57,844 bases of DNA from Candidatus Nitrosopumilus sp. GTDB lineage: Archaea; Thermoproteota; Nitrososphaeria; Nitrososphaerales; Nitrosopumilaceae. The notes beneath the pieces were generated by a model. It was not told the origin of the DNA, ran no database searches, and saw only the letters and a program-made list of their open reading frames with translations. Position numbers and translations under genes: made by a program. Position 1 is the first letter of the stretch; each line of letters begins with the position of its first letter. Where the stretch lies: the NCBI GenBank assembly GCA_028448965.1, contig JAONQT010000002.1, positions 1 to 57,844 on the forward strand. The letters run 5' to 3'. Positions 1 to 57,844 of this stretch are shown piece by piece.

Positions 1-1
1 A

Positions 2-91
2 ATTGTAAATTACTTTGGTCCATATTGTGGATATGCACAACAATTCTTATTCAAAATGGAAAGAGAAAAGTATGACAAAAAATGGCTGTAA
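2..91 (+). CDS. 3' end of a truncated protein (C-terminus ...IVNYFGPYCGYAQQFLFKMEREKYDKKWL)
   Basis: Open frame 2 from the window edge to TAA at 89-91; protein-like composition; 5' end is outside the window. Confidence 0.45.
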   Translation: MVNYFGPYCGYAQQFLFKMEREKYDKKWL

Positions 92-124
92 ACCCTTAAA
101 ATGTCAATTAATTGGTAGGTTTCT

Positions 125-199
125 GGGCCTATAGCTCAGCATGGATAGAGTGTTGGACTTCTAATCCAATGGTCAAGGGATCGAAGCCCTTTGGGCCCA
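125..199 (+). tRNA. tRNA-Arg (anticodon TCT)
   Basis: GGGCCTA acceptor pairs with TGGGCCC; anticodon stem TTGGA/TCCAA with loop CTTCTAA; T arm AAGGG-ATCGAAG-CCCTT; no intron. Confidence 0.93.
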
Positions 200-238
200 C
201 TTAACAAATTATTTATTCATAATAACAAAATAGGACAC

Positions 239-589
239 ATGGGGGATTTAGAATTTAAATTAAATTCAACGGACATACATCAAAATTCTGAAATTATTGG
301 TACAATTGACGTATCATACCCTGGACGATATGATGGAGTAGTAGTCAATACAACAATTTTAGATTCAAATGAACATATTATCTATAGATCATACAATCAA
401 AAAAAGATCTCACAACACGTTTCAAGATTATTTATCAATAAAGATACAATGCCTGAAAATAAAGCAGTGTTTACAGCATCAATTGAATTTGAACCAAATC
501 AAGAATATGAAGTAAAGTTCAGAGTTTCAATAATTGAAGAACATAAAGAAATTGAAAGTAAAATAATTTTTGCAAAATATTCTAACTAA
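239..589 (+). CDS. Conserved hypothetical protein with beta-rich composition
   Basis: ORF 191-589; the first 16 codons overlap the tRNA, so the ATG at 239 (MGDLEFKLN...) is the preferred start. Confidence 0.6.
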   Translation: MGDLEFKLNSTDIHQNSEIIGTIDVSYPGRYDGVVVNTTILDSNEHIIYRSYNQKKISQHVSRLFINKDTMPENKAVFTASIEFEPNQEYEVKFRVSIIEEHKEIESKIIFAKYSN

Positions 590-1047
590 AATCTACTTTT
601 CTCAACAATTAATGAACCGGTCATCCATGGGTGTGGATCACAGTGATAATGTAGTTCTTGAGGTTCAGTGAATATGAACTCATATGATTCCCCAGGCATT
701 ACAACTCCTGCAGAGCCAAATTCACCACTGTATGAATCCATATGTCTATGATCAGCAGTTACAGTATGTGGAGTAATATCGTCATTCATCCAAATAACAT
801 GATTGTCTATTGTTAGAGTAATCTTTGGATTATTTGGAATATAGCTAGGATTTCCTTCAGTTGCTGCACCTTCAGCAATACTAATCATGAAATTATCAGT
901 TGGTTCCAAAATATGTATATCAACTGATGGTTTTTCTAAAGATTCAGGAAGCCAAAATGATGTGTAAAATACAATTACAGCACCCATGCCGATAATTAAT
1001 GCAATTACACCAATTCCATATGCATGACTTGATGTAGTAGTACTCAT
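586..1047 (-). CDS. Membrane-anchored cupredoxin (plastocyanin-like blue copper protein)
   Basis: N-terminal TM segment; type 1 copper ligand pattern with HTVTADH upstream and HYHCDPHPWM near the C-terminus. Confidence 0.9.
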   Translation of the reverse strand: MSTTTSSHAYGIGVIALIIGMGAVIVFYTSFWLPESLEKPSVDIHILEPTDNFMISIAEGAATEGNPSYIPNNPKITLTIDNHVIWMNDDITPHTVTADHRHMDSYSGEFGSAGVVMPGESYEFIFTEPQELHYHCDPHPWMTGSLIVEKSRF

Positions 1048-1099
1048 AATTTTTGTAAATCTTCCAAGTTCTTATAAAGCTTGGTCAGAATTTTTGTAA

Positions 1100-2707
1100 T
1101 CAAGGTTTTGTGAGATCTTGAGATCCTAAATTAGTATTATTATTACTTCCAACATCCAATTCAGCTTTAGTTGTTGTTGGTGTTGGAACAGTTGGTGCTA
1201 ACTCTTTAGGTTTTTCTTCAGAAGTGTCATCAGGAAGTTTAGATGTGTCACCAGTTGAATCTACAGTAATTTCTGGAATTACTTCGGATTCAGATAATTC
1301 AGGTAAATCTTCTACTATTCTTACAGGTGCTGGTGGTGGTGCATTCTTTTGTTGACTCATTGCATATCTGTAGATATGGAAGAATGCAGCAAATACCAAC
1401 AAAATAATTCCAATTAAGAATAGTGAAACATTCTTCATTCCAGTTAAAGCTGCATTATATGCTGCAATGTTAAGGAATACTTGGAATGCCAAAAGTGCAA
1501 CAAGTAACCAGTTAATCCATTTATCTGAAAGATTGATAGTTGCCACTTTTTGTGGACCAGTATTTTTTGCAAGTTTTGATTTTCTCTCAGCTTCATTTGC
1601 AAGTTTAATCATCATGTATGTAAATCCAAATCCTAATGGAACAAGTAGAAGCATTACGCCGTAGAAGAATATTGGATCAATTACCAAACGTTCTACCAGT
1701 GGAATAGACACATCTGGAGAAATGTAGAATCCCCAGTAAGTCGTTACCATAATTTGTGCAAGACTAGTAATACCAAATGCAGTAACCATTGGTCTATCTC
1801 TCCATGAGAATTTCTTGTATCTATCAAGGAATGGGATCAGTACAAGAGATATGATAAACACTAGTGGCCACAATAATCCTGTAACGAATTTGTCATATTG
1901 AGTTCTCATAAAAGCGTAAATTCCAGTAAGGTACCATTCAGGAACAGTTACACCTGGGGGTACTGTGGGTTCAAACTTGAATCCCATATCAATTGGGAAA
2001 ACACCACCAGTGATCAAAATGGCACCACCGATTGCCATAACCATTGGAACATCAAACACGAGGAACCTTGGGAAGTGTACTGCCATCAGTCCAAGCATAA
2101 CGATAGGTAACAAGAACACGTGTTGTGCATAAAATCTTAAAACAAAATCGGAGAATCCACTACCCAGCGCCGCATCTCTAATCGTTGGTCCAACAACAGG
2201 AATAGATGTTGTTAGCGACGCTGCAATACTAATCGCAAGTTCCGCTCTTTCACTAAATATTACATCATAACCGGTAAAAGCTTCAAGGATTGTAACAACA
2301 CCAAGAATTACACCAGTCATCCATAAAACTTCATTTCTAATTTTGTATCTTCCACTAAAGTATTGATAATACATGTGAAGAACTGCAAGTAAAACCATTG
2401 CATTGGAACCGTGATAGTGAATATTTCTTATATGAAAACCAAATGGTACATCATCATTAATGAATTCAACACTATCCCATGCTCTATCCAAAATAGGTTG
2501 GTAGTAAAACATTAGCAGAGCTCCGGTAACTCCAAGAATAATAAATACAGTGAATGTTAACATTCCTAAAAATCCAAATGGACTTACAAATCTTGCAGGG
2601 AAAGAAAATTTAATTGCAGTAAAGATTGTTCTGTCTACGCCATCCCAAATCCAATAAAGTAGGGCTACTATACCCGTTTTTCTATCAAGTGAAACGGCCA
2701 TATCCAA
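1100..2707 (-). CDS. Cytochrome b/b6-type subunit of a complex III-like quinol oxidoreductase, with Pro/Thr-rich C-terminal tail
   Basis: Multiple TM helices; His pairs in IHYHGSNAMVLLAVLH and AQHVFLLPIVMLGLMAVH; PEWY motif (VTVPEWYLTGIYAFMR); downstream of a Rieske gene. Confidence 0.93.
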   Translation of the reverse strand: MDMAVSLDRKTGIVALLYWIWDGVDRTIFTAIKFSFPARFVSPFGFLGMLTFTVFIILGVTGALLMFYYQPILDRAWDSVEFINDDVPFGFHIRNIHYHGSNAMVLLAVLHMYYQYFSGRYKIRNEVLWMTGVILGVVTILEAFTGYDVIFSERAELAISIAASLTTSIPVVGPTIRDAALGSGFSDFVLRFYAQHVFLLPIVMLGLMAVHFPRFLVFDVPMVMAIGGAILITGGVFPIDMGFKFEPTVPPGVTVPEWYLTGIYAFMRTQYDKFVTGLLWPLVFIISLVLIPFLDRYKKFSWRDRPMVTAFGITSLAQIMVTTYWGFYISPDVSIPLVERLVIDPIFFYGVMLLLVPLGFGFTYMMIKLANEAERKSKLAKNTGPQKVATINLSDKWINWLLVALLAFQVFLNIAAYNAALTGMKNVSLFLIGIILLVFAAFFHIYRYAMSQQKNAPPPAPVRIVEDLPELSESEVIPEITVDSTGDTSKLPDDTSEEKPKELAPTVPTPTTTKAELDVGSNNNTNLGSQDLTKP

Positions 2708-3290
2708 TTACTCCATTACTGTTTGCGTCAAATTTAGGTGGTAAAATAAAAACAAATCCGTCAGAATCAATTTCTAAAGTTAATTCAGGTAATGTGTCTG
2801 ATGGTGCAGCTTGTACTGATGCTGGTCCAACAAATGCGGTTCCAGTTAGCGGATCATACATACTTCCGTGACAAGGACATTCTCCTCTTTTTCTTCCGTC
2901 CTCAGGCCAATACTTCCACAAACACCAAAGATGAAGACAAATCATACTGTATGCACGAATACTAGTTGTGTCAGTTTTTCCACCACCTAGTTCTTCAGGA
3001 AGTCTAATGAATTGCCATTTACGAAATGCTTCTGCATCAAGTGCAGCATCACCAGTTGAAGGGTATGTGATAACTTGTGCAGAATTAATTTCATATGTAT
3101 TGATATTTGCATGACTTCCGTCTGGTAAAATTACTGGAACTTTTTCTAATGATGCCTGATTAGGGTTGGGCATAAAGTCACCAAATGGGATAAACGGAGC
3201 AAAAGCTAAGCCTGTTCCTGCGGCACCCATCAATCTTAGAAAATCTCTGCGGGATAATCCCTCAGATTTTTTTGTCCCAACCTCTGACAT
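2685..3290 (-). CDS. Rieske 2Fe-2S protein with Tat-type signal
   Basis: SRRDFLRLMG twin-arginine motif; CLHLWC...CPCHGSMYDPLTG cluster-binding boxes. Confidence 0.93.
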   Translation of the reverse strand: MSEVGTKKSEGLSRRDFLRLMGAAGTGLAFAPFIPFGDFMPNPNQASLEKVPVILPDGSHANINTYEINSAQVITYPSTGDAALDAEAFRKWQFIRLPEELGGGKTDTTSIRAYSMICLHLWCLWKYWPEDGRKRGECPCHGSMYDPLTGTAFVGPASVQAAPSDTLPELTLEIDSDGFVFILPPKFDANSNGVIGYGRFT

Positions 3291-3336
3291 TCAAGCTGGA
3301 ATACTCGATAAATTGGTTATAAACCTTGTTCGATTT

Positions 3337-6300
3337 TTAGGTATTTTTTTGCCTAATTATCAATATGAGAGAGATTCCGATCGCAACTCCAATAATAATT
3401 CCAATTACTAGTCCAAAATCAAATCCAGAATTCGGTTCAATATTAGATGTAACTGAGGTGTCATTATTTTGAACAACTAAGGTGTCATTATTTTGAACAA
3501 CTAAGGTGTCATTATTTAATTTAGAAGAGGAATCAAATTCTTTTGTATTAATTTTTGATATTGAAAGATTTTGAGAATTAGTAATTTTTTCAGATGAAAT
3601 GTTGGTAAATTTAGCTGCAAGTGTGATTGGTTCTGTAACTTTATCTCCACCAAATAAAGTTGAATGTGTTAAAAGTGTATAAGTTCCAGTTTGATTTATT
3701 GGAACATAAAGTACAGTTGATGTATTATCCTTATTTTTTACAGGAAAAAATCCACCACCTTGACTAAAAAGTGAAGGACCTAACCAATCAAGTGATGGCC
3801 ATCCAAGAAAGTGACCAAATACTCCAGATGGTACATTTGTTTGAATTATTTTTCCAGATGGATCCATTACAAATACTGCAAAATTTGTATCATCATGTTC
3901 CCATGAAAATTCAATAACTCCTGTATCAACAAATTCATTTTGAATATCAAAATAATATTGTCGCCAATCACCAGCCATGTATCTATTTGACATATCAAAT
4001 GCGCCTTTAGTAAATCCATTTCCATAAAGTACATCATCATTGGATGAACCTTGAATCAAAAGGTGAGTATCATTATCAACAATTGATTCTTTAATTACAA
4101 AAGAGACAGGTGCGTTAACAGAATGTTCATTTCCTTCAAAACTTAAAAATCCTTGATAAACACCAGTTTGTAAGTCATCAGGAACAACTAGTGTAACATC
4201 AACAGTTGCAATATCTTTTGGAGGAACAGTAACTGTATGAGAATCAAGCCACAATACAGACCATTTATTTTTTTCATAATAACTTGCAGATAAAGTATAA
4301 TCCATAGAAGTTGAATTCTGTTTTGTATCACCAATCCAATAAGAATATCTTGTTGGAACAGGATAAATTCCAACTAAAGGAACGCCATCAAATTTTTCAT
4401 TAGGATCTGAAACTCTTAATTCTTGAACTGTTCCCCACGATCCTGCTCTATTTATCATTGATAATTCATTAGAAGTAATTTGTGTATCATTATTGTTATC
4501 AAGCCAATCATAAAGATATAATGAAGAAATTTTAAGATCATCAGCATAAACATCAGATGTATTATTCATAAATTGATTAAATGGAAAGTTTACATTTAAT
4601 ATCATTAAAGAGGATTCTTCAGGGATTGGATTTTCATCATCAAAATAATCATTTAGACTAGAATTATTTTTAATATCAGATAATTTAACATAGTTGGGAA
4701 TAAAAGTATCAGTTTTATTAAGAATTGAATCGTGTTGTTGTACAGTTGTAGTTGAATTTAATTGAATTTTTTTAATTAATGAGATATTTTTTGGTTCTAA
4801 ATTTATTGTAAGTGTTTGATTGGAAGGATTTTCAATGGTAAATGTTGTTGTGGTTCGATCTCCAGAGGACAATTGTCCTGCAAACCAGCTAGTCATAGGA
4901 AAAGATTTTGAAGACAATTGAAATCTTTCAAATCCAATTTCAGTAGAATTAATATTCATTATTGCAGGAGTAAGAATTTTTTTCAAATTATTATATGATG
5001 CATTGTTATAGACTATGAAAACACCATTATCACCATGAACATAATTTAAAGCAGATTCAACATTTGCTAATCCAGATCCTTGAGTAAATGGATCATTTTG
5101 TAAATCAGTTGCAGTTGACATTAAAATATTTTTAATTGTAAATGAATCATAATTTTGAAATTGTTTTTTCATTTCTTCCATTAAAATTGCGGCACTTCCT
5201 GAAACTAATGGTGCAGCCATACTAGTTCCACCAAATAATGAAAAAGGTTCATCTTCAGAATCTTTTTGAGATTTTAAAACATTTGATGGTGTAAATCCAT
5301 GAGCACCAATACTCATTATATCAGGTTTAGGATCACCAATAGCACTAGGTCCTCTACTAGAGAAATCAACGACATGATCGTAATGCATTGTATTATTACC
5401 AAATCGTGGTTGATCTTTAAACGGACCATATCCAACAAATACATTGTTAGTAGTAGCACCTACTGAAATTCCAAATGGTGATGCATTAGGTAATCCAATT
5501 GTACCATACCCATGTCCAGAATTTCCTGCACTTGAAATTATTGTAATACCAGGATAATCATCATGTAAAGAATGAGGAGTTGCCAATACGCTGAGAATTA
5601 ATGATAGGACATCCATACCAGGGAATGAATTAAAAGAAGGGAAATTAGAAATTCCCCAACTATTGGAAATTATATCTGCTTTTGGTTTACCAGAAAATTT
5701 CCAACTATTATTATCATTTTCAAATCCTGCAACCCATAACCATGCATATACAGTATCACCAAACCATAAAGCTTTAACAGGTAAAATTTTTGCATCAGGT
5801 GCAACACCAACTATGGAATATTTTTTTGTGTTATTGTAAATATCATAAGATTCATGACCACGTGAAGTTATACTTGCTGCACTTGAAGTACCATGACCCA
5901 TAAAATCGGTCATCACACCAAAAAAATTCCCACTTGAATCTAATGCAGGTAATAATGTTCCATTAATTGCATTTAGAGAATCATCGATAATAGTAGAATT
6001 ATTTTTTATAACACCATAAACATCTAAAACTTGTGCACCAATTGTTCCAGCACTAAAATCATTTTTTCCATCATTGTTGGAATCAAATACTAAAAATTCA
6101 TTTCCACTACCCAATTGAATCGGTATTTCATCTGTAAAATCAAAATCAAAATTAGGTTTTTCATTATTTTTTAAATCATCTTTAGTATAATCTTCCCAAG
6201 AAGTACTAAGATCAGGAATAACAGTATCATAAACACCAGCAACAATAGAATCAACTACAAGAACAGGAACTACTTGTATTTTAGAAGATATTTGTAATGC

Positions 6301-7167
6301 ACCTTGATACATAACGCCAAGATGATATATTCCACTTTTTGATTTAATAAAGTCACGATGATCATTTCCAATTTTCATGTCATCCGATAAAGTTCCATTA
6401 AAAATAATTGAATTTCCAAACTGTGGAAATAATGAATTATAAACTTGAATTATAGTTCCATCCCCTCCTTGAGATATGTCAAGAAATGCCCCGTCCCGTG
6501 TTAGATAAACAGAGGAAGTTGCATTATCAGGAAGTGTTTTAGTATAATTTCTAATAGTATCATATTTACTAATGTTAGCATGAAAAGTTGAATTTGTTAG
6601 AATTATTCCTTGTCCATCAGGGTCAAGCATTATGGGATGATTTAGTTTATCTCTAGCAAGTGAATGTTGAATATCAGGATTTGAAAAGTCAACCCCAGTA
6701 TCAACAATTGCGACAACAATATCTTTTCCTGTTGCATTGTATTGTTGTTTAGCAATTGTGGAGCCAGTTATCTCACCAATTCGTGAAGCATCAGAAATTA
6801 TTTGATCAGATAAATGAAAATCTAATTTGGAATCTTCAATTACATTATATCCTTGTGAAATAAGATTGGATGCAGTATTTTCAGAAAGTATTGACACATA
6901 AAAAAATCCATGATCAGAGGTAATGCCATACAAAGAATTGTTTTTTAAAGTATTATTTTGTTCTAAATTAGAACCAAAAATTAAATATCTTTTAAAATTA
7001 TTTTCAATTAAAAAATTTTTATCAATATCAATTAAATCAGAATTGTGAATTATATGATTTTTAGAATTATTGGATAATTCTAATCCTTCAGTACCAAATG
7101 CATGAGAACTTGTTAGTGTAGATGAAAGTAACAATACAGAGAAGAAAATAGCCACTTTGGGCATCAT
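3337..7167 (-). CDS. Secreted, membrane-anchored subtilisin-like serine protease (S8, pyrolysin/TPPII-like architecture)
   Basis: Signal peptide; catalytic motifs IVDTGVD, GHGTSSA, GGTSMAAP; large insert between Asp and His; C-terminal TM GLVIGIIIGVAIGISLILIIRQK. Confidence 0.93.
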   Translation of the reverse strand: MMPKVAIFFSVLLLSSTLTSSHAFGTEGLELSNNSKNHIIHNSDLIDIDKNFLIENNFKRYLIFGSNLEQNNTLKNNSLYGITSDHGFFYVSILSENTASNLISQGYNVIEDSKLDFHLSDQIISDASRIGEITGSTIAKQQYNATGKDIVVAIVDTGVDFSNPDIQHSLARDKLNHPIMLDPDGQGIILTNSTFHANISKYDTIRNYTKTLPDNATSSVYLTRDGAFLDISQGGDGTIIQVYNSLFPQFGNSIIFNGTLSDDMKIGNDHRDFIKSKSGIYHLGVMYQGALQISSKIQVVPVLVVDSIVAGVYDTVIPDLSTSWEDYTKDDLKNNEKPNFDFDFTDEIPIQLGSGNEFLVFDSNNDGKNDFSAGTIGAQVLDVYGVIKNNSTIIDDSLNAINGTLLPALDSSGNFFGVMTDFMGHGTSSAASITSRGHESYDIYNNTKKYSIVGVAPDAKILPVKALWFGDTVYAWLWVAGFENDNNSWKFSGKPKADIISNSWGISNFPSFNSFPGMDVLSLILSVLATPHSLHDDYPGITIISSAGNSGHGYGTIGLPNASPFGISVGATTNNVFVGYGPFKDQPRFGNNTMHYDHVVDFSSRGPSAIGDPKPDIMSIGAHGFTPSNVLKSQKDSEDEPFSLFGGTSMAAPLVSGSAAILMEEMKKQFQNYDSFTIKNILMSTATDLQNDPFTQGSGLANVESALNYVHGDNGVFIVYNNASYNNLKKILTPAIMNINSTEIGFERFQLSSKSFPMTSWFAGQLSSGDRTTTTFTIENPSNQTLTINLEPKNISLIKKIQLNSTTTVQQHDSILNKTDTFIPNYVKLSDIKNNSSLNDYFDDENPIPEESSLMILNVNFPFNQFMNNTSDVYADDLKISSLYLYDWLDNNNDTQITSNELSMINRAGSWGTVQELRVSDPNEKFDGVPLVGIYPVPTRYSYWIGDTKQNSTSMDYTLSASYYEKNKWSVLWLDSHTVTVPPKDIATVDVTLVVPDDLQTGVYQGFLSFEGNEHSVNAPVSFVIKESIVDNDTHLLIQGSSNDDVLYGNGFTKGAFDMSNRYMAGDWRQYYFDIQNEFVDTGVIEFSWEHDDTNFAVFVMDPSGKIIQTNVPSGVFGHFLGWPSLDWLGPSLFSQGGGFFPVKNKDNTSTVLYVPINQTGTYTLLTHSTLFGGDKVTEPITLAAKFTNISSEKITNSQNLSISKINTKEFDSSSKLNNDTLVVQNNDTLVVQNNDTSVTSNIEPNSGFDFGLVIGIIIGVAIGISLILIIRQKNT

Positions 7168-7195
7168 TAAATCTCATTATGATACATAATTATAA

Positions 7196-8164
7196 TTATC
7201 TTCTTCTAGCAATAATTGTAATTTGTAATGCTACAATTAATCCAATAGATGCTATAATTGGAAATAATAAAGAATTAAGTTGGGATGAAGCCTCCTCAAT
7301 AGATTTAACAGATAACGAAATATCATCTGTGCTTTCACCGATTTTACCACTAGCTGTTGATAAAGTATTATCAAATCCTTCAATTTCAGATTTTAAAACA
7401 TTTAATTCAATAGAGGTTTCATCTAAAATAGAGTTGAGTTTACTAATTTGTTTATTGATTCCACCTAGATTTTGACTTAAAACATGTGTAGCTGCAAATC
7501 CTTTTGATGCAACACCATCACTAAAAACAGAAATTTGAAAGATGTGAGTACCTTCTTGTCTAGGTGTAAAATCAAAATAATAAACTCCAGAATATAATGT
7601 CTTAAAAGAATCTTGTAGAGATAATGACGAACCATCAGGTAAATGAATTAAAGAATGTTGAAGAAGTTCAAATGGGTTATTTCCAATGTTTAAACCATCA
7701 CGTGTTGTTTGAACAAATACTCGAAATGACTGATTAATTGCACCAGTTTCAGGTGCAAATACAACAGTGTCAATTTGTCTTTCTACTGCAACAGAAATTA
7801 GTTCTGTGGTTGATGAAAATTTAATATCAACTTTTTTAGATAGACCATTTTGTTCAGTACTTAATACTTCAACAACATAAGTTCCATAAGGTACAGTAGA
7901 AGAAGGCTTAGGCCAAGTTAATAATTGATAATTGAAACTTCCGTCAGATGTCGTTTGAATTTGTTCAAATTTTGTAATAGATTCATCAGGTGCAAATAAT
8001 CTTAAAATAAGATTTTCCCCAGGTAAACCAGTTCCATAAACTTGTAAAGTATGTTCAGGGGAATACAATTTACTATTTGTAGATACTTCTAATTCTGAAA
8101 AAGAATATTGAATTGGGAGTAATAGAAATACAAAAAGAATAGAAAGTAAAACAAATAATTTCAT
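7196..8164 (-). CDS. Secreted beta-domain + coiled-coil + C-terminal TM protein (possible S-layer stalk/anchor)
   Basis: N-terminal signal MKLFVLLSILFVFLLLP; Ig/beta-like region; heptad-like ISKLNSILDETSIELNVLKSEIEGF; TM ending IIARRR. Confidence 0.8.
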   Translation of the reverse strand: MKLFVLLSILFVFLLLPIQYSFSELEVSTNSKLYSPEHTLQVYGTGLPGENLILRLFAPDESITKFEQIQTTSDGSFNYQLLTWPKPSSTVPYGTYVVEVLSTEQNGLSKKVDIKFSSTTELISVAVERQIDTVVFAPETGAINQSFRVFVQTTRDGLNIGNNPFELLQHSLIHLPDGSSLSLQDSFKTLYSGVYYFDFTPRQEGTHIFQISVFSDGVASKGFAATHVLSQNLGGINKQISKLNSILDETSIELNVLKSEIEGFDNTLSTASGKIGESTDDISLSVKSIEEASSQLNSLLFPIIASIGLIVALQITIIARRR

Positions 8165-8237
8165 TTTAGTTTATTTCTAATGTTCTCCTAGATATTACTT
8201 GTGAAAAAATTGTGCATAACTTTCGTTAAGAGGTATT

Positions 8238-8259
8238 AAAAAAAAGAAAAAAAGGAAAA
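8238..8259 (-). terminator. Oligo-T terminator downstream of the S-layer gene
   Basis: The minus-strand RNA would read TTTTCCTTTTTTTCTTTTTTTT shortly after the stop codon; typical archaeal U-rich terminator. Confidence 0.6.
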
Positions 8260-8274
8260 TTAGAACTAGTTATC

Positions 8275-11200
8275 TTACTGTACAGTTATTGTTGTACTGA
8301 CTGGTGGTGATAATGCCGTTGGATTATCTACTGATTCCCATACGAATGCAGTTGCTGTGTAGCTACCACTTTCGGTTGGAATCCAGGATAATGCAGGGCT
8401 GAATGATTGACCACTAGATAGTGAACCTGTAATCCATGCAAGGGAGACTGTAACACCGTTACCATCTTGAACTTGTACTAAGTATGCGAATGATTGCTCT
8501 CTATCTTGACCATTTGCTAATTCAGCACTGATTTGCACCTGTTGATCTACGCTAACAGAGGTTAAGCTGTTACCGAATGCGTCAACTGTTCTCAAGTTAG
8601 CAGCTGGTGCTCTCTCGAGAGGTGGTACAACAGTACCGATTAGTGATGTGGCTGTGATATCAAGTTCATCTGCAGTAGTATATGGTTCAGGTAATGTATT
8701 GTCCTCATATTCTGCGGTGACAGTGTCACCTTCTGCGACTCTGAGTCTGTGACCTGAAGATTCATTGGTAGTTGTAAAGAATACAGTACCCTCGAATATT
8801 CCGGTTGCCTCATTAGTCTCAGTTACAGTAAGGTCAATACCTCCGGCGTCGGAGTCAGACCAAGCGTCAACATCGAAGTTGTCGATTGCTTCTGGATCTA
8901 AGTTCATATCTGCGTCAATTACTCTTATTACACCTGTTCCGCTTGCTGGATAGCTGGCCTCGAGCCATTGTACCTCACCGATGTTCCATCTGATTAATGC
9001 TGAACCTACAACTGTTTCATCCTCTGAGAATTCAAAGGAGACAGTTAGTCCGTCATTGTCAGTGGTTGCAAGTTCACCGCCTGTTGGGCCATTTGTGGCA
9101 CCAGTAGTTCGGCTAGCTTGTGTTCCGGTTATATCATAACCGTCAGTACCGGTAGAACTGTCACCATCTGCATCGTGTTTCATACCTTTGAGTGTTACCT
9201 CACCGATAAAGATACCAGTGTCAGCTCCTGATTCAACGAGTTTGTATTTGTCGAGTTCGTTTCCACGAGTTGATACTTTAATAGAATCATCTGCTGTGTT
9301 TCCGATTTCATCGACTAATCCACTATCGAAGTTATGATCAGGGGCGACAATTGTGATGTAGACTTTGTCAGTCCATGTGTATACTTTTTGATCGAGTTCA
9401 ATTGTTGCACCGAAGTTAGAAGTATAGACAGTTAAGCCAATATCTTCATCTTCTTGTCCAACATAGTCAGCTCCGGCTGGACCCCAGTCGGTATATTCCA
9501 AGTCGATTTTCTCACCTCTGTCCAACAGATTACTATTCAACTTTGAAGGGATTTCGATGACTACTTGGAAGATTCCAGTAGAGTCACCTGTCTCTCTAAA
9601 TGCTGATGGTTCTGGGTCAAAGGCTGCATTAGCTCCAGTGACACCTAAGGCACCCATGGAGGTTTCTGCTGCATCAGAATCCCACTCAATCAAATCGAGT
9701 GTGTAGGATTCTGCGCCGTCATTATCGAGGTCAAAGTCTGGCTCAATTAAGGTTAAGATCATGTCTGAACCAATTAAGTAAACAGATTTGTCAGATTGTA
9801 ATACACCGTTTCTAAGGTCAAATGTTGCAGAGTCAGTTACAGTTTGTGACTTACCAGAAGCGTCTTGATTATCTGTGTATGTTACAGTGATAATATCACC
9901 TTGCAATACACAACCGGAACTTAGTGTAGTGTTAGTTGTCGTTGGACAATTCTCACTTGGGCCACTAGTGTATGTTACGGTTTGATCGTATTCAAAGACA
10001 CCAGAATCTGGTGAAACTTCAACAAGTTGATTAGCGACAGAGTCACCTACGGTGGCAACTGTTACTGAATCAGAACCTCTTTGAATCTTGATTGCGACAC
10101 TTGAATCTGTTATCACGTCTTCACCAGCTGCTGATATATCATAATCAGCGTCGGTTACTCTGACGTGAACAACTACATCACCTTGGGCTAGATCAGTAGC
10201 GGTACCACCGTTTGAAGTTGCGTGCAACTTGAAGGTAGTCTCACTAGCTAGGTCTGAACCAAATGGTACTGGATATACAGTTCTATCAAAAGATACGGAT
10301 CCAGTGTTTGCATTAATGCTTGCACCGTCACCTACTTCGATTGTTTCACCAGAAGCATCACGGAAGTCGTTATAGTTTACTTCAATGTCCGTACCAGTTA
10401 CACCAGTAACAGAGTCAGTTTCACCTGCATCTCCATCAGTGGCACAGTAATTGGTTGGGACTTGGAAGCTACCGGTAAAGATACCAGAAGCGACATCAGA
10501 CTCTAATAATGTAAAGCCTGTTGCCTCTAAACCATTGTCTCCAGTGACGTCACTAGCAGTACAATCACTATCATTTTTAGTGTGTACCCAGGTTAAGTCG
10601 TCAAATGTTATGTCAAGAATATGATCACCAGAACCGTCACCGACTTTATCATCAGTTGATGTAATGTATACATCAACTAATTCAGAGTCAGTGTTTAGGT
10701 CTTGGTCATCTAAGGTTACAACAACAGTGTCTGCAATCTTATAGTTATCATTATCAAGTGTAACTACACCACTGTGTGATGGAGCTTCTACTTGATCTGC
10801 TATTTGAGTGCTAACACCATCTGCTCCAAGATCCAAATAATTGATTCTTGGTGAATCTTCATCAGTTAAGTCCTCGTGGACAATGATGTTGATTTCATCA
10901 GATGCAGTGACGAGCCAATCAGAGTAAGTTGCGGCTTTGTTGGTATTTAATTGATTTAGCATAAGATACTCAACTGAGCCGACAAATTCACCTGTATTGT
11001 CGTCAGATTCCTCTAAGTAGAGTCTGTAAATGGCGTTGTTTGCTCTTGCAGTATCATCTGATCTAAAAGAAAAGAAGTCTACATAGAAATCATCGCCAAC
11101 AGCAATTGCTGGAGCTGCAGAGATGTTGATAGTAACTAAGTCACTACCATTTGCACCTTGCAATCCATTAATTGTAATAGCCTCGAGTCCTTTGACTAAT

Positions 11201-12855
11201 AATGCAGTACTGTTAGTTGTTGCTACAATAGTTGCATCATGATCTTCAAAGGTCATTGCAGTGATTGCTGTGGCAGCTGTCAATGATGTAATATCATAAT
11301 TGACAAATGCATAACGACCACTGTCGTTTAAGGCTATCAACTCATCTACAGTAATATCAGAAACGATTTCGATTTTTGCTGCATCTACATCGCCAGATAT
11401 TGCGTCGACACTTGCAATCTTGCTGAAAGAGCTAACACTGGTACCATTACCATTGTCAACTGCTTCTCCGCCAGGTGCAGGGCCTCCGATGGTAGTGTCA
11501 TTACCTAATGATAATGGGCTACCAATCTGTAAAGAAGGAACTATTGCTGAAGATATAACAATATCTTCATCACTAGCTGTGTTTTTGTTAAAGTCTTGGT
11601 CATATAGTATAACTGTCATCTCTTCACCGGAATTCCACTCATCACCAACAGAGGTCTCATCCATATCGATAGTACCAAAGTCATTTGCTACTACGAAGGA
11701 GTATGAACTATCATTGAAATTGAAAGTTGCTGTTGTACCTCTTTTGGCTGTTGAGTTTGTCATTAGATTAGAATCATCAGCATCATCAGTGTTAACAAAG
11801 ACACCGGTATTCTCGGCAGTTTCCCAGAATACCATGAATTCGTCACCAATGACGTCATCAAGGGTTGAATCGTTTACTAATACAGTACCGACTGCACCAT
11901 TGGTGTTGTTGTTGATGGTTAATAATCCGTTATCGCCGTTAGAATTACTCTCTGGTTTAAAGTAAACATTTTCAATACCGTAAACACTTGTGGCACCTAC
12001 CGTTGGTAAGGTACCGTTAGTGAAACTCATTGATGCTCTATCGCCGGCTAAGCCTTCGGTAGAACTTAATGAACCAGTATTGTTGTTTCTAACTTTAAAG
12101 ATAATAATATCTTCAGCGGTTGGGTCGATGTTTAATCCAGGATCAGTAATTGTGATGTGAATCTCTGCGCCTTGCGGTGCTGAGGTTCTATCAAATTCGA
12201 TACCTGCAAATGCGTCGATATCACCGGTTTCGTGTTCCAGTGTAACGACTTCATCGGCTCCGGCTTGTTCTAGTACAATATCAAATGTTCCTATAGTTAG
12301 ATCCAATGTTTGGATGAAAGGCCATTGTGTTGATGTTTGCACACCAATTTGACCTAAGTCCGTACTACTATCAGCATTAATGTACGAATTGTTAAAGCTG
12401 GATAGTGTTGGTGCATTACCGATAACTCCGGCTGCTGCAGTGTGGAACACTCTAACACCCGTGTTATTTGTAACACCTGTTACAGCTGCTGCTGTACCAA
12501 AGTCGAGGTTATTGGATGCGACATCACCGTCATAAACGTGATCGTTGCTGCCGATGTATGCGTACCAATTACCGTCGTTACCTTGTGCCATTCGGATAAC
12601 ATTGCTGTTAACTCTGACGACAGGTTCACCTTGTTGTTCGTCAGTTTCGGATCTATTAGAATCTCTAACAACGATTTCAACAATTTGGAATCCATTAAAG
12701 GAATTTGCGTATTGTGCGTTTTCTGCGGAGACATATAATGCGCCTGCGGCTGCGGCTTCTGGCACCATTGAAGGTGCGGCAATAACCATACCACCGGCTA
12801 ACATTATTGTCATTAGCGTAAGACTAGTTAATTTACGTCCTATTTCGTTATTCAT
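8275..12855 (-). CDS. Giant S-layer protein with repeated acidic Ig-like domains
   Basis: 1526 aa; signal peptide (SLTLMTIMLAGGMVIAAPSMVPEAAAA); strongly Asp/Thr/Ser-rich; repeated (S/T)GxF and D-x-D-x-N-x-D-like motifs; higher GC and distinct codon use. Confidence 0.9.
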   Translation of the reverse strand: MNNEIGRKLTSLTLMTIMLAGGMVIAAPSMVPEAAAAGALYVSAENAQYANSFNGFQIVEIVVRDSNRSETDEQQGEPVVRVNSNVIRMAQGNDGNWYAYIGSNDHVYDGDVASNNLDFGTAAAVTGVTNNTGVRVFHTAAAGVIGNAPTLSSFNNSYINADSSTDLGQIGVQTSTQWPFIQTLDLTIGTFDIVLEQAGADEVVTLEHETGDIDAFAGIEFDRTSAPQGAEIHITITDPGLNIDPTAEDIIIFKVRNNNTGSLSSTEGLAGDRASMSFTNGTLPTVGATSVYGIENVYFKPESNSNGDNGLLTINNNTNGAVGTVLVNDSTLDDVIGDEFMVFWETAENTGVFVNTDDADDSNLMTNSTAKRGTTATFNFNDSSYSFVVANDFGTIDMDETSVGDEWNSGEEMTVILYDQDFNKNTASDEDIVISSAIVPSLQIGSPLSLGNDTTIGGPAPGGEAVDNGNGTSVSSFSKIASVDAISGDVDAAKIEIVSDITVDELIALNDSGRYAFVNYDITSLTAATAITAMTFEDHDATIVATTNSTALLVKGLEAITINGLQGANGSDLVTINISAAPAIAVGDDFYVDFFSFRSDDTARANNAIYRLYLEESDDNTGEFVGSVEYLMLNQLNTNKAATYSDWLVTASDEINIIVHEDLTDEDSPRINYLDLGADGVSTQIADQVEAPSHSGVVTLDNDNYKIADTVVVTLDDQDLNTDSELVDVYITSTDDKVGDGSGDHILDITFDDLTWVHTKNDSDCTASDVTGDNGLEATGFTLLESDVASGIFTGSFQVPTNYCATDGDAGETDSVTGVTGTDIEVNYNDFRDASGETIEVGDGASINANTGSVSFDRTVYPVPFGSDLASETTFKLHATSNGGTATDLAQGDVVVHVRVTDADYDISAAGEDVITDSSVAIKIQRGSDSVTVATVGDSVANQLVEVSPDSGVFEYDQTVTYTSGPSENCPTTTNTTLSSGCVLQGDIITVTYTDNQDASGKSQTVTDSATFDLRNGVLQSDKSVYLIGSDMILTLIEPDFDLDNDGAESYTLDLIEWDSDAAETSMGALGVTGANAAFDPEPSAFRETGDSTGIFQVVIEIPSKLNSNLLDRGEKIDLEYTDWGPAGADYVGQEDEDIGLTVYTSNFGATIELDQKVYTWTDKVYITIVAPDHNFDSGLVDEIGNTADDSIKVSTRGNELDKYKLVESGADTGIFIGEVTLKGMKHDADGDSSTGTDGYDITGTQASRTTGATNGPTGGELATTDNDGLTVSFEFSEDETVVGSALIRWNIGEVQWLEASYPASGTGVIRVIDADMNLDPEAIDNFDVDAWSDSDAGGIDLTVTETNEATGIFEGTVFFTTTNESSGHRLRVAEGDTVTAEYEDNTLPEPYTTADELDITATSLIGTVVPPLERAPAANLRTVDAFGNSLTSVSVDQQVQISAELANGQDREQSFAYLVQVQDGNGVTVSLAWITGSLSSGQSFSPALSWIPTESGSYTATAFVWESVDNPTALSPPVSTTITVQ

Positions 12856-12880
12856 GTTATTGACTTATTTCTCAAAAATT

Positions 12881-12909
12881 TGTATTTAAGACTAATGGAC
12901 GATTTGTCC
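12881..12909 (-). promoter_or_regulatory. Putative S-layer promoter (TATA-like TTAAATAC) plus adjacent inverted repeat GGAC-N5-GTCC
   Basis: On the minus strand, cttaaatac lies 25-35 nt upstream of the ATG at 12855; GGACAAATCGTCC at 12897-12909 lies just upstream of it. Confidence 0.4.
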
Positions 12910-13064
12910 ACAAATTGACCATTTCTTGGGATTATTTCATGTATTTTCTTAATTTTTTAAAGTTCTTACATCATTAATCTATATTTTATATAATTTCTTT
13001 CAATATTTAGATCTAAAAACTATATTTTATAACATTTACTATGTATTTATGAAATATTTACAGC

Positions 13065-14387
13065 CTAATTTTTAGATAATAGTGTTTTGTAAAGTGCAAT
13101 TGCGTCAGATTCATCTTTTGAACCAACCACAACTGCAGATCCTCTTTTCATGAAATTAACAGATAATTCATTTGTTCTCATAGATAATCCCAAGTCACCT
13201 AAATTCTCAACTAGAAATCCTTTTTCTTTTGCAATTGCTGAAACACTAACAGAGTCTAAATCAAAAGTTTCAGTTGGAGTAATAGAGTAAGTTCTCTTTC
13301 CTCTGTTTCTTCCACATAACTCTTCCAAAATTAATTCCTGTTTTTCAACAACTTCTAATTTTCCGGTTCCACAAATTGGACATTCATCAGCTCTGAATGT
13401 TTTTGTACTGTTAAAATCTAAATTTTCTAAATCAATATGTAAAATTCTATTTGAAAGATTTGGTTTCTTTCCAGTAATTATTTTTACAGCTTCTGCAACT
13501 TCTATTCCACCCATTATAGAAAGTATTGATGGATGTACTCCTTCAATACTGCATGTTGGCATTGTATCTTCATCAAGTGCTGGAAACATGCAATAATAGC
13601 ATGCAGATTCTTTTGGTAAAATTGTAAATGCTTGTCCTGATGTTCCAACTGCAGCACCGGTTACAAATGGAATATTAAATTTAACACAAGCCTTGTTTAA
13701 TGCATAACGTGCATTAACTGAATCAAGTGCATCAATTACAACATCACATCCTTCAACAACTTCAAGTGCTGTATAATCATTAACTGAAACAGTTAGTGCT
13801 TCAATGTTACATTCAGAGTTTAATTTTCTTAATTTTTTTGCTGCTGTTTCAACTTTAACTTGTCCAACGTCGGATTCATCAAATAATGTTTGCCTATGTA
13901 AATTAGATAACTCAATTACATCTCTATCAACAATTCTTAAAGTTCCTACACCCATTGCAGTTAATCTTGTAATAATTGGATGTCCCAAGCCCCCAGTTCC
14001 AACAACACAAACTTTAGAATTTTTTAATTTTAACTGTCCATTGTATCCAATTTCCTCAAGCATTACTTGACGTGAATATCTATCAAGTTCTTTTGAAGAT
14101 AAATCCTCAGAACCTCCTGCAACTGCAGGTAAAATATACACTTCATCACCGTCACTTAGTGGGGTTTCCATACCACTAGAGAATTTGGCATTTTTGCCAT
14201 TAATGTAAATATTAATCAAAGAACGTGGGGTGTTATCAGCCTCTAAAACTCTGCGCTTAAAATCATCACCTAAAATTTCAGATATTTTTACAAAAGCATC
14301 TTGTAAAGAGTCGGCAGAAATTTCAGATTTTTTTTCTCCACCGCCTGCATTAAGTACTGAAGGGATTGTAAATGTGATATTTGCCAT
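13065..14387 (-). CDS. Fusion of an N-terminal MoaD/ThiS-like beta-grasp domain and a MoeB/ThiF-type E1 adenylyltransferase, plus a C-terminal extension
   Basis: LINIYINGKNAKF...LSDGDEVYILPAVAGG (MoaD-like tail), then LDRYSRQVMLEEIGYNGQLKLKNSKVCVVGTGGLGHP; CYYC...CPIC zinc ligands; MPTCSIEGVHP catalytic-Cys region. Confidence 0.9.
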   Translation of the reverse strand: MANITFTIPSVLNAGGGEKKSEISADSLQDAFVKISEILGDDFKRRVLEADNTPRSLINIYINGKNAKFSSGMETPLSDGDEVYILPAVAGGSEDLSSKELDRYSRQVMLEEIGYNGQLKLKNSKVCVVGTGGLGHPIITRLTAMGVGTLRIVDRDVIELSNLHRQTLFDESDVGQVKVETAAKKLRKLNSECNIEALTVSVNDYTALEVVEGCDVVIDALDSVNARYALNKACVKFNIPFVTGAAVGTSGQAFTILPKESACYYCMFPALDEDTMPTCSIEGVHPSILSIMGGIEVAEAVKIITGKKPNLSNRILHIDLENLDFNSTKTFRADECPICGTGKLEVVEKQELILEELCGRNRGKRTYSITPTETFDLDSVSVSAIAKEKGFLVENLGDLGLSMRTNELSVNFMKRGSAVVVGSKDESDAIALYKTLLSKN

Positions 14388-14388
14388 A

Positions 14389-15609
14389 TTATTGAACTAC
14401 CGCTGAGATTTCATTAATGTTTGGCTTGTAAACAGTTGGTTTTGTTAGTACTTGCATAATTGATTCAGTTGCTTTTAGACCATTACCAGTAACATAACAT
14501 ACGACTTTGTCATTTTTATCAATTTTACCTTGTTCAACCATTTTTTGTAATACAGAAATTGATACACCGCCTGCAGGTTCTGTAAAAATTCCTTCAGTTT
14601 GAGCTAGTAAAAGTATTGAATCTAAAATTTCTTGATCATTACATTCTTCTGCAAATCCATTATACTGTTCTAATCTTTTCAAAACATAACGACCATCACC
14701 AGGATCTCCTATTGCCAAACTCTTAGCTACAGTATCAGGATTTTCAACTGGAATAACTTCTTTAGTATTTTTCTTAAATGCATCAACAATTGGAGCACAT
14801 CCATGTGGTTGTGCTGCAATCATATGCATATTAGAAACATCATCAAGTAATGAAACAGTTTGTAATTCTTCAAATCCTTTACAAATTGCATTAAGCATTG
14901 CACCACTTCCTACAGGAACTATTAGTTGATCAGGTACTGTCCAATCAAGTTGTTCTGCAACTTCAAATGAAAATGTTTTAGAACCTTCTACATAATGTGA
15001 ACGCATGTTAATATTCACTATACCAATTCCTTTACTATCACCAATTTGAGCTGCAATTCTATTTGCATCATCATAAGTTCCATCAACTGCAATGTAATTT
15101 GCACCATAAGCTAGTGCTTGTGTAATTTTTGCCATCTCAATATTACTTGGTGCAAATACATGACAGGGTAATCCTGCAGCTGCTGCATGTGCTGCAGTTG
15201 CTGATGCTAAATTACCAGTAGATGCACAACCAACAGCAGTTAATCCAAGTTCTTTTGCTTTTGATATTGCAACACCTGCAGGTCTATCTTTAAAAGAAAA
15301 TGTTGGGTTTACTGAATCATTTTTTATGTATAAATTATTTAGGCCTAATTTTTTTCCGAGATTTTCTGCTTTAGTTAATGGAGTCATTCCTGCACCGATA
15401 TTTACAATATTTGATTTGTTCTCTATTGGAAGTAATTCAAAATATCGCCAGTAGGTCTGTTCCCGATTGGAAAAAGTGTCCTTGGTAAGTGAAGGAAAAT
15501 TATATTTTACATCTAGTGGACCAAAACAGTCATCACAGACATATTTGAATGCCGTTTCATACTCTTTTTTACATTCTCTACACTGTAATGAAGTTCTAGT
15601 CAAGATCAA
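14389..15609 (-). CDS. thrC: Threonine synthase-like PLP enzyme
   Basis: N-terminal zinc-finger-like CRECKKEYETAFKYVCDDC; PLP lysine SFKDRPA; GCASTGNLASATAAHAA; probable TTG start. Confidence 0.9.
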   Translation of the reverse strand: MILTRTSLQCRECKKEYETAFKYVCDDCFGPLDVKYNFPSLTKDTFSNREQTYWRYFELLPIENKSNIVNIGAGMTPLTKAENLGKKLGLNNLYIKNDSVNPTFSFKDRPAGVAISKAKELGLTAVGCASTGNLASATAAHAAAAGLPCHVFAPSNIEMAKITQALAYGANYIAVDGTYDDANRIAAQIGDSKGIGIVNINMRSHYVEGSKTFSFEVAEQLDWTVPDQLIVPVGSGAMLNAICKGFEELQTVSLLDDVSNMHMIAAQPHGCAPIVDAFKKNTKEVIPVENPDTVAKSLAIGDPGDGRYVLKRLEQYNGFAEECNDQEILDSILLLAQTEGIFTEPAGGVSISVLQKMVEQGKIDKNDKVVCYVTGNGLKATESIMQVLTKPTVYKPNINEISAVVQ

Positions 15610-15650
15610 TACTTCAATGGATAGAATAGATAAAAAATCCTAATATCAAG

Positions 15651-15665
15651 TTAAGTAATACTTAA
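15651..15665. promoter_or_regulatory. 15-bp palindrome TTAAGTA-A-TACTTAA upstream of thrC
   Basis: Perfect 7-bp inverted repeat with 1-nt centre, about 40-55 nt upstream of the thrC start in a divergent intergenic region. Confidence 0.4.
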
Positions 15666-15805
15666 TTTCATTCTAACAAAATATAACTAATTCATAAAAT
15701 AAATAGTCATAAGTATCAAAAATTAATTTAATAATAAAATATAACGTCTAAAGAAAAAAATCAGCGATAAGGAACATTTTTACTAATTAATTAAAAAAAA
15801 ACTAC

Positions 15806-16312
15806 ATGAGTAATTCCAAGATAGTAATAGGAATTGTAATTATAATTATTGTAGGAATTGTGATTCTAATATCAAATCAAGAAATGATTAGCGAGAATAT
15901 ACGTGTAGATCATGAAACAGGAGAAATTCAGATCACAAACACAGTAGATGGTAAATTAAACATATCAGGATATGTGCAAATAGATAAATCACAATATAAT
16001 ATTGGTGAAAAAATTTTCTTAGATATGCGTGAATTGAATTCAAATGATAAAGGAGTAATTTTATTTTTACGACCAATAAATGATACACATAGAACAACAT
16101 ACATAGCAATACCATTTGATGGAGATAAAAAATCTGCATTTAATTATTATGTAGAACCAAGATTAAATGAAGATGAAGGAATTTGTTCAACAGAAGATCT
16201 TGCAGGTATATGGTCAATAGTATTGTATGAAACAACATATGAAAATATAACATTTGAAATTAAGAATCAAATTAATGATTGGGATGATAGAACATTTGAG
16301 CCAGTTTGCTAA
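15806..16312 (+). CDS. Hypothetical membrane-anchored extracellular protein
   Basis: N-terminal TM IVIGIVIIIIVGIVILI followed by a beta-rich domain with two Cys. Confidence 0.7.
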   Translation: MSNSKIVIGIVIIIIVGIVILISNQEMISENIRVDHETGEIQITNTVDGKLNISGYVQIDKSQYNIGEKIFLDMRELNSNDKGVILFLRPINDTHRTTYIAIPFDGDKKSAFNYYVEPRLNEDEGICSTEDLAGIWSIVLYETTYENITFEIKNQINDWDDRTFEPVC

Positions 16313-16313
16313 A

Positions 16314-16640
16314 TTATTTTAATTCATGATGGAAACAAACTTTTTCACCAGTATGACATGCAGGGCCTGATGGTTCAACAAGATAAATTATTGCATCAGA
16401 ATCACAATCAACTAAAATTCCTTTAATTTTTTGAGTGTTACCAGATTCTTCACCTTTCATCCAAAGCTTATTTCTTGAACGACTCCAAAACCAAGAATTA
16501 CCAGTTTTTTTGGTCAGCTCTAAAGATTCTTTATTTGTATAAGCAAGTGTGAGGATATCTTTTGTATTAGCATCTTGAACAATTACAGGTACAAGTCCTC
16601 CACTTTTTTCAAAATCAATTTCATCAATAGATTTATTCAT
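16314..16640 (-). CDS. hisI: Phosphoribosyl-AMP cyclohydrolase
   Basis: VIVQDANTKDILTLAYTNKESLELT; WFWSRSRNKLWMKGEESGN; DCDSDAIIYLVEPSGPACHTGEKVCFH. Confidence 0.96.
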   Translation of the reverse strand: MNKSIDEIDFEKSGGLVPVIVQDANTKDILTLAYTNKESLELTKKTGNSWFWSRSRNKLWMKGEESGNTQKIKGILVDCDSDAIIYLVEPSGPACHTGEKVCFHHELK

Positions 16641-16663
16641 AATTTTTACCTAGAAATTATACA

Positions 16664-17467
16664 TTATAATCTTACAGATATTTTTTTCTCTTTAAGAAAA
16701 GATTTCACACCTTTAACTCCATGAGTTTCATAATGGAAAATAGAAGCAGCTAAAGCAGCATCAACATTAGATTTTTCAAATATTGCCACCATATCCTCAG
16801 GTTTTCCACATCCACCTGATGCAATTACAGGAATAGATGCGTTATTTACGATTGATTTTGTGAGTAAAACATCATATCCATTTTTTGTACCATCAGCATC
16901 AATACTAGTAAGTAAAATTTCTCCAGCACCTAATTTTTCAGCTTCTTTTGCCCAGTTAATTACATCTATACCAGTTCCTTGTTTTCCTCCAAAAATAAAA
17001 ACTTCAAACCAAAATTTTTTTTCATTTTCTGAAAAGACATTTACATTTTCTTTAATTTCATAATTTCTTTTAGCATCAATTGCAACTACAACACATTGTC
17101 TACCAAATAATGTCATTAATTCAGTAATTAAATGGGGATTTTTTATTGCACTAGTGTTAACTCCAACTTTATCAGCTCCATTAAGTAAGATGTTTCTAGC
17201 ATCATCAATTGATTTAACACCACCACCAACAGTGAATGGAATATTAATTACAGAAGCAACCTTACGTACTAATTCTTTAATTGTTTCTCGTTGTTCATTT
17301 GAAGCTGTAATATCAAGAAATACAAGTTCATCTGCACCCTCTTTACTATATTTAGCAGCTAACTCTACTGGATCTCCAGCATCTTTTATTGATTCAAAAT
17401 TTAATCCTTTAACTACTCTACCATTTTTTACATCCAAGCAGGGAATGATTCTTTTTGTTAAGGTCAT
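16664..17467 (-). CDS. hisF: Imidazole glycerol phosphate synthase cyclase subunit
   Basis: [47 protein letters not shown]. Confidence 0.96.
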
Positions 17468-18171
17468 GATAATTTCTTTGTTTCCTCAATAGTAATTTTA
17501 TTCTCATAAAGTGCTTTTCCTAAAATTACACCCCATGCGTTTTTTTCTTTTACTTTAGGAATATCATCAATACTAGAAATTCCACCACTAGCAATTACAT
17601 TTGCTTTATCTAAATCACATGCTTCTTGAAGAAATTCTAGATCAGGTCCTTCTAAAGTTCCATCACGATTAACATTAGTTAGAAGAAATTCTGTAAATCC
17701 AACATGTAGAAATTCATTCATTGAATCAATCAATGAAATATCAGTAGTACTTTGCCATCCATGTGTTACAATCATTCCATCCTTATGATCAACTGAAATA
17801 ACAATTTTTTCAGGTCCTAATTTTGTTAGCAAATTTTGTAATAATTCAGGTTCTTTAAAAGCAAAAGTTCCAATTACAACTCTATCAACAATATCTAAAG
17901 CTTCAAGTATTAATGATTCAGAACGCAATCCACCTGCAATTTCTATAGGAATTGATACAGAAGAAACAATTTTTTTAATTAACTCAAGATTAGAACCCAA
18001 TCCCAAGGTAGCATCCAAATCTACAAGATGAATCATATCAGCTCCAGCATTCTCCCATTTTTTTGCAATACTAATTGGATCATCACTGTATATGGTTTTT
18101 TGACTAGGATCACCTTTGTAGAGTCTAACTACATGGCCATTCATTAGATCAATTGCAGGAATTACTTTCAT
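17464..18171 (-). CDS. hisA: ProFAR isomerase
   Basis: [62 protein letters not shown]. Confidence 0.96.
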
Positions 18172-18776
18172 TTTTTACACACATTTAGAAAATTTTGTAT
18201 CATAATTTTACCAATATCTCCTGATTTTTCAGGATGAAATTGAGTTCCAAAAAAGTTATTTTTTTCAACAACTGCAGGAACTTTAACACCATAATCAGAT
18301 TCAGCTGTAATCACATCATCAAATGTTGGTTTTGCACGATAAGAGTGAACAAAATAAACCCAGGAATCATCATTAACACCTTCTAAAATAATTCCAGGTT
18401 TTTTAATTTCTAAATTATTCCATCCCATATGAGGAACTTTCATAGTAGATGGAAGAATAACTATTTCGCCATCAATTACATTAAATCCTTTTTCAATTCC
18501 TTCTTCACTTTTTTCAAAAAACATTTCCATTCCAAGACATATACCTAAAACAGGCGTATTATCTTTGACAAAATCATGGAATTTTATTTTTGAATTTTCA
18601 TTAATGCTTTTAATTGCAGGATCAAAATTACCTACACCAGGTAATAATAATCCAGAATAAACATTAGGTTTATCAAAAGAAGTAATCACATCTACTGAAG
18701 CACCTGCTTGTTGAAGAGAATTTTTGAGACTGAAAATATTTCCAGCACCATAGTCAAATATTGCTACACTAACCAT
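18168..18776 (-). CDS. hisH: Imidazole glycerol phosphate synthase glutaminase subunit
   Basis: IFDYGAGNIFSLKNSL; LLPGVGNF; GICLGMEMFFEKSEEG; FGTQFHPEKSG. Confidence 0.96.
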   Translation of the reverse strand: MVSVAIFDYGAGNIFSLKNSLQQAGASVDVITSFDKPNVYSGLLLPGVGNFDPAIKSINENSKIKFHDFVKDNTPVLGICLGMEMFFEKSEEGIEKGFNVIDGEIVILPSTMKVPHMGWNNLEIKKPGIILEGVNDDSWVYFVHSYRAKPTFDDVITAESDYGVKVPAVVEKNNFFGTQFHPEKSGDIGKIMIQNFLNVCKK

Positions 18777-19372
18777 TACATTGAACCTTTAGTACTTGGA
18801 ATTCCTTTTTGTTTTTTATCATATGATGATGCAGTTCTAAATGCAACTGCAAGTGATTTAATTGCAGATTCAACTTTATGATGATCATTATCACCATACT
18901 TTACAGTAAGGTGTATACAGCTATTTAGATTTTGAAGTAATGATTGAAAGAAGTGTTCTAAATCTTCTTTTGAAACATTTTCAATTTTATTTCTTTTTAT
19001 TGACAAAGTTAATTTTGAAAATGGTCGTTTTACTAAATCAATAGATGCTTCAGCTAGAGATTCATCCATTGGTACAGAAGCATAACTAAATCTTGTAATT
19101 CCACTTCTAGAACTTAATGCTTTATCAATTGCTTGGCCAATAGTAATTGCAGTATCCTCAATCAAGTGATGTTCAATCCCGTCATTAGATTTTGCAGTTA
19201 CTTTAAGATCCATCATTCCATGTTTACCAAAAGATGTGATCAAGTGATCAATAAAATTAATTCCAGTTTTGATACTAGTATTACCTGTTCCGTCTAGATT
19301 TACAGATACAGAAATGCTAGTTTCTTTGGTATTTCGATTAATTGATGCTTTTCTTTGAGCCATATTTTTCAC
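18776..19372 (-). CDS. hisB: Imidazoleglycerol-phosphate dehydratase
   Basis: [60 protein letters not shown]. Confidence 0.96.
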
Positions 19373-19389
19373 AGATTATCTAATATGAT

Positions 19390-20358
19390 TTATTCTAAAT
19401 TTAATACCTTTGGTAGGAGATTAATTGAATCTAAAACAAGAATAGCCTCATTTTGCTCAAATAATTTTAATTTTTCCTTAGGATTTTTGCTAGTTCCAAT
19501 TATTCCACAAAAAGTAGTTTTGTGACCCAAAATTGTTGCTTTCTTAGCCATAAGAAAATCCTCCATGGAGTCACCAACATACAGACAAGATTTACTATTC
19601 ATACCAATTATACAATTTAGAAGTGCCTGAGGGTTTGGTTTTGCTAGTTCTCGTGATTCATCCTCTAAAAATACTGAATTTGTTAAATCAAATTTTTCTA
19701 ATAGATATTTTAATGAATAATTAACAGATTCTTTTCCTCTTCCAGTAACCATAGAAATTTGTTTATCAAATTTTTTCTGTAATTTGATACATAATTCATC
19801 ATTAAAAATAACATAATCGTTTTCAATTAAACCAGGATCAGAAAATTTTGAAATAGTTTTGAATAATTCTGAATAGAGTTTAGGTCCATAAAATAATTGA
19901 TCAAATATTTGATACAAAATATTTTCTTTATGAGTGCCAGGATAAGATAATTTGTTAATAATTTCAGAAATATCAATTTGAGTTTTTAGAAAATTTTCAA
20001 CGGATTTTATACCAGTTGAATCAGAGTTTTTTATTACAGTAAAAATAAATTCAGTTTGATCTTTTTTTAATTTTTTTGCAGCGATAATTGAAAGAATTGA
20101 GGCATAAGTTAAATCAACTTCATCATTAAATCCTCCAGTAGATTTGAATCCATCAATTATTTTAAAATCTATATCAATTGCATCAGAAATATTTACTAAA
20201 GTTTCTAATACATATTTTGTAGTTTTAATAATTGTTTCATCATATGATTTTGTAATATCAATTAAAACACCATCACAATCAAAAATTAAACTATCAATTT
20301 CAATATCATTAAAGGAATCATCAACATAAATTCCCTCAAATTTCTGTTTTAAAGTCAT
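19390..20358 (-). CDS. HAD-superfamily hydrolase inside the his operon (candidate histidinol-phosphate phosphatase)
   Basis: HAD motifs FDCDGVLID, SMVTGRG, YVGDSMEDFLMAK; located between hisC and hisB. Confidence 0.85.
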   Translation of the reverse strand: MTLKQKFEGIYVDDSFNDIEIDSLIFDCDGVLIDITKSYDETIIKTTKYVLETLVNISDAIDIDFKIIDGFKSTGGFNDEVDLTYASILSIIAAKKLKKDQTEFIFTVIKNSDSTGIKSVENFLKTQIDISEIINKLSYPGTHKENILYQIFDQLFYGPKLYSELFKTISKFSDPGLIENDYVIFNDELCIKLQKKFDKQISMVTGRGKESVNYSLKYLLEKFDLTNSVFLEDESRELAKPNPQALLNCIIGMNSKSCLYVGDSMEDFLMAKKATILGHKTTFCGIIGTSKNPKEKLKLFEQNEAILVLDSINLLPKVLNLE

Positions 20359-21428
20359 TCTAATAAATCACGAATAGCCAGTAAAAATTTTGAATTCATT
20401 TCTTTGGTTCCAATTGTTACTCTAAGACATCCTTGATGATTTCCAATCTTGCCCAATTTTCTAATTGAAATTCCTTGTTCTGCAAGTGCCGAATAAACTC
20501 GTTTGTAAGAGCTGTGTGCATCAAATAATACAAAATTAGCCTTAGAATCAAATACTTCAAAAGTATCAAATTTTCTCAATGTTTCAATAATTCTTTGTCT
20601 CTCAATTTTTATTATTTTTGTTGCATTTTCCATTAAATTTACTTTTTCTAAGGCTAAAATCCCAGATTCAATAGTAATAGTGCTTAGTGGGTATGGGTAT
20701 TGTAAAACATTAAGAAATGCATCTGTGAATTTTTTATTTGCAACAAAGTAACCTAAACGAAGACCTGCCATTCCAAATGATTTTGATAAAGTTCTAACTA
20801 CAATTAGATTATTTTGTGTTTTTACAAGACTAGAAAGAGAATAATCAGAAAACTCACCATAAGCTTCATCAATAATTATCAAACCATCAAAAGATTTAAT
20901 CAATTTTTGTAATTCTATTTTTGAAAATTGAAATCCAGTTGGATTATTTGGAGAATCAAGATATAAAATATCTGCATTTTTTGATTCTTTAATAAATTCT
21001 TTAATATCTAATTTCATATCATCTGAAAAAGGAATTGCAATTAATGGAATTGAGTATAATTTACATCGCTCTTCAAAAAAACCAAAAGTAGGATTTGATG
21101 TAAGAACTTTAGTTTGTTTTGATGCAAAATTGGATAGAATTAAATCTAAAATTTGATCAGAACCATTTCCAATACCAATCATAGATGAAGGTGCTTTAAC
21201 AAATTTAGAAATCATTTGAATTAATCTTTCAACACCACCAAGAGGATATTCCCTTACATCAGAATTTTTTCTAGCTCCGGATACAATATCATTTTGAAAT
21301 TGTTTAGAAAGAACATAATTTTCATTTGAGTCTAATTTTAGAGAATTTTCATTTAATTGAGGTTTTTGATATCCACCAATTGAAGAAAATTCTTTAACCT
21401 TTGAATCAAACCAATTTTTTTTCATCAT
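20355..21428 (-). CDS. hisC: Histidinol-phosphate aminotransferase
   Basis: LDSNENYVL; GNGSDQILDLI; SPNNPTG; IIDEAYGEFS; RTLSKSFGMAGLRLGY. Confidence 0.95.
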   Translation of the reverse strand: MMKKNWFDSKVKEFSSIGGYQKPQLNENSLKLDSNENYVLSKQFQNDIVSGARKNSDVREYPLGGVERLIQMISKFVKAPSSMIGIGNGSDQILDLILSNFASKQTKVLTSNPTFGFFEERCKLYSIPLIAIPFSDDMKLDIKEFIKESKNADILYLDSPNNPTGFQFSKIELQKLIKSFDGLIIIDEAYGEFSDYSLSSLVKTQNNLIVVRTLSKSFGMAGLRLGYFVANKKFTDAFLNVLQYPYPLSTITIESGILALEKVNLMENATKIIKIERQRIIETLRKFDTFEVFDSKANFVLFDAHSSYKRVYSALAEQGISIRKLGKIGNHQGCLRVTIGTKEMNSKFLLAIRDLLE

Positions 21429-22696
21429 AATCTACCTCTAACTGCTTCATAGTGATTTGGTAATCCTTCAGAACTAGTTAATGTATCAAGATGTTTTGAA
21501 ATTTTTGATAAAGAGAATTTTGAAGCTGTGACTTCAGTGTTTATTTTAATAAAATCCATTACGGATAGAGAACCTCGAATTTTACCAAATCCATTAGTAG
21601 GAAGAATGTGATTTGAGCCTAAAATATAGTCACTAGCAGATGATGGAGAGTAATTTCCAAGTAAAACTAATCCCGCTGTAGTTATTTTTGATGAAATTAA
21701 TTTTGGATTTTTTGTCATAATTTGTAAATGTTCAGGAGCTAGAGAATTTGCCAAGTTTATCATATCAGAATTATTTTTACATACTGCAATAAATCCATTT
21801 TTAGATAAACTTGTTTTAACTAATTCCTTTCTTTGAATTATTGGTAATAATTTTGAAATTATTTGATTAACAAGTTTTGCAGTTTTTTCTGAATTTGTAA
21901 TTAAATAACAAAAAGTATCACTACTATGTTCTGCTTGAGAAATTAAATCAAGTGCTAGAAATTCAGGATTAACAGAATTATCTGCAATAATCCCTAATTC
22001 AGTAGGGCCAGCAAGCATATCAATTCCAGTATTATCATTAACTAATGATTTTGCTAATGTAACAAATGCACCGCCAGGTCCAACAATTTTATCAACTTTT
22101 GAAATTGATTTAGTTCCATAAGATAATGCAGCTATTGCTTGTACACCTCCAGTTTTATAGATCTCAGTTGCACCACAAATATCTGCAGCAACAATTGTTA
22201 ATGGATCAATTTTTCCATTAGAATTTGGGGGGGATACTACCACAATTCGTTTTACACCAGCAACTTTTGCAGGAATTACAGACATAATAACAGAACTTGG
22301 ATATTTTGCTAGACCACCAGGAATATAACAACCAGTACTTTGAATTGGTATAAATTTTTTTATTATTTGTATACCATCATGGTTAATTTTTTTATTTTTG
22401 AATATATTTTTAATAGCAGATTCTGTTTTTTCAACTCTTGTTTTTACTAAGCGTAATGCAGTAATCTCATCTTTTGATATTAGAGAATATGCATTTTTAA
22501 TTTCTACTTTAGAAATACGTAAGGTGGAAATACTAGCGCCAGTAAACTTTTTTTCATATTTTTTTACTGCAGAATCACCATTTTTTTGAACATTCTTTAG
22601 AATAGATTCAACGATAGATTTATTTTTTTGAGCCTGTTTTGGAATGATTTTTGCAACAAATTGTTCAATATTTGTTACTTTATGGATTTTCATCAA
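21425..22696 (-). CDS. hisD: Histidinol dehydrogenase
   Basis: GCYIPGGLAKYPSSVIMSVIPAKVAGV; VDKIVGPGGAFVTLAK; AGPTELGIIAD; SAEH-like SQAEHSSD; APEHLQI. Confidence 0.96.
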   Translation of the reverse strand: MMKIHKVTNIEQFVAKIIPKQAQKNKSIVESILKNVQKNGDSAVKKYEKKFTGASISTLRISKVEIKNAYSLISKDEITALRLVKTRVEKTESAIKNIFKNKKINHDGIQIIKKFIPIQSTGCYIPGGLAKYPSSVIMSVIPAKVAGVKRIVVVSPPNSNGKIDPLTIVAADICGATEIYKTGGVQAIAALSYGTKSISKVDKIVGPGGAFVTLAKSLVNDNTGIDMLAGPTELGIIADNSVNPEFLALDLISQAEHSSDTFCYLITNSEKTAKLVNQIISKLLPIIQRKELVKTSLSKNGFIAVCKNNSDMINLANSLAPEHLQIMTKNPKLISSKITTAGLVLLGNYSPSSASDYILGSNHILPTNGFGKIRGSLSVMDFIKINTEVTASKFSLSKISKHLDTLTSSEGLPNHYEAVRGRL

Positions 22697-23676
22697 TTTT
22701 CTTCGTCGCGTTTAATTTCTTCTAATTCTAATATTTGACGTGGTTCATGAACTACAAGTCCTTGTGCAATTTTTCTTAATTTAGGAATAAGTTTGTGAAA
22801 TTCTTCTTTTTTAATCACAGTATTTACACCAAACCAACCGTCTTCACTAAGAGGACTAATTGTAGGTCTCTTTAAAGAAGGCATTTGTGTTAAAAGTTTT
22901 TTCAGATTTTTTTCTTCAACATTAAGGTAAATGTGTAAATATTTTCTTCCATTAACTGCACCTCTCATTAATGTAATAATATCAAAAATTTTTTCCCGCT
23001 TTTTAGGATCCTTTAATGATTTTTTATTTACAATTAAATGTGCGGTTGAAGTTAAAACTTCATCAACAATTTTTAATTTATTTTGTTTTAAAGTTGTTCC
23101 AGTTTCAGTAACATCCATTATTGCATCAACATCCTCTGGAGGTTTTGCTTCAGTTGCTCCAAAGGATAAATGAATTTGAACATCCTTATTATTTCCTAAA
23201 CGCATCCAAGGGGTTACAATTAGTGGATCTTTTTTCCCATAATATTTTTGATATGATTTTAAACTTTTGATGAATTTAGATGCAGTTGTTAAATATTCAG
23301 AAGAAAGACGAAGTGTTTTTTTCTTTTTTCCATAATCAGCAATCATTGCATCAAGATTTTTGTAACTATATTTATCAGGAAATGCAATTACAAGTCTAAT
23401 TTTTCCATATTCTAAATCAAGAATTGGTTCGACATCAGAATTAGTTTCTCCAACCCAATCTTTACCAGTAATACCAACATCATACAGTCCTTCAGATACA
23501 AGAGTAGGAATTTCTTGTGGACGTAACATTTTGACTACAATACTTGGATCATCAAGGTAGACACGATATGTTCTACTTTTTCTATTAACTTTAGTCCATG
23601 ACTTTTCAAGTAGTTTGAATGTAGCATCCTCTAGACTTCCTTTAGGTATAGCAAATTTTACATCAGACATTTTCAT
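22693..23676 (-). CDS. hisG: ATP phosphoribosyltransferase, long form
   Basis: FAIPKGSLEDATFKLLEKS; YDVGITGKDWVGE; DAIMDVTETGTTLKQNKLKIVDEV; C-terminal regulatory domain. Confidence 0.94.
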   Translation of the reverse strand: MKMSDVKFAIPKGSLEDATFKLLEKSWTKVNRKSRTYRVYLDDPSIVVKMLRPQEIPTLVSEGLYDVGITGKDWVGETNSDVEPILDLEYGKIRLVIAFPDKYSYKNLDAMIADYGKKKKTLRLSSEYLTTASKFIKSLKSYQKYYGKKDPLIVTPWMRLGNNKDVQIHLSFGATEAKPPEDVDAIMDVTETGTTLKQNKLKIVDEVLTSTAHLIVNKKSLKDPKKREKIFDIITLMRGAVNGRKYLHIYLNVEEKNLKKLLTQMPSLKRPTISPLSEDGWFGVNTVIKKEEFHKLIPKLRKIAQGLVVHEPRQILELEEIKRDEEN

Positions 23677-23709
23677 TACTTTTCACTTTTTAGCTATATA
23701 ATAGGATGT

Positions 23710-24966
23710 TTAAATTTGCTGAAGTAATTCCTTAGCTTTATCAAGTGAAATTGATTTTACTTGAATCATTTTTTCAACAATTTGATCAATTTGTGCTGGA
23801 GTTGCTCCTGCTGCTGCTGCGAGATTTCGTGCATGCAATCTCATATGCCCTTTTTGAATCCCTTCAGTAGAAAGGGCTCTAATTGCACTATAATTTTGAG
23901 CTAATCCTGTAGCAGTCATCACACAAGCAAGTTCTTGGGCAGATTCAACGTTAAGGATTTTTGAACAAACCTTAGCTACAGGGTGTACATTAACAATTCC
24001 TCCAACAATTCCAACTGAAAGAGGAATTTCTAAAATTCCAACTAAATTTCCATTGCCATCTTTACTCCATTTACTTAATGATCTATATTTTCCTGAATTA
24101 GATGCATATGCATTTGCAGCAGCTTCAATAGCTCTACTATCTTGACCTACAGCATTAGCAACAGATATGATTCCATTCATAATTCCTTTATTATGAGTGA
24201 CTGCACGATAAACATCATTATCTGCAAATTCAAATGCTAATACAATATTATCAACCACATTTTCTCCACCTACAGATTCTTTTTCAAAAATAGCTTTTGC
24301 TTTTACCATACGTCTTGTAGAGTAATTAGATAAAATTCTAAGTAATGCTTTTCCTCCAGTAATTTTTTCAATAAGAGGTGAAACTGCTTCACACATAGTG
24401 TTTGTTACATTAGCACCCATTGCGTCACCAACATCAATCAATAATTCTACAATTAACATATTACCAGATGGAGTTTCAATTTCCTTACAAGTAATTTCTT
24501 TAGCACCCTTACTCATCTTAGATAGAGTATTACTTTTTGAATTTGCTAATTTTAAAATTTCAGAAGTAGAATCTTGAATTTTTTTAATAGCAGAATTTGT
24601 ATCTACATTTAAAATTTGAATCTGACCAATACTATATGATTCATCAGCAGTTACTTCAAATCCACCTTTAATTCGTGCAATTTTAGCACCTTTTGATGCT
24701 GCTGCAATTACAGATGGTTCTTCAATAACCATTGGAACCACGTAGTCTTTACCGTTAATTTTAAAATTTGTTGCAATCCCCAAAGGCAATGAAAAAGTTC
24801 CAATTGCATTTTCTATCATCTTATCTGCATTATCAAAAGAAATTCCACCATCAGGGTTTTCTAAAATTTCTAACTCATTTTTAGAAAGATTTGCAAAATT
24901 TCTAATTATATTCAATCTTTCTTCTCTAGATTTTTCAAAAAATTTGGAAATAGATGAATCAGGCAT
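23710..24966 (-). CDS. mvaA: Hydroxymethylglutaryl-CoA reductase, class II type
   Basis: IGTFSLPLGIATNFKINGKDYVVPMVIEEPSVIAAASKGAKIAR; GDAMGANVTNTMCEAVSP; GQDSRAIEAAANAYASNSGKYRSLSKW. Confidence 0.94.
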   Translation of the reverse strand: MPDSSISKFFEKSREERLNIIRNFANLSKNELEILENPDGGISFDNADKMIENAIGTFSLPLGIATNFKINGKDYVVPMVIEEPSVIAAASKGAKIARIKGGFEVTADESYSIGQIQILNVDTNSAIKKIQDSTSEILKLANSKSNTLSKMSKGAKEITCKEIETPSGNMLIVELLIDVGDAMGANVTNTMCEAVSPLIEKITGGKALLRILSNYSTRRMVKAKAIFEKESVGGENVVDNIVLAFEFADNDVYRAVTHNKGIMNGIISVANAVGQDSRAIEAAANAYASNSGKYRSLSKWSKDGNGNLVGILEIPLSVGIVGGIVNVHPVAKVCSKILNVESAQELACVMTATGLAQNYSAIRALSTEGIQKGHMRLHARNLAAAAGATPAQIDQIVEKMIQVKSISLDKAKELLQQI

Positions 24967-24967
24967 T

Positions 24968-26104
24968 TTATTTTAATATCCTCAATAATCTATCATCGAG
25001 TCCATCTGGAAAACCTTTTCCATCAGTATTTGAAGTAATTACATAGATACTACCGTCAGAACCTTCCACAACGTCACGAATTCTACCATTTCCACTTAGA
25101 ATTGATTTTTGAGAGCTTAATCCATCTTCAAAATCAACCTGATATAGATTGGAAGCTCGCATTGAAGCCATTATGAATTTAGATTCAAATTCAATTTTAT
25201 CACCAGAATAAAATAAAATTCCACCAGGCTCAATACTTGGATCATAACAAAGAACTGCATTTTCAAAATCAAGACTTCCAGAACATTGTTGTTCAGGCCA
25301 TCCATAATTTTTTCCTGCTATAATGAGATTAATTTCATCATTTTTTTCAGGTCCAAATTCTGCGACAAATAAATTATCATTATCATCCCATGTCATTCCT
25401 TGTGGATGTCTATGTCCTAAAGAGTACACAGGTGAATTTGGAAAGGGGTTATCATTTGGAAATGTACCATCATCATTTAATCTTAAAATTTTTCCAGATA
25501 AAGAATTGACATCTTGTGGTAAATGAGATTCATCTGAAACTGTACCCGCACCCACATATAATTTTCCATCAGGTCCAAATTTTAAAAAACCACCATTAGT
25601 AAAGGATGAACCAGGAATTTTATCTAATATTATTTCTACATCCTTTAGTTTATTATTTTCTTCAGTAATTCGTAAAATTTTATTCCATAAATTACCATTT
25701 TCTTCATATGTCAAAAAAACGTATAGAAAATGATTAGTTGAAAAATTAGGATGAAGCGCAATTCCCAATAATCCACCGTCAAATACATTGGCAGTACGAA
25801 ATGTGGCTAATGGAGATTCTAGTAAAATGTTATTTTCAATAACTCTAATGTATCCATTTTTTTCTGTAACAAAAACTCTATCATCAGAAACAGCGATTGC
25901 ACGTGGTTTATCAAGATTTTCAGCTAAAATTATTACAGAATCATTTTCTGAATATGAATTTGGTTTTGGTAATGGGATTGATGTTTCATTATCTGAAGAA
26001 GTTAAAACTAATATTGAAAATATTATGGCACCTGTAATTGCAATAATTTGAATTTTTTTATTCATCAAAAAACAATCCTTTGAAATCCTATTAATTACTT
26101 TCAA
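24968..26104 (-). CDS. PQQ-dependent-type soluble sugar dehydrogenase (glucose/sorbosone dehydrogenase fold), membrane-anchored N-terminus
   Basis: LDKPRAIAVSDDRVFVTEKNGYIRV; GLLGIALHPNF; LGHRHPQGMTWD; EFGPEKNDEINLI. Confidence 0.9.
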   Translation of the reverse strand: MKVINRISKDCFLMNKKIQIIAITGAIIFSILVLTSSDNETSIPLPKPNSYSENDSVIILAENLDKPRAIAVSDDRVFVTEKNGYIRVIENNILLESPLATFRTANVFDGGLLGIALHPNFSTNHFLYVFLTYEENGNLWNKILRITEENNKLKDVEIILDKIPGSSFTNGGFLKFGPDGKLYVGAGTVSDESHLPQDVNSLSGKILRLNDDGTFPNDNPFPNSPVYSLGHRHPQGMTWDDNDNLFVAEFGPEKNDEINLIIAGKNYGWPEQQCSGSLDFENAVLCYDPSIEPGGILFYSGDKIEFESKFIMASMRASNLYQVDFEDGLSSQKSILSGNGRIRDVVEGSDGSIYVITSNTDGKGFPDGLDDRLLRILK

Positions 26105-26147
26105 AGATTTGATAAAGCGTATATACCGTTGAACTTTATTTAGGTTC

Positions 26148-26222
26148 AGCGGGGTGGGGAAGCCAGGTCATCCCGGCGGGCTCATAACCCGCAGTTCAGT
26201 AGTTCAAATCTACTCCCCGCTA
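26148..26222 (+). tRNA. Initiator tRNA-Met (anticodon CAT)
   Basis: AGCGGGG/CCCCGCT acceptor with A1-U72; anticodon stem GCGGG-CTCATAA-CCCGC with three consecutive G-C pairs next to the loop; T loop TTCAAAT. Confidence 0.93.
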
Positions 26223-27590
26223 CTTAGTTTTATAAACACAAAACCAAGACAATGATTCATCAAATTTTGTAGATTTGTTAATAATTCCTATTCGCTGTAG
26301 TGGTCGTGTAAGATGTCTATAAGCAGAAATTTTAGGAACATACAGTTGTTTTTTGATTTTTCTTGGAATTTCAATAGTTATTTTGTTAGAATTCTTTTTT
26401 CCACATCTAATACATTGAAATCCTTGTTTCTGACCTTTTGACTTCATTTTTTTATTACATTTTTTACATACAGGATTAGATGTTGAGAGATTTTTTTTAA
26501 GATTAATAATTTTAATAAATTCAAGGTTAATTATTCGTGGAAAATTTTTAGAAGCCTTCCTAACTCCCCCACCAATTGAAATTTCATCACCAATTATTAG
26601 ATTAGAAGCAATAGTGGAAATTCCTGTTTCTTTATACACGGCACACCAAAATTCATGATTTTTAGAAATAATAGTAAAAAGAACATGTCCACCTTTTACT
26701 ATTTTTGGAATATTTGATACAATGCCACTTAATGTTCCAGAAGCATATGGTTTCATATTTTCAAAATTTAATTCATTTTTTAAATGATCACCAGTTCCTT
26801 GATTAGATTTAAAAATCATATAACCGTCTAATTTTTCATTACTTTTTAGAATTTTAGTTGCTTTAACTAAAGAATCTACATTTTCTCCTCTTACTCCATA
26901 AAAAACTGGATCAGGTCCATGAGGAGTAATTAAAACTCGACCTTTTTTTGTATCAAAACTATTGAATGTATATGGAAAAGTTTTTTCTTGCATTGTTTTA
27001 ACACTATGTGCTGAAATTTTTCTTTCTTTTCCAAATTCTCTTTTCTTTCTATAACTTAACAATTCTAATGTATGATCATGAAAATCATATCCAATTGCAC
27101 TAATTGCTCCAACTAATCCTTGACCATTTCCTTCATAATAAAAATCAAGATTATTTTTTTTAATAAATTTTTTAGCATTATTTCTGTTAATTAATTGCCA
27201 TAAAGCTAAATTACTAAATTTAGTAAAGTCAGAAGGAATAGAATCACTTTCAAAAAATACTAACCCAGGATTTGCTCCATTTTTGGTATCAGAGTATTTT
27301 GAAACTAAATTTTTAATTTGATTTTTTGTTTTTGAAGGATTTCTAGTCTTAATTTTTAATGAAACAGCACCATTCCCTCGAGTTTTCCATGGAATGTTGG
27401 GATTAAATCTAATTAATTTTGGAAAATCAAGGAATTCAGTTTTTTGTTTTTGAAGTAAATCAACAATTTTGTAGGCGAGAAATGTTGTACACATTCCACT
27501 AGGTGAGTCAGTATCATCAAATCCAATATTTAGAATGGATTCCTTATTCATGATTTCTCTAATTAGTTCAGACATTTTTAGTTGTTGCAA
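26220..27590 (-). CDS. tiaS: tRNA(Ile2) 2-agmatinylcytidine synthetase
   Basis: NIGFDDTDSPSGMCTTFLAYKIVDLL; FYEGNGQGLVGAISAIG; C-terminal zinc ribbon CKKCNKKMKSKGQKQGFQCIRCGKK. Confidence 0.95.
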   Translation of the reverse strand: MQQLKMSELIREIMNKESILNIGFDDTDSPSGMCTTFLAYKIVDLLQKQKTEFLDFPKLIRFNPNIPWKTRGNGAVSLKIKTRNPSKTKNQIKNLVSKYSDTKNGANPGLVFFESDSIPSDFTKFSNLALWQLINRNNAKKFIKKNNLDFYYEGNGQGLVGAISAIGYDFHDHTLELLSYRKKREFGKERKISAHSVKTMQEKTFPYTFNSFDTKKGRVLITPHGPDPVFYGVRGENVDSLVKATKILKSNEKLDGYMIFKSNQGTGDHLKNELNFENMKPYASGTLSGIVSNIPKIVKGGHVLFTIISKNHEFWCAVYKETGISTIASNLIIGDEISIGGGVRKASKNFPRIINLEFIKIINLKKNLSTSNPVCKKCNKKMKSKGQKQGFQCIRCGKKNSNKITIEIPRKIKKQLYVPKISAYRHLTRPLQRIGIINKSTKFDESLSWFCVYKTK

Positions 27591-27618
27591 ATTTCAGTTG
27601 GTTTAAATTAATAACACA

Positions 27619-28629
27619 ATGTTCGAAGCTAAATTGATAATAATTGATGAAGCAAGAATTTTCAAAGAAATAGAAGAAAAGAATCCAGCCTCAGTTTCAT
27701 TAAATGGTCCAGATGGTATGTTACCACAAGTTCAGGATATGGCAATTAAAATTACAACAAAATATGAGATACCAGCATATGTTTTAGCAGATACAACATG
27801 GGGAACTTGTGATTTGAACACAACTGGATCAAAAATACTAGGAGCAGAAATCCAATTTAATATTGGACATACAATTAATACTGAATCATTAGAAGAAAAT
27901 TTAGTTTTAATTGATGCCTTTGATGATGTAGGATTTGAGAGTGTTGCAGAAAAATGTACAGAATTGCTAAAAGGGAAATTAATTTCACTGGTTACAGATA
28001 GTCAACATTTACATCAAATGGATAAGGTAGAAAAAATTTTAACAAAAAATGGAATTAATGTTAAAATTGGAAAAGGTAAAGGGCAATTAAATGATGGTCA
28101 GGTATTTGGTTGTGAATTTTATCCTGCATCTGAATTAAAAAAAGAAGTTGATGCTTACGTATTTTTAGGTCAAAGTAATTTTCATGCAGCAGGAATTGCA
28201 TTATCAACAAATTTACCAACATTTGTTTTAGATCCATACTTTAATGAAGTAAGAGAAGTAACAGAATTTGCACGTAAACTAAAAAAGAAAGCAACACTTG
28301 CAATATACAAAGCAGCAGAAGTAAATTCATTTGGAATAATTATTGGATTAAAAGAAGGACAATTATCAAAAGTATTTGGATTAAAATTTAAAAAAGAATT
28401 AGAGAAGGAAGGTAAAAAAGTTCAATTATTTGCTTTAACTGATATTACGAATGAACGATTAAATAATTTAAGAGGAATTGATGCATTTATTCAAGTTGCA
28501 TGCCCAAGAATTTCTACAGATAATCAATTTGATAAGCCAGTATTATCAACACCCCAAGCCAATGCACTTTTGAAAGTTTTACGAAAAGAAAACATTGAGG
28601 AGTATCTAGAAATTCCACATTGGTTATAA
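27619..28629 (+). CDS. dph2: Diphthamide biosynthesis enzyme (2-(3-amino-3-carboxypropyl)histidine synthase)
   Basis: SLNGPDGMLPQVQDMA; YVLADTTWGTCDL; conserved Cys in WGTC, FGCEFYP, VACPRIS. Confidence 0.93.
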   Translation: MFEAKLIIIDEARIFKEIEEKNPASVSLNGPDGMLPQVQDMAIKITTKYEIPAYVLADTTWGTCDLNTTGSKILGAEIQFNIGHTINTESLEENLVLIDAFDDVGFESVAEKCTELLKGKLISLVTDSQHLHQMDKVEKILTKNGINVKIGKGKGQLNDGQVFGCEFYPASELKKEVDAYVFLGQSNFHAAGIALSTNLPTFVLDPYFNEVREVTEFARKLKKKATLAIYKAAEVNSFGIIIGLKEGQLSKVFGLKFKKELEKEGKKVQLFALTDITNERLNNLRGIDAFIQVACPRISTDNQFDKPVLSTPQANALLKVLRKENIEEYLEIPHWL

Positions 28630-29229
28630 TTAAGATATTAAATTTTGAAATCTAGTATTACTAGATAAATTTTTGAATGATTTTGAGTTTTTTGCTTTAA
28701 TTTTGTATTGCGTTCCTTGAGCAATTGAATGTTCAAGTAAATTCAAGGCATTATCAAAATTTGAAAGCATTGCAAAATTTGATGCTTTATCAAAAATAAC
28801 ATCACCATTATCAGGATAATCTGCTAGTATAAGATTACAACAAGAAATAGATTCATTAAATTTCTTCATAGAGAATAGAATACGTTCCTTGTGATATAAT
28901 ACAACATTATAATTTGAATTATTTTTTAAAATATTATCACAAATGGTTAGTGCCTCAATTAAATTTCCTTGTTTTCGAAAAGAAGATATTTTATTAATTA
29001 GAATAGATAAATCGTTAGGACGTATTCGTAAAGCAATTTCATAACATTTCATAGCATTAGTAAAATCTTTGAGTTTACTTAATGCATATCCTTTATTATT
29101 TAACGAACTAATATTTTTTGGATCTTCATCTAGTATTTTATCATAATATGTAATTGCTTGTTGAAATTTTTTTTGTAAAAATAATCTATTACCTTCATCT
29201 AATAATGAATTTATTTTAGGATTACTCAT
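28630..29229 (-). CDS. TPR-repeat protein
   Basis: Tandem repeats such as AITYYDKILDEDPKNISSLNNKGYALSKLKDFTNAMKCYEIALRIRPND. Confidence 0.88.
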   Translation of the reverse strand: MSNPKINSLLDEGNRLFLQKKFQQAITYYDKILDEDPKNISSLNNKGYALSKLKDFTNAMKCYEIALRIRPNDLSILINKISSFRKQGNLIEALTICDNILKNNSNYNVVLYHKERILFSMKKFNESISCCNLILADYPDNGDVIFDKASNFAMLSNFDNALNLLEHSIAQGTQYKIKAKNSKSFKNLSSNTRFQNLIS

Positions 29230-29231
29230 AA

Positions 29232-30311
29232 TTAATCTAAATTGGGTTTTATCAAGATTTTTCCAAAGAGTCCTTTACCATGTAGCATTTTATTATGAGC
29301 CTCAACAGCATTTTCCAAAGAGTGTACTGAATCAATAATAGATTTGATTTTACCCTTTGACATCCAATAAAAACACTCTTCTAATTCAGATCTAGTACCT
29401 TGAGTTGAGCCTAAAATATTAATTCCTTTAAAGAAAATATGTCTTAAATCAGTTTTAGCGTTGTATCCAGTTGTAGCACCTGTTGTAACAATAGTTCCAC
29501 CGTAATTTAACAAAGTCAATTCCTTATTCCAGTGAGAACCACCAATATGTTCAAAAATTACATCAATGCTTGGAACCTCACCGTATGGTTTTGGAATTTT
29601 TTTAGCAATTGATCTTACTTCCTTATGCCAATCTTCTTTTCTATGATCAACTGCATAATCTGCTCCAAGTTCTAAACATTTTTCTAATTTATCTGGACTT
29701 GCAGTTGCAATAACTGTACAACCAAATAATTTGGCGATTTGAATTCCAAAGCTACCAACACCAGAACTTCCACCCATAATGAGTACTAATTGTCCTGGTT
29801 GAATTTTTGCTCTACCAACTAACATGTGCCATGAAGTTAGTAATGTCATTGATGCAGCTGCTGCCTCATCATATGATACACCTTCTGGGATTTTCAAAAC
29901 ATTAACTTCTGGTAAATGTGTATATTCACAATATCCACCCCAAAGAGGACCAGTTTCAAAACCCCAAATTGTTCTTTTTTTACAATCAAATTCTCGTCCA
30001 TCTGTACATGCTTTACAAACTCTGCATGACATATTTCCATGAGAAACAACTCTATCTCCAACTTTGATATTTTTTACATCATTTCCTACAGCAGTGACAA
30101 TACCTGCTGCATCAGTTCCAGAAATGTGAGGTAATGGTATTGCCAAAGGTTTTCCCCTCATTCCCCAAATATCATCATAATTACATGCAGCAGAAATTAC
30201 TTTGAAAACAACTTCATTGGAGCGTGGTTCAGGAATAGGAAGATTTTTGATTTTTAAAATTTTAGAAAAATCATCATCAGATGTATATTCATCATATACT
30301 AATGCCCTCAT
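29232..30311 (-). CDS. MDR-superfamily dehydrogenase/reductase resembling crotonyl-CoA/acryloyl-CoA reductases
   Basis: GGSSGVGSFGIQIAKLFG nucleotide-binding motif; CRVCKACTDGREFDC lobe; TIWGFET, IDVIFEHIGG, GGTIVTTGATTGY blocks. Confidence 0.88.
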   Translation of the reverse strand: MRALVYDEYTSDDDFSKILKIKNLPIPEPRSNEVVFKVISAACNYDDIWGMRGKPLAIPLPHISGTDAAGIVTAVGNDVKNIKVGDRVVSHGNMSCRVCKACTDGREFDCKKRTIWGFETGPLWGGYCEYTHLPEVNVLKIPEGVSYDEAAAASMTLLTSWHMLVGRAKIQPGQLVLIMGGSSGVGSFGIQIAKLFGCTVIATASPDKLEKCLELGADYAVDHRKEDWHKEVRSIAKKIPKPYGEVPSIDVIFEHIGGSHWNKELTLLNYGGTIVTTGATTGYNAKTDLRHIFFKGINILGSTQGTRSELEECFYWMSKGKIKSIIDSVHSLENAVEAHNKMLHGKGLFGKILIKPNLD

Positions 30312-30398
30312 GATTACTTTCTAATTTTTAGAGATATATGATTTATCAAAATCCTTTGTATCATAAACAATTATAATCATAACAAGAAAAATTAGATT

Positions 30399-30950
30399 AT
30401 GTCAGATAATTCAGTATTTCCAGGAGATAAAATAGCATCTATTGAGGAATATGAGGCTGGTCACAATACTTTTGATGACGGTGATATGGTTAGATCAGCC
30501 ACAATGGGAGAGAAAGACATGGACAAAGAAACACGAATGATTAATGTAAACCATCCAAAGCTTCTATCAATTCCAAAAGTAGGTGATGTCATAATTGGAA
30601 CAGTTGCTGCAGTAATGTCATCTATGATTGCAGTTACAATTGATTACATTAATGGAAAACCAACCACTTCAAAAGTAGAATGTATTTGTGGCACACGAAA
30701 TATGAGAATAAGAAATGTTGCATTAGTAAATGATGTAGCATCATTGAAAATTGTTGCTCATCTTAATGGAACAATTCATGCAGTAATGGATGAACCAGAA
30801 TTAGGAATTATATTTACAAAATGTAGAAAATGTGGAGGGAAAGTTGTCACAATGCGTGATGCTATCAAATGTACAGATTGTTCATGGATTGATGAAAGAA
30901 AACTTTCTTCTAGTTTTGGCAAAAGTGATTTCATACATTTGAGAGAGTAA
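30399..30950 (+). CDS. csl4: Exosome complex RNA-binding subunit Csl4 (S1 + zinc ribbon)
   Basis: VFPGDKIASIEEYEAG; VGDVIIGTVAAVMSSMIAVTI; CRKCGG...CTDC. Confidence 0.92.
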   Translation: MSDNSVFPGDKIASIEEYEAGHNTFDDGDMVRSATMGEKDMDKETRMINVNHPKLLSIPKVGDVIIGTVAAVMSSMIAVTIDYINGKPTTSKVECICGTRNMRIRNVALVNDVASLKIVAHLNGTIHAVMDEPELGIIFTKCRKCGGKVVTMRDAIKCTDCSWIDERKLSSSFGKSDFIHLRE

Positions 30951-30954
30951 AAAA

Positions 30955-31770
30955 ATGATAAATGTATCGTTCCAAGGTGAACGAGGTGCATATAGTGAAG
31001 CTGCAGCAAAATCTTTTTTTAAAAATGGTATCAAAACAATTCCACTTACAACATTTGCAGAAATATTAGATAATACATCTAAAGATATTACAGAGTATTC
31101 AATTTTACCCGTAGAAAATTCACTAGAAGGAAGCGTAGGAGAAAGTTATGATTTATTATATTCAACAAATCTAAATGCAACTGGAGAAATATATCACAGA
31201 ATAGAACATTGTTTAATTGGATTTGGTAGAATAGAAGAAATTGATACAGTGTATTCACATCCACAAGCACTAGGTCAATGTAGAAATTTTATTGAAAAAA
31301 ATAATATTAAAACAATTCCTACTTATGATACAGCAGGAAGTGTAAAAATTATACAAAAATTAAATGAAAAAAAATGCGCATGTATTGCAAGTAAAGAAGC
31401 AGCATCAATTTACAATATGCCCATAATTGCAGAAAATATTGCAAATAATCTCAATAACTATACTAGATTTTTAATATTATCTAAAAAAGAGGTTTTAGAA
31501 ACTGGAAATGATAAAACATCAATTATTTTTTCGATAAAGCATGAGCCAGGTTCACTCTATAGAATCATAGAAAATTTTAATAAAAATAATATTAATTTAA
31601 CAAAAATAGAATCAAGGCCTACAAAAGCAAATACATGGGAATATAATTTCTACGTAGATTTTGAAGGTCATCAAAAGGATACAAAGGTTTTAGAAATGTT
31701 AAATAAAATTGAGGAAGAAACACTTTTCATTAAAATTTTAGGTTCATATCCTTCTGCAAAATTAAATTAG
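30955..31770 (+). CDS. pheA: Prephenate dehydratase with C-terminal ACT domain
   Basis: FQGERGAYSEAAA; ILPVENSLEGSVGESYDLL; SHPQALGQC; TKIESRPTKANTWEYNFYVDFEGH. Confidence 0.95.
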   Translation: MINVSFQGERGAYSEAAAKSFFKNGIKTIPLTTFAEILDNTSKDITEYSILPVENSLEGSVGESYDLLYSTNLNATGEIYHRIEHCLIGFGRIEEIDTVYSHPQALGQCRNFIEKNNIKTIPTYDTAGSVKIIQKLNEKKCACIASKEAASIYNMPIIAENIANNLNNYTRFLILSKKEVLETGNDKTSIIFSIKHEPGSLYRIIENFNKNNINLTKIESRPTKANTWEYNFYVDFEGHQKDTKVLEMLNKIEEETLFIKILGSYPSAKLN

Positions 31771-32237
31771 AAGCCTTTTGGTTTTCTTAACGTAAAACCT
31801 AAACTAAACCCAAGAATAATTACTCCAGATGTAATTACCATGAAATCAAATGTAATTCCAAATGGATCAGGAGTCTGATTAGTATTAGCTGCAATTTCTA
31901 ATTCACTAGCACCAGTATTTTGAATTACAATGATTGTTTGACCATCTTCAGCATGAGACCAATCTAAAACCAATTCTTTTTTGTAAGAAGTATTTTCAAT
32001 TTTCAATCCTTCACCAGGACTAGTTAGTTTTACATCAAAAGCATCTCCAGCAATCATCATGTATTGTGGTGCATCTTTTGGTGCAGGTATGGAAAAAGAG
32101 GCTGAATCACCAGGACCGATAACAAAATCTTCATTCATAGAAATTGTTGGTGCTAAAGTATTAACTAACGAAAAACCGCCTAATCCAATAATTATACTAC
32201 CAACAACTATACCAATTATAGTTCTTGTAGCTAGCAT
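31767..32237 (-). CDS. Hypothetical membrane protein with two terminal TM segments
   Basis: N-terminal TM IIGIVVGSIIIGLGGFSLV and C-terminal TM FMVITSGVIILGFSLGFTLRKPKGF. Confidence 0.7.
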   Translation of the reverse strand: MLATRTIIGIVVGSIIIGLGGFSLVNTLAPTISMNEDFVIGPGDSASFSIPAPKDAPQYMMIAGDAFDVKLTSPGEGLKIENTSYKKELVLDWSHAEDGQTIIVIQNTGASELEIAANTNQTPDPFGITFDFMVITSGVIILGFSLGFTLRKPKGF

Positions 32238-32272
32238 AATAAAATGACTTTAGATACTGCTTAAAAAATTAT

Positions 32273-33703
32273 CTACATCAAAGAAACATCATGAGGCTGA
32301 CTTTCTGCAAATCCAGCTCTAGACATTTTTATAAATTCAGCATTTTCTTGCATTTGGGTAATTGTATGTGCACCACAATAACTTAAACCAGAACGAACAC
32401 CGCCTGTAAGTTGTTTTAAAATATCTACAACAGTTCCCTTGTAAGGAACCATTGCTTCAACACCTTCAGCAACGTAATCATTAAGATCATCATCAAAAGA
32501 AGTAGAACCAGTTTCTTTAGATTTTCTTCCTATAGATGCTGCAAGAGAAGCCATTCCACGATATACTTTGAAACGTTTTCCATTCTTTGTCAAAACGGTT
32601 CCAGGAGATTCATCAGTGCCTCCCAACATACTTCCAACCATAACAGTTGAAGCACCAGCTGCTAATGCTTTTGTAGCATCACCCGAAGTTCTAGTTCCAC
32701 CATCAGAAATAATTGGAATACCATAATCATGTCCTATTTTTGCACAATCCATTACTGCAGTTAATTGTGGAACACCTGAACCAGTAATTACCCTAGTAAT
32801 ACAAATTGAACCTGAACCAACACCAACTTTTACTGCATCAACTCCTGCTTTCATTAAATCTTCAGCACCATGAGCAGTTGCAATATTTCCTGCAATTAAT
32901 TCACAATCTGGAAATGCTTTTTTGATATTTTTTACGGTACTAATTGCATTTTCACTATGACCATGAGCAATATCAACAACGAGAGTATCAGCACCTGCTT
33001 CTAAAAGAGATTCACTTCTTTCTAAAAAGTCACCTTTAACTCCAACTGCAGCCCCAACAAGAGGACGACCTTTACTATCTTTGGAGGCATTTGGATAATT
33101 AGCATTATTTGTGATATCCTTACTTGTAATCAAACCTTTTACAAATCCAGATTCATCCACTAAAGGTAATTTTTCAATTCTATGTTTATGTAGTAGAACT
33201 TTTGCCTCATCAATAGATACACCGTATTTTGCAGTAACAACATCTTTTGTCATTACATCTTGAATAAGATTTTTAGAATTTGCAAAGAGTAAATCTCTTT
33301 CAGTTACAATACCAATTAATTTTGAATTACTATCAACTACCAATAATCCAGAAATATTTTTATTTTCAGCATAATCTAATGCATCCTCAATTGTTTTATC
33401 AGCAGTAATAGAATAAGGATTTTCAATCATTACACTTCCAGATCGTTTTACTTTAAGAACTTCATTTGCTTGTTCTTGAATTGTTAAAAATCTATGAATT
33501 ATTCCTATTCCCCCTGCACGTGCAATGGCTACAGCCATAGATGATTCAGTAACAGTATCCATATTTGCACTGACAAAAGGTATGTTTAGAGAGATATTTC
33601 GAGATAATTGTGTTTTTAGATCAGTTTGACTCCTACTTGTTATATCTGAATATTTGGGAACAAGAAGAACGTCATCAAATGTTAATCCTTCTTTAAATTC
33701 CAA
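32273..33703 (-). CDS. guaB: Inosine-5'-monophosphate dehydrogenase
   Basis: [17 protein letters not shown]; two CBS segments; [32 protein letters not shown]. Confidence 0.97.
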
Positions 33704-33748
33704 TTAAACCTCGTTACAAAAGTTAAAAATTGATTATAAGCCTTTGCG

Positions 33749-34624
33749 TTATTTTGATAATTTTGAAGCAATTGTAATGGCATCCTTAGTAGCCATCACA
33801 TTATGTGTACGAATAATATTGGCTCCATTTAAAACACATATTGCTTCAGCAGTAATAGATCCAAATAATCGATCAGAGGGATTTTCTTTTTCTAAAATAT
33901 TACCAATAATGGATTTATTTGAAACAGATATTAAAATAGGATAATTCATTTTAATAGAATTTAAATTTTTAATGACAGATAGATCTCGAGTTACCCAATC
34001 AGTTTTAATTTTTGTAAAAAATTTACCTTTTCCTGTTTTTCTAAAAAATCCAATTGCAGGATCCAGTACAATTTTTTTATCAGGAATATTACATTTCTTA
34101 ATAATCTTTAAGCTATCTTTAAGAAGTTTTTTTGTTGAATTTATTGGATTTCCAGATATTGTTTTAGAAGCATATGCACATAAAATTACTGAAGGTTGAA
34201 ATTTAGAAATCACATCTTTCATTTTTTCATCATATTTTAATCCTGAAATATCATTAATTATTTCAACATCATTTTGTAAAGCATTTTTAGCTACACTAGA
34301 TCTACATGTGTCAACAGATATTGGAAGATTAGTATTATCTTGGATAATTTTAACAGCATTAAGAATTCTGTCAGATTCTACTTTTTTAGATACATTAGTA
34401 GACAAGTATGGTGCAGTAGACATTCCCCCTACATCAATAATATCTGCACCATCATTTTCCATTTGAATTACTGTATTTTTGATTTTAATACGAGTAGTAT
34501 TGATTGATTTTTTGTAAAAAGATTCTGGACTAGTATTCAAAATACCCATAATCCGAACAGGGTTTCTTCCACCAACAGAGATATTTCCAATTTTTGCCAT
34601 ATAGTTTATCAAAACCTCATACAA
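33749..34624 (-). CDS. Dihydropteroate synthase-like pterin enzyme
   Basis: RIMGILNTSPESFY; GADIIDVGGMSTAPY; PISVDTCRSSVA; EIINDISG; likely start MAKIGN at 34600. Confidence 0.9.
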   Translation of the reverse strand: MYEVLINYMAKIGNISVGGRNPVRIMGILNTSPESFYKKSINTTRIKIKNTVIQMENDGADIIDVGGMSTAPYLSTNVSKKVESDRILNAVKIIQDNTNLPISVDTCRSSVAKNALQNDVEIINDISGLKYDEKMKDVISKFQPSVILCAYASKTISGNPINSTKKLLKDSLKIIKKCNIPDKKIVLDPAIGFFRKTGKGKFFTKIKTDWVTRDLSVIKNLNSIKMNYPILISVSNKSIIGNILEKENPSDRLFGSITAEAICVLNGANIIRTHNVMATKDAITIASKLSK

Positions 34625-34625
34625 T

Positions 34626-35372
34626 TTGAGTTATATGATGATTTCAGGTTGGGAAAAAAGATATTTTTCTATTTTAAAGGAATTAAACTATAGTGAAAAA
34701 AAAGATAAGGAATCAGCTTTAATTTTAGATTCAATTCTTAAAAAAAATAATAGTACTGAAAAAATTAGAAAATTGATCCAAGGTAAAACAGTTTTTGTTA
34801 TAGGTTCTGGACCATCGTTGTCAATTGCTATTCCAAAGTTGAAAAAGCTAAAAAAATATATAAAAATTGCAGCTGATAGTTCATTAAAACCGTTAATTGA
34901 TAACGGGATTATTCCAGATATCATTGTAACTGATTTAGATGGAAATGAAGATGCAATTAAAAAAATGTCAAAGACAAAATCAATATTTGTAATACATGCA
35001 CATGGAGATAATATTGAAAAATTACAAATGGTTAAAAAAATAAAAAATTCTATTGGAACAACTCAAACAAATCCAGTTAATAAAATTCAAAATTTTGGGG
35101 GTTTTACTGATGGGGACAGAGGAGTTTTCTTAGCAAATCATTTTGATGCAAAAAAAATTATTTTATTTGGTATGGATTTTGGAAATCAGATTGGTAAATT
35201 TTCTAACACAAACAGATCAGATAGAGAAATGAAGATAAAAAAGCTAAAAATAGGAAAAGATCTTTTAATTTGGTTATCGACGATCACAAAATCAGAATTA
35301 TTTACCACATCAAAACCAATTGAAGGATTTAAAAAAATATCATACAGAGAACTAGATATCATAATTACCTAG
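34626..35372 (+). CDS. mptE: 6-hydroxymethyl-7,8-dihydropterin pyrophosphokinase, MptE type (DUF115)
   Basis: VFVIGSGPSLSIAIPKLKKL; AADSSLKPLIDNGIIPDIIVTDLDGN; HAHGDN; FTDGDRGVFLA. Confidence 0.88.
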   Translation: MSYMMISGWEKRYFSILKELNYSEKKDKESALILDSILKKNNSTEKIRKLIQGKTVFVIGSGPSLSIAIPKLKKLKKYIKIAADSSLKPLIDNGIIPDIIVTDLDGNEDAIKKMSKTKSIFVIHAHGDNIEKLQMVKKIKNSIGTTQTNPVNKIQNFGGFTDGDRGVFLANHFDAKKIILFGMDFGNQIGKFSNTNRSDREMKIKKLKIGKDLLIWLSTITKSELFTTSKPIEGFKKISYRELDIIIT

Positions 35373-35407
35373 AATGCATTTAATACCCATTAGTGATTTA
35401 TTAAATT

Positions 35408-35980
35408 ATGAAATTTTCAGAAGAGCAAGTAAAAGAGATAGTTGCTTTAAGAGAAAATATGCTACAACAGGTGGATAAGCATCAGGAAGGAATAGAAATG
35501 TTAGAGAAAAACATTAGCGTATTAGATGAATTTTTAAAAGATTCTAGTTTCGTGAAGGCATCAAAATTAAAAACAAAAATTGAACCTGAAATAAATGAAA
35601 AGATCGAAGTATCAAAACCAATAGATGATTCAATTCCAATTAAACGAGGAAATGATGGTAAAATAATTGCTAATGCATATGTTACACCAGACCAAGTTTC
35701 AATAATTTTAGATGAACAAGTTTTGATTAATGCAGATACTCCACCCTTCAAATCATTCTTTTTGGATAGAATAATTGGAGAAATGAAGAAGAAAGATTTT
35801 GTTGAAGCAGAAAATGGGAAGATCCAAAAAGAATCAATCATAGATTATATTATTAATAAAAATGGAGCAAATATTAGAGAAATAATAATTAAAAATTACA
35901 GAGAAAAACAAAGAGTGACTGAATTAATCAATACAGCAGGATGGTCATTAACAAGAATGTTGGAAAATATTAGTAAGTGA
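35408..35980 (+). CDS. Conserved hypothetical protein with N-terminal coiled coil
   Basis: VKEIVALRENMLQQVDKHQEGIEMLEKNISVLDEFL; upstream of guaA in the same direction. Confidence 0.75.
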   Translation: MKFSEEQVKEIVALRENMLQQVDKHQEGIEMLEKNISVLDEFLKDSSFVKASKLKTKIEPEINEKIEVSKPIDDSIPIKRGNDGKIIANAYVTPDQVSIILDEQVLINADTPPFKSFFLDRIIGEMKKKDFVEAENGKIQKESIIDYIINKNGANIREIIIKNYREKQRVTELINTAGWSLTRMLENISK

Positions 35981-35984
35981 TAGT

Positions 35985-37508
35985 ATGGACAAGATTTTAG
36001 TTTTAGACTTTGGTTCACAATATAGTCATTTAATTTGTAGAAGAATTAGAGAATTTTCTGTTTTTGCAGAATTAGTACCGTATGATATTAGTTATGAAGA
36101 AATACAAAAACATAATCCAAAAGGAATAATTTTTTCTGGAGGTCCATCTAGTGTTTATAATTCAGAAGCTCCAGTTCCAGAAAATAAAATTTTTGAAATG
36201 GGTTTACCATTATTAGGAATTTGTTACGGACATCAATTAATTGTAGATAAATTTGGGGGTAAAGTAAAAAGAGCAAACAAAGAATATGGTTCATCACTTT
36301 TAACAATAGATAATGATAGTGATTTGTTAAATGGTATAGGAGAATCTGTTCGCGCATGGATGAGTCATGGTGATGAGGCTGAAGAGATTCCATCAGGATT
36401 TAAAATAATTGGTCATACAGAAGGTGCAAAAGCTGCAGCAATTGCATCAGAAGAAAAGTCAGTTTATGGAATTCAATTTCATCCGGAAGTTATTCATACA
36501 GAACAAGGTACTGAAATTCTCAAAAATTTTGTTCTAAAAGTATGTAATGCAAAACAAAATTGGACAATGGAAGGTTTTATTGATACAGCAGTAGAAAAAA
36601 TTTCTAAAATTAAAGGAAATGTGTTATGTGGGGTTAGTGGAGGAATAGACTCTACAGTAGTAGCATTACTAATTGATAAAGCAATTGGAAATAGATTAAA
36701 ATGTGTTTTTGTAGATAATGGTTTGTTACGATTAAACGAAGAAAAAGAAGTGGAAGAAATGTTTAAAGAAAATTTTAAAGTTAATTTTACAGCAGTTGAT
36801 GCAGGGCAACAATTTCTTGAAAAATTAAAAGGGGTAGCAGATCCAGAAGCAAAAAGAAAAATTGTTGGTGAAGAATTTGTTCATGTTTTTACTAATTTTG
36901 CTGAAAAAGAGGGTCCTTTCAAATGGTTAGCTCAAGGAACTTTATATCCAGATGTAATTGAAAGTGGAGTTTCAAAAGGTCCAGCAGCTGTGATAAAATC
37001 TCACCACAACGTTGGAGGATTACCAGATTGGTTGAATTTAGAAATTTTAGAACCATTAAGAGAATTATACAAAGATGAAGTTAGAGAAATTGCAAAAATT
37101 TTAGGTGTTCCTGAAAAACTTTTCATGAGACATCCATTTCCAGGTCCAGGATTATCAGTTAGAATAATTGGAGAAGTGACTCCACTAAAATTAGAAATTT
37201 CTAAAGTAGCAAGTAAAATTGTTGAAGAGGAATTAATGGAATCTGGACTGTATACCAAAGTATGGCAAGCTTATGCTGCAGTAGGCGACGATAAAGCAGT
37301 GGGAGTCGTAGGGGATGAGAGAAGATATGGAAACATAGTTATGATTAGAGTTGTAGATTCTATTGACGCAATGACTGCTGATTGGACAAGACTACCACAT
37401 GGAGTACTAGAAAAAATGAGCAATAGAATTACTAATGAGATTGAGGATGTAACCTGGGTAACATATACAATTTCAAGTAAACCTCCAGCAACAATTGAAC
37501 CACAATAG
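35985..37508 (+). CDS. guaA: GMP synthase (glutamine-hydrolysing), single chain
   Basis: LDFGSQYSHLICRRIRE; GICYGHQL; FHPEV; VSGGIDSTVVALL; HPFPGPGLSVR. Confidence 0.98.
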   Translation: MDKILVLDFGSQYSHLICRRIREFSVFAELVPYDISYEEIQKHNPKGIIFSGGPSSVYNSEAPVPENKIFEMGLPLLGICYGHQLIVDKFGGKVKRANKEYGSSLLTIDNDSDLLNGIGESVRAWMSHGDEAEEIPSGFKIIGHTEGAKAAAIASEEKSVYGIQFHPEVIHTEQGTEILKNFVLKVCNAKQNWTMEGFIDTAVEKISKIKGNVLCGVSGGIDSTVVALLIDKAIGNRLKCVFVDNGLLRLNEEKEVEEMFKENFKVNFTAVDAGQQFLEKLKGVADPEAKRKIVGEEFVHVFTNFAEKEGPFKWLAQGTLYPDVIESGVSKGPAAVIKSHHNVGGLPDWLNLEILEPLRELYKDEVREIAKILGVPEKLFMRHPFPGPGLSVRIIGEVTPLKLEISKVASKIVEEELMESGLYTKVWQAYAAVGDDKAVGVVGDERRYGNIVMIRVVDSIDAMTADWTRLPHGVLEKMSNRITNEIEDVTWVTYTISSKPPATIEPQ

Positions 37509-37517
37509 TGAAAAATT

Positions 37518-37877
37518 ATGAATTATGAAAAAATCTGTGATGAAATATTAGAATTTAATGAGAAAATTAGATATGCAGCTGTTTATGATTATGGTGAGCT
37601 ACACGATAAAATTAGACCAGGTGTTATATCTCACTTAACTAGAGAAGAAACTGAAACATCATTATCACAAGCAATTTACCGATGGTCAACAAGGAAAAAA
37701 ACTGCAGATAAAATTGGAACACCAATTTTTGCATTAGCAAAATATGAAAAAATCTATAGAATAACAGTACCTATTGGAGGTGCAGGATTAATTTTGATAA
37801 CTACAGAATTAGATGTGAATGTAAATGAAATTGTAGATAAAACTCTTGAAATTAGAGATACATATGCTAAATTATAA
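37518..37877 (+). CDS. Conserved small protein
   Basis: Intact 119-aa ORF co-directional with guaA; AAVYDYGELHDKIRPGV. Confidence 0.75.
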   Translation: MNYEKICDEILEFNEKIRYAAVYDYGELHDKIRPGVISHLTREETETSLSQAIYRWSTRKKTADKIGTPIFALAKYEKIYRITVPIGGAGLILITTELDVNVNEIVDKTLEIRDTYAKL

Positions 37878-37882
37878 TAAAT

Positions 37883-38146
37883 ATGACCTTCCATGTTTTT
37901 GATACTTATGTAAAAGCAAATGATGGTCATACAATACATTTTGATGTAATTACTGACAAAAATGATTCTATAACTGCAATTTCTTTTGCAAAAGAATGGT
38001 TAAAATCAATTGGAGAAAATAATTCAATAGTAACTACAGAAGAATGTAAATTTTGTCATTCAGAATCTGTTCCAGAAGATACTGAAATTGAAATAATGAC
38101 AAATGGATATTTTATTGTAAAGATGGAAGGATGTCCAAAAAATTAA
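37883..38146 (+). CDS. DUF2024-like small protein
   Basis: FHVFDTYVKANDGHTIHFDVIT; CKFCHSE. Confidence 0.75.
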   Translation: MTFHVFDTYVKANDGHTIHFDVITDKNDSITAISFAKEWLKSIGENNSIVTTEECKFCHSESVPEDTEIEIMTNGYFIVKMEGCPKN

Positions 38147-39012
38147 TCTAAAAGTGCAGCTCCAAATACTCCTGAAGAATCACCAAGTTTATTTTTCAAT
38201 ATAGGGGTTTCAATAATATCTGAAAATACTTTTGAGTAAATTGACTTTCTACCTTCAGTGTATAAAAAATCAATATTAGATAAACCACCTCCAAGTATGA
38301 TGGCATCAGGATCTAAAATGTCAATTACATTTGCAAGTCCATAACCAAAATTTTCTAAAAATTCATCTTTCCATTGTTTACCAATAGTATAATCAAAATT
38401 ATTAATAATTTCAGGCATAGATTGAGTTAATCCAGTTAGTTTATTCCAGCGTTTTTCCAAAGAGGGTCCACTAATGTATGTCTCCACACAACCAGATTTA
38501 CCACAATAGCAGGAATTACCATTTTGATGTAAAGTATGATGTCCCCATTCACCAGCAATATTGGTTCTGCCACAATGAAGAATATTATTAATTACAATTC
38601 CTCCACCTACACCAGTACCTAGAATAACACCAAAAACTAAATCAAATCCGATCCCAGCACCCATTTTAGATTCAGATAAAGTAAAACAATTAGCGTCATT
38701 TTCAATAGAAATAGTTTTTTGGAGTTTATTTTCTAAATCTTTTTTTAAAGATTTACCAATTAAACATTGAGTATTACTATTTTTGATTAATCCAGTTTGC
38801 TTTGAAATTGCACCAGGACAACAAATTCCTAAAGAAAAATCAGAAATATTTTGAGATACATCTGAAATCAGGATTTCAATTGTATCAAGAATGTCATTAT
38901 AATTATTTTGAGGAGTATCTACTCTCTTTCTTTCTAAAACAGTTAGATTTTCATCAAGTACAATGATTTCTGTTTTGGTACCACCCAAATCTATACCAAT
39001 TTTGTACAACAA
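38143..39012 (-). CDS. ROK-family sugar kinase
   Basis: GIDLGGTKTEIIVLD; GTGVGGGIVINN; GHHTLHQNGNSCYCGKSGCVETYISGPSL. Confidence 0.94.
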   Translation of the reverse strand: MLYKIGIDLGGTKTEIIVLDENLTVLERKRVDTPQNNYNDILDTIEILISDVSQNISDFSLGICCPGAISKQTGLIKNSNTQCLIGKSLKKDLENKLQKTISIENDANCFTLSESKMGAGIGFDLVFGVILGTGVGGGIVINNILHCGRTNIAGEWGHHTLHQNGNSCYCGKSGCVETYISGPSLEKRWNKLTGLTQSMPEIINNFDYTIGKQWKDEFLENFGYGLANVIDILDPDAIILGGGLSNIDFLYTEGRKSIYSKVFSDIIETPILKNKLGDSSGVFGAALLD

Positions 39013-39051
39013 TAATTTATGAAAAGTAGTATGCTTAAGTTTTGACTAGAT

Positions 39052-40677
39052 TTATCCCATTGGTGGCATGCCGCCACCGCCACCTGGACCACCAGATATG
39101 GCGATTACATCATCGATTCTAAGAATCATACATGCTGCCTCTGTTGCAGATTTAATTATTTGTTCTTTAACTACAATTGGTTCTACAACATTAATTGCCA
39201 TCATATCAGCAATTTTTGTATTTTTTGCATCAATACCGGTCCATTTTTGACCTTGATTTTGTTTTGATCTTAAAGTAGCCATTGTATCAATTGGATCCAT
39301 TCCAGCATTTTCAGAAATTGTTAATGGTATAACCTCTAATGCTTCAGCATATTTTTTAATTGCAAGTTGTTCTCTACCACTAAAATTATCTGCCCATTCT
39401 TTGAGTTGAGATGCTGCAAATGCTTCTGGAGCTCCACCACCTGCAACAATTTCTGGTTTTTCAATTACATCTTTTACTACCATCAATGAATCATGAATGG
39501 AACGGTCAACCTCATCAATTACTCTTTGAGTTCCTCCACGAATTAGTAATGTAACAGATTGTGGATGTTTACAGCCTTCAATGAATACCCATTTATCGGA
39601 TTCAACTTTCTTTTGGTGAGCTAAATCAGCAGAACCAAGATCTTTTTCAGATAAATCATCTAAGTTACTAATTACACGTCCATCTGTAGCTTTAGCAAGT
39701 TTAATCATATCACTTTCTTTGACACGACGAATTGCCATAATTCCATGTTTTGAAAGATAATGTTGTGCAATGTCATCAATTCCTTTTTGACAAACCAAAA
39801 CATTGGCGCCAACATCATGTAATTTATCAACCATTGTTTTTAACATTCTGTTTTCTTCTTCCAAAAACATTTGCATTTGTGTTGGGTCAGTAATCCTAAT
39901 TTCTGCACTCATTTCAGTTTTTTCAATTTCTAATGCAGAATTAATTAATGCAATATTTGCTTTTTCGATTCTAGTGGGCATTCCACTATGAACAATTTCT
40001 TTATCTAAAACAATACCTTTTACAATTTGTGTATCTTCTATTGAGCCACCTGGTTTCTTTTCAACTTTAATATTTTCTAGGTCAACAAAATATTGATCTC
40101 CTTTTTTTGTTGCAATACTAAGAACTGCATCAACCACAATTTTTGATAAACTAGAACTATCTTCAGAAATTAGTTTTGATTGCATACTTGTTGAGGCAAT
40201 TTTAAGAAGTGATGCTTTGTCATCAGGTTGAATTTTTTTGGATAATTGTGAATAAATTTCAAGAACCTTTTCAGATGCTGCTTGAAAACCTTCAATAATG
40301 GTTGAAGAATGAACATCTTTCTTTAAAAGATCTTCAGCTCTTGCTAATAAGGCACCGCCGAAAACAACAGATGAAGTAGTTCCGTCACCTACTTCATTAT
40401 CTACAGTTTTGGAAATCTCGACTATCATTTTTGCTGCTGGGTGTTGAACATCAATTTCTTTAAGAATAGTAGCACCATCATTTGTAATTGTAACGTCGCC
40501 TAAGGAATCAACTAGCATTTTATCTAAACCACGAGGTCCAAGACTACTTTTAACTAATTCTGCAACCAATTTTGCTGCTGCAATATTGTTTTGTTGAGCA
40601 TCTTTACCTTTTTGTTGTAATGCACTTTCTTTAAGAACTAGTACAGGTCCATTTGGTCCTTGTTGAATTGATGCCAT
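39052..40677 (-). CDS. Thermosome subunit (group II chaperonin)
   Basis: [50 protein letters not shown]-terminal [13 protein letters not shown]. Confidence 0.98.
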
Positions 40678-40721
40678 TTAGATTCATTTTCAATTCTCAA
40701 AATGCCCCTTTTTAACATTGC

Positions 40722-42485
40722 CTAATTGATTGGAGAAATGTAAGATCGTTTTTTGACATCAATAATTCCACCTGCAAGAATCCTTACAGAAGGTAGGGCT
40801 AGAAAAGGCAAGAAAAGAGGGATCAAGTGAGGTCTATGAAATTTACATCCTAAATCTACAATAGAATTATTGATCTGTTCAAAATTAGATGAAACAGTTT
40901 CAAAAGAATCAGTTGAAACAATACCACCAAATTGTAAAGGTAATGAGGCAAGTATTTTTCCAGATTTGACCACGACTAGACCACCTTGATTTTTAATTAA
41001 ATGGTTTGATGCTATTGCCATATCAGAATCATTTGAACCAAGTACAATCAAATTATTTTCATGAAAACTCCAAGTTGAAGCAAATGCACCTATATCAGCA
41101 CCAAAATTTTCAAGAAATCCAATTGTATGTTGATTTGTTCCATGAATTCTATCAAATGCTGCAATTTTCCAAACATCAGAATCTAAAGATGCTGAAACAT
41201 GACCATCCTTAGAATTAAGTTCAGATGTTCCTAATTTAGTAATTATTTCATTTTGCATAAAAATTGTATTTGCTACTACATGTTCTTTCTTGGATTTAAT
41301 TAGAAAATCATTTTTAGAGAATTTTTTTAATTTAACAGTTTTTTTAATCCATGGAGAAATAATGTTTTTTCTAATACGAGCTACAAAAGAACCATTAGAA
41401 ACTACAAGTTTACCACCAACAAAAACATGTTTTGGTTTAAATGATTTTAGATTATCAAAAACCAAGATATCAGCTAATTTGCCAGGTGCAATACCACCAA
41501 GATCTTTTCCCATATTATAATAATCAAAATTATTCTTAGATGCCATTGTAACTGCATCAATAGGTGCTAAACCAAGTTTGATAGATTCTCGTATGCAATA
41601 GTCAATATGACCAAATTTAGAAATATCTAATGGGTCAAGACCATCAGAACAAAACATTAATCGATTAAGATACGTTCCATGTGATAATACACGGGGAATA
41701 ATTTCTTTCAAATCACGACGTATAGAACCTTCTCTAATCATTATCCACATTCCAAGACGTAATCTTTCTAATACTTGATCAAAATTAATTGGTTCGTGAC
41801 AAGAAAGAATTCCAGATGAAACATATGCATTAAGTTTTTTATCACTTGCACCTGCAGTGTGTCCATTAATTATACAATCACATTCCAACATTGTTGAAAG
41901 TGATTTCATTGTTTTAGGTTCACGTAAAATTACTTTAGTCCATGAAAAAACTTCTCCCATTCCAATTACATGTGGATGTTTTATTGCAGTTTTTTCTTGA
42001 GATAAAGTTAAAGATTTACTATTACTAAATTTTGCATCTACAGGAAGCCCTCCAGGAACTGCTTGAAATATTCGAATTGGTAAATTTTCTCCCAGTTTAA
42101 GAAATTCCTGAAAACCCTTGTAACCAGCTACACTAACAATATCAATTGGATCTGAAAAGAGAGAAGTTACACCACAAAGAAGAGCTTGTTTTGCAAATTC
42201 AGATGGCAATACAAATTGATCAATGTGTAAATGGGGATCTGCAAATCCGGGACTGACAAATTTATCATGAATATCAATTACTTTTGTTTTGGGTCCTATC
42301 GTATGTGTTGCATCAGGACCAACATATGCAATACGATCATTAATTATTGCGATCTGACTTTTTGGAATGATTTCTCTGGTGTAAACTGATAGTAAGTTAC
42401 AATTTTTCAAGACAAGATTTGCTTTTTTGTCTCCAAGTGCTACAGAATTTAGAGAGTTAATAGAATGGGCTAGGCTTGAATTCAT
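40722..42485 (-). CDS. ade: Adenine deaminase
   Basis: VSPGFADPHLHIDQF; VIGMGEVFSW; INGHTAGASDKKLNAYVSSGI; FCSDGLDP. Confidence 0.92.
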   Translation of the reverse strand: MNSSLAHSINSLNSVALGDKKANLVLKNCNLLSVYTREIIPKSQIAIINDRIAYVGPDATHTIGPKTKVIDIHDKFVSPGFADPHLHIDQFVLPSEFAKQALLCGVTSLFSDPIDIVSVAGYKGFQEFLKLGENLPIRIFQAVPGGLPVDAKFSNSKSLTLSQEKTAIKHPHVIGMGEVFSWTKVILREPKTMKSLSTMLECDCIINGHTAGASDKKLNAYVSSGILSCHEPINFDQVLERLRLGMWIMIREGSIRRDLKEIIPRVLSHGTYLNRLMFCSDGLDPLDISKFGHIDYCIRESIKLGLAPIDAVTMASKNNFDYYNMGKDLGGIAPGKLADILVFDNLKSFKPKHVFVGGKLVVSNGSFVARIRKNIISPWIKKTVKLKKFSKNDFLIKSKKEHVVANTIFMQNEIITKLGTSELNSKDGHVSASLDSDVWKIAAFDRIHGTNQHTIGFLENFGADIGAFASTWSFHENNLIVLGSNDSDMAIASNHLIKNQGGLVVVKSGKILASLPLQFGGIVSTDSFETVSSNFEQINNSIVDLGCKFHRPHLIPLFLPFLALPSVRILAGGIIDVKKRSYISPIN

Positions 42486-42554
42486 AATAATAAATGAAAT
42501 TTATGACTATTATAGGTTCAATGCTTAAATTACGGATGGAGAGGTTTTGTTGAT

Positions 42555-42836
42555 ATGAACATTCCAAAGGTGATCAGAAAGTATTGTGCAAAATGTAAAA
42601 CACATACTGAACAAAAGGTCTCCATTTACAAGGCTGGAAAAAGACGTGGTTCTGCTAGAGGTGAACGTCGTCACGCTGAACGTAAACAAGGCTATGGTGG
42701 ACAGAAATTCCCAAAACTTGCAAAACCAGCTAAAGTTACAAAGAAAGTTACTCCTATTATGACATGCACTGTATGTAAAAAGAAATACAATAAAAAAGGT
42801 GTTAGAATTAAGAAATTTGAGTTGGTAGCAGCATGA
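42555..42836 (+). CDS. rpl44e: 50S ribosomal protein L44e
   Basis: MNIPKVIRKYCAKCKTHTEQKVSIYKAGKRRGSARGERR...GYGGQKFPK; CTVCKKKY. Confidence 0.97.
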   Translation: MNIPKVIRKYCAKCKTHTEQKVSIYKAGKRRGSARGERRHAERKQGYGGQKFPKLAKPAKVTKKVTPIMTCTVCKKKYNKKGVRIKKFELVAA

Positions 42837-43030
42837 AGAAAGATCACATCGAAATTCCAAAACCATCAAGTAAATTTCAAAAAGTTAATTGTGAAGAATG
42901 TGGTGAATTACAGGTAGTATATTCTCATGCATCTACAGTTATTGCATGTAATTCTTGTGGCAATACAATTTCAGAACCAACAGGTTCTAAAGCCAAAATA
43001 AATGGTAAAGTTTCAGGTAGTGCTGAGTAA
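42833..43030 (+). CDS. rps27e: 30S ribosomal protein S27e
   Basis: FQKVNCEECGELQVVYSHASTVIACNSCGNTISEPTGSKAKI. Confidence 0.96.
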   Translation: MKKDHIEIPKPSSKFQKVNCEECGELQVVYSHASTVIACNSCGNTISEPTGSKAKINGKVSGSAE

Positions 43031-43597
43031 TTCATAATCCTGTTTTGTGTTTAAATTAAATGCAACTCGTTTATCATCAATTAAAATATAATTTTGATCT
43101 AAATTTTTAGATGAATTAATTTTATTTGCGTTAATTAAAGAAATTCCAGTATAATTACATACTTCATTATTATAATTTATGGAATAATCAGATTCTAATC
43201 CAAGTCTAGTTAAAAATTTGTTAGTAACGAGTATACTTGTCCAAATTTTTTCAGGATTATAATGTTTAACAATATTTTTTATAATTTCACTATCTAGTAA
43301 TGGTAAATCACCTGAAGTAAGTAAAACAGAATCATTTGTAGATTGAAGTACCAAACTTAAATCTTCAACATAGCCAATTCCATTAGTATTAAAAATTTCA
43401 ATATTATTTTCTTGTAATAGTTTTTTTGTATTTGGAGAATTAGAACTAGTTAAGGCAAAAATTTTTGAAAAACAATTTGAATCTTTTAACGAGTCAACCA
43501 CATGAAGAATTATTGGTTTTCTATATTTGAGTAACAATTTTTCATTACCTAAATTCATGCGTGTACCTTTACCACCAGCCATTATCAAACCAATCAT
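43013..43597 (-). CDS. cobY: Adenosylcobinamide-phosphate guanylyltransferase-like NTP transferase (CobY type)
   Basis: LIMAGGKGTRMNLGNEKLLLKYRKPIILHVVDSL; LTSGDLPLLDSEI; clustered with cobS and cbiB. Confidence 0.88.
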   Translation of the reverse strand: MIGLIMAGGKGTRMNLGNEKLLLKYRKPIILHVVDSLKDSNCFSKIFALTSSNSPNTKKLLQENNIEIFNTNGIGYVEDLSLVLQSTNDSVLLTSGDLPLLDSEIIKNIVKHYNPEKIWTSILVTNKFLTRLGLESDYSINYNNEVCNYTGISLINANKINSSKNLDQNYILIDDKRVAFNLNTKQDYELLSTT

Positions 43598-44337
43598 ACT
43601 GATACAAATACCATCAAAGATGCTAAACGAGTTAATTCATTAGTTGAACCAAGCACGTCGCCAGTTATTCCACCAAAACTACGATTAGATATTACCAGAA
43701 CTAGCAATGTTACGATAAAAGTTACACTAAGCATGATAATACCAGTAGTTTCACCAAGTAAAGCAACAGGAATTATCATAATTACAAAAGCTACCATTAA
43801 TTTTTTCTTGTCTTTCATAATTTTCATAAAAGGAGAATTTGACCCTATTGCTGCTGAATTTCCTAAATTTGCTAATAGAACCATTGAAAATTTTGCTAAA
43901 ATTTCACTAATTAAAATTGCCTTAAACAAATCAAATCCAGTTGTAAGTGAAATTGCAGCAACTAGTCCAATTAGATATAAAACAATTGCAACTACTCCTG
44001 CAGATCCTGTAGAAAGATCCTTCATTGCATTAAGTTTTTTTTCTTTACTACCTTTTACCATAAGACCATCAGCAAAATCAGCTAAACCATCTGCATGGTG
44101 AATTCCAGTTATAATTACAATTGATGTAACTACGAGAAAACTAACTATGATTGGATCCAAAAGAAATGATAAACCAAAACCAAATGAACCAACTAAAATT
44201 CCAATAATAATTCCAACAATAGGGAATAGATACATGTATTTTGCAATATCATCTAATGTAGAATTTGATGATGATGGTAAAATTGTTAAAAAAGAAAAAA
44301 TTGATCCAACTTCTTTAAACATAAAGCCACCATCCAA
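43594..44337 (-). CDS. cobS: Adenosylcobinamide-GDP ribazoletransferase
   Basis: FLTILP; GIHHADGLADFADGLMVKGSKEKKLNAMKDLSTGSAGV. Confidence 0.94.
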   Translation of the reverse strand: MDGGFMFKEVGSIFSFLTILPSSSNSTLDDIAKYMYLFPIVGIIIGILVGSFGFGLSFLLDPIIVSFLVVTSIVIITGIHHADGLADFADGLMVKGSKEKKLNAMKDLSTGSAGVVAIVLYLIGLVAAISLTTGFDLFKAILISEILAKFSMVLLANLGNSAAIGSNSPFMKIMKDKKKLMVAFVIMIIPVALLGETTGIIMLSVTFIVTLLVLVISNRSFGGITGDVLGSTNELTRLASLMVFVSV

Positions 44338-45286
44338 TAAAAGATAAAAATAGAATTATTGGAACTGTAATAATTCCAAAGAAAAGAATTGACGTTAGTT
44401 TCATAATTTTAATTGCAGATAAGACATGATGTTTTGTAAGAATAATTTCACCATCACCCAATTTGTAATGATTTATTTTTTCAAATTTAGTTTCTAAAGC
44501 ACCAGCTAATGCTGCCATTGGATATCCAGCATTAGGACTTTCAGTTGTTTTGCCATCCCTAATCATTACTTTGTAAGAATTTCTCCAATTATTTTGTAAA
44601 ATAGCTGCTGAAATAATCATTATTAATCCTGTAAGTCTAGAAGGAATATAATTTAAGATTGTATCACAAGTAGCAGTAAACCATCCTAAATTTCTAAAAA
44701 TATCATTTTTGTATCCAATCATCGAATCTGCTGTATTGATTACTCGATACACAAAGGCCCCCCATAAACCAAAAAAAGCATAATAAAACATTGGTCCAGT
44801 AACACCATCAACAGTATTCTCACTAATGCTTTCTAATACGCCTGAAAGTACATGATTTTTATCCAAATTAGTAGTATTTCTCTTTACAATCATGGATAGA
44901 TAATTTCTTGCCATGTCTAGATTATTACTTTCCAAAGATTCCAATACGCTAGTTGCATGTTTTTCCATTCCACGAATAGCAATAGTTGTTTTAAGCAGTA
45001 ATGCTCCAGTAATTATAGAAACAATCAGTGAAATATAATCAATAGAAATTAAAGATATTCCAAAACTAAGACTTGATAATAATAGAACAACAATACTAGA
45101 AATAATTATTATAATTAAAGTACCTCCAATTTTTTCAAATATAGAATTTTGATGTTTTGCAATAGGAGTAAATTTTCCAATCAACATTCCTATCCAGGCT
45201 GTTGGATGATAGCGATTTTTTGGATCTCCAAATATTAAATCAATTAAAATTGCAAAACCAATAATAGATATAGATTCAAGAATCAT
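44315..45286 (-). CDS. cbiB: Adenosylcobinamide-phosphate synthase
   Basis: IDLIFGDPKNRYHPTAWIGMLIGK; RNYLSMIVKRNTTNLDKNHVLSGVLESISENTVDGVTGPMFYY. Confidence 0.95.
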   Translation of the reverse strand: MILESISIIGFAILIDLIFGDPKNRYHPTAWIGMLIGKFTPIAKHQNSIFEKIGGTLIIIIISSIVVLLLSSLSFGISLISIDYISLIVSIITGALLLKTTIAIRGMEKHATSVLESLESNNLDMARNYLSMIVKRNTTNLDKNHVLSGVLESISENTVDGVTGPMFYYAFFGLWGAFVYRVINTADSMIGYKNDIFRNLGWFTATCDTILNYIPSRLTGLIMIISAAILQNNWRNSYKVMIRDGKTTESPNAGYPMAALAGALETKFEKINHYKLGDGEIILTKHHVLSAIKIMKLTSILFFGIITVPIILFLSFIGWWLYV

Positions 45287-46122
45287 TGTAACATTTTCTC
45301 AATTGAGTTAATATCAATATTTAATTCAACAATTTTTGATAATTTATTTAATTCATCGTCAATTTTTGAAATATTTTTTTTATTCCAAGTAATATGTTTA
45401 GGTTTTGCATTAAGAGAATCTTCTTCAGGTAAATTTAATGGTATCAAGGGAATAGTTCCAAAAATAGGAATTTTTGTAATATTTTTTAATTTTTTAAATC
45501 CAGGTTTTAAAACATCAATATCACCACGAAATTTATTAAAAATAAATCCCTTGACAAGTTTTTGATATTTTTTATCAATTAAATTCATAGTTCCAACTAA
45601 ACTTGCAAAAGATCCGCCTCTATCAATATCAGTTACTAATAAAACATCTGCATTTGCTTTTTTAGCGATTTTCATATTTGCAATATCATATTTTTGTAAA
45701 TTAATTTCTGCAGGAGAACCTGCTCCTTCCATAATTACTAAATCAAAATTTCTCTGTAAAGTCTTCAGTGATTTTGTAGCTATTCGCATACCTTCAATAT
45801 TCACAAATTTTTCATAATATTCTTGAGCATGCATTTTTTTGAAACGCTTACCGTTCAAATATACAATACTAGAATAATTTCCAACTGGTTTTAATAAAAT
45901 AGGATTCAAATCAGGCGTAATATTACAACGCGCACCAAAAGCTTGAATTGCTTGAGCGCGAGAAATTTCAAAATCAGGCGTAATATATGCAAAATTAGAC
46001 ATATTTTGAGATTTGAATGGAGCCACACTGTAGCCTTTATCAGAAAAAATTCTACACAAGGCTGCAACTAAAGTTGTTTTACCAGCACCAGAAGAAGTTC
46101 CTTGAATCATTAATGATTTCAT
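45283..46122 (-). CDS. cobQ: Cobyric acid synthase N-terminal (ATP-dependent) domain only; GATase domain absent
   Basis: LMIQGTSSGAGKTTLVAALCRIFSDKGYSVAPFKSQNMSNFA; EGAGSPAEINL; DIDRGGSFASLVGT; ends at residue 279. Confidence 0.9.
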   Translation of the reverse strand: MKSLMIQGTSSGAGKTTLVAALCRIFSDKGYSVAPFKSQNMSNFAYITPDFEISRAQAIQAFGARCNITPDLNPILLKPVGNYSSIVYLNGKRFKKMHAQEYYEKFVNIEGMRIATKSLKTLQRNFDLVIMEGAGSPAEINLQKYDIANMKIAKKANADVLLVTDIDRGGSFASLVGTMNLIDKKYQKLVKGFIFNKFRGDIDVLKPGFKKLKNITKIPIFGTIPLIPLNLPEEDSLNAKPKHITWNKKNISKIDDELNKLSKIVELNIDINSIEKMLQ

Positions 46123-47201
46123 TTTATTTTCTCCAATGCTTTTACTAGTTTTACATTATCTTTATGGGATTTTACTGCAATTCGAATATATTGATTATCT
46201 AAACCTCTAAAATTTTTACAATCACGAATTAAAATTTTGTTTTTTAATAATTTTTTTTGTAATTTTGTAGAATTATATTTTGTTTTAATTAAAATAAAAT
46301 TTGTAAATGATGGAATACATTGAAATCCATCTAGTATAGAAATATTATTTTCTAAGTATTTTAATTCTTTTTGAATTATCATATTAGATTTTTTTATATG
46401 AGAAATATTTTTAATAACAGCATTTGCTGCATCCTGTGCTAAAGAATTTACACTCCAAGGAATTTTTATTTTTTTTAAAATATTAATTATTTCTTTAGAA
46501 CCACATGCATATCCAATTCTTAATCCAGGTAAACCAAATGATTTTGTTAAAGATCTTAAAATAAAAATATTATCATATTTTTTTACATAAGAAATTACAG
46601 ATTCATTAGATTTTGGAACTAATTCAATAAAACATTCATCAATAAATACAATAGTTTTTAATTTTTTTGCCATAATTATTATAGATAATAATTCTTTTTT
46701 TGACAATAATTCTCCCGTAGGATTATTAGGATTACAAAGAAAAATACATCCATTTTTTGGAATCTGTAAAATAAATGAATCAATATCTTTAGATAAATTT
46801 AAAGATTTAAAATATGAAATTTTAGAATTATTTAATTTCACTGCAGTTTCATATTCTTGAAATGTTGGTACATGGATTAACACTTTAGTTGTTTTAGATA
46901 AAAATGCAAAACAAAAATTATAGAGAATTTCAATTGCACCGTTTCCAACAATAATATTTGATTTAGATAAATGCGTATATTTTTCTAAACTTGAAATTAC
47001 AGTCTCTGAATTTGGATCAGGATAAAATTTAATGTTGTCTAAATTTTTTTTAATTATTAATTTAACAGAATGAGGGATTCCAAGGGGGGTAATATTAGAA
47101 CTAAAATCAATAATATTTTGATCGCGATTTTTTAAAGGAAATTTTCCACCATGAATAACAGGGGCATGTTGACGAATAGACGATTTTACGGTTATTTTCA
47201 C
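46119..47201 (-). CDS. cobD: PLP-dependent threonine-phosphate decarboxylase-like enzyme (HisC-like fold)
   Basis: HGGKF...IDFSSNITPLGIP; GNGAIEILYNF; NPNNPTGELL; RSLTKSFGLPGLRIGY; in cobalamin cluster. Confidence 0.85.
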   Translation of the reverse strand: MKITVKSSIRQHAPVIHGGKFPLKNRDQNIIDFSSNITPLGIPHSVKLIIKKNLDNIKFYPDPNSETVISSLEKYTHLSKSNIIVGNGAIEILYNFCFAFLSKTTKVLIHVPTFQEYETAVKLNNSKISYFKSLNLSKDIDSFILQIPKNGCIFLCNPNNPTGELLSKKELLSIIIMAKKLKTIVFIDECFIELVPKSNESVISYVKKYDNIFILRSLTKSFGLPGLRIGYACGSKEIINILKKIKIPWSVNSLAQDAANAVIKNISHIKKSNMIIQKELKYLENNISILDGFQCIPSFTNFILIKTKYNSTKLQKKLLKNKILIRDCKNFRGLDNQYIRIAVKSHKDNVKLVKALEKIK

Positions 47202-47283
47202 AGTTACAAGTAGAATTGGCTAATTTAGTATCTTGTGGTAATCTGAAAACGATTATTAATTGAAACCGATCTAATTTCTCATT

Positions 47284-48360
47284 ATGGGCAAGAAAAAAGT
47301 TGCAATAATTGGGGTTACAGGTTCTGTAGGCCAAGAATTTGTACTATCATTGGATAATCACCCATGGTTTGAAGTTACTCAAATTGCAGCATCTGAACGT
47401 TCAGCAGGAAAAAATTATCTGGATGCAATAAAAGATGCTAGTGGAATTATAGCATGGGATGTAGGTGGAGAAATTCCAGAATATATCAAAAATATGACAG
47501 TTAAATCAGTAGATCAATTAGATATTTCTCAATTAGATTTGATATTTTCTGCAGTGGAATCTGAAGCTGCAAGAGACATAGAAACTAAAATGGCTGCAGA
47601 ATTACCAGTTATCTCAACTAGTTCAGCTTATAGATATGAGGATGATGTTCCAATACTAATTCCAGGAATTAATGATGAGCAGATAGAATTACTAGAAATT
47701 CAAAAGAAAAATAGAAACTGGAAAGGATGGGTAGCTCCTTTACCAAATTGTACTACTACAGGTTTAGCAATTACATTAAAACCACTACTTGAGAAATATG
47801 GTGCAAAAAAAGTTATGATGACTTCAATGCAGGCAATATCAGGTGGAGGTAAGTCAGGGGTATCCGCAATGGGAATCACAGATAATATTATTCCATATAT
47901 CCCAAAAGAAGAAGGAAAGGTTAGATTAGAAACAAGGAAAATTTTGGGAAAACTAAAAGATGGAAAAATTGAAGATGCAGATATCAAAATTAGTTGTACT
48001 TGCACCAGAGTTCCAGTAATAGATGGTCATACAGAATCAGTGTTTGTAGAAACTACAGAAGAAATTGATCCACAAAAAGCAAAGGAAACTTACAATCAAA
48101 GTAACAAAGACAGTTCAGTAATAGGATTACCATCTGCTCCAAAAGATTACTATGCATTCCATGAAGATCCAACGAGACCACAACCAAGAATGGAAAGAAC
48201 TGTAGGGGATGGAATGACTACAACAATTGGAAGAGTAGAAAAGGAAGAATTATTTGATAATGGATTGAAATACATGTTATTCTCACATAATAAAAAAATG
48301 GGTTCTGCAAAAGGCGCTGTCTTGTTAGCAGAAATGTTATACAAAAAAGATAAGATTTAG
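47284..48360 (+). CDS. asd: Aspartate-semialdehyde dehydrogenase family protein
   Basis: VAIIGVTGSVGQEF; SAVESEAARDIE; APLPNCTTTGLAITLKPL; MTSMQAISGGGKSGV. Confidence 0.92.
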   Translation: MGKKKVAIIGVTGSVGQEFVLSLDNHPWFEVTQIAASERSAGKNYLDAIKDASGIIAWDVGGEIPEYIKNMTVKSVDQLDISQLDLIFSAVESEAARDIETKMAAELPVISTSSAYRYEDDVPILIPGINDEQIELLEIQKKNRNWKGWVAPLPNCTTTGLAITLKPLLEKYGAKKVMMTSMQAISGGGKSGVSAMGITDNIIPYIPKEEGKVRLETRKILGKLKDGKIEDADIKISCTCTRVPVIDGHTESVFVETTEEIDPQKAKETYNQSNKDSSVIGLPSAPKDYYAFHEDPTRPQPRMERTVGDGMTTTIGRVEKEELFDNGLKYMLFSHNKKMGSAKGAVLLAEMLYKKDKI

Positions 48361-48431
48361 TGGATTATCTGTAATTTTTACAATAATAACTTTATAAGAA
48401 CCAAAAATCTTCATCGATTTGGGTGTTTTAG

Positions 48432-48899
48432 ACGACAAAAGTTGATGATCTAGATTTACAAATTTTATCAGAGTTATCTAATGATGCATCAATTTCAGTT
48501 CCACGATTATCAAAAAAAATAGATGTAAATTCATCAGTAGTTTATTCAAGAATCAAAAGATTAGTTAAAAGAAAATTAATTGAACGTTTTACAATAGATG
48601 TTAATGATGCAGAACTTGGATACGAAGTCAAAGCATTGACAGGAATAAACATTGATACAAAACAACGTGATAATGTTATTGAACAATTATTCAAAATTGA
48701 TGGAGTCAGAGAAGTTGCAGAAGTTACAGGTAGATTTGATATTTTAGTCACAATGTATTCAAGATCATTGGATCAAATGCACAAAATGGTTTCAGAAAAA
48801 ATAGGCAGAGTTGAAGGAATTCAATCATCAGAGTCATTTATTGAAATGAAATCACGAACGAAAGCAATGCCATATATGCCATCAAATAGTGGTGACTAG
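48432..48899 (+). CDS. Lrp/AsnC-family transcriptional regulator with no canonical start codon (TAG occupies the expected start position)
   Basis: Manual translation TTKVDDLDLQILSELSNDASISVPRLSKKIDVNSSVVYSRIKRLVKRKLIERFTIDVNDAELGYEVKAL joins the listed ORF 48636-48899 (ligand-binding half); HTH followed by AsnC domain. Confidence 0.75.
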   Translation, partial: TTKVDDLDLQILSELSNDASISVPRLSKKIDVNSSVVYSRIKRLVKRKLIERFTIDVNDAELGYEVKALTGINIDTKQRDNVIEQLFKIDGVREVAEVTGRFDILVTMYSRSLDQMHKMVSEKIGRVEGIQSSESFIEMKSRTKAMPYMPSNSGD

Positions 48900-48901
48900 T
48901 A

Positions 48902-49831
48902 TTGCAAAAGCAAACAACTAGTTCAAGGATAGCAGTTTATTATGAATTAACAAAACCAAAAATTTGGTATTTACTTGTATTTACTGCATTTGGAGCTGCA
49001 CTAACAGCATCAAATATTTACAATATCCCAATTTCCATTGAAACATGGGCTTTGATGTTATTTTCAGTAGCATCAGGTTCTGCAGCAGCTAATACTTTGA
49101 CAAACTATCACGATAGAGATATTGATGCCATTATGGAAAGAACAAAGGATAGACCTCTTCCATCAAAGAGAATTTACCCAGCAGTTAAAGCAAGAAATTT
49201 TGGATTAGCATTGGCAGGAATATCATTGGTATTGGCTTATGCAATTTCATTTACCACAACACCAGAACAAGGTGCATGGGCAACAATATTCATTGCATTT
49301 GCATTAGTAAACAATATTATTGTATATTCATACATACTAAAACGAAATTCTAGAACTAATATTATTTTAGGAGGATTATGTGGGGGTTCACCACCTATGA
49401 TAGGATGGGTGGCTGTAAGCATGTCAGATTTATGGACTATGGGTCTTGCAATGGCAGGATTAGTGTTTATTTGGATTCCGATGCATATTTGGGCTTTAAC
49501 ATTACATTTCAAAGAAGATTACAATAAAGTAAATGTTCCAATGTTGACTGCAGTACAATCTGAAAAAACATCAGCAAGAGCTATTGCATTATCTACTGTT
49601 GTAATGGTGTTATTTTCAATTGCACCATTTTTCATTACAACTGAAAATGGTGAAGAGATGGTAGGTGATGTTTATTTGTGGACTGCAATTGCATCGGGTG
49701 GATTAATGTTAGGATTATCAATTTGGGTTACAATAAAACCAATGGAAAAAGCTGCATGGACATTGTTTAAATTTTCTAGTCCCTATTTGGCAGTATTATT
49801 TATTGCATTAATGGTAGATTCAGCATTATAA
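48902..49831 (+). CDS. ctaB: Protoheme IX farnesyltransferase (heme O synthase)
   Basis: YYELTKPKIWYLLVFTAFGAAL; NYHDRDIDAIMERTKDRPLPSKR; GGSPPMIGWVAVS; TTG start. Confidence 0.95.
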   Translation: MQKQTTSSRIAVYYELTKPKIWYLLVFTAFGAALTASNIYNIPISIETWALMLFSVASGSAAANTLTNYHDRDIDAIMERTKDRPLPSKRIYPAVKARNFGLALAGISLVLAYAISFTTTPEQGAWATIFIAFALVNNIIVYSYILKRNSRTNIILGGLCGGSPPMIGWVAVSMSDLWTMGLAMAGLVFIWIPMHIWALTLHFKEDYNKVNVPMLTAVQSEKTSARAIALSTVVMVLFSIAPFFITTENGEEMVGDVYLWTAIASGGLMLGLSIWVTIKPMEKAAWTLFKFSSPYLAVLFIALMVDSAL

Positions 49832-50035
49832 AATACCATTATTATTATCTAGACTATTAAGATCCTTAGTAATTTTATAATGATTTTTCACTAAAGTTTC
49901 AATTTCAGTTTTTAATTCACCAGAATTCCATTCAGATTTAATTAAAGAAGATAATTTTGCAACGATATTCCATTGAGCAGTATTTTGATCATCAATTAAT
50001 TTTAGAAATTCTTTTCCTTTTTCATCATCATCCAT
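49826..50035 (-). CDS. Small hypothetical protein
   Basis: 69-aa ORF, helical/charged, convergent with ctaB. Confidence 0.5.
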   Translation of the reverse strand: MDDDEKGKEFLKLIDDQNTAQWNIVAKLSSLIKSEWNSGELKTEIETLVKNHYKITKDLNSLDNNNGIL

Positions 50036-50117
50036 AATTGTGCAATAAAGTACAATGATAAAAAAGTTAGGAAAGGTAATTATATAATTTCAAAGTTTTA
50101 TTAACAAATATCAATTA

Positions 50118-50282
50118 TTGAGTATATTGAAATGTAGTATTTCAGAATGTAAGGAAAAAGCTATACAAACTGTAAAAATTAGTTTTAAAGAAAATAGAAG
50201 TTTATGTAAAAAACATTACATATTATTTAAAAATAAAGATGAAAAACACATACCAACTTTTTCTAAAGCATCAAAATTTTGA
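50118..50282 (+). CDS. Small Cys-rich (CxxxxC...CxxH) putative zinc-binding protein, about 54 aa
   Basis: Manual translation from TTG 50118: (M)SILKCSISECKEKAIQTVKISFKENRSLCKKHYILFKNKDEKHIPTFSKASKF*; below the apparent length cutoff of the ORF track. Confidence 0.5.
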   Translation: MSILKCSISECKEKAIQTVKISFKENRSLCKKHYILFKNKDEKHIPTFSKASKF

Positions 50283-50328
50283 TTTTTAATACAATGAAAT
50301 TTAATTATGACTAATTTTCTATAATAGT

Positions 50329-50976
50329 ATGACTAAAGCAATTGTTTTAGGAGGTTCACGTGGAATAGGTAAAGCTATTTCAGATTCATTAAAATCAATA
50401 AAAATTGATGTCTTTGCTGCATCCAAGAAAGATATTGATACCTCAAATCTGGATAGTGTAAAAAAATTTTTAGAAATACATAATGAAACAGATATTTTAA
50501 TTCTAAACACGGGAGGTCCTGAGCCAAAACCATTTTCAAGTATTATTGAAGAAGATTGGAAGAAATATCATAATCAACTATTTTTAGGGTTTTGTACTAT
50601 TTTACAAAAAATAAAAATTAATGAAAATGGATATATTTTTCTAATTAGTTCAAATGTAATTAAAGAACCAAATATGAAATTAATTATTTCTTCAGCATAT
50701 CGTGCAGCATTTACAGAAGTTTTCAAAGTTTTGAGTAAAGAATATGCTCAAAATAATATTAGTTGTATCAATATTGCACCAGGTCCCATTAATACTGATA
50801 GAACTAAAGAATTAATAGATAATATCAAAGAATTTGAAAAAACATTACCAATGAAAAGACTAGGTGAACCTGAAGAGATTGGAAATTTTGTTAAAGCAAT
50901 AGTAGAAAATAAAGTGAAATATCTATCAGGTATTACAATAAATTTTGATGGTGCAAATTCTAGTTATATTTTTTAA
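50329..50976 (+). CDS. Short-chain dehydrogenase/reductase
   Basis: VLGGSRGIGKAISDSL; LNTGGPEPK; SSAYRAAFTEVFKVLSKEYA; C-terminal GITINFDGA. Confidence 0.93.
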   Translation: MTKAIVLGGSRGIGKAISDSLKSIKIDVFAASKKDIDTSNLDSVKKFLEIHNETDILILNTGGPEPKPFSSIIEEDWKKYHNQLFLGFCTILQKIKINENGYIFLISSNVIKEPNMKLIISSAYRAAFTEVFKVLSKEYAQNNISCINIAPGPINTDRTKELIDNIKEFEKTLPMKRLGEPEEIGNFVKAIVENKVKYLSGITINFDGANSSYIF

Positions 50977-50978
50977 AA

Positions 50979-51620
50979 TTATTTTTTAAATTCAACATTT
51001 GGAACATCTGGTTGACCAGCAATTGCAATTAATCCACCATCACGAAGTTGCTGCAATAGCTGCATTACTTCTTTTTCAACTTGATTTCTTTGTAATCCTG
51101 TTTGATTAGCAAATACTTCGACAAGATCTGTTACCTTACGTTGACCATTACAAGATTTCCAAAAATCAACAATAGCCTGATTTACCATAAATCCTTGATC
51201 ATGTTCATTAGCTAAAACCATTGAACCATCTTCTTGTTGTACTAATTTTCCAACTCCTTGAGGTAGTGCAGTTTCATAGTTTATTGGTGCAGGAGTATTC
51301 AATCCAGCAGCGCCCATTTCTTTAATTTTGAGTTTACCTTCTTCAGTCATTTTATCCATTGTCCATACAGGTTCCCATACAATGTCAATTTTCACATTAT
51401 TTACACCAGGAACTTTTTTAGCAAATCTTGTAGCATCTGCAACCAAAGTTTCATGAAGAGGGCAGCCTTGGGTAGTCATTGTCATCTTAATATTAACATC
51501 ATTATTTTCTGTAACGTCAATTCCGTAAATTAATCCCATTTCTACAATGTTTAAAGGGACTTCAGGATCCATGCATTGTTTTAAAGATTCTTCAATTGCT
51601 TGACTAGAAACGGTACTCAT
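50979..51620 (-). CDS. MIP18/DUF59 family Fe-S assembly protein fused to a PqqD-like domain
   Basis: ESLKQCMDPEVPLNIVEMGLIYGIDV and MTTQGCPLHETLVADA (MIP18); C-terminal VNQAIVDFWKSCNGQRKVTDLVEVFANQTGLQRNQVEKEVMQLLQQLRDGGLI. Confidence 0.85.
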   Translation of the reverse strand: MSTVSSQAIEESLKQCMDPEVPLNIVEMGLIYGIDVTENNDVNIKMTMTTQGCPLHETLVADATRFAKKVPGVNNVKIDIVWEPVWTMDKMTEEGKLKIKEMGAAGLNTPAPINYETALPQGVGKLVQQEDGSMVLANEHDQGFMVNQAIVDFWKSCNGQRKVTDLVEVFANQTGLQRNQVEKEVMQLLQQLRDGGLIAIAGQPDVPNVEFKK

Positions 51621-51713
51621 ACTCTTACAGCAGTTTGAAAAACAATAAAAACTTTGTATTAATTAGCTTGGAATAACTGAATCATACAAATAAATTTTGA
51701 ATGATATAAAATT

Positions 51714-51740
51714 GATTAATTAATGAAGTACGAATTAATC
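51714..51740. promoter_or_regulatory. Inverted repeat GATTAATT-N11-AATTAATC upstream of the cytidylyltransferase gene
   Basis: Perfect 8-bp arms, ending 5 nt before the ATG at 51746. Confidence 0.35.
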
Positions 51741-51745
51741 CTATT

Positions 51746-52516
51746 ATGAATATTGATGTTTTTGTATTAGCAAGATTAGGAAGCTCAAGACTACCCAAAA
51801 AACATTTTAAAAATATTGGAGAAAAACTAGTAATTGATCATTTAATTCATAGAATAAAAAAAGCAACTAAAATTAGAAAAATCATAATTTGTACTACAAA
51901 GCTAAAATCAGATGATGAATTAGTTGATTATCTAAAAAAAAGAAACATAGAAGTTTTTAGGGGAAGTAATAATGATGTAATTAAAAGAATACAAGATGCT
52001 GCAGAATATTATAAAACAGATATCATTATTGATGTAGAAGGAGATAAAATTTACACGGATCCTAAATATATTGATATTATAGCAGAAAAATTTCTAAATT
52101 CAGAAGTAGAATATATTACAGGTAATGATTCTTTAGGGAAATTTAATCCAAGTCATGGAATTCATGGTATAGTTCCTGCAGGTTTCCATATTAATGCAAT
52201 AAAAAAAATGTATAAATTAAAAAAAATTAAAAATACTGAAACGGGTTATAGAGAATTTTTCTTACGAAATGAATTTAATGTAGAATATATCGTTCCAGAA
52301 TTTATTAATAAATTTCCAAAAGGAGTTAGATTATTTTTAGATTATCAAGAAGATTTAGAAATGGCAAGAGAAATTTTTAAAGAGATTGGAAATGATTTTG
52401 ATACAAATTCATTATTAAAAATTTTAGAAAAAAAATCGGGATTACTGAAAATAATAGAACCAGTAATTGAATCATGGAAAAAAAATTATGAAACAGAAAA
52501 AAGTAATTTAGAATAA
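51746..52516 (+). CDS. Cytidylyltransferase-family nucleotide-sugar enzyme (SpsF/KdsB-like)
   Basis: VFVLARLGSSRLPKKHFKNIGEKLVIDHLIHRI; DIIIDVEGDKIYTDP; GIHGIVPAGFH. Confidence 0.88.
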   Translation: MNIDVFVLARLGSSRLPKKHFKNIGEKLVIDHLIHRIKKATKIRKIIICTTKLKSDDELVDYLKKRNIEVFRGSNNDVIKRIQDAAEYYKTDIIIDVEGDKIYTDPKYIDIIAEKFLNSEVEYITGNDSLGKFNPSHGIHGIVPAGFHINAIKKMYKLKKIKNTETGYREFFLRNEFNVEYIVPEFINKFPKGVRLFLDYQEDLEMAREIFKEIGNDFDTNSLLKILEKKSGLLKIIEPVIESWKKNYETEKSNLE

Positions 52517-52539
52517 AAAATATTATTAATCAAAGTAAA

Positions 52540-53361
52540 TTAGATGTTTAACATTTTTTTATTAGAAAAAGGATGACCTATATGTTTTTCATTAATTATT
52601 TCACCATATTGAGGAGAACGATATAGTTCATCTACTGAATCAAAATTATAATTATTTAATAGATCAGTTTTACAAAAAAAAGCGTTTATTCCATTACTGT
52701 CACAGCCAATTAATGTATACCCTTTTTGAGACGCCAATTTATTCAATGCCAATAAACTAGCTCCAAAATAATTAGTTCCATCCCAAACAGATTCAGGATC
52801 ATATGGTACAACTTTACTCTCATGAGATGGAATAGATGAATTATATTCAATTACAACTAAACGAGGAAAATAGTCTACTATAGATTTCCAAACCCAGTAA
52901 TCATTGAAATCTATATCAATTGATAATAAATCAAAATGAATTGGAACATCATATTTACTAAATAAATTTTGTATATTTTCAGCAGTTATACGTTCATTTT
53001 TAATATCAAATTGAAATGACTGATTTCTTTTCTTTCTAGAAATAATTTTTTTCATAAATCTAATTTCATTTTTTAAATTTTTTTGAAAACCAAGATTTCT
53101 ATTATTCCATACTTTTTTTAGAACATTTGAAAAATAAATTTTATCGTCAGAACCATAATCCATCATAAGACCATTCCAATTTTTTTTCTCAAAAAGATAA
53201 GTAGTATTACTTTCAAATCCATCACCAACTCCAAATTCTACTGAAAATTTGTTAGTAGTTCCAATCTTAGAAAAAATATAATTAATTATTCCATCTTCTC
53301 CATTTTGTGAGAAGATTTTTTTTTCATATTCGTTGATTTTGAATTGATTTTTTGTATTCAT
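52540..53361 (-). CDS. FkbM-like SAM-dependent methyltransferase family protein
   Basis: FSQNGEDGIINYIFSKIG; VEFGVGDGFESNTTYLFEKKNWNGLMMD; DLLSIDIDFNDYWVWKSI. Confidence 0.78.
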   Translation of the reverse strand: MNTKNQFKINEYEKKIFSQNGEDGIINYIFSKIGTTNKFSVEFGVGDGFESNTTYLFEKKNWNGLMMDYGSDDKIYFSNVLKKVWNNRNLGFQKNLKNEIRFMKKIISRKKRNQSFQFDIKNERITAENIQNLFSKYDVPIHFDLLSIDIDFNDYWVWKSIVDYFPRLVVIEYNSSIPSHESKVVPYDPESVWDGTNYFGASLLALNKLASQKGYTLIGCDSNGINAFFCKTDLLNNYNFDSVDELYRSPQYGEIINEKHIGHPFSNKKMLNI

Positions 53362-53391
53362 TTCAATTTACTAACAATCTAATTTTTAAAA

Positions 53392-54444
53392 TTATTTAAA
53401 CAATTTTTCTATTGATTCTTCAAAAGGAGCCGTTGCAACTCCTTTTTCGGTAATTATACCAGAAATTAGTTCAGGTGGAGTCATGTCAAATGCAGGATTT
53501 ATGACGTTGATGTCATCAGGGGCAGTTTTATTTTCACCGATTCCTGTAACTTCAGAACCTTTTCTCATCTCAATAATTACATCCTCAGCTTTAGTTTCCA
53601 TATCAATTGTAGATAGTGGTGCTGCAACATAAAATGGAATTCCATGTTGTTTTGCCATTGTTGCAACTTGATAAGTTCCAATTTTATTAAAAACATGCCC
53701 AGTTTTTACAATTCTATCAGCACCAACTACTACTTTGTTAACTAATCCATTGGACATACTGTAGCCAACAGCAGTATCAGGAACAAGACTAACATCAAAT
53801 CCATCATGTTTTAGCTCAAATGCGGTTAATCTAGAACCTTGTTGAATAGGTCTTGTCTCAGTAGCTATAACTTTAACATTTTTTCCACTTTCTCTAGTTG
53901 CACGAATAACTCCCAATGCTGTACCATAAGCAACAGTAGCTAAAGCACCTGCATTACAATGAGTCATTATTGTATCATTGTCATCAAAAAGAGGGGCGCC
54001 ATTTTTTCCCATTAATTTATTAATTTCAATATCTTCATCAGCCATTTTTTTTGCTGTAGAAATTACTAATTCTTTAATTTCTTCAATTGAATTTCCAGTT
54101 TTTGCCACATTCATAATTTTTTTTAACCCCCAACCTAAATTAACGGCAGTAGGTCTAGTTGCAAATAAAATATTTTTTGCATATTCTAAATCAGAAAGTA
54201 ATTGATCCTTGGTTTGTGCTTTACTTTGTAAAACTGCTAATCCCAATCCAAATGCACCTGAAACACCTATTGCTGGTGCACCTCTAACAATCAGAGTTTT
54301 TATTGCATTTGCAACTTGATTAAAATCATCATATTCTACAAATACAAGTTCATTAGGTAATTTAGTTTGTTCAATCATTATGACTTTATTATCTTTCCAT
54401 TCTACCGTTCTTAATGAAGAATTAATTACAATTTTATCATTCAT
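53392..54444 (-). CDS. mtnA: S-methyl-5-thioribose-1-phosphate isomerase family protein
   Basis: IVRGAPAIGVSGAFGLGLAV; TRPTAVNLGWGL; THCNAGALATVAYGTALGVIRA; GADRIVKTGHVFNKIGTYQVA. Confidence 0.93.
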   Translation of the reverse strand: MNDKIVINSSLRTVEWKDNKVIMIEQTKLPNELVFVEYDDFNQVANAIKTLIVRGAPAIGVSGAFGLGLAVLQSKAQTKDQLLSDLEYAKNILFATRPTAVNLGWGLKKIMNVAKTGNSIEEIKELVISTAKKMADEDIEINKLMGKNGAPLFDDNDTIMTHCNAGALATVAYGTALGVIRATRESGKNVKVIATETRPIQQGSRLTAFELKHDGFDVSLVPDTAVGYSMSNGLVNKVVVGADRIVKTGHVFNKIGTYQVATMAKQHGIPFYVAAPLSTIDMETKAEDVIIEMRKGSEVTGIGENKTAPDDINVINPAFDMTPPELISGIITEKGVATAPFEESIEKLFK

Positions 54445-54500
54445 AAAAATAAATAATTTTTTGGCATATTTAAAAGAACTAGATAAAAATTGAAATAGAT

Positions 54501-54707
54501 TTAAAGTTCATCTAAACCTAATTCTTCATCTTTATTTTTGGATCGATAAATCATAAAAGATCCTTTTGCACCTGAATTTACCACATATTCTTCAAATTCC
54601 TCAGGAGTTAATTCAGGTTTAAATTCCTTAGTAACTTCATCAGTATATGAATCAGACTTAATTTTTTTAAAATTGGTTTTCAATACAATATTGATACAAA
54701 CAAACAA
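54501..54707 (-). CDS. Small hypothetical protein
   Basis: SYTDEVTKEFKPELTPEEFEEYVVNSGAKGSFMIYR; true start probably downstream of the annotated Met. Confidence 0.5.
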   Translation of the reverse strand: MFVCINIVLKTNFKKIKSDSYTDEVTKEFKPELTPEEFEEYVVNSGAKGSFMIYRSKNKDEELGLDEL

Positions 54708-54753
54708 TATTTAGATATTATTATTTTTAAATTTATTATTAAATAATTTAAGA

Positions 54754-56427
54754 TTAATTTCTAGCAATTAATTCAAGATTTTTTAATTCGGATTTACAAG
54801 TACAAATACTGCAGTAATGATTCCATTTTTCACTATGTTTCCAGTATTCTTTTCCTGTTTCATCATATCTTTTATGTGCCCATTGTAAAAGTCTCTTTGT
54901 ATCTTGTGTAAACATCAAATGTTTTATTGCAAATAATTCAGGAATAGTGAAATATTCACTTATAGTTGCAGTGTATTCAGTTGCATCAGCACATTCATTC
55001 ATAAATTTATCCAAAGCATCTAATCTCCACTTCTTAACAATATCTTCATCAATTTTGAAAGTACCATCATTTACAAATGAAAGACGAGAATCATATTGTT
55101 CTAAAATTCTATCTTTATTGTTGTAAAATATAGGACTTCCAACATACGGAGTACAAATGAAAGGATCAATTTTAGCATTATTTTGTATCCAAAAATCAAC
55201 AGTTTCCATTAAATCATCTATATTTTCATGTTGATTTCCAATCATAAAAGTAGACAAAGGTGTGAGACTAGATTTTTCAATAGTATCAAGTGTTTTTTGA
55301 AGATGTGCACGAACTTGTCCTTTTTGAATATCCTCTTTTAAAACCTTATCAGATGCAGACTCAAATCCAAATGAAATATAGCTACACCCAGCTTCTCTCA
55401 TAGTTGAAACAAGACTAGGGTTTGTTGCAACACTAGGTGCGTCACCTAATGTACCCCATTTAATTTCTTTATTCAGTCCTTCGTCAATGAAAAGTTTACA
55501 AAATTCTTCAGTCCATTTTTTATTACTAGTCATATTTTCATCAACAATAGTTATAAAATCAATATCAAGTTTTTCTTTCATTAATTTTACATTGTCAATA
55601 CAGTATTGTGCAGTTGGCCATCTTGCAGGTAATTGAAAAGTGTCATTTTCTTTATCAGAAAGTCTAACTAATTTTTCTCCTGCTTTTCTATCACCTTCAC
55701 CATAGATATTTTGTAAATCAATTCTGGACATACCGTTATGTGAACAAAAAGTACATCCTCTTGGACATCCTCTTTCCCAAACAACTGAAGCTCTTCTTTT
55801 TGCATTATAAGATTCTAATGAAAAATGTAATCCAGAATTTTGGAAATAAATATCAGTTTCAATTAAATCATATGCAGGGTATGGAACAGTATTAAGATCA
55901 TCAATTAGAGCCCTAGGTTTAGTCCAAATGCATGAATCTTTATCACGTATGCATAAACCGTTAACGTTTTGAAAATCTTTAGAAGAATTTTTTACTTCAT
56001 CATATAATTCTGAAAATGTAACCTCACCTTCACCAATAACAATAAGATCAAGTTGTGGAACTAATTTTAGAATTTCATCAGGATTATACGAACTCCATCC
56101 ACCTCCACCAACAAATAATGCATTAGGTGCAGATTTTCGAATAATAGGTGCAAGTTCTTTTATTCTTGAATAAGTAGTAGTTAATCCTCCAATACCTATA
56201 AAGTCCCAATGTTCAGCACCAATTTCTTCTTCAATTACTTCAATCGGAACTTTTTTTCCATCAAATTTCATTCTTAGTGCATTAAGATCAAGAATACCAA
56301 CATCACCACCCTTTTGCTGAACAATAGATGCCAGAATCCCAGCCCAAAAAGGAAAGTATTGAGGACCGCTATCCATCCTGATTTCAGGAACAACAAATAG
56401 TACTTTCATTACATTTGGGAGTATCAA
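54754..56427 (-). CDS. B12-binding-domain radical SAM protein
   Basis: N-terminal VLFVVPEIRMDSGPQYFPFWAGILASIVQQKGGDVGILDLN and GGGGWSSYNPDEIL (B12-type); CPRGCTFCSHNG radical SAM cluster motif. Confidence 0.92.
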   Translation of the reverse strand: MILPNVMKVLFVVPEIRMDSGPQYFPFWAGILASIVQQKGGDVGILDLNALRMKFDGKKVPIEVIEEEIGAEHWDFIGIGGLTTTYSRIKELAPIIRKSAPNALFVGGGGWSSYNPDEILKLVPQLDLIVIGEGEVTFSELYDEVKNSSKDFQNVNGLCIRDKDSCIWTKPRALIDDLNTVPYPAYDLIETDIYFQNSGLHFSLESYNAKRRASVVWERGCPRGCTFCSHNGMSRIDLQNIYGEGDRKAGEKLVRLSDKENDTFQLPARWPTAQYCIDNVKLMKEKLDIDFITIVDENMTSNKKWTEEFCKLFIDEGLNKEIKWGTLGDAPSVATNPSLVSTMREAGCSYISFGFESASDKVLKEDIQKGQVRAHLQKTLDTIEKSSLTPLSTFMIGNQHENIDDLMETVDFWIQNNAKIDPFICTPYVGSPIFYNNKDRILEQYDSRLSFVNDGTFKIDEDIVKKWRLDALDKFMNECADATEYTATISEYFTIPELFAIKHLMFTQDTKRLLQWAHKRYDETGKEYWKHSEKWNHYCSICTCKSELKNLELIARN

Positions 56428-56466
56428 AATGATATATTTAAACCAGTTTGATCAACAAAATCAGAA

Positions 56467-57429
56467 TCAGGTATATTCTTGAAGAAAATTTTCAAATGGC
56501 ATAGATTTTACTCTTTTACCAAATATTGAACCACCTTCAGTTGCATTAATGGTTTCAATATCAAGAGGAGATCTTAAAATGAATTCCAATATTGCCCCAC
56601 GATAATACTGAAAAATAGGATCTAATATGCAATATTTTTGTAAATCAGGATTGTATATTTTTGGAAATAATCTTTGAAATTCTGGGGTATCAACACCGTA
56701 AGAAGTAGCAAAATCAACACCATGTTTAGTAATGGTTTCAATAGGTGTATCTTCATTCCAGCCATGATTCATTCCCAGTAAAACAACTTTAGTACATTTT
56801 AAAATTTTCCACGATACAAACCAACAAGATGTCCCGACATTACCGCCAGTTTGTATGGCAGGTAAGCCATTACCATGTTTTTTAGAACGAACAATTATTG
56901 AAGAGATATAATTAAAAGATTTTTTTCCATCATTATAATCAAATAATGAATGCATCCAATGAATTTGTATTCCGGATTGTCTTGCTTGCTTTACAGTATT
57001 ATTATTTGAAATAGTTGTGAAGATTCCTTTAATTTTAGAACCAAATTTAGAAACTAAAGGATGATCAAATAATTTTGCTGTATGAGATCCAGGATCAATA
57101 TTTACTACATAAAAATTTGGGAATTTATCAGGTGTGACTCCACATTTTAAAGTATCAATTAATTTTCCATCACAACAAACTATAGAACCTGTAAAATTAC
57201 TATTTGCCAGAATCTGAAGATGGTTTTTTTCATCTATGGATGGGCCTTTGCCAATAACAATAGCAATATTATTTTGATTTGAATGATGTTGTGATAAATC
57301 TTTAGAAGAATTTTCATTCCATATATCATCTAAATTAAGAGCAAAATTTGTGATCCAATTATCATAATCTGCATATTGTATTTTTTTCATAGATTGTTCT
57401 AAAGGGTTGATAGATGAATTTTCAGACAA
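56467..57429 (-). CDS. DUF115 / MptE-like protein (possible surface-glycan related)
   Basis: IAIVIGKGPSIDEKNHLQIL; VCCDGKLIDTLKCGVTPDKFPNFYVVNIDPG; VVLLGMNHGW. Confidence 0.75.
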   Translation of the reverse strand: MSENSSINPLEQSMKKIQYADYDNWITNFALNLDDIWNENSSKDLSQHHSNQNNIAIVIGKGPSIDEKNHLQILANSNFTGSIVCCDGKLIDTLKCGVTPDKFPNFYVVNIDPGSHTAKLFDHPLVSKFGSKIKGIFTTISNNNTVKQARQSGIQIHWMHSLFDYNDGKKSFNYISSIIVRSKKHGNGLPAIQTGGNVGTSCWFVSWKILKCTKVVLLGMNHGWNEDTPIETITKHGVDFATSYGVDTPEFQRLFPKIYNPDLQKYCILDPIFQYYRGAILEFILRSPLDIETINATEGGSIFGKRVKSMPFENFLQEYT

Positions 57430-57566
57430 TAAAAATAAAGTTAATTTATGATAATATATGTTTAAATTAAAATTAAGTAAATTTATAGAAATTTATTAAA
57501 TCTGAGTGTGAATTTTCTAATTATAGTGTAGATAGATATTTTATTACTGAAACAAGATTAAATTTA

Positions 57567-57844
57567 TTGAATATTACAGATTTAGTAAAAATTGATACTG
57601 AAAAAATGTACAAAGTATATGATAATTGGCCAGAAATAGCAAAAAAATATTTTGAAAAAGAAGTTAAAAAAGTAGAAGTTTCAAAAATTAATCAAATTGT
57701 ATTTGCGGGAATGGGAGGATCTGGGGTAATAGGAGATGTTTTTTCAGCAATATTATCAAAAACAAATATTCATGTATCAGTTGTTAAAGGGTATCATTTA
57801 CCAAAAACAGTTGACTCAAATACATTAGTAGTTGTAATTAGTAT
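57567..57844 (+). CDS. N-terminus of a bifunctional phosphoglucose/phosphomannose isomerase (truncated by the window end)
   Basis: Manual translation ...MYKVYDNWPEIAKKYFEKEVKKVEVSKINQIVFAGMGGSGVIGDVFSAIL...; start is TTG 57567 or ATG 57606. Confidence 0.85.
   Translation, partial: MNITDLVKIDTEKMYKVYDNWPEIAKKYFEKEVKKVEVSKINQIVFAGMGGSGVIGDVFSAILSKTNIHVSVVKGYHLPKTVDSNTLVVVIS

Follow-up and report, generated by a model that had tools for sequence, protein, structure and literature searches.

The stretch of DNA analysed in this work (hereafter the window) spans 57,844 nucleotides of a Candidatus Nitrosopumilus contig and embeds, on its minus strand, a gene coding for a threonine-synthase-like (ThrC-like) PLP enzyme followed by a gene coding for a sulfur carrier fused to an adenylating E1 enzyme (Table 1). 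Both open reading frames lie where the original prediction, made from the sequence alone, had placed them, and the 1-nt gap between them was also found: a single T separates the TAA stop codon of thrC from the ATG of the fusion gene. The ThrC-like enzyme matches the Pfam family PALP (1.7e-72), while the fusion matches ThiS at residues 54-92 (1.1e-8) and ThiF at residues 104-337 (4.2e-74). Moreover, the solved structure nearest to the carrier is that of M. tuberculosis CysO (3dwg, 4.7e-11 over carrier residues 3-92), and for the E1 part the matches are ThiF and MoeB; this is in agreement with the joined MoaD/ThiS-like and MoeB/ThiF-type domains proposed previously. The zinc ligands, which had also been predicted, correspond to four cysteines (C263/C266/C336/C339) that are invariant in the seven fusions compared, as are C279 (at the ThiF-type catalytic-cysteine position), R106, and D222. 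The fusion also possesses a C-terminal region of about 95 residues, absent from the original prediction, which contains an invariant E-L-C motif and is common to stand-alone archaeal E1s and to PRK12475-type E1s.

Table 1. Coordinates of the features of the thrC-fusion locus and of the nearest his gene in the window.
Feature	Position	Strand
Threonine-synthase-like PLP enzyme, 406 aa, candidate archaeal MetM (homocysteine synthase)	14389..15609	-
Sulfur-carrier/E1 fusion, 440 aa, candidate MetO-E1	13065..14387	-
Carrier domain, residues 1-92, beta-grasp, end PAVAGG	14112..14387	-
MoeB/ThiF-type adenylating domain, residues ~94-345, four zinc cysteines	13353..14108	-
C-terminal ~95-residue region, ELCGR motif, invariant C358	13068..13352	-
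hisI-type phosphoribosyl-AMP cyclohydrolase, nearest gene of the adjoining his cluster, outside the system	16314..16640	-

Among 151 genomes drawn from the phylum, the window genome and 21 further Nitrosopumilaceae harbor the full fusion, and thrC is located directly upstream of it in all of them (22/22). The same adjacency is kept in 79 out of 80 named Nitrososphaerota loci, which include Nitrosopumilus, Nitrosarchaeum, Nitrosotenuis, Nitrosotalea, Nitrosopelagicus, Cenarchaeum, and Nitrososphaera, the remaining locus stopping at a contig edge. On the basis of these two counts, the adjacency is not due to chance. Outside the genomes harboring the fusion, carrier and E1 are usually encoded by separate genes arranged on one strand in the order thrC-carrier-E1, and thrC plus carrier (usually plus E1) recurs in about 18 family-level groups; thus, the arrangement extends far beyond the close relatives of the window genome. 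In three loci (L063, L064, and L066), the carrier gene follows thrC with no E1 nearby, which suggests that the primary bond is the one between ThrC and the carrier.

The genes surrounding these operons, whose key members were confirmed by HMM, often include those for sulfite reductase and TusA. Sulfite reductase and TusA follow the E1 gene in L035-L037 and L050, and are divergent from the operon in L040 and L042; in L050, a gene for homoserine dehydrogenase is also embedded between carrier and E1, and the cluster of L067 comprises cysteine synthase, a transporter, CysH, ATP sulfurylase (Sat), sulfite reductase, TusA, thrC, carrier, and E1. Among the neighbourhoods examined, to which the search for MoaE was confined, none had a recognisable copy. 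Three other arrangements were observed. An SbnA/CysM-like PLP enzyme is encoded directly upstream of the thrC-carrier-E1 operon at L042:7353-8498 and L040:6588-7772 (the former recognised by HMM, the latter by the similarity of its start). Directly downstream of the operon, L048:9710-11767 harbors a short CysM-like ORF and then a second E1, an organization resembling a CysO-type and a MetO-type system placed side by side. Lastly, a stand-alone E1 followed by a gene for a JAMM-type protease, with no thrC and with short repeats just downstream, lies at L049:4719-5132.

The analysis of the phylogenetic tree revealed that all the operon ThrC proteins (24/24) belong to one group (100/100; none of 500 shuffles was as low), and that the threonine synthases of Aquifex (2zsj) and Bacillus (6cgq) fall outside it. 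Characterised threonine synthases exhibit the motifs STGNTS, SFKDRGM, and NSxNPxRxEGQKT, none of which is present in the window enzyme; the latter possesses an N-terminal CxxC...CxxC, STGNLA, the PLP lysine K107 within SFKDRPA, and NxRxxYVEGSKT. The operon ThrCs share STGNLA, SFKDRPA (or a near variant), and [NT]xRxxYxEGSKT, and the diagnostic changes occur in all 79 readable named copies. The altered [NT]xRxxYxEGSKT stretch presumably contains contacts with the substrate phosphate. The possible existence of a second thrC had also been raised; indeed, a second Nitrosopumilaceae ThrC of about 450 aa, over the TIGR00260 cut-off and with canonical motifs, was found in relatives (L053:950, L054:7733, and L201:490), so that the operon ThrC is not the sole ThrC-like protein of these genomes.

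Pathway searches were carried out on 44 genomes and, since the window assembly is 54% complete, the statements on gene absence rest on its relatives. No full-length PF01053 enzyme (MetB/MetY), no HcyBio (PF01837), and no MetX was found in 21 Nitrosopumilaceae, in 7 Nitrososphaeraceae-like genomes, or in six genomes of two further families (f39/f40); hence, as regards the metY/metB genes that the original prediction had proposed to look for, the tested ammonia-oxidising relatives appear to be devoid of a conventional homocysteine pathway. The partial PF01053 matches (≤43 bits) in ammonia-oxidising archaea span about one third of the model, and for this reason they were dismissed as cross-hits due to the fold. 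Homocysteine is nonetheless needed: the homocysteine S-methyltransferase PF02574 is present in all 28 Nitrosopumilaceae and Nitrososphaeraceae-like genomes, where MetE was rejected as the methionine synthase. This finding agrees with PMC8397731, according to which most ammonia-oxidising archaea have a B12-dependent metH. Sulfide can be made (sulfite reductase in 42/44 genomes), and cysteine is mostly served separately, by a CysK-type enzyme present in 26/28 genomes (not found in G068 and G108), whose gene lies beside TusA in G013. Therefore, only the thrC-fusion locus remains for homocysteine. Eight operon-bearing genomes do have another route (four with HcyBio and four with a PF01053 enzyme), and thus the carrier route may be redundant there.

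Based on the separate clade, the altered motifs, the pathway gap, and the precedent of MetM/MetO, we suggest that the two genes encode a homocysteine synthase dependent on a protein thiocarboxylate and corresponding, in archaea, to the MetM/MetO of Streptomyces, a reading to which we assign a probability of about 85% and which upholds the thiocarboxylate route from O-phosphohomoserine to homocysteine originally proposed. According to this model, the E1 domain would use ATP to adenylate the C-terminal Gly-Gly of the carrier and would then load sulfur, as sulfide or via TusA, so that a thiocarboxylate forms on the carrier. The ThrC-like enzyme would bind O-phosphohomoserine, whose phosphate would be lost by PLP gamma-elimination, and the carrier sulfur would attack the gamma carbon, in place of water on the beta carbon, yielding homocysteine for methylation by methionine synthase. 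The carrier tail might be freed by proteolysis, for which JAMM candidates exist, or might be active while still fused. Genome G068 (99% complete and of the same genus) is counted against this reading, as it is without the thrC-fusion operon, E1, and CysK, contig gaps being possible, yet keeps the second ThrC, PF02574, and sulfite reductase.

In Streptomyces, metO reportedly lies downstream of metM, and the thiocarboxylated MetO is said to be the sulfur donor. MetM converts O-phosphohomoserine to homocysteine (Hasebe et al. 2024, doi 10.1128/aem.01247-24, as cited in PMC12172450), and the carrier MetO comes from the same organism and is linked to it by neighbourhood, according to the account in PMC12172450. 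The archaeal pair likewise consists of a ThrC homologue linked to a ThiS-like carrier ending in Gly-Gly. It differs in being archaeal, in that Nitrosopumilaceae and related families have the carrier fused to E1, and in the sulfite reductase, TusA, and homoserine dehydrogenase genes of operons elsewhere; in addition, S. albulus metM has a SAM riboswitch, as described in PMC12172450, whereas none was detected in the window, the sole Rfam match there being a tRNA. A search of plasmids and phages gave one relevant match, a Nonomuraea record encoding a ThrC that shares 44.6% identity with the window enzyme and then a 91-aa carrier ending in PAVAGG; this uncharacterised pair nests within the operon ThrC clade (100/100). 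The archaeal pair probably works like MetM/MetO and probably belongs to the same family, an assignment made by way of the Nonomuraea pair.

Other carrier-dependent systems are less close. A protein-thiocarboxylate methionine route is known in Wolinella (Krishnamoorthy and Begley 2011, as cited in PMC5764234), and the bacterial operon class 4e (PMC1779556) combines carrier, E1, SirA, sulfite reductase, and O-acetylhomoserine sulfhydrylase, its E1 being without rhodanese. The archaeal system resembles these in the predicted synthesis of homocysteine from a protein thiocarboxylate, in its E1 (no rhodanese domain was found in the fusion), and in the TusA/SirA and sulfate-assimilation neighbours. 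Unlike these systems, no JAMM gene adjoins the pair in the window, and a ThrC-like enzyme of fold type II replaces the MetY of Wolinella HcyS/MetY (fold type I, PF01053, acting on O-acetylhomoserine) and takes the position of the sulfhydrylase of class 4e. With the mycobacterial CysO/CysM/MoeZ/Mec+ system, the archaeal one shares the type of carrier, nearest to CysO in the PDB, and a fold type II PLP partner predicted to act on a phospho-amino acid; it departs from it in that this partner belongs to the ThrC family rather than being CysM, the E1 is without rhodanese, and the predicted product is homocysteine. The CysO and HcyS systems originally invoked hold as analogues but not as the closest relatives, MetM/MetO being closer.

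One alternative, which the original prediction had left standing, is that of an ordinary threonine synthase placed without functional meaning beside an E1 for molybdenum cofactor synthesis or tRNA thiolation. The window enzyme does score over the threonine-synthase cut-offs (PRK08197, 310 vs. 303; TIGR00260, 291 vs. 167), and its top Foldseek matches are threonine synthases. Similarly, a thaumarchaeal MoaD-MoeB fusion (cluster 356.1, found in 61/98 Thaumarchaeota), which is very probably of the same family as the window fusion, has been assigned to molybdopterin biosynthesis (PMC11237513); as far as the account of this cluster goes, the neighbouring ThrC is not linked to the fusion, and in the literature searched we found no paper linking a MoaD-MoeB fusion to ThrC or to homocysteine. 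A cyanobacterial thrC has been described next to a carrier gene resembling metO of S. albulus, and a cyanobacterial homologue 51.6% identical to MetM behaved in vitro mainly as a threonine synthase/deaminase, which is counted against our main reading (PMC12172450). On the other side, the separate clade with its changed active-site motifs, the second, canonical ThrC available for threonine, the adjacency in 79/80 loci, and the sulfite reductase, TusA, and sulfate-assimilation genes of the operons all speak for a distinct function, and the other Nitrosopumilaceae carrier (see below) looks tRNA-linked; in our opinion, this alternative is highly improbable.

Cysteate synthase, a relative of ThrC, acts on O-phosphoserine, and it is conceivable that the window enzyme makes cysteine from this substrate and the carrier thiocarboxylate, as CysM/CysO do, or both cysteine and homocysteine. 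The nearness of the carrier to CysO and the case of G108 (1.2 Mb), which keeps the operon and in which no CysK-type gene was found, fit this idea, whereas the cysteate synthase model TIGR03844 gives 83 bits on the window enzyme, far under its cut-off. The separate CysK-type enzyme of most genomes, the cysteine synthase already present in the L067 cluster, the homoserine dehydrogenase inside the L050 operon, and the lack of another homocysteine route in the tested ammonia-oxidising genomes render it very unlikely. It is also possible, and compatible with the main reading (so that its likelihood is judged by itself), that the fusion is a shared sulfur-activation hub for tRNA thiolation, molybdenum cofactor, or protein modification, with homocysteine as one of its clients. 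In agreement with this idea, one E1 match but two carrier genes were found in most Nitrosopumilaceae; nevertheless, the loci in which carrier and thrC co-occur with no E1 nearby tie the carrier to ThrC, and we consider the hub a tentative proposal, on balance doubtful.

The second Nitrosopumilaceae carrier, in which a Urm1/ThiS domain is joined to CGI-121 (a family of KEOPS subunits), looks tRNA-linked. The presence of one E1 and two carriers suggests that the E1 of the fusion probably charges this carrier too, a role that adds to the homocysteine reading and does not replace it. The Urm1/ThiS-CGI-121 fusion was observed beside a THUMP-like ORF at L197:745-1515, L198:434-1207, and L199:823-1599; in another genome (G156), the second carrier stands alone (L200:755-1009).

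A further issue concerns the maturation of the fused carrier. Most stand-alone carriers end exactly with GG, two having short tails, and the fused ones run on past GG, the next residue being mostly S or A; this internal position of the Gly-Gly in the fusion is a point against the main reading. In the structural model of the fusion (pLDDT 77.8), the Gly-Gly falls inside a low-confidence linker (residues 88-111). JAMM proteases, which the original prediction had proposed to look for, were found in 42/44 genomes; in the two where none was found (G055 and G161), the carrier is stand-alone and its last residues are GG. This distribution fits a cleavage of the fusion, as a correlation among few genomes. 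A more elaborate version, in which the fusion of ammonia-oxidising archaea is either permanently tethered or matured by cleavage and the same ThrC-like enzyme makes the homocysteine of all these archaea and also cysteine in CysK-less lineages such as G108, appears unlikely to us; if the tethered or cleavage-matured arrangement were true, charging and sulfur transfer would be coupled in one polypeptide.

Few autotrophs in the sea and in soil are as abundant as the ammonia-oxidising archaea. According to PMC8397731, pathways for amino-acid biosynthesis are present in them throughout. The thrC-fusion locus is most likely the missing route to homocysteine, and hence to methionine, in a marine ammonia-oxidising archaeon, which would imply the re-annotation of a widely conserved "threonine synthase + MoaD-MoeB" pair and would take the MetM/MetO chemistry beyond bacteria, into a wide variety of archaea. 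The novelty lies in the archaeal branch, in the fusion of the carrier, and in the gap that would be filled, since the chemistry itself is already known; the pair also offers a concrete, assayable example of a ubiquitin-like carrier joined to its own E1.

Two other features of the window deserve mention. A secreted-looking protein of 1526 aa with no Pfam match, possibly an S-layer component, is encoded at 8275-12855 (-), and an adjoining ORF of 322 aa shows a weak similarity to SlaB. Within the his cluster, the gene at 19390-20358 (-) codes for a HAD-family hydrolase, TIGR01548-like although below the cut-off, which is a candidate for the often-missing histidinol-phosphatase.
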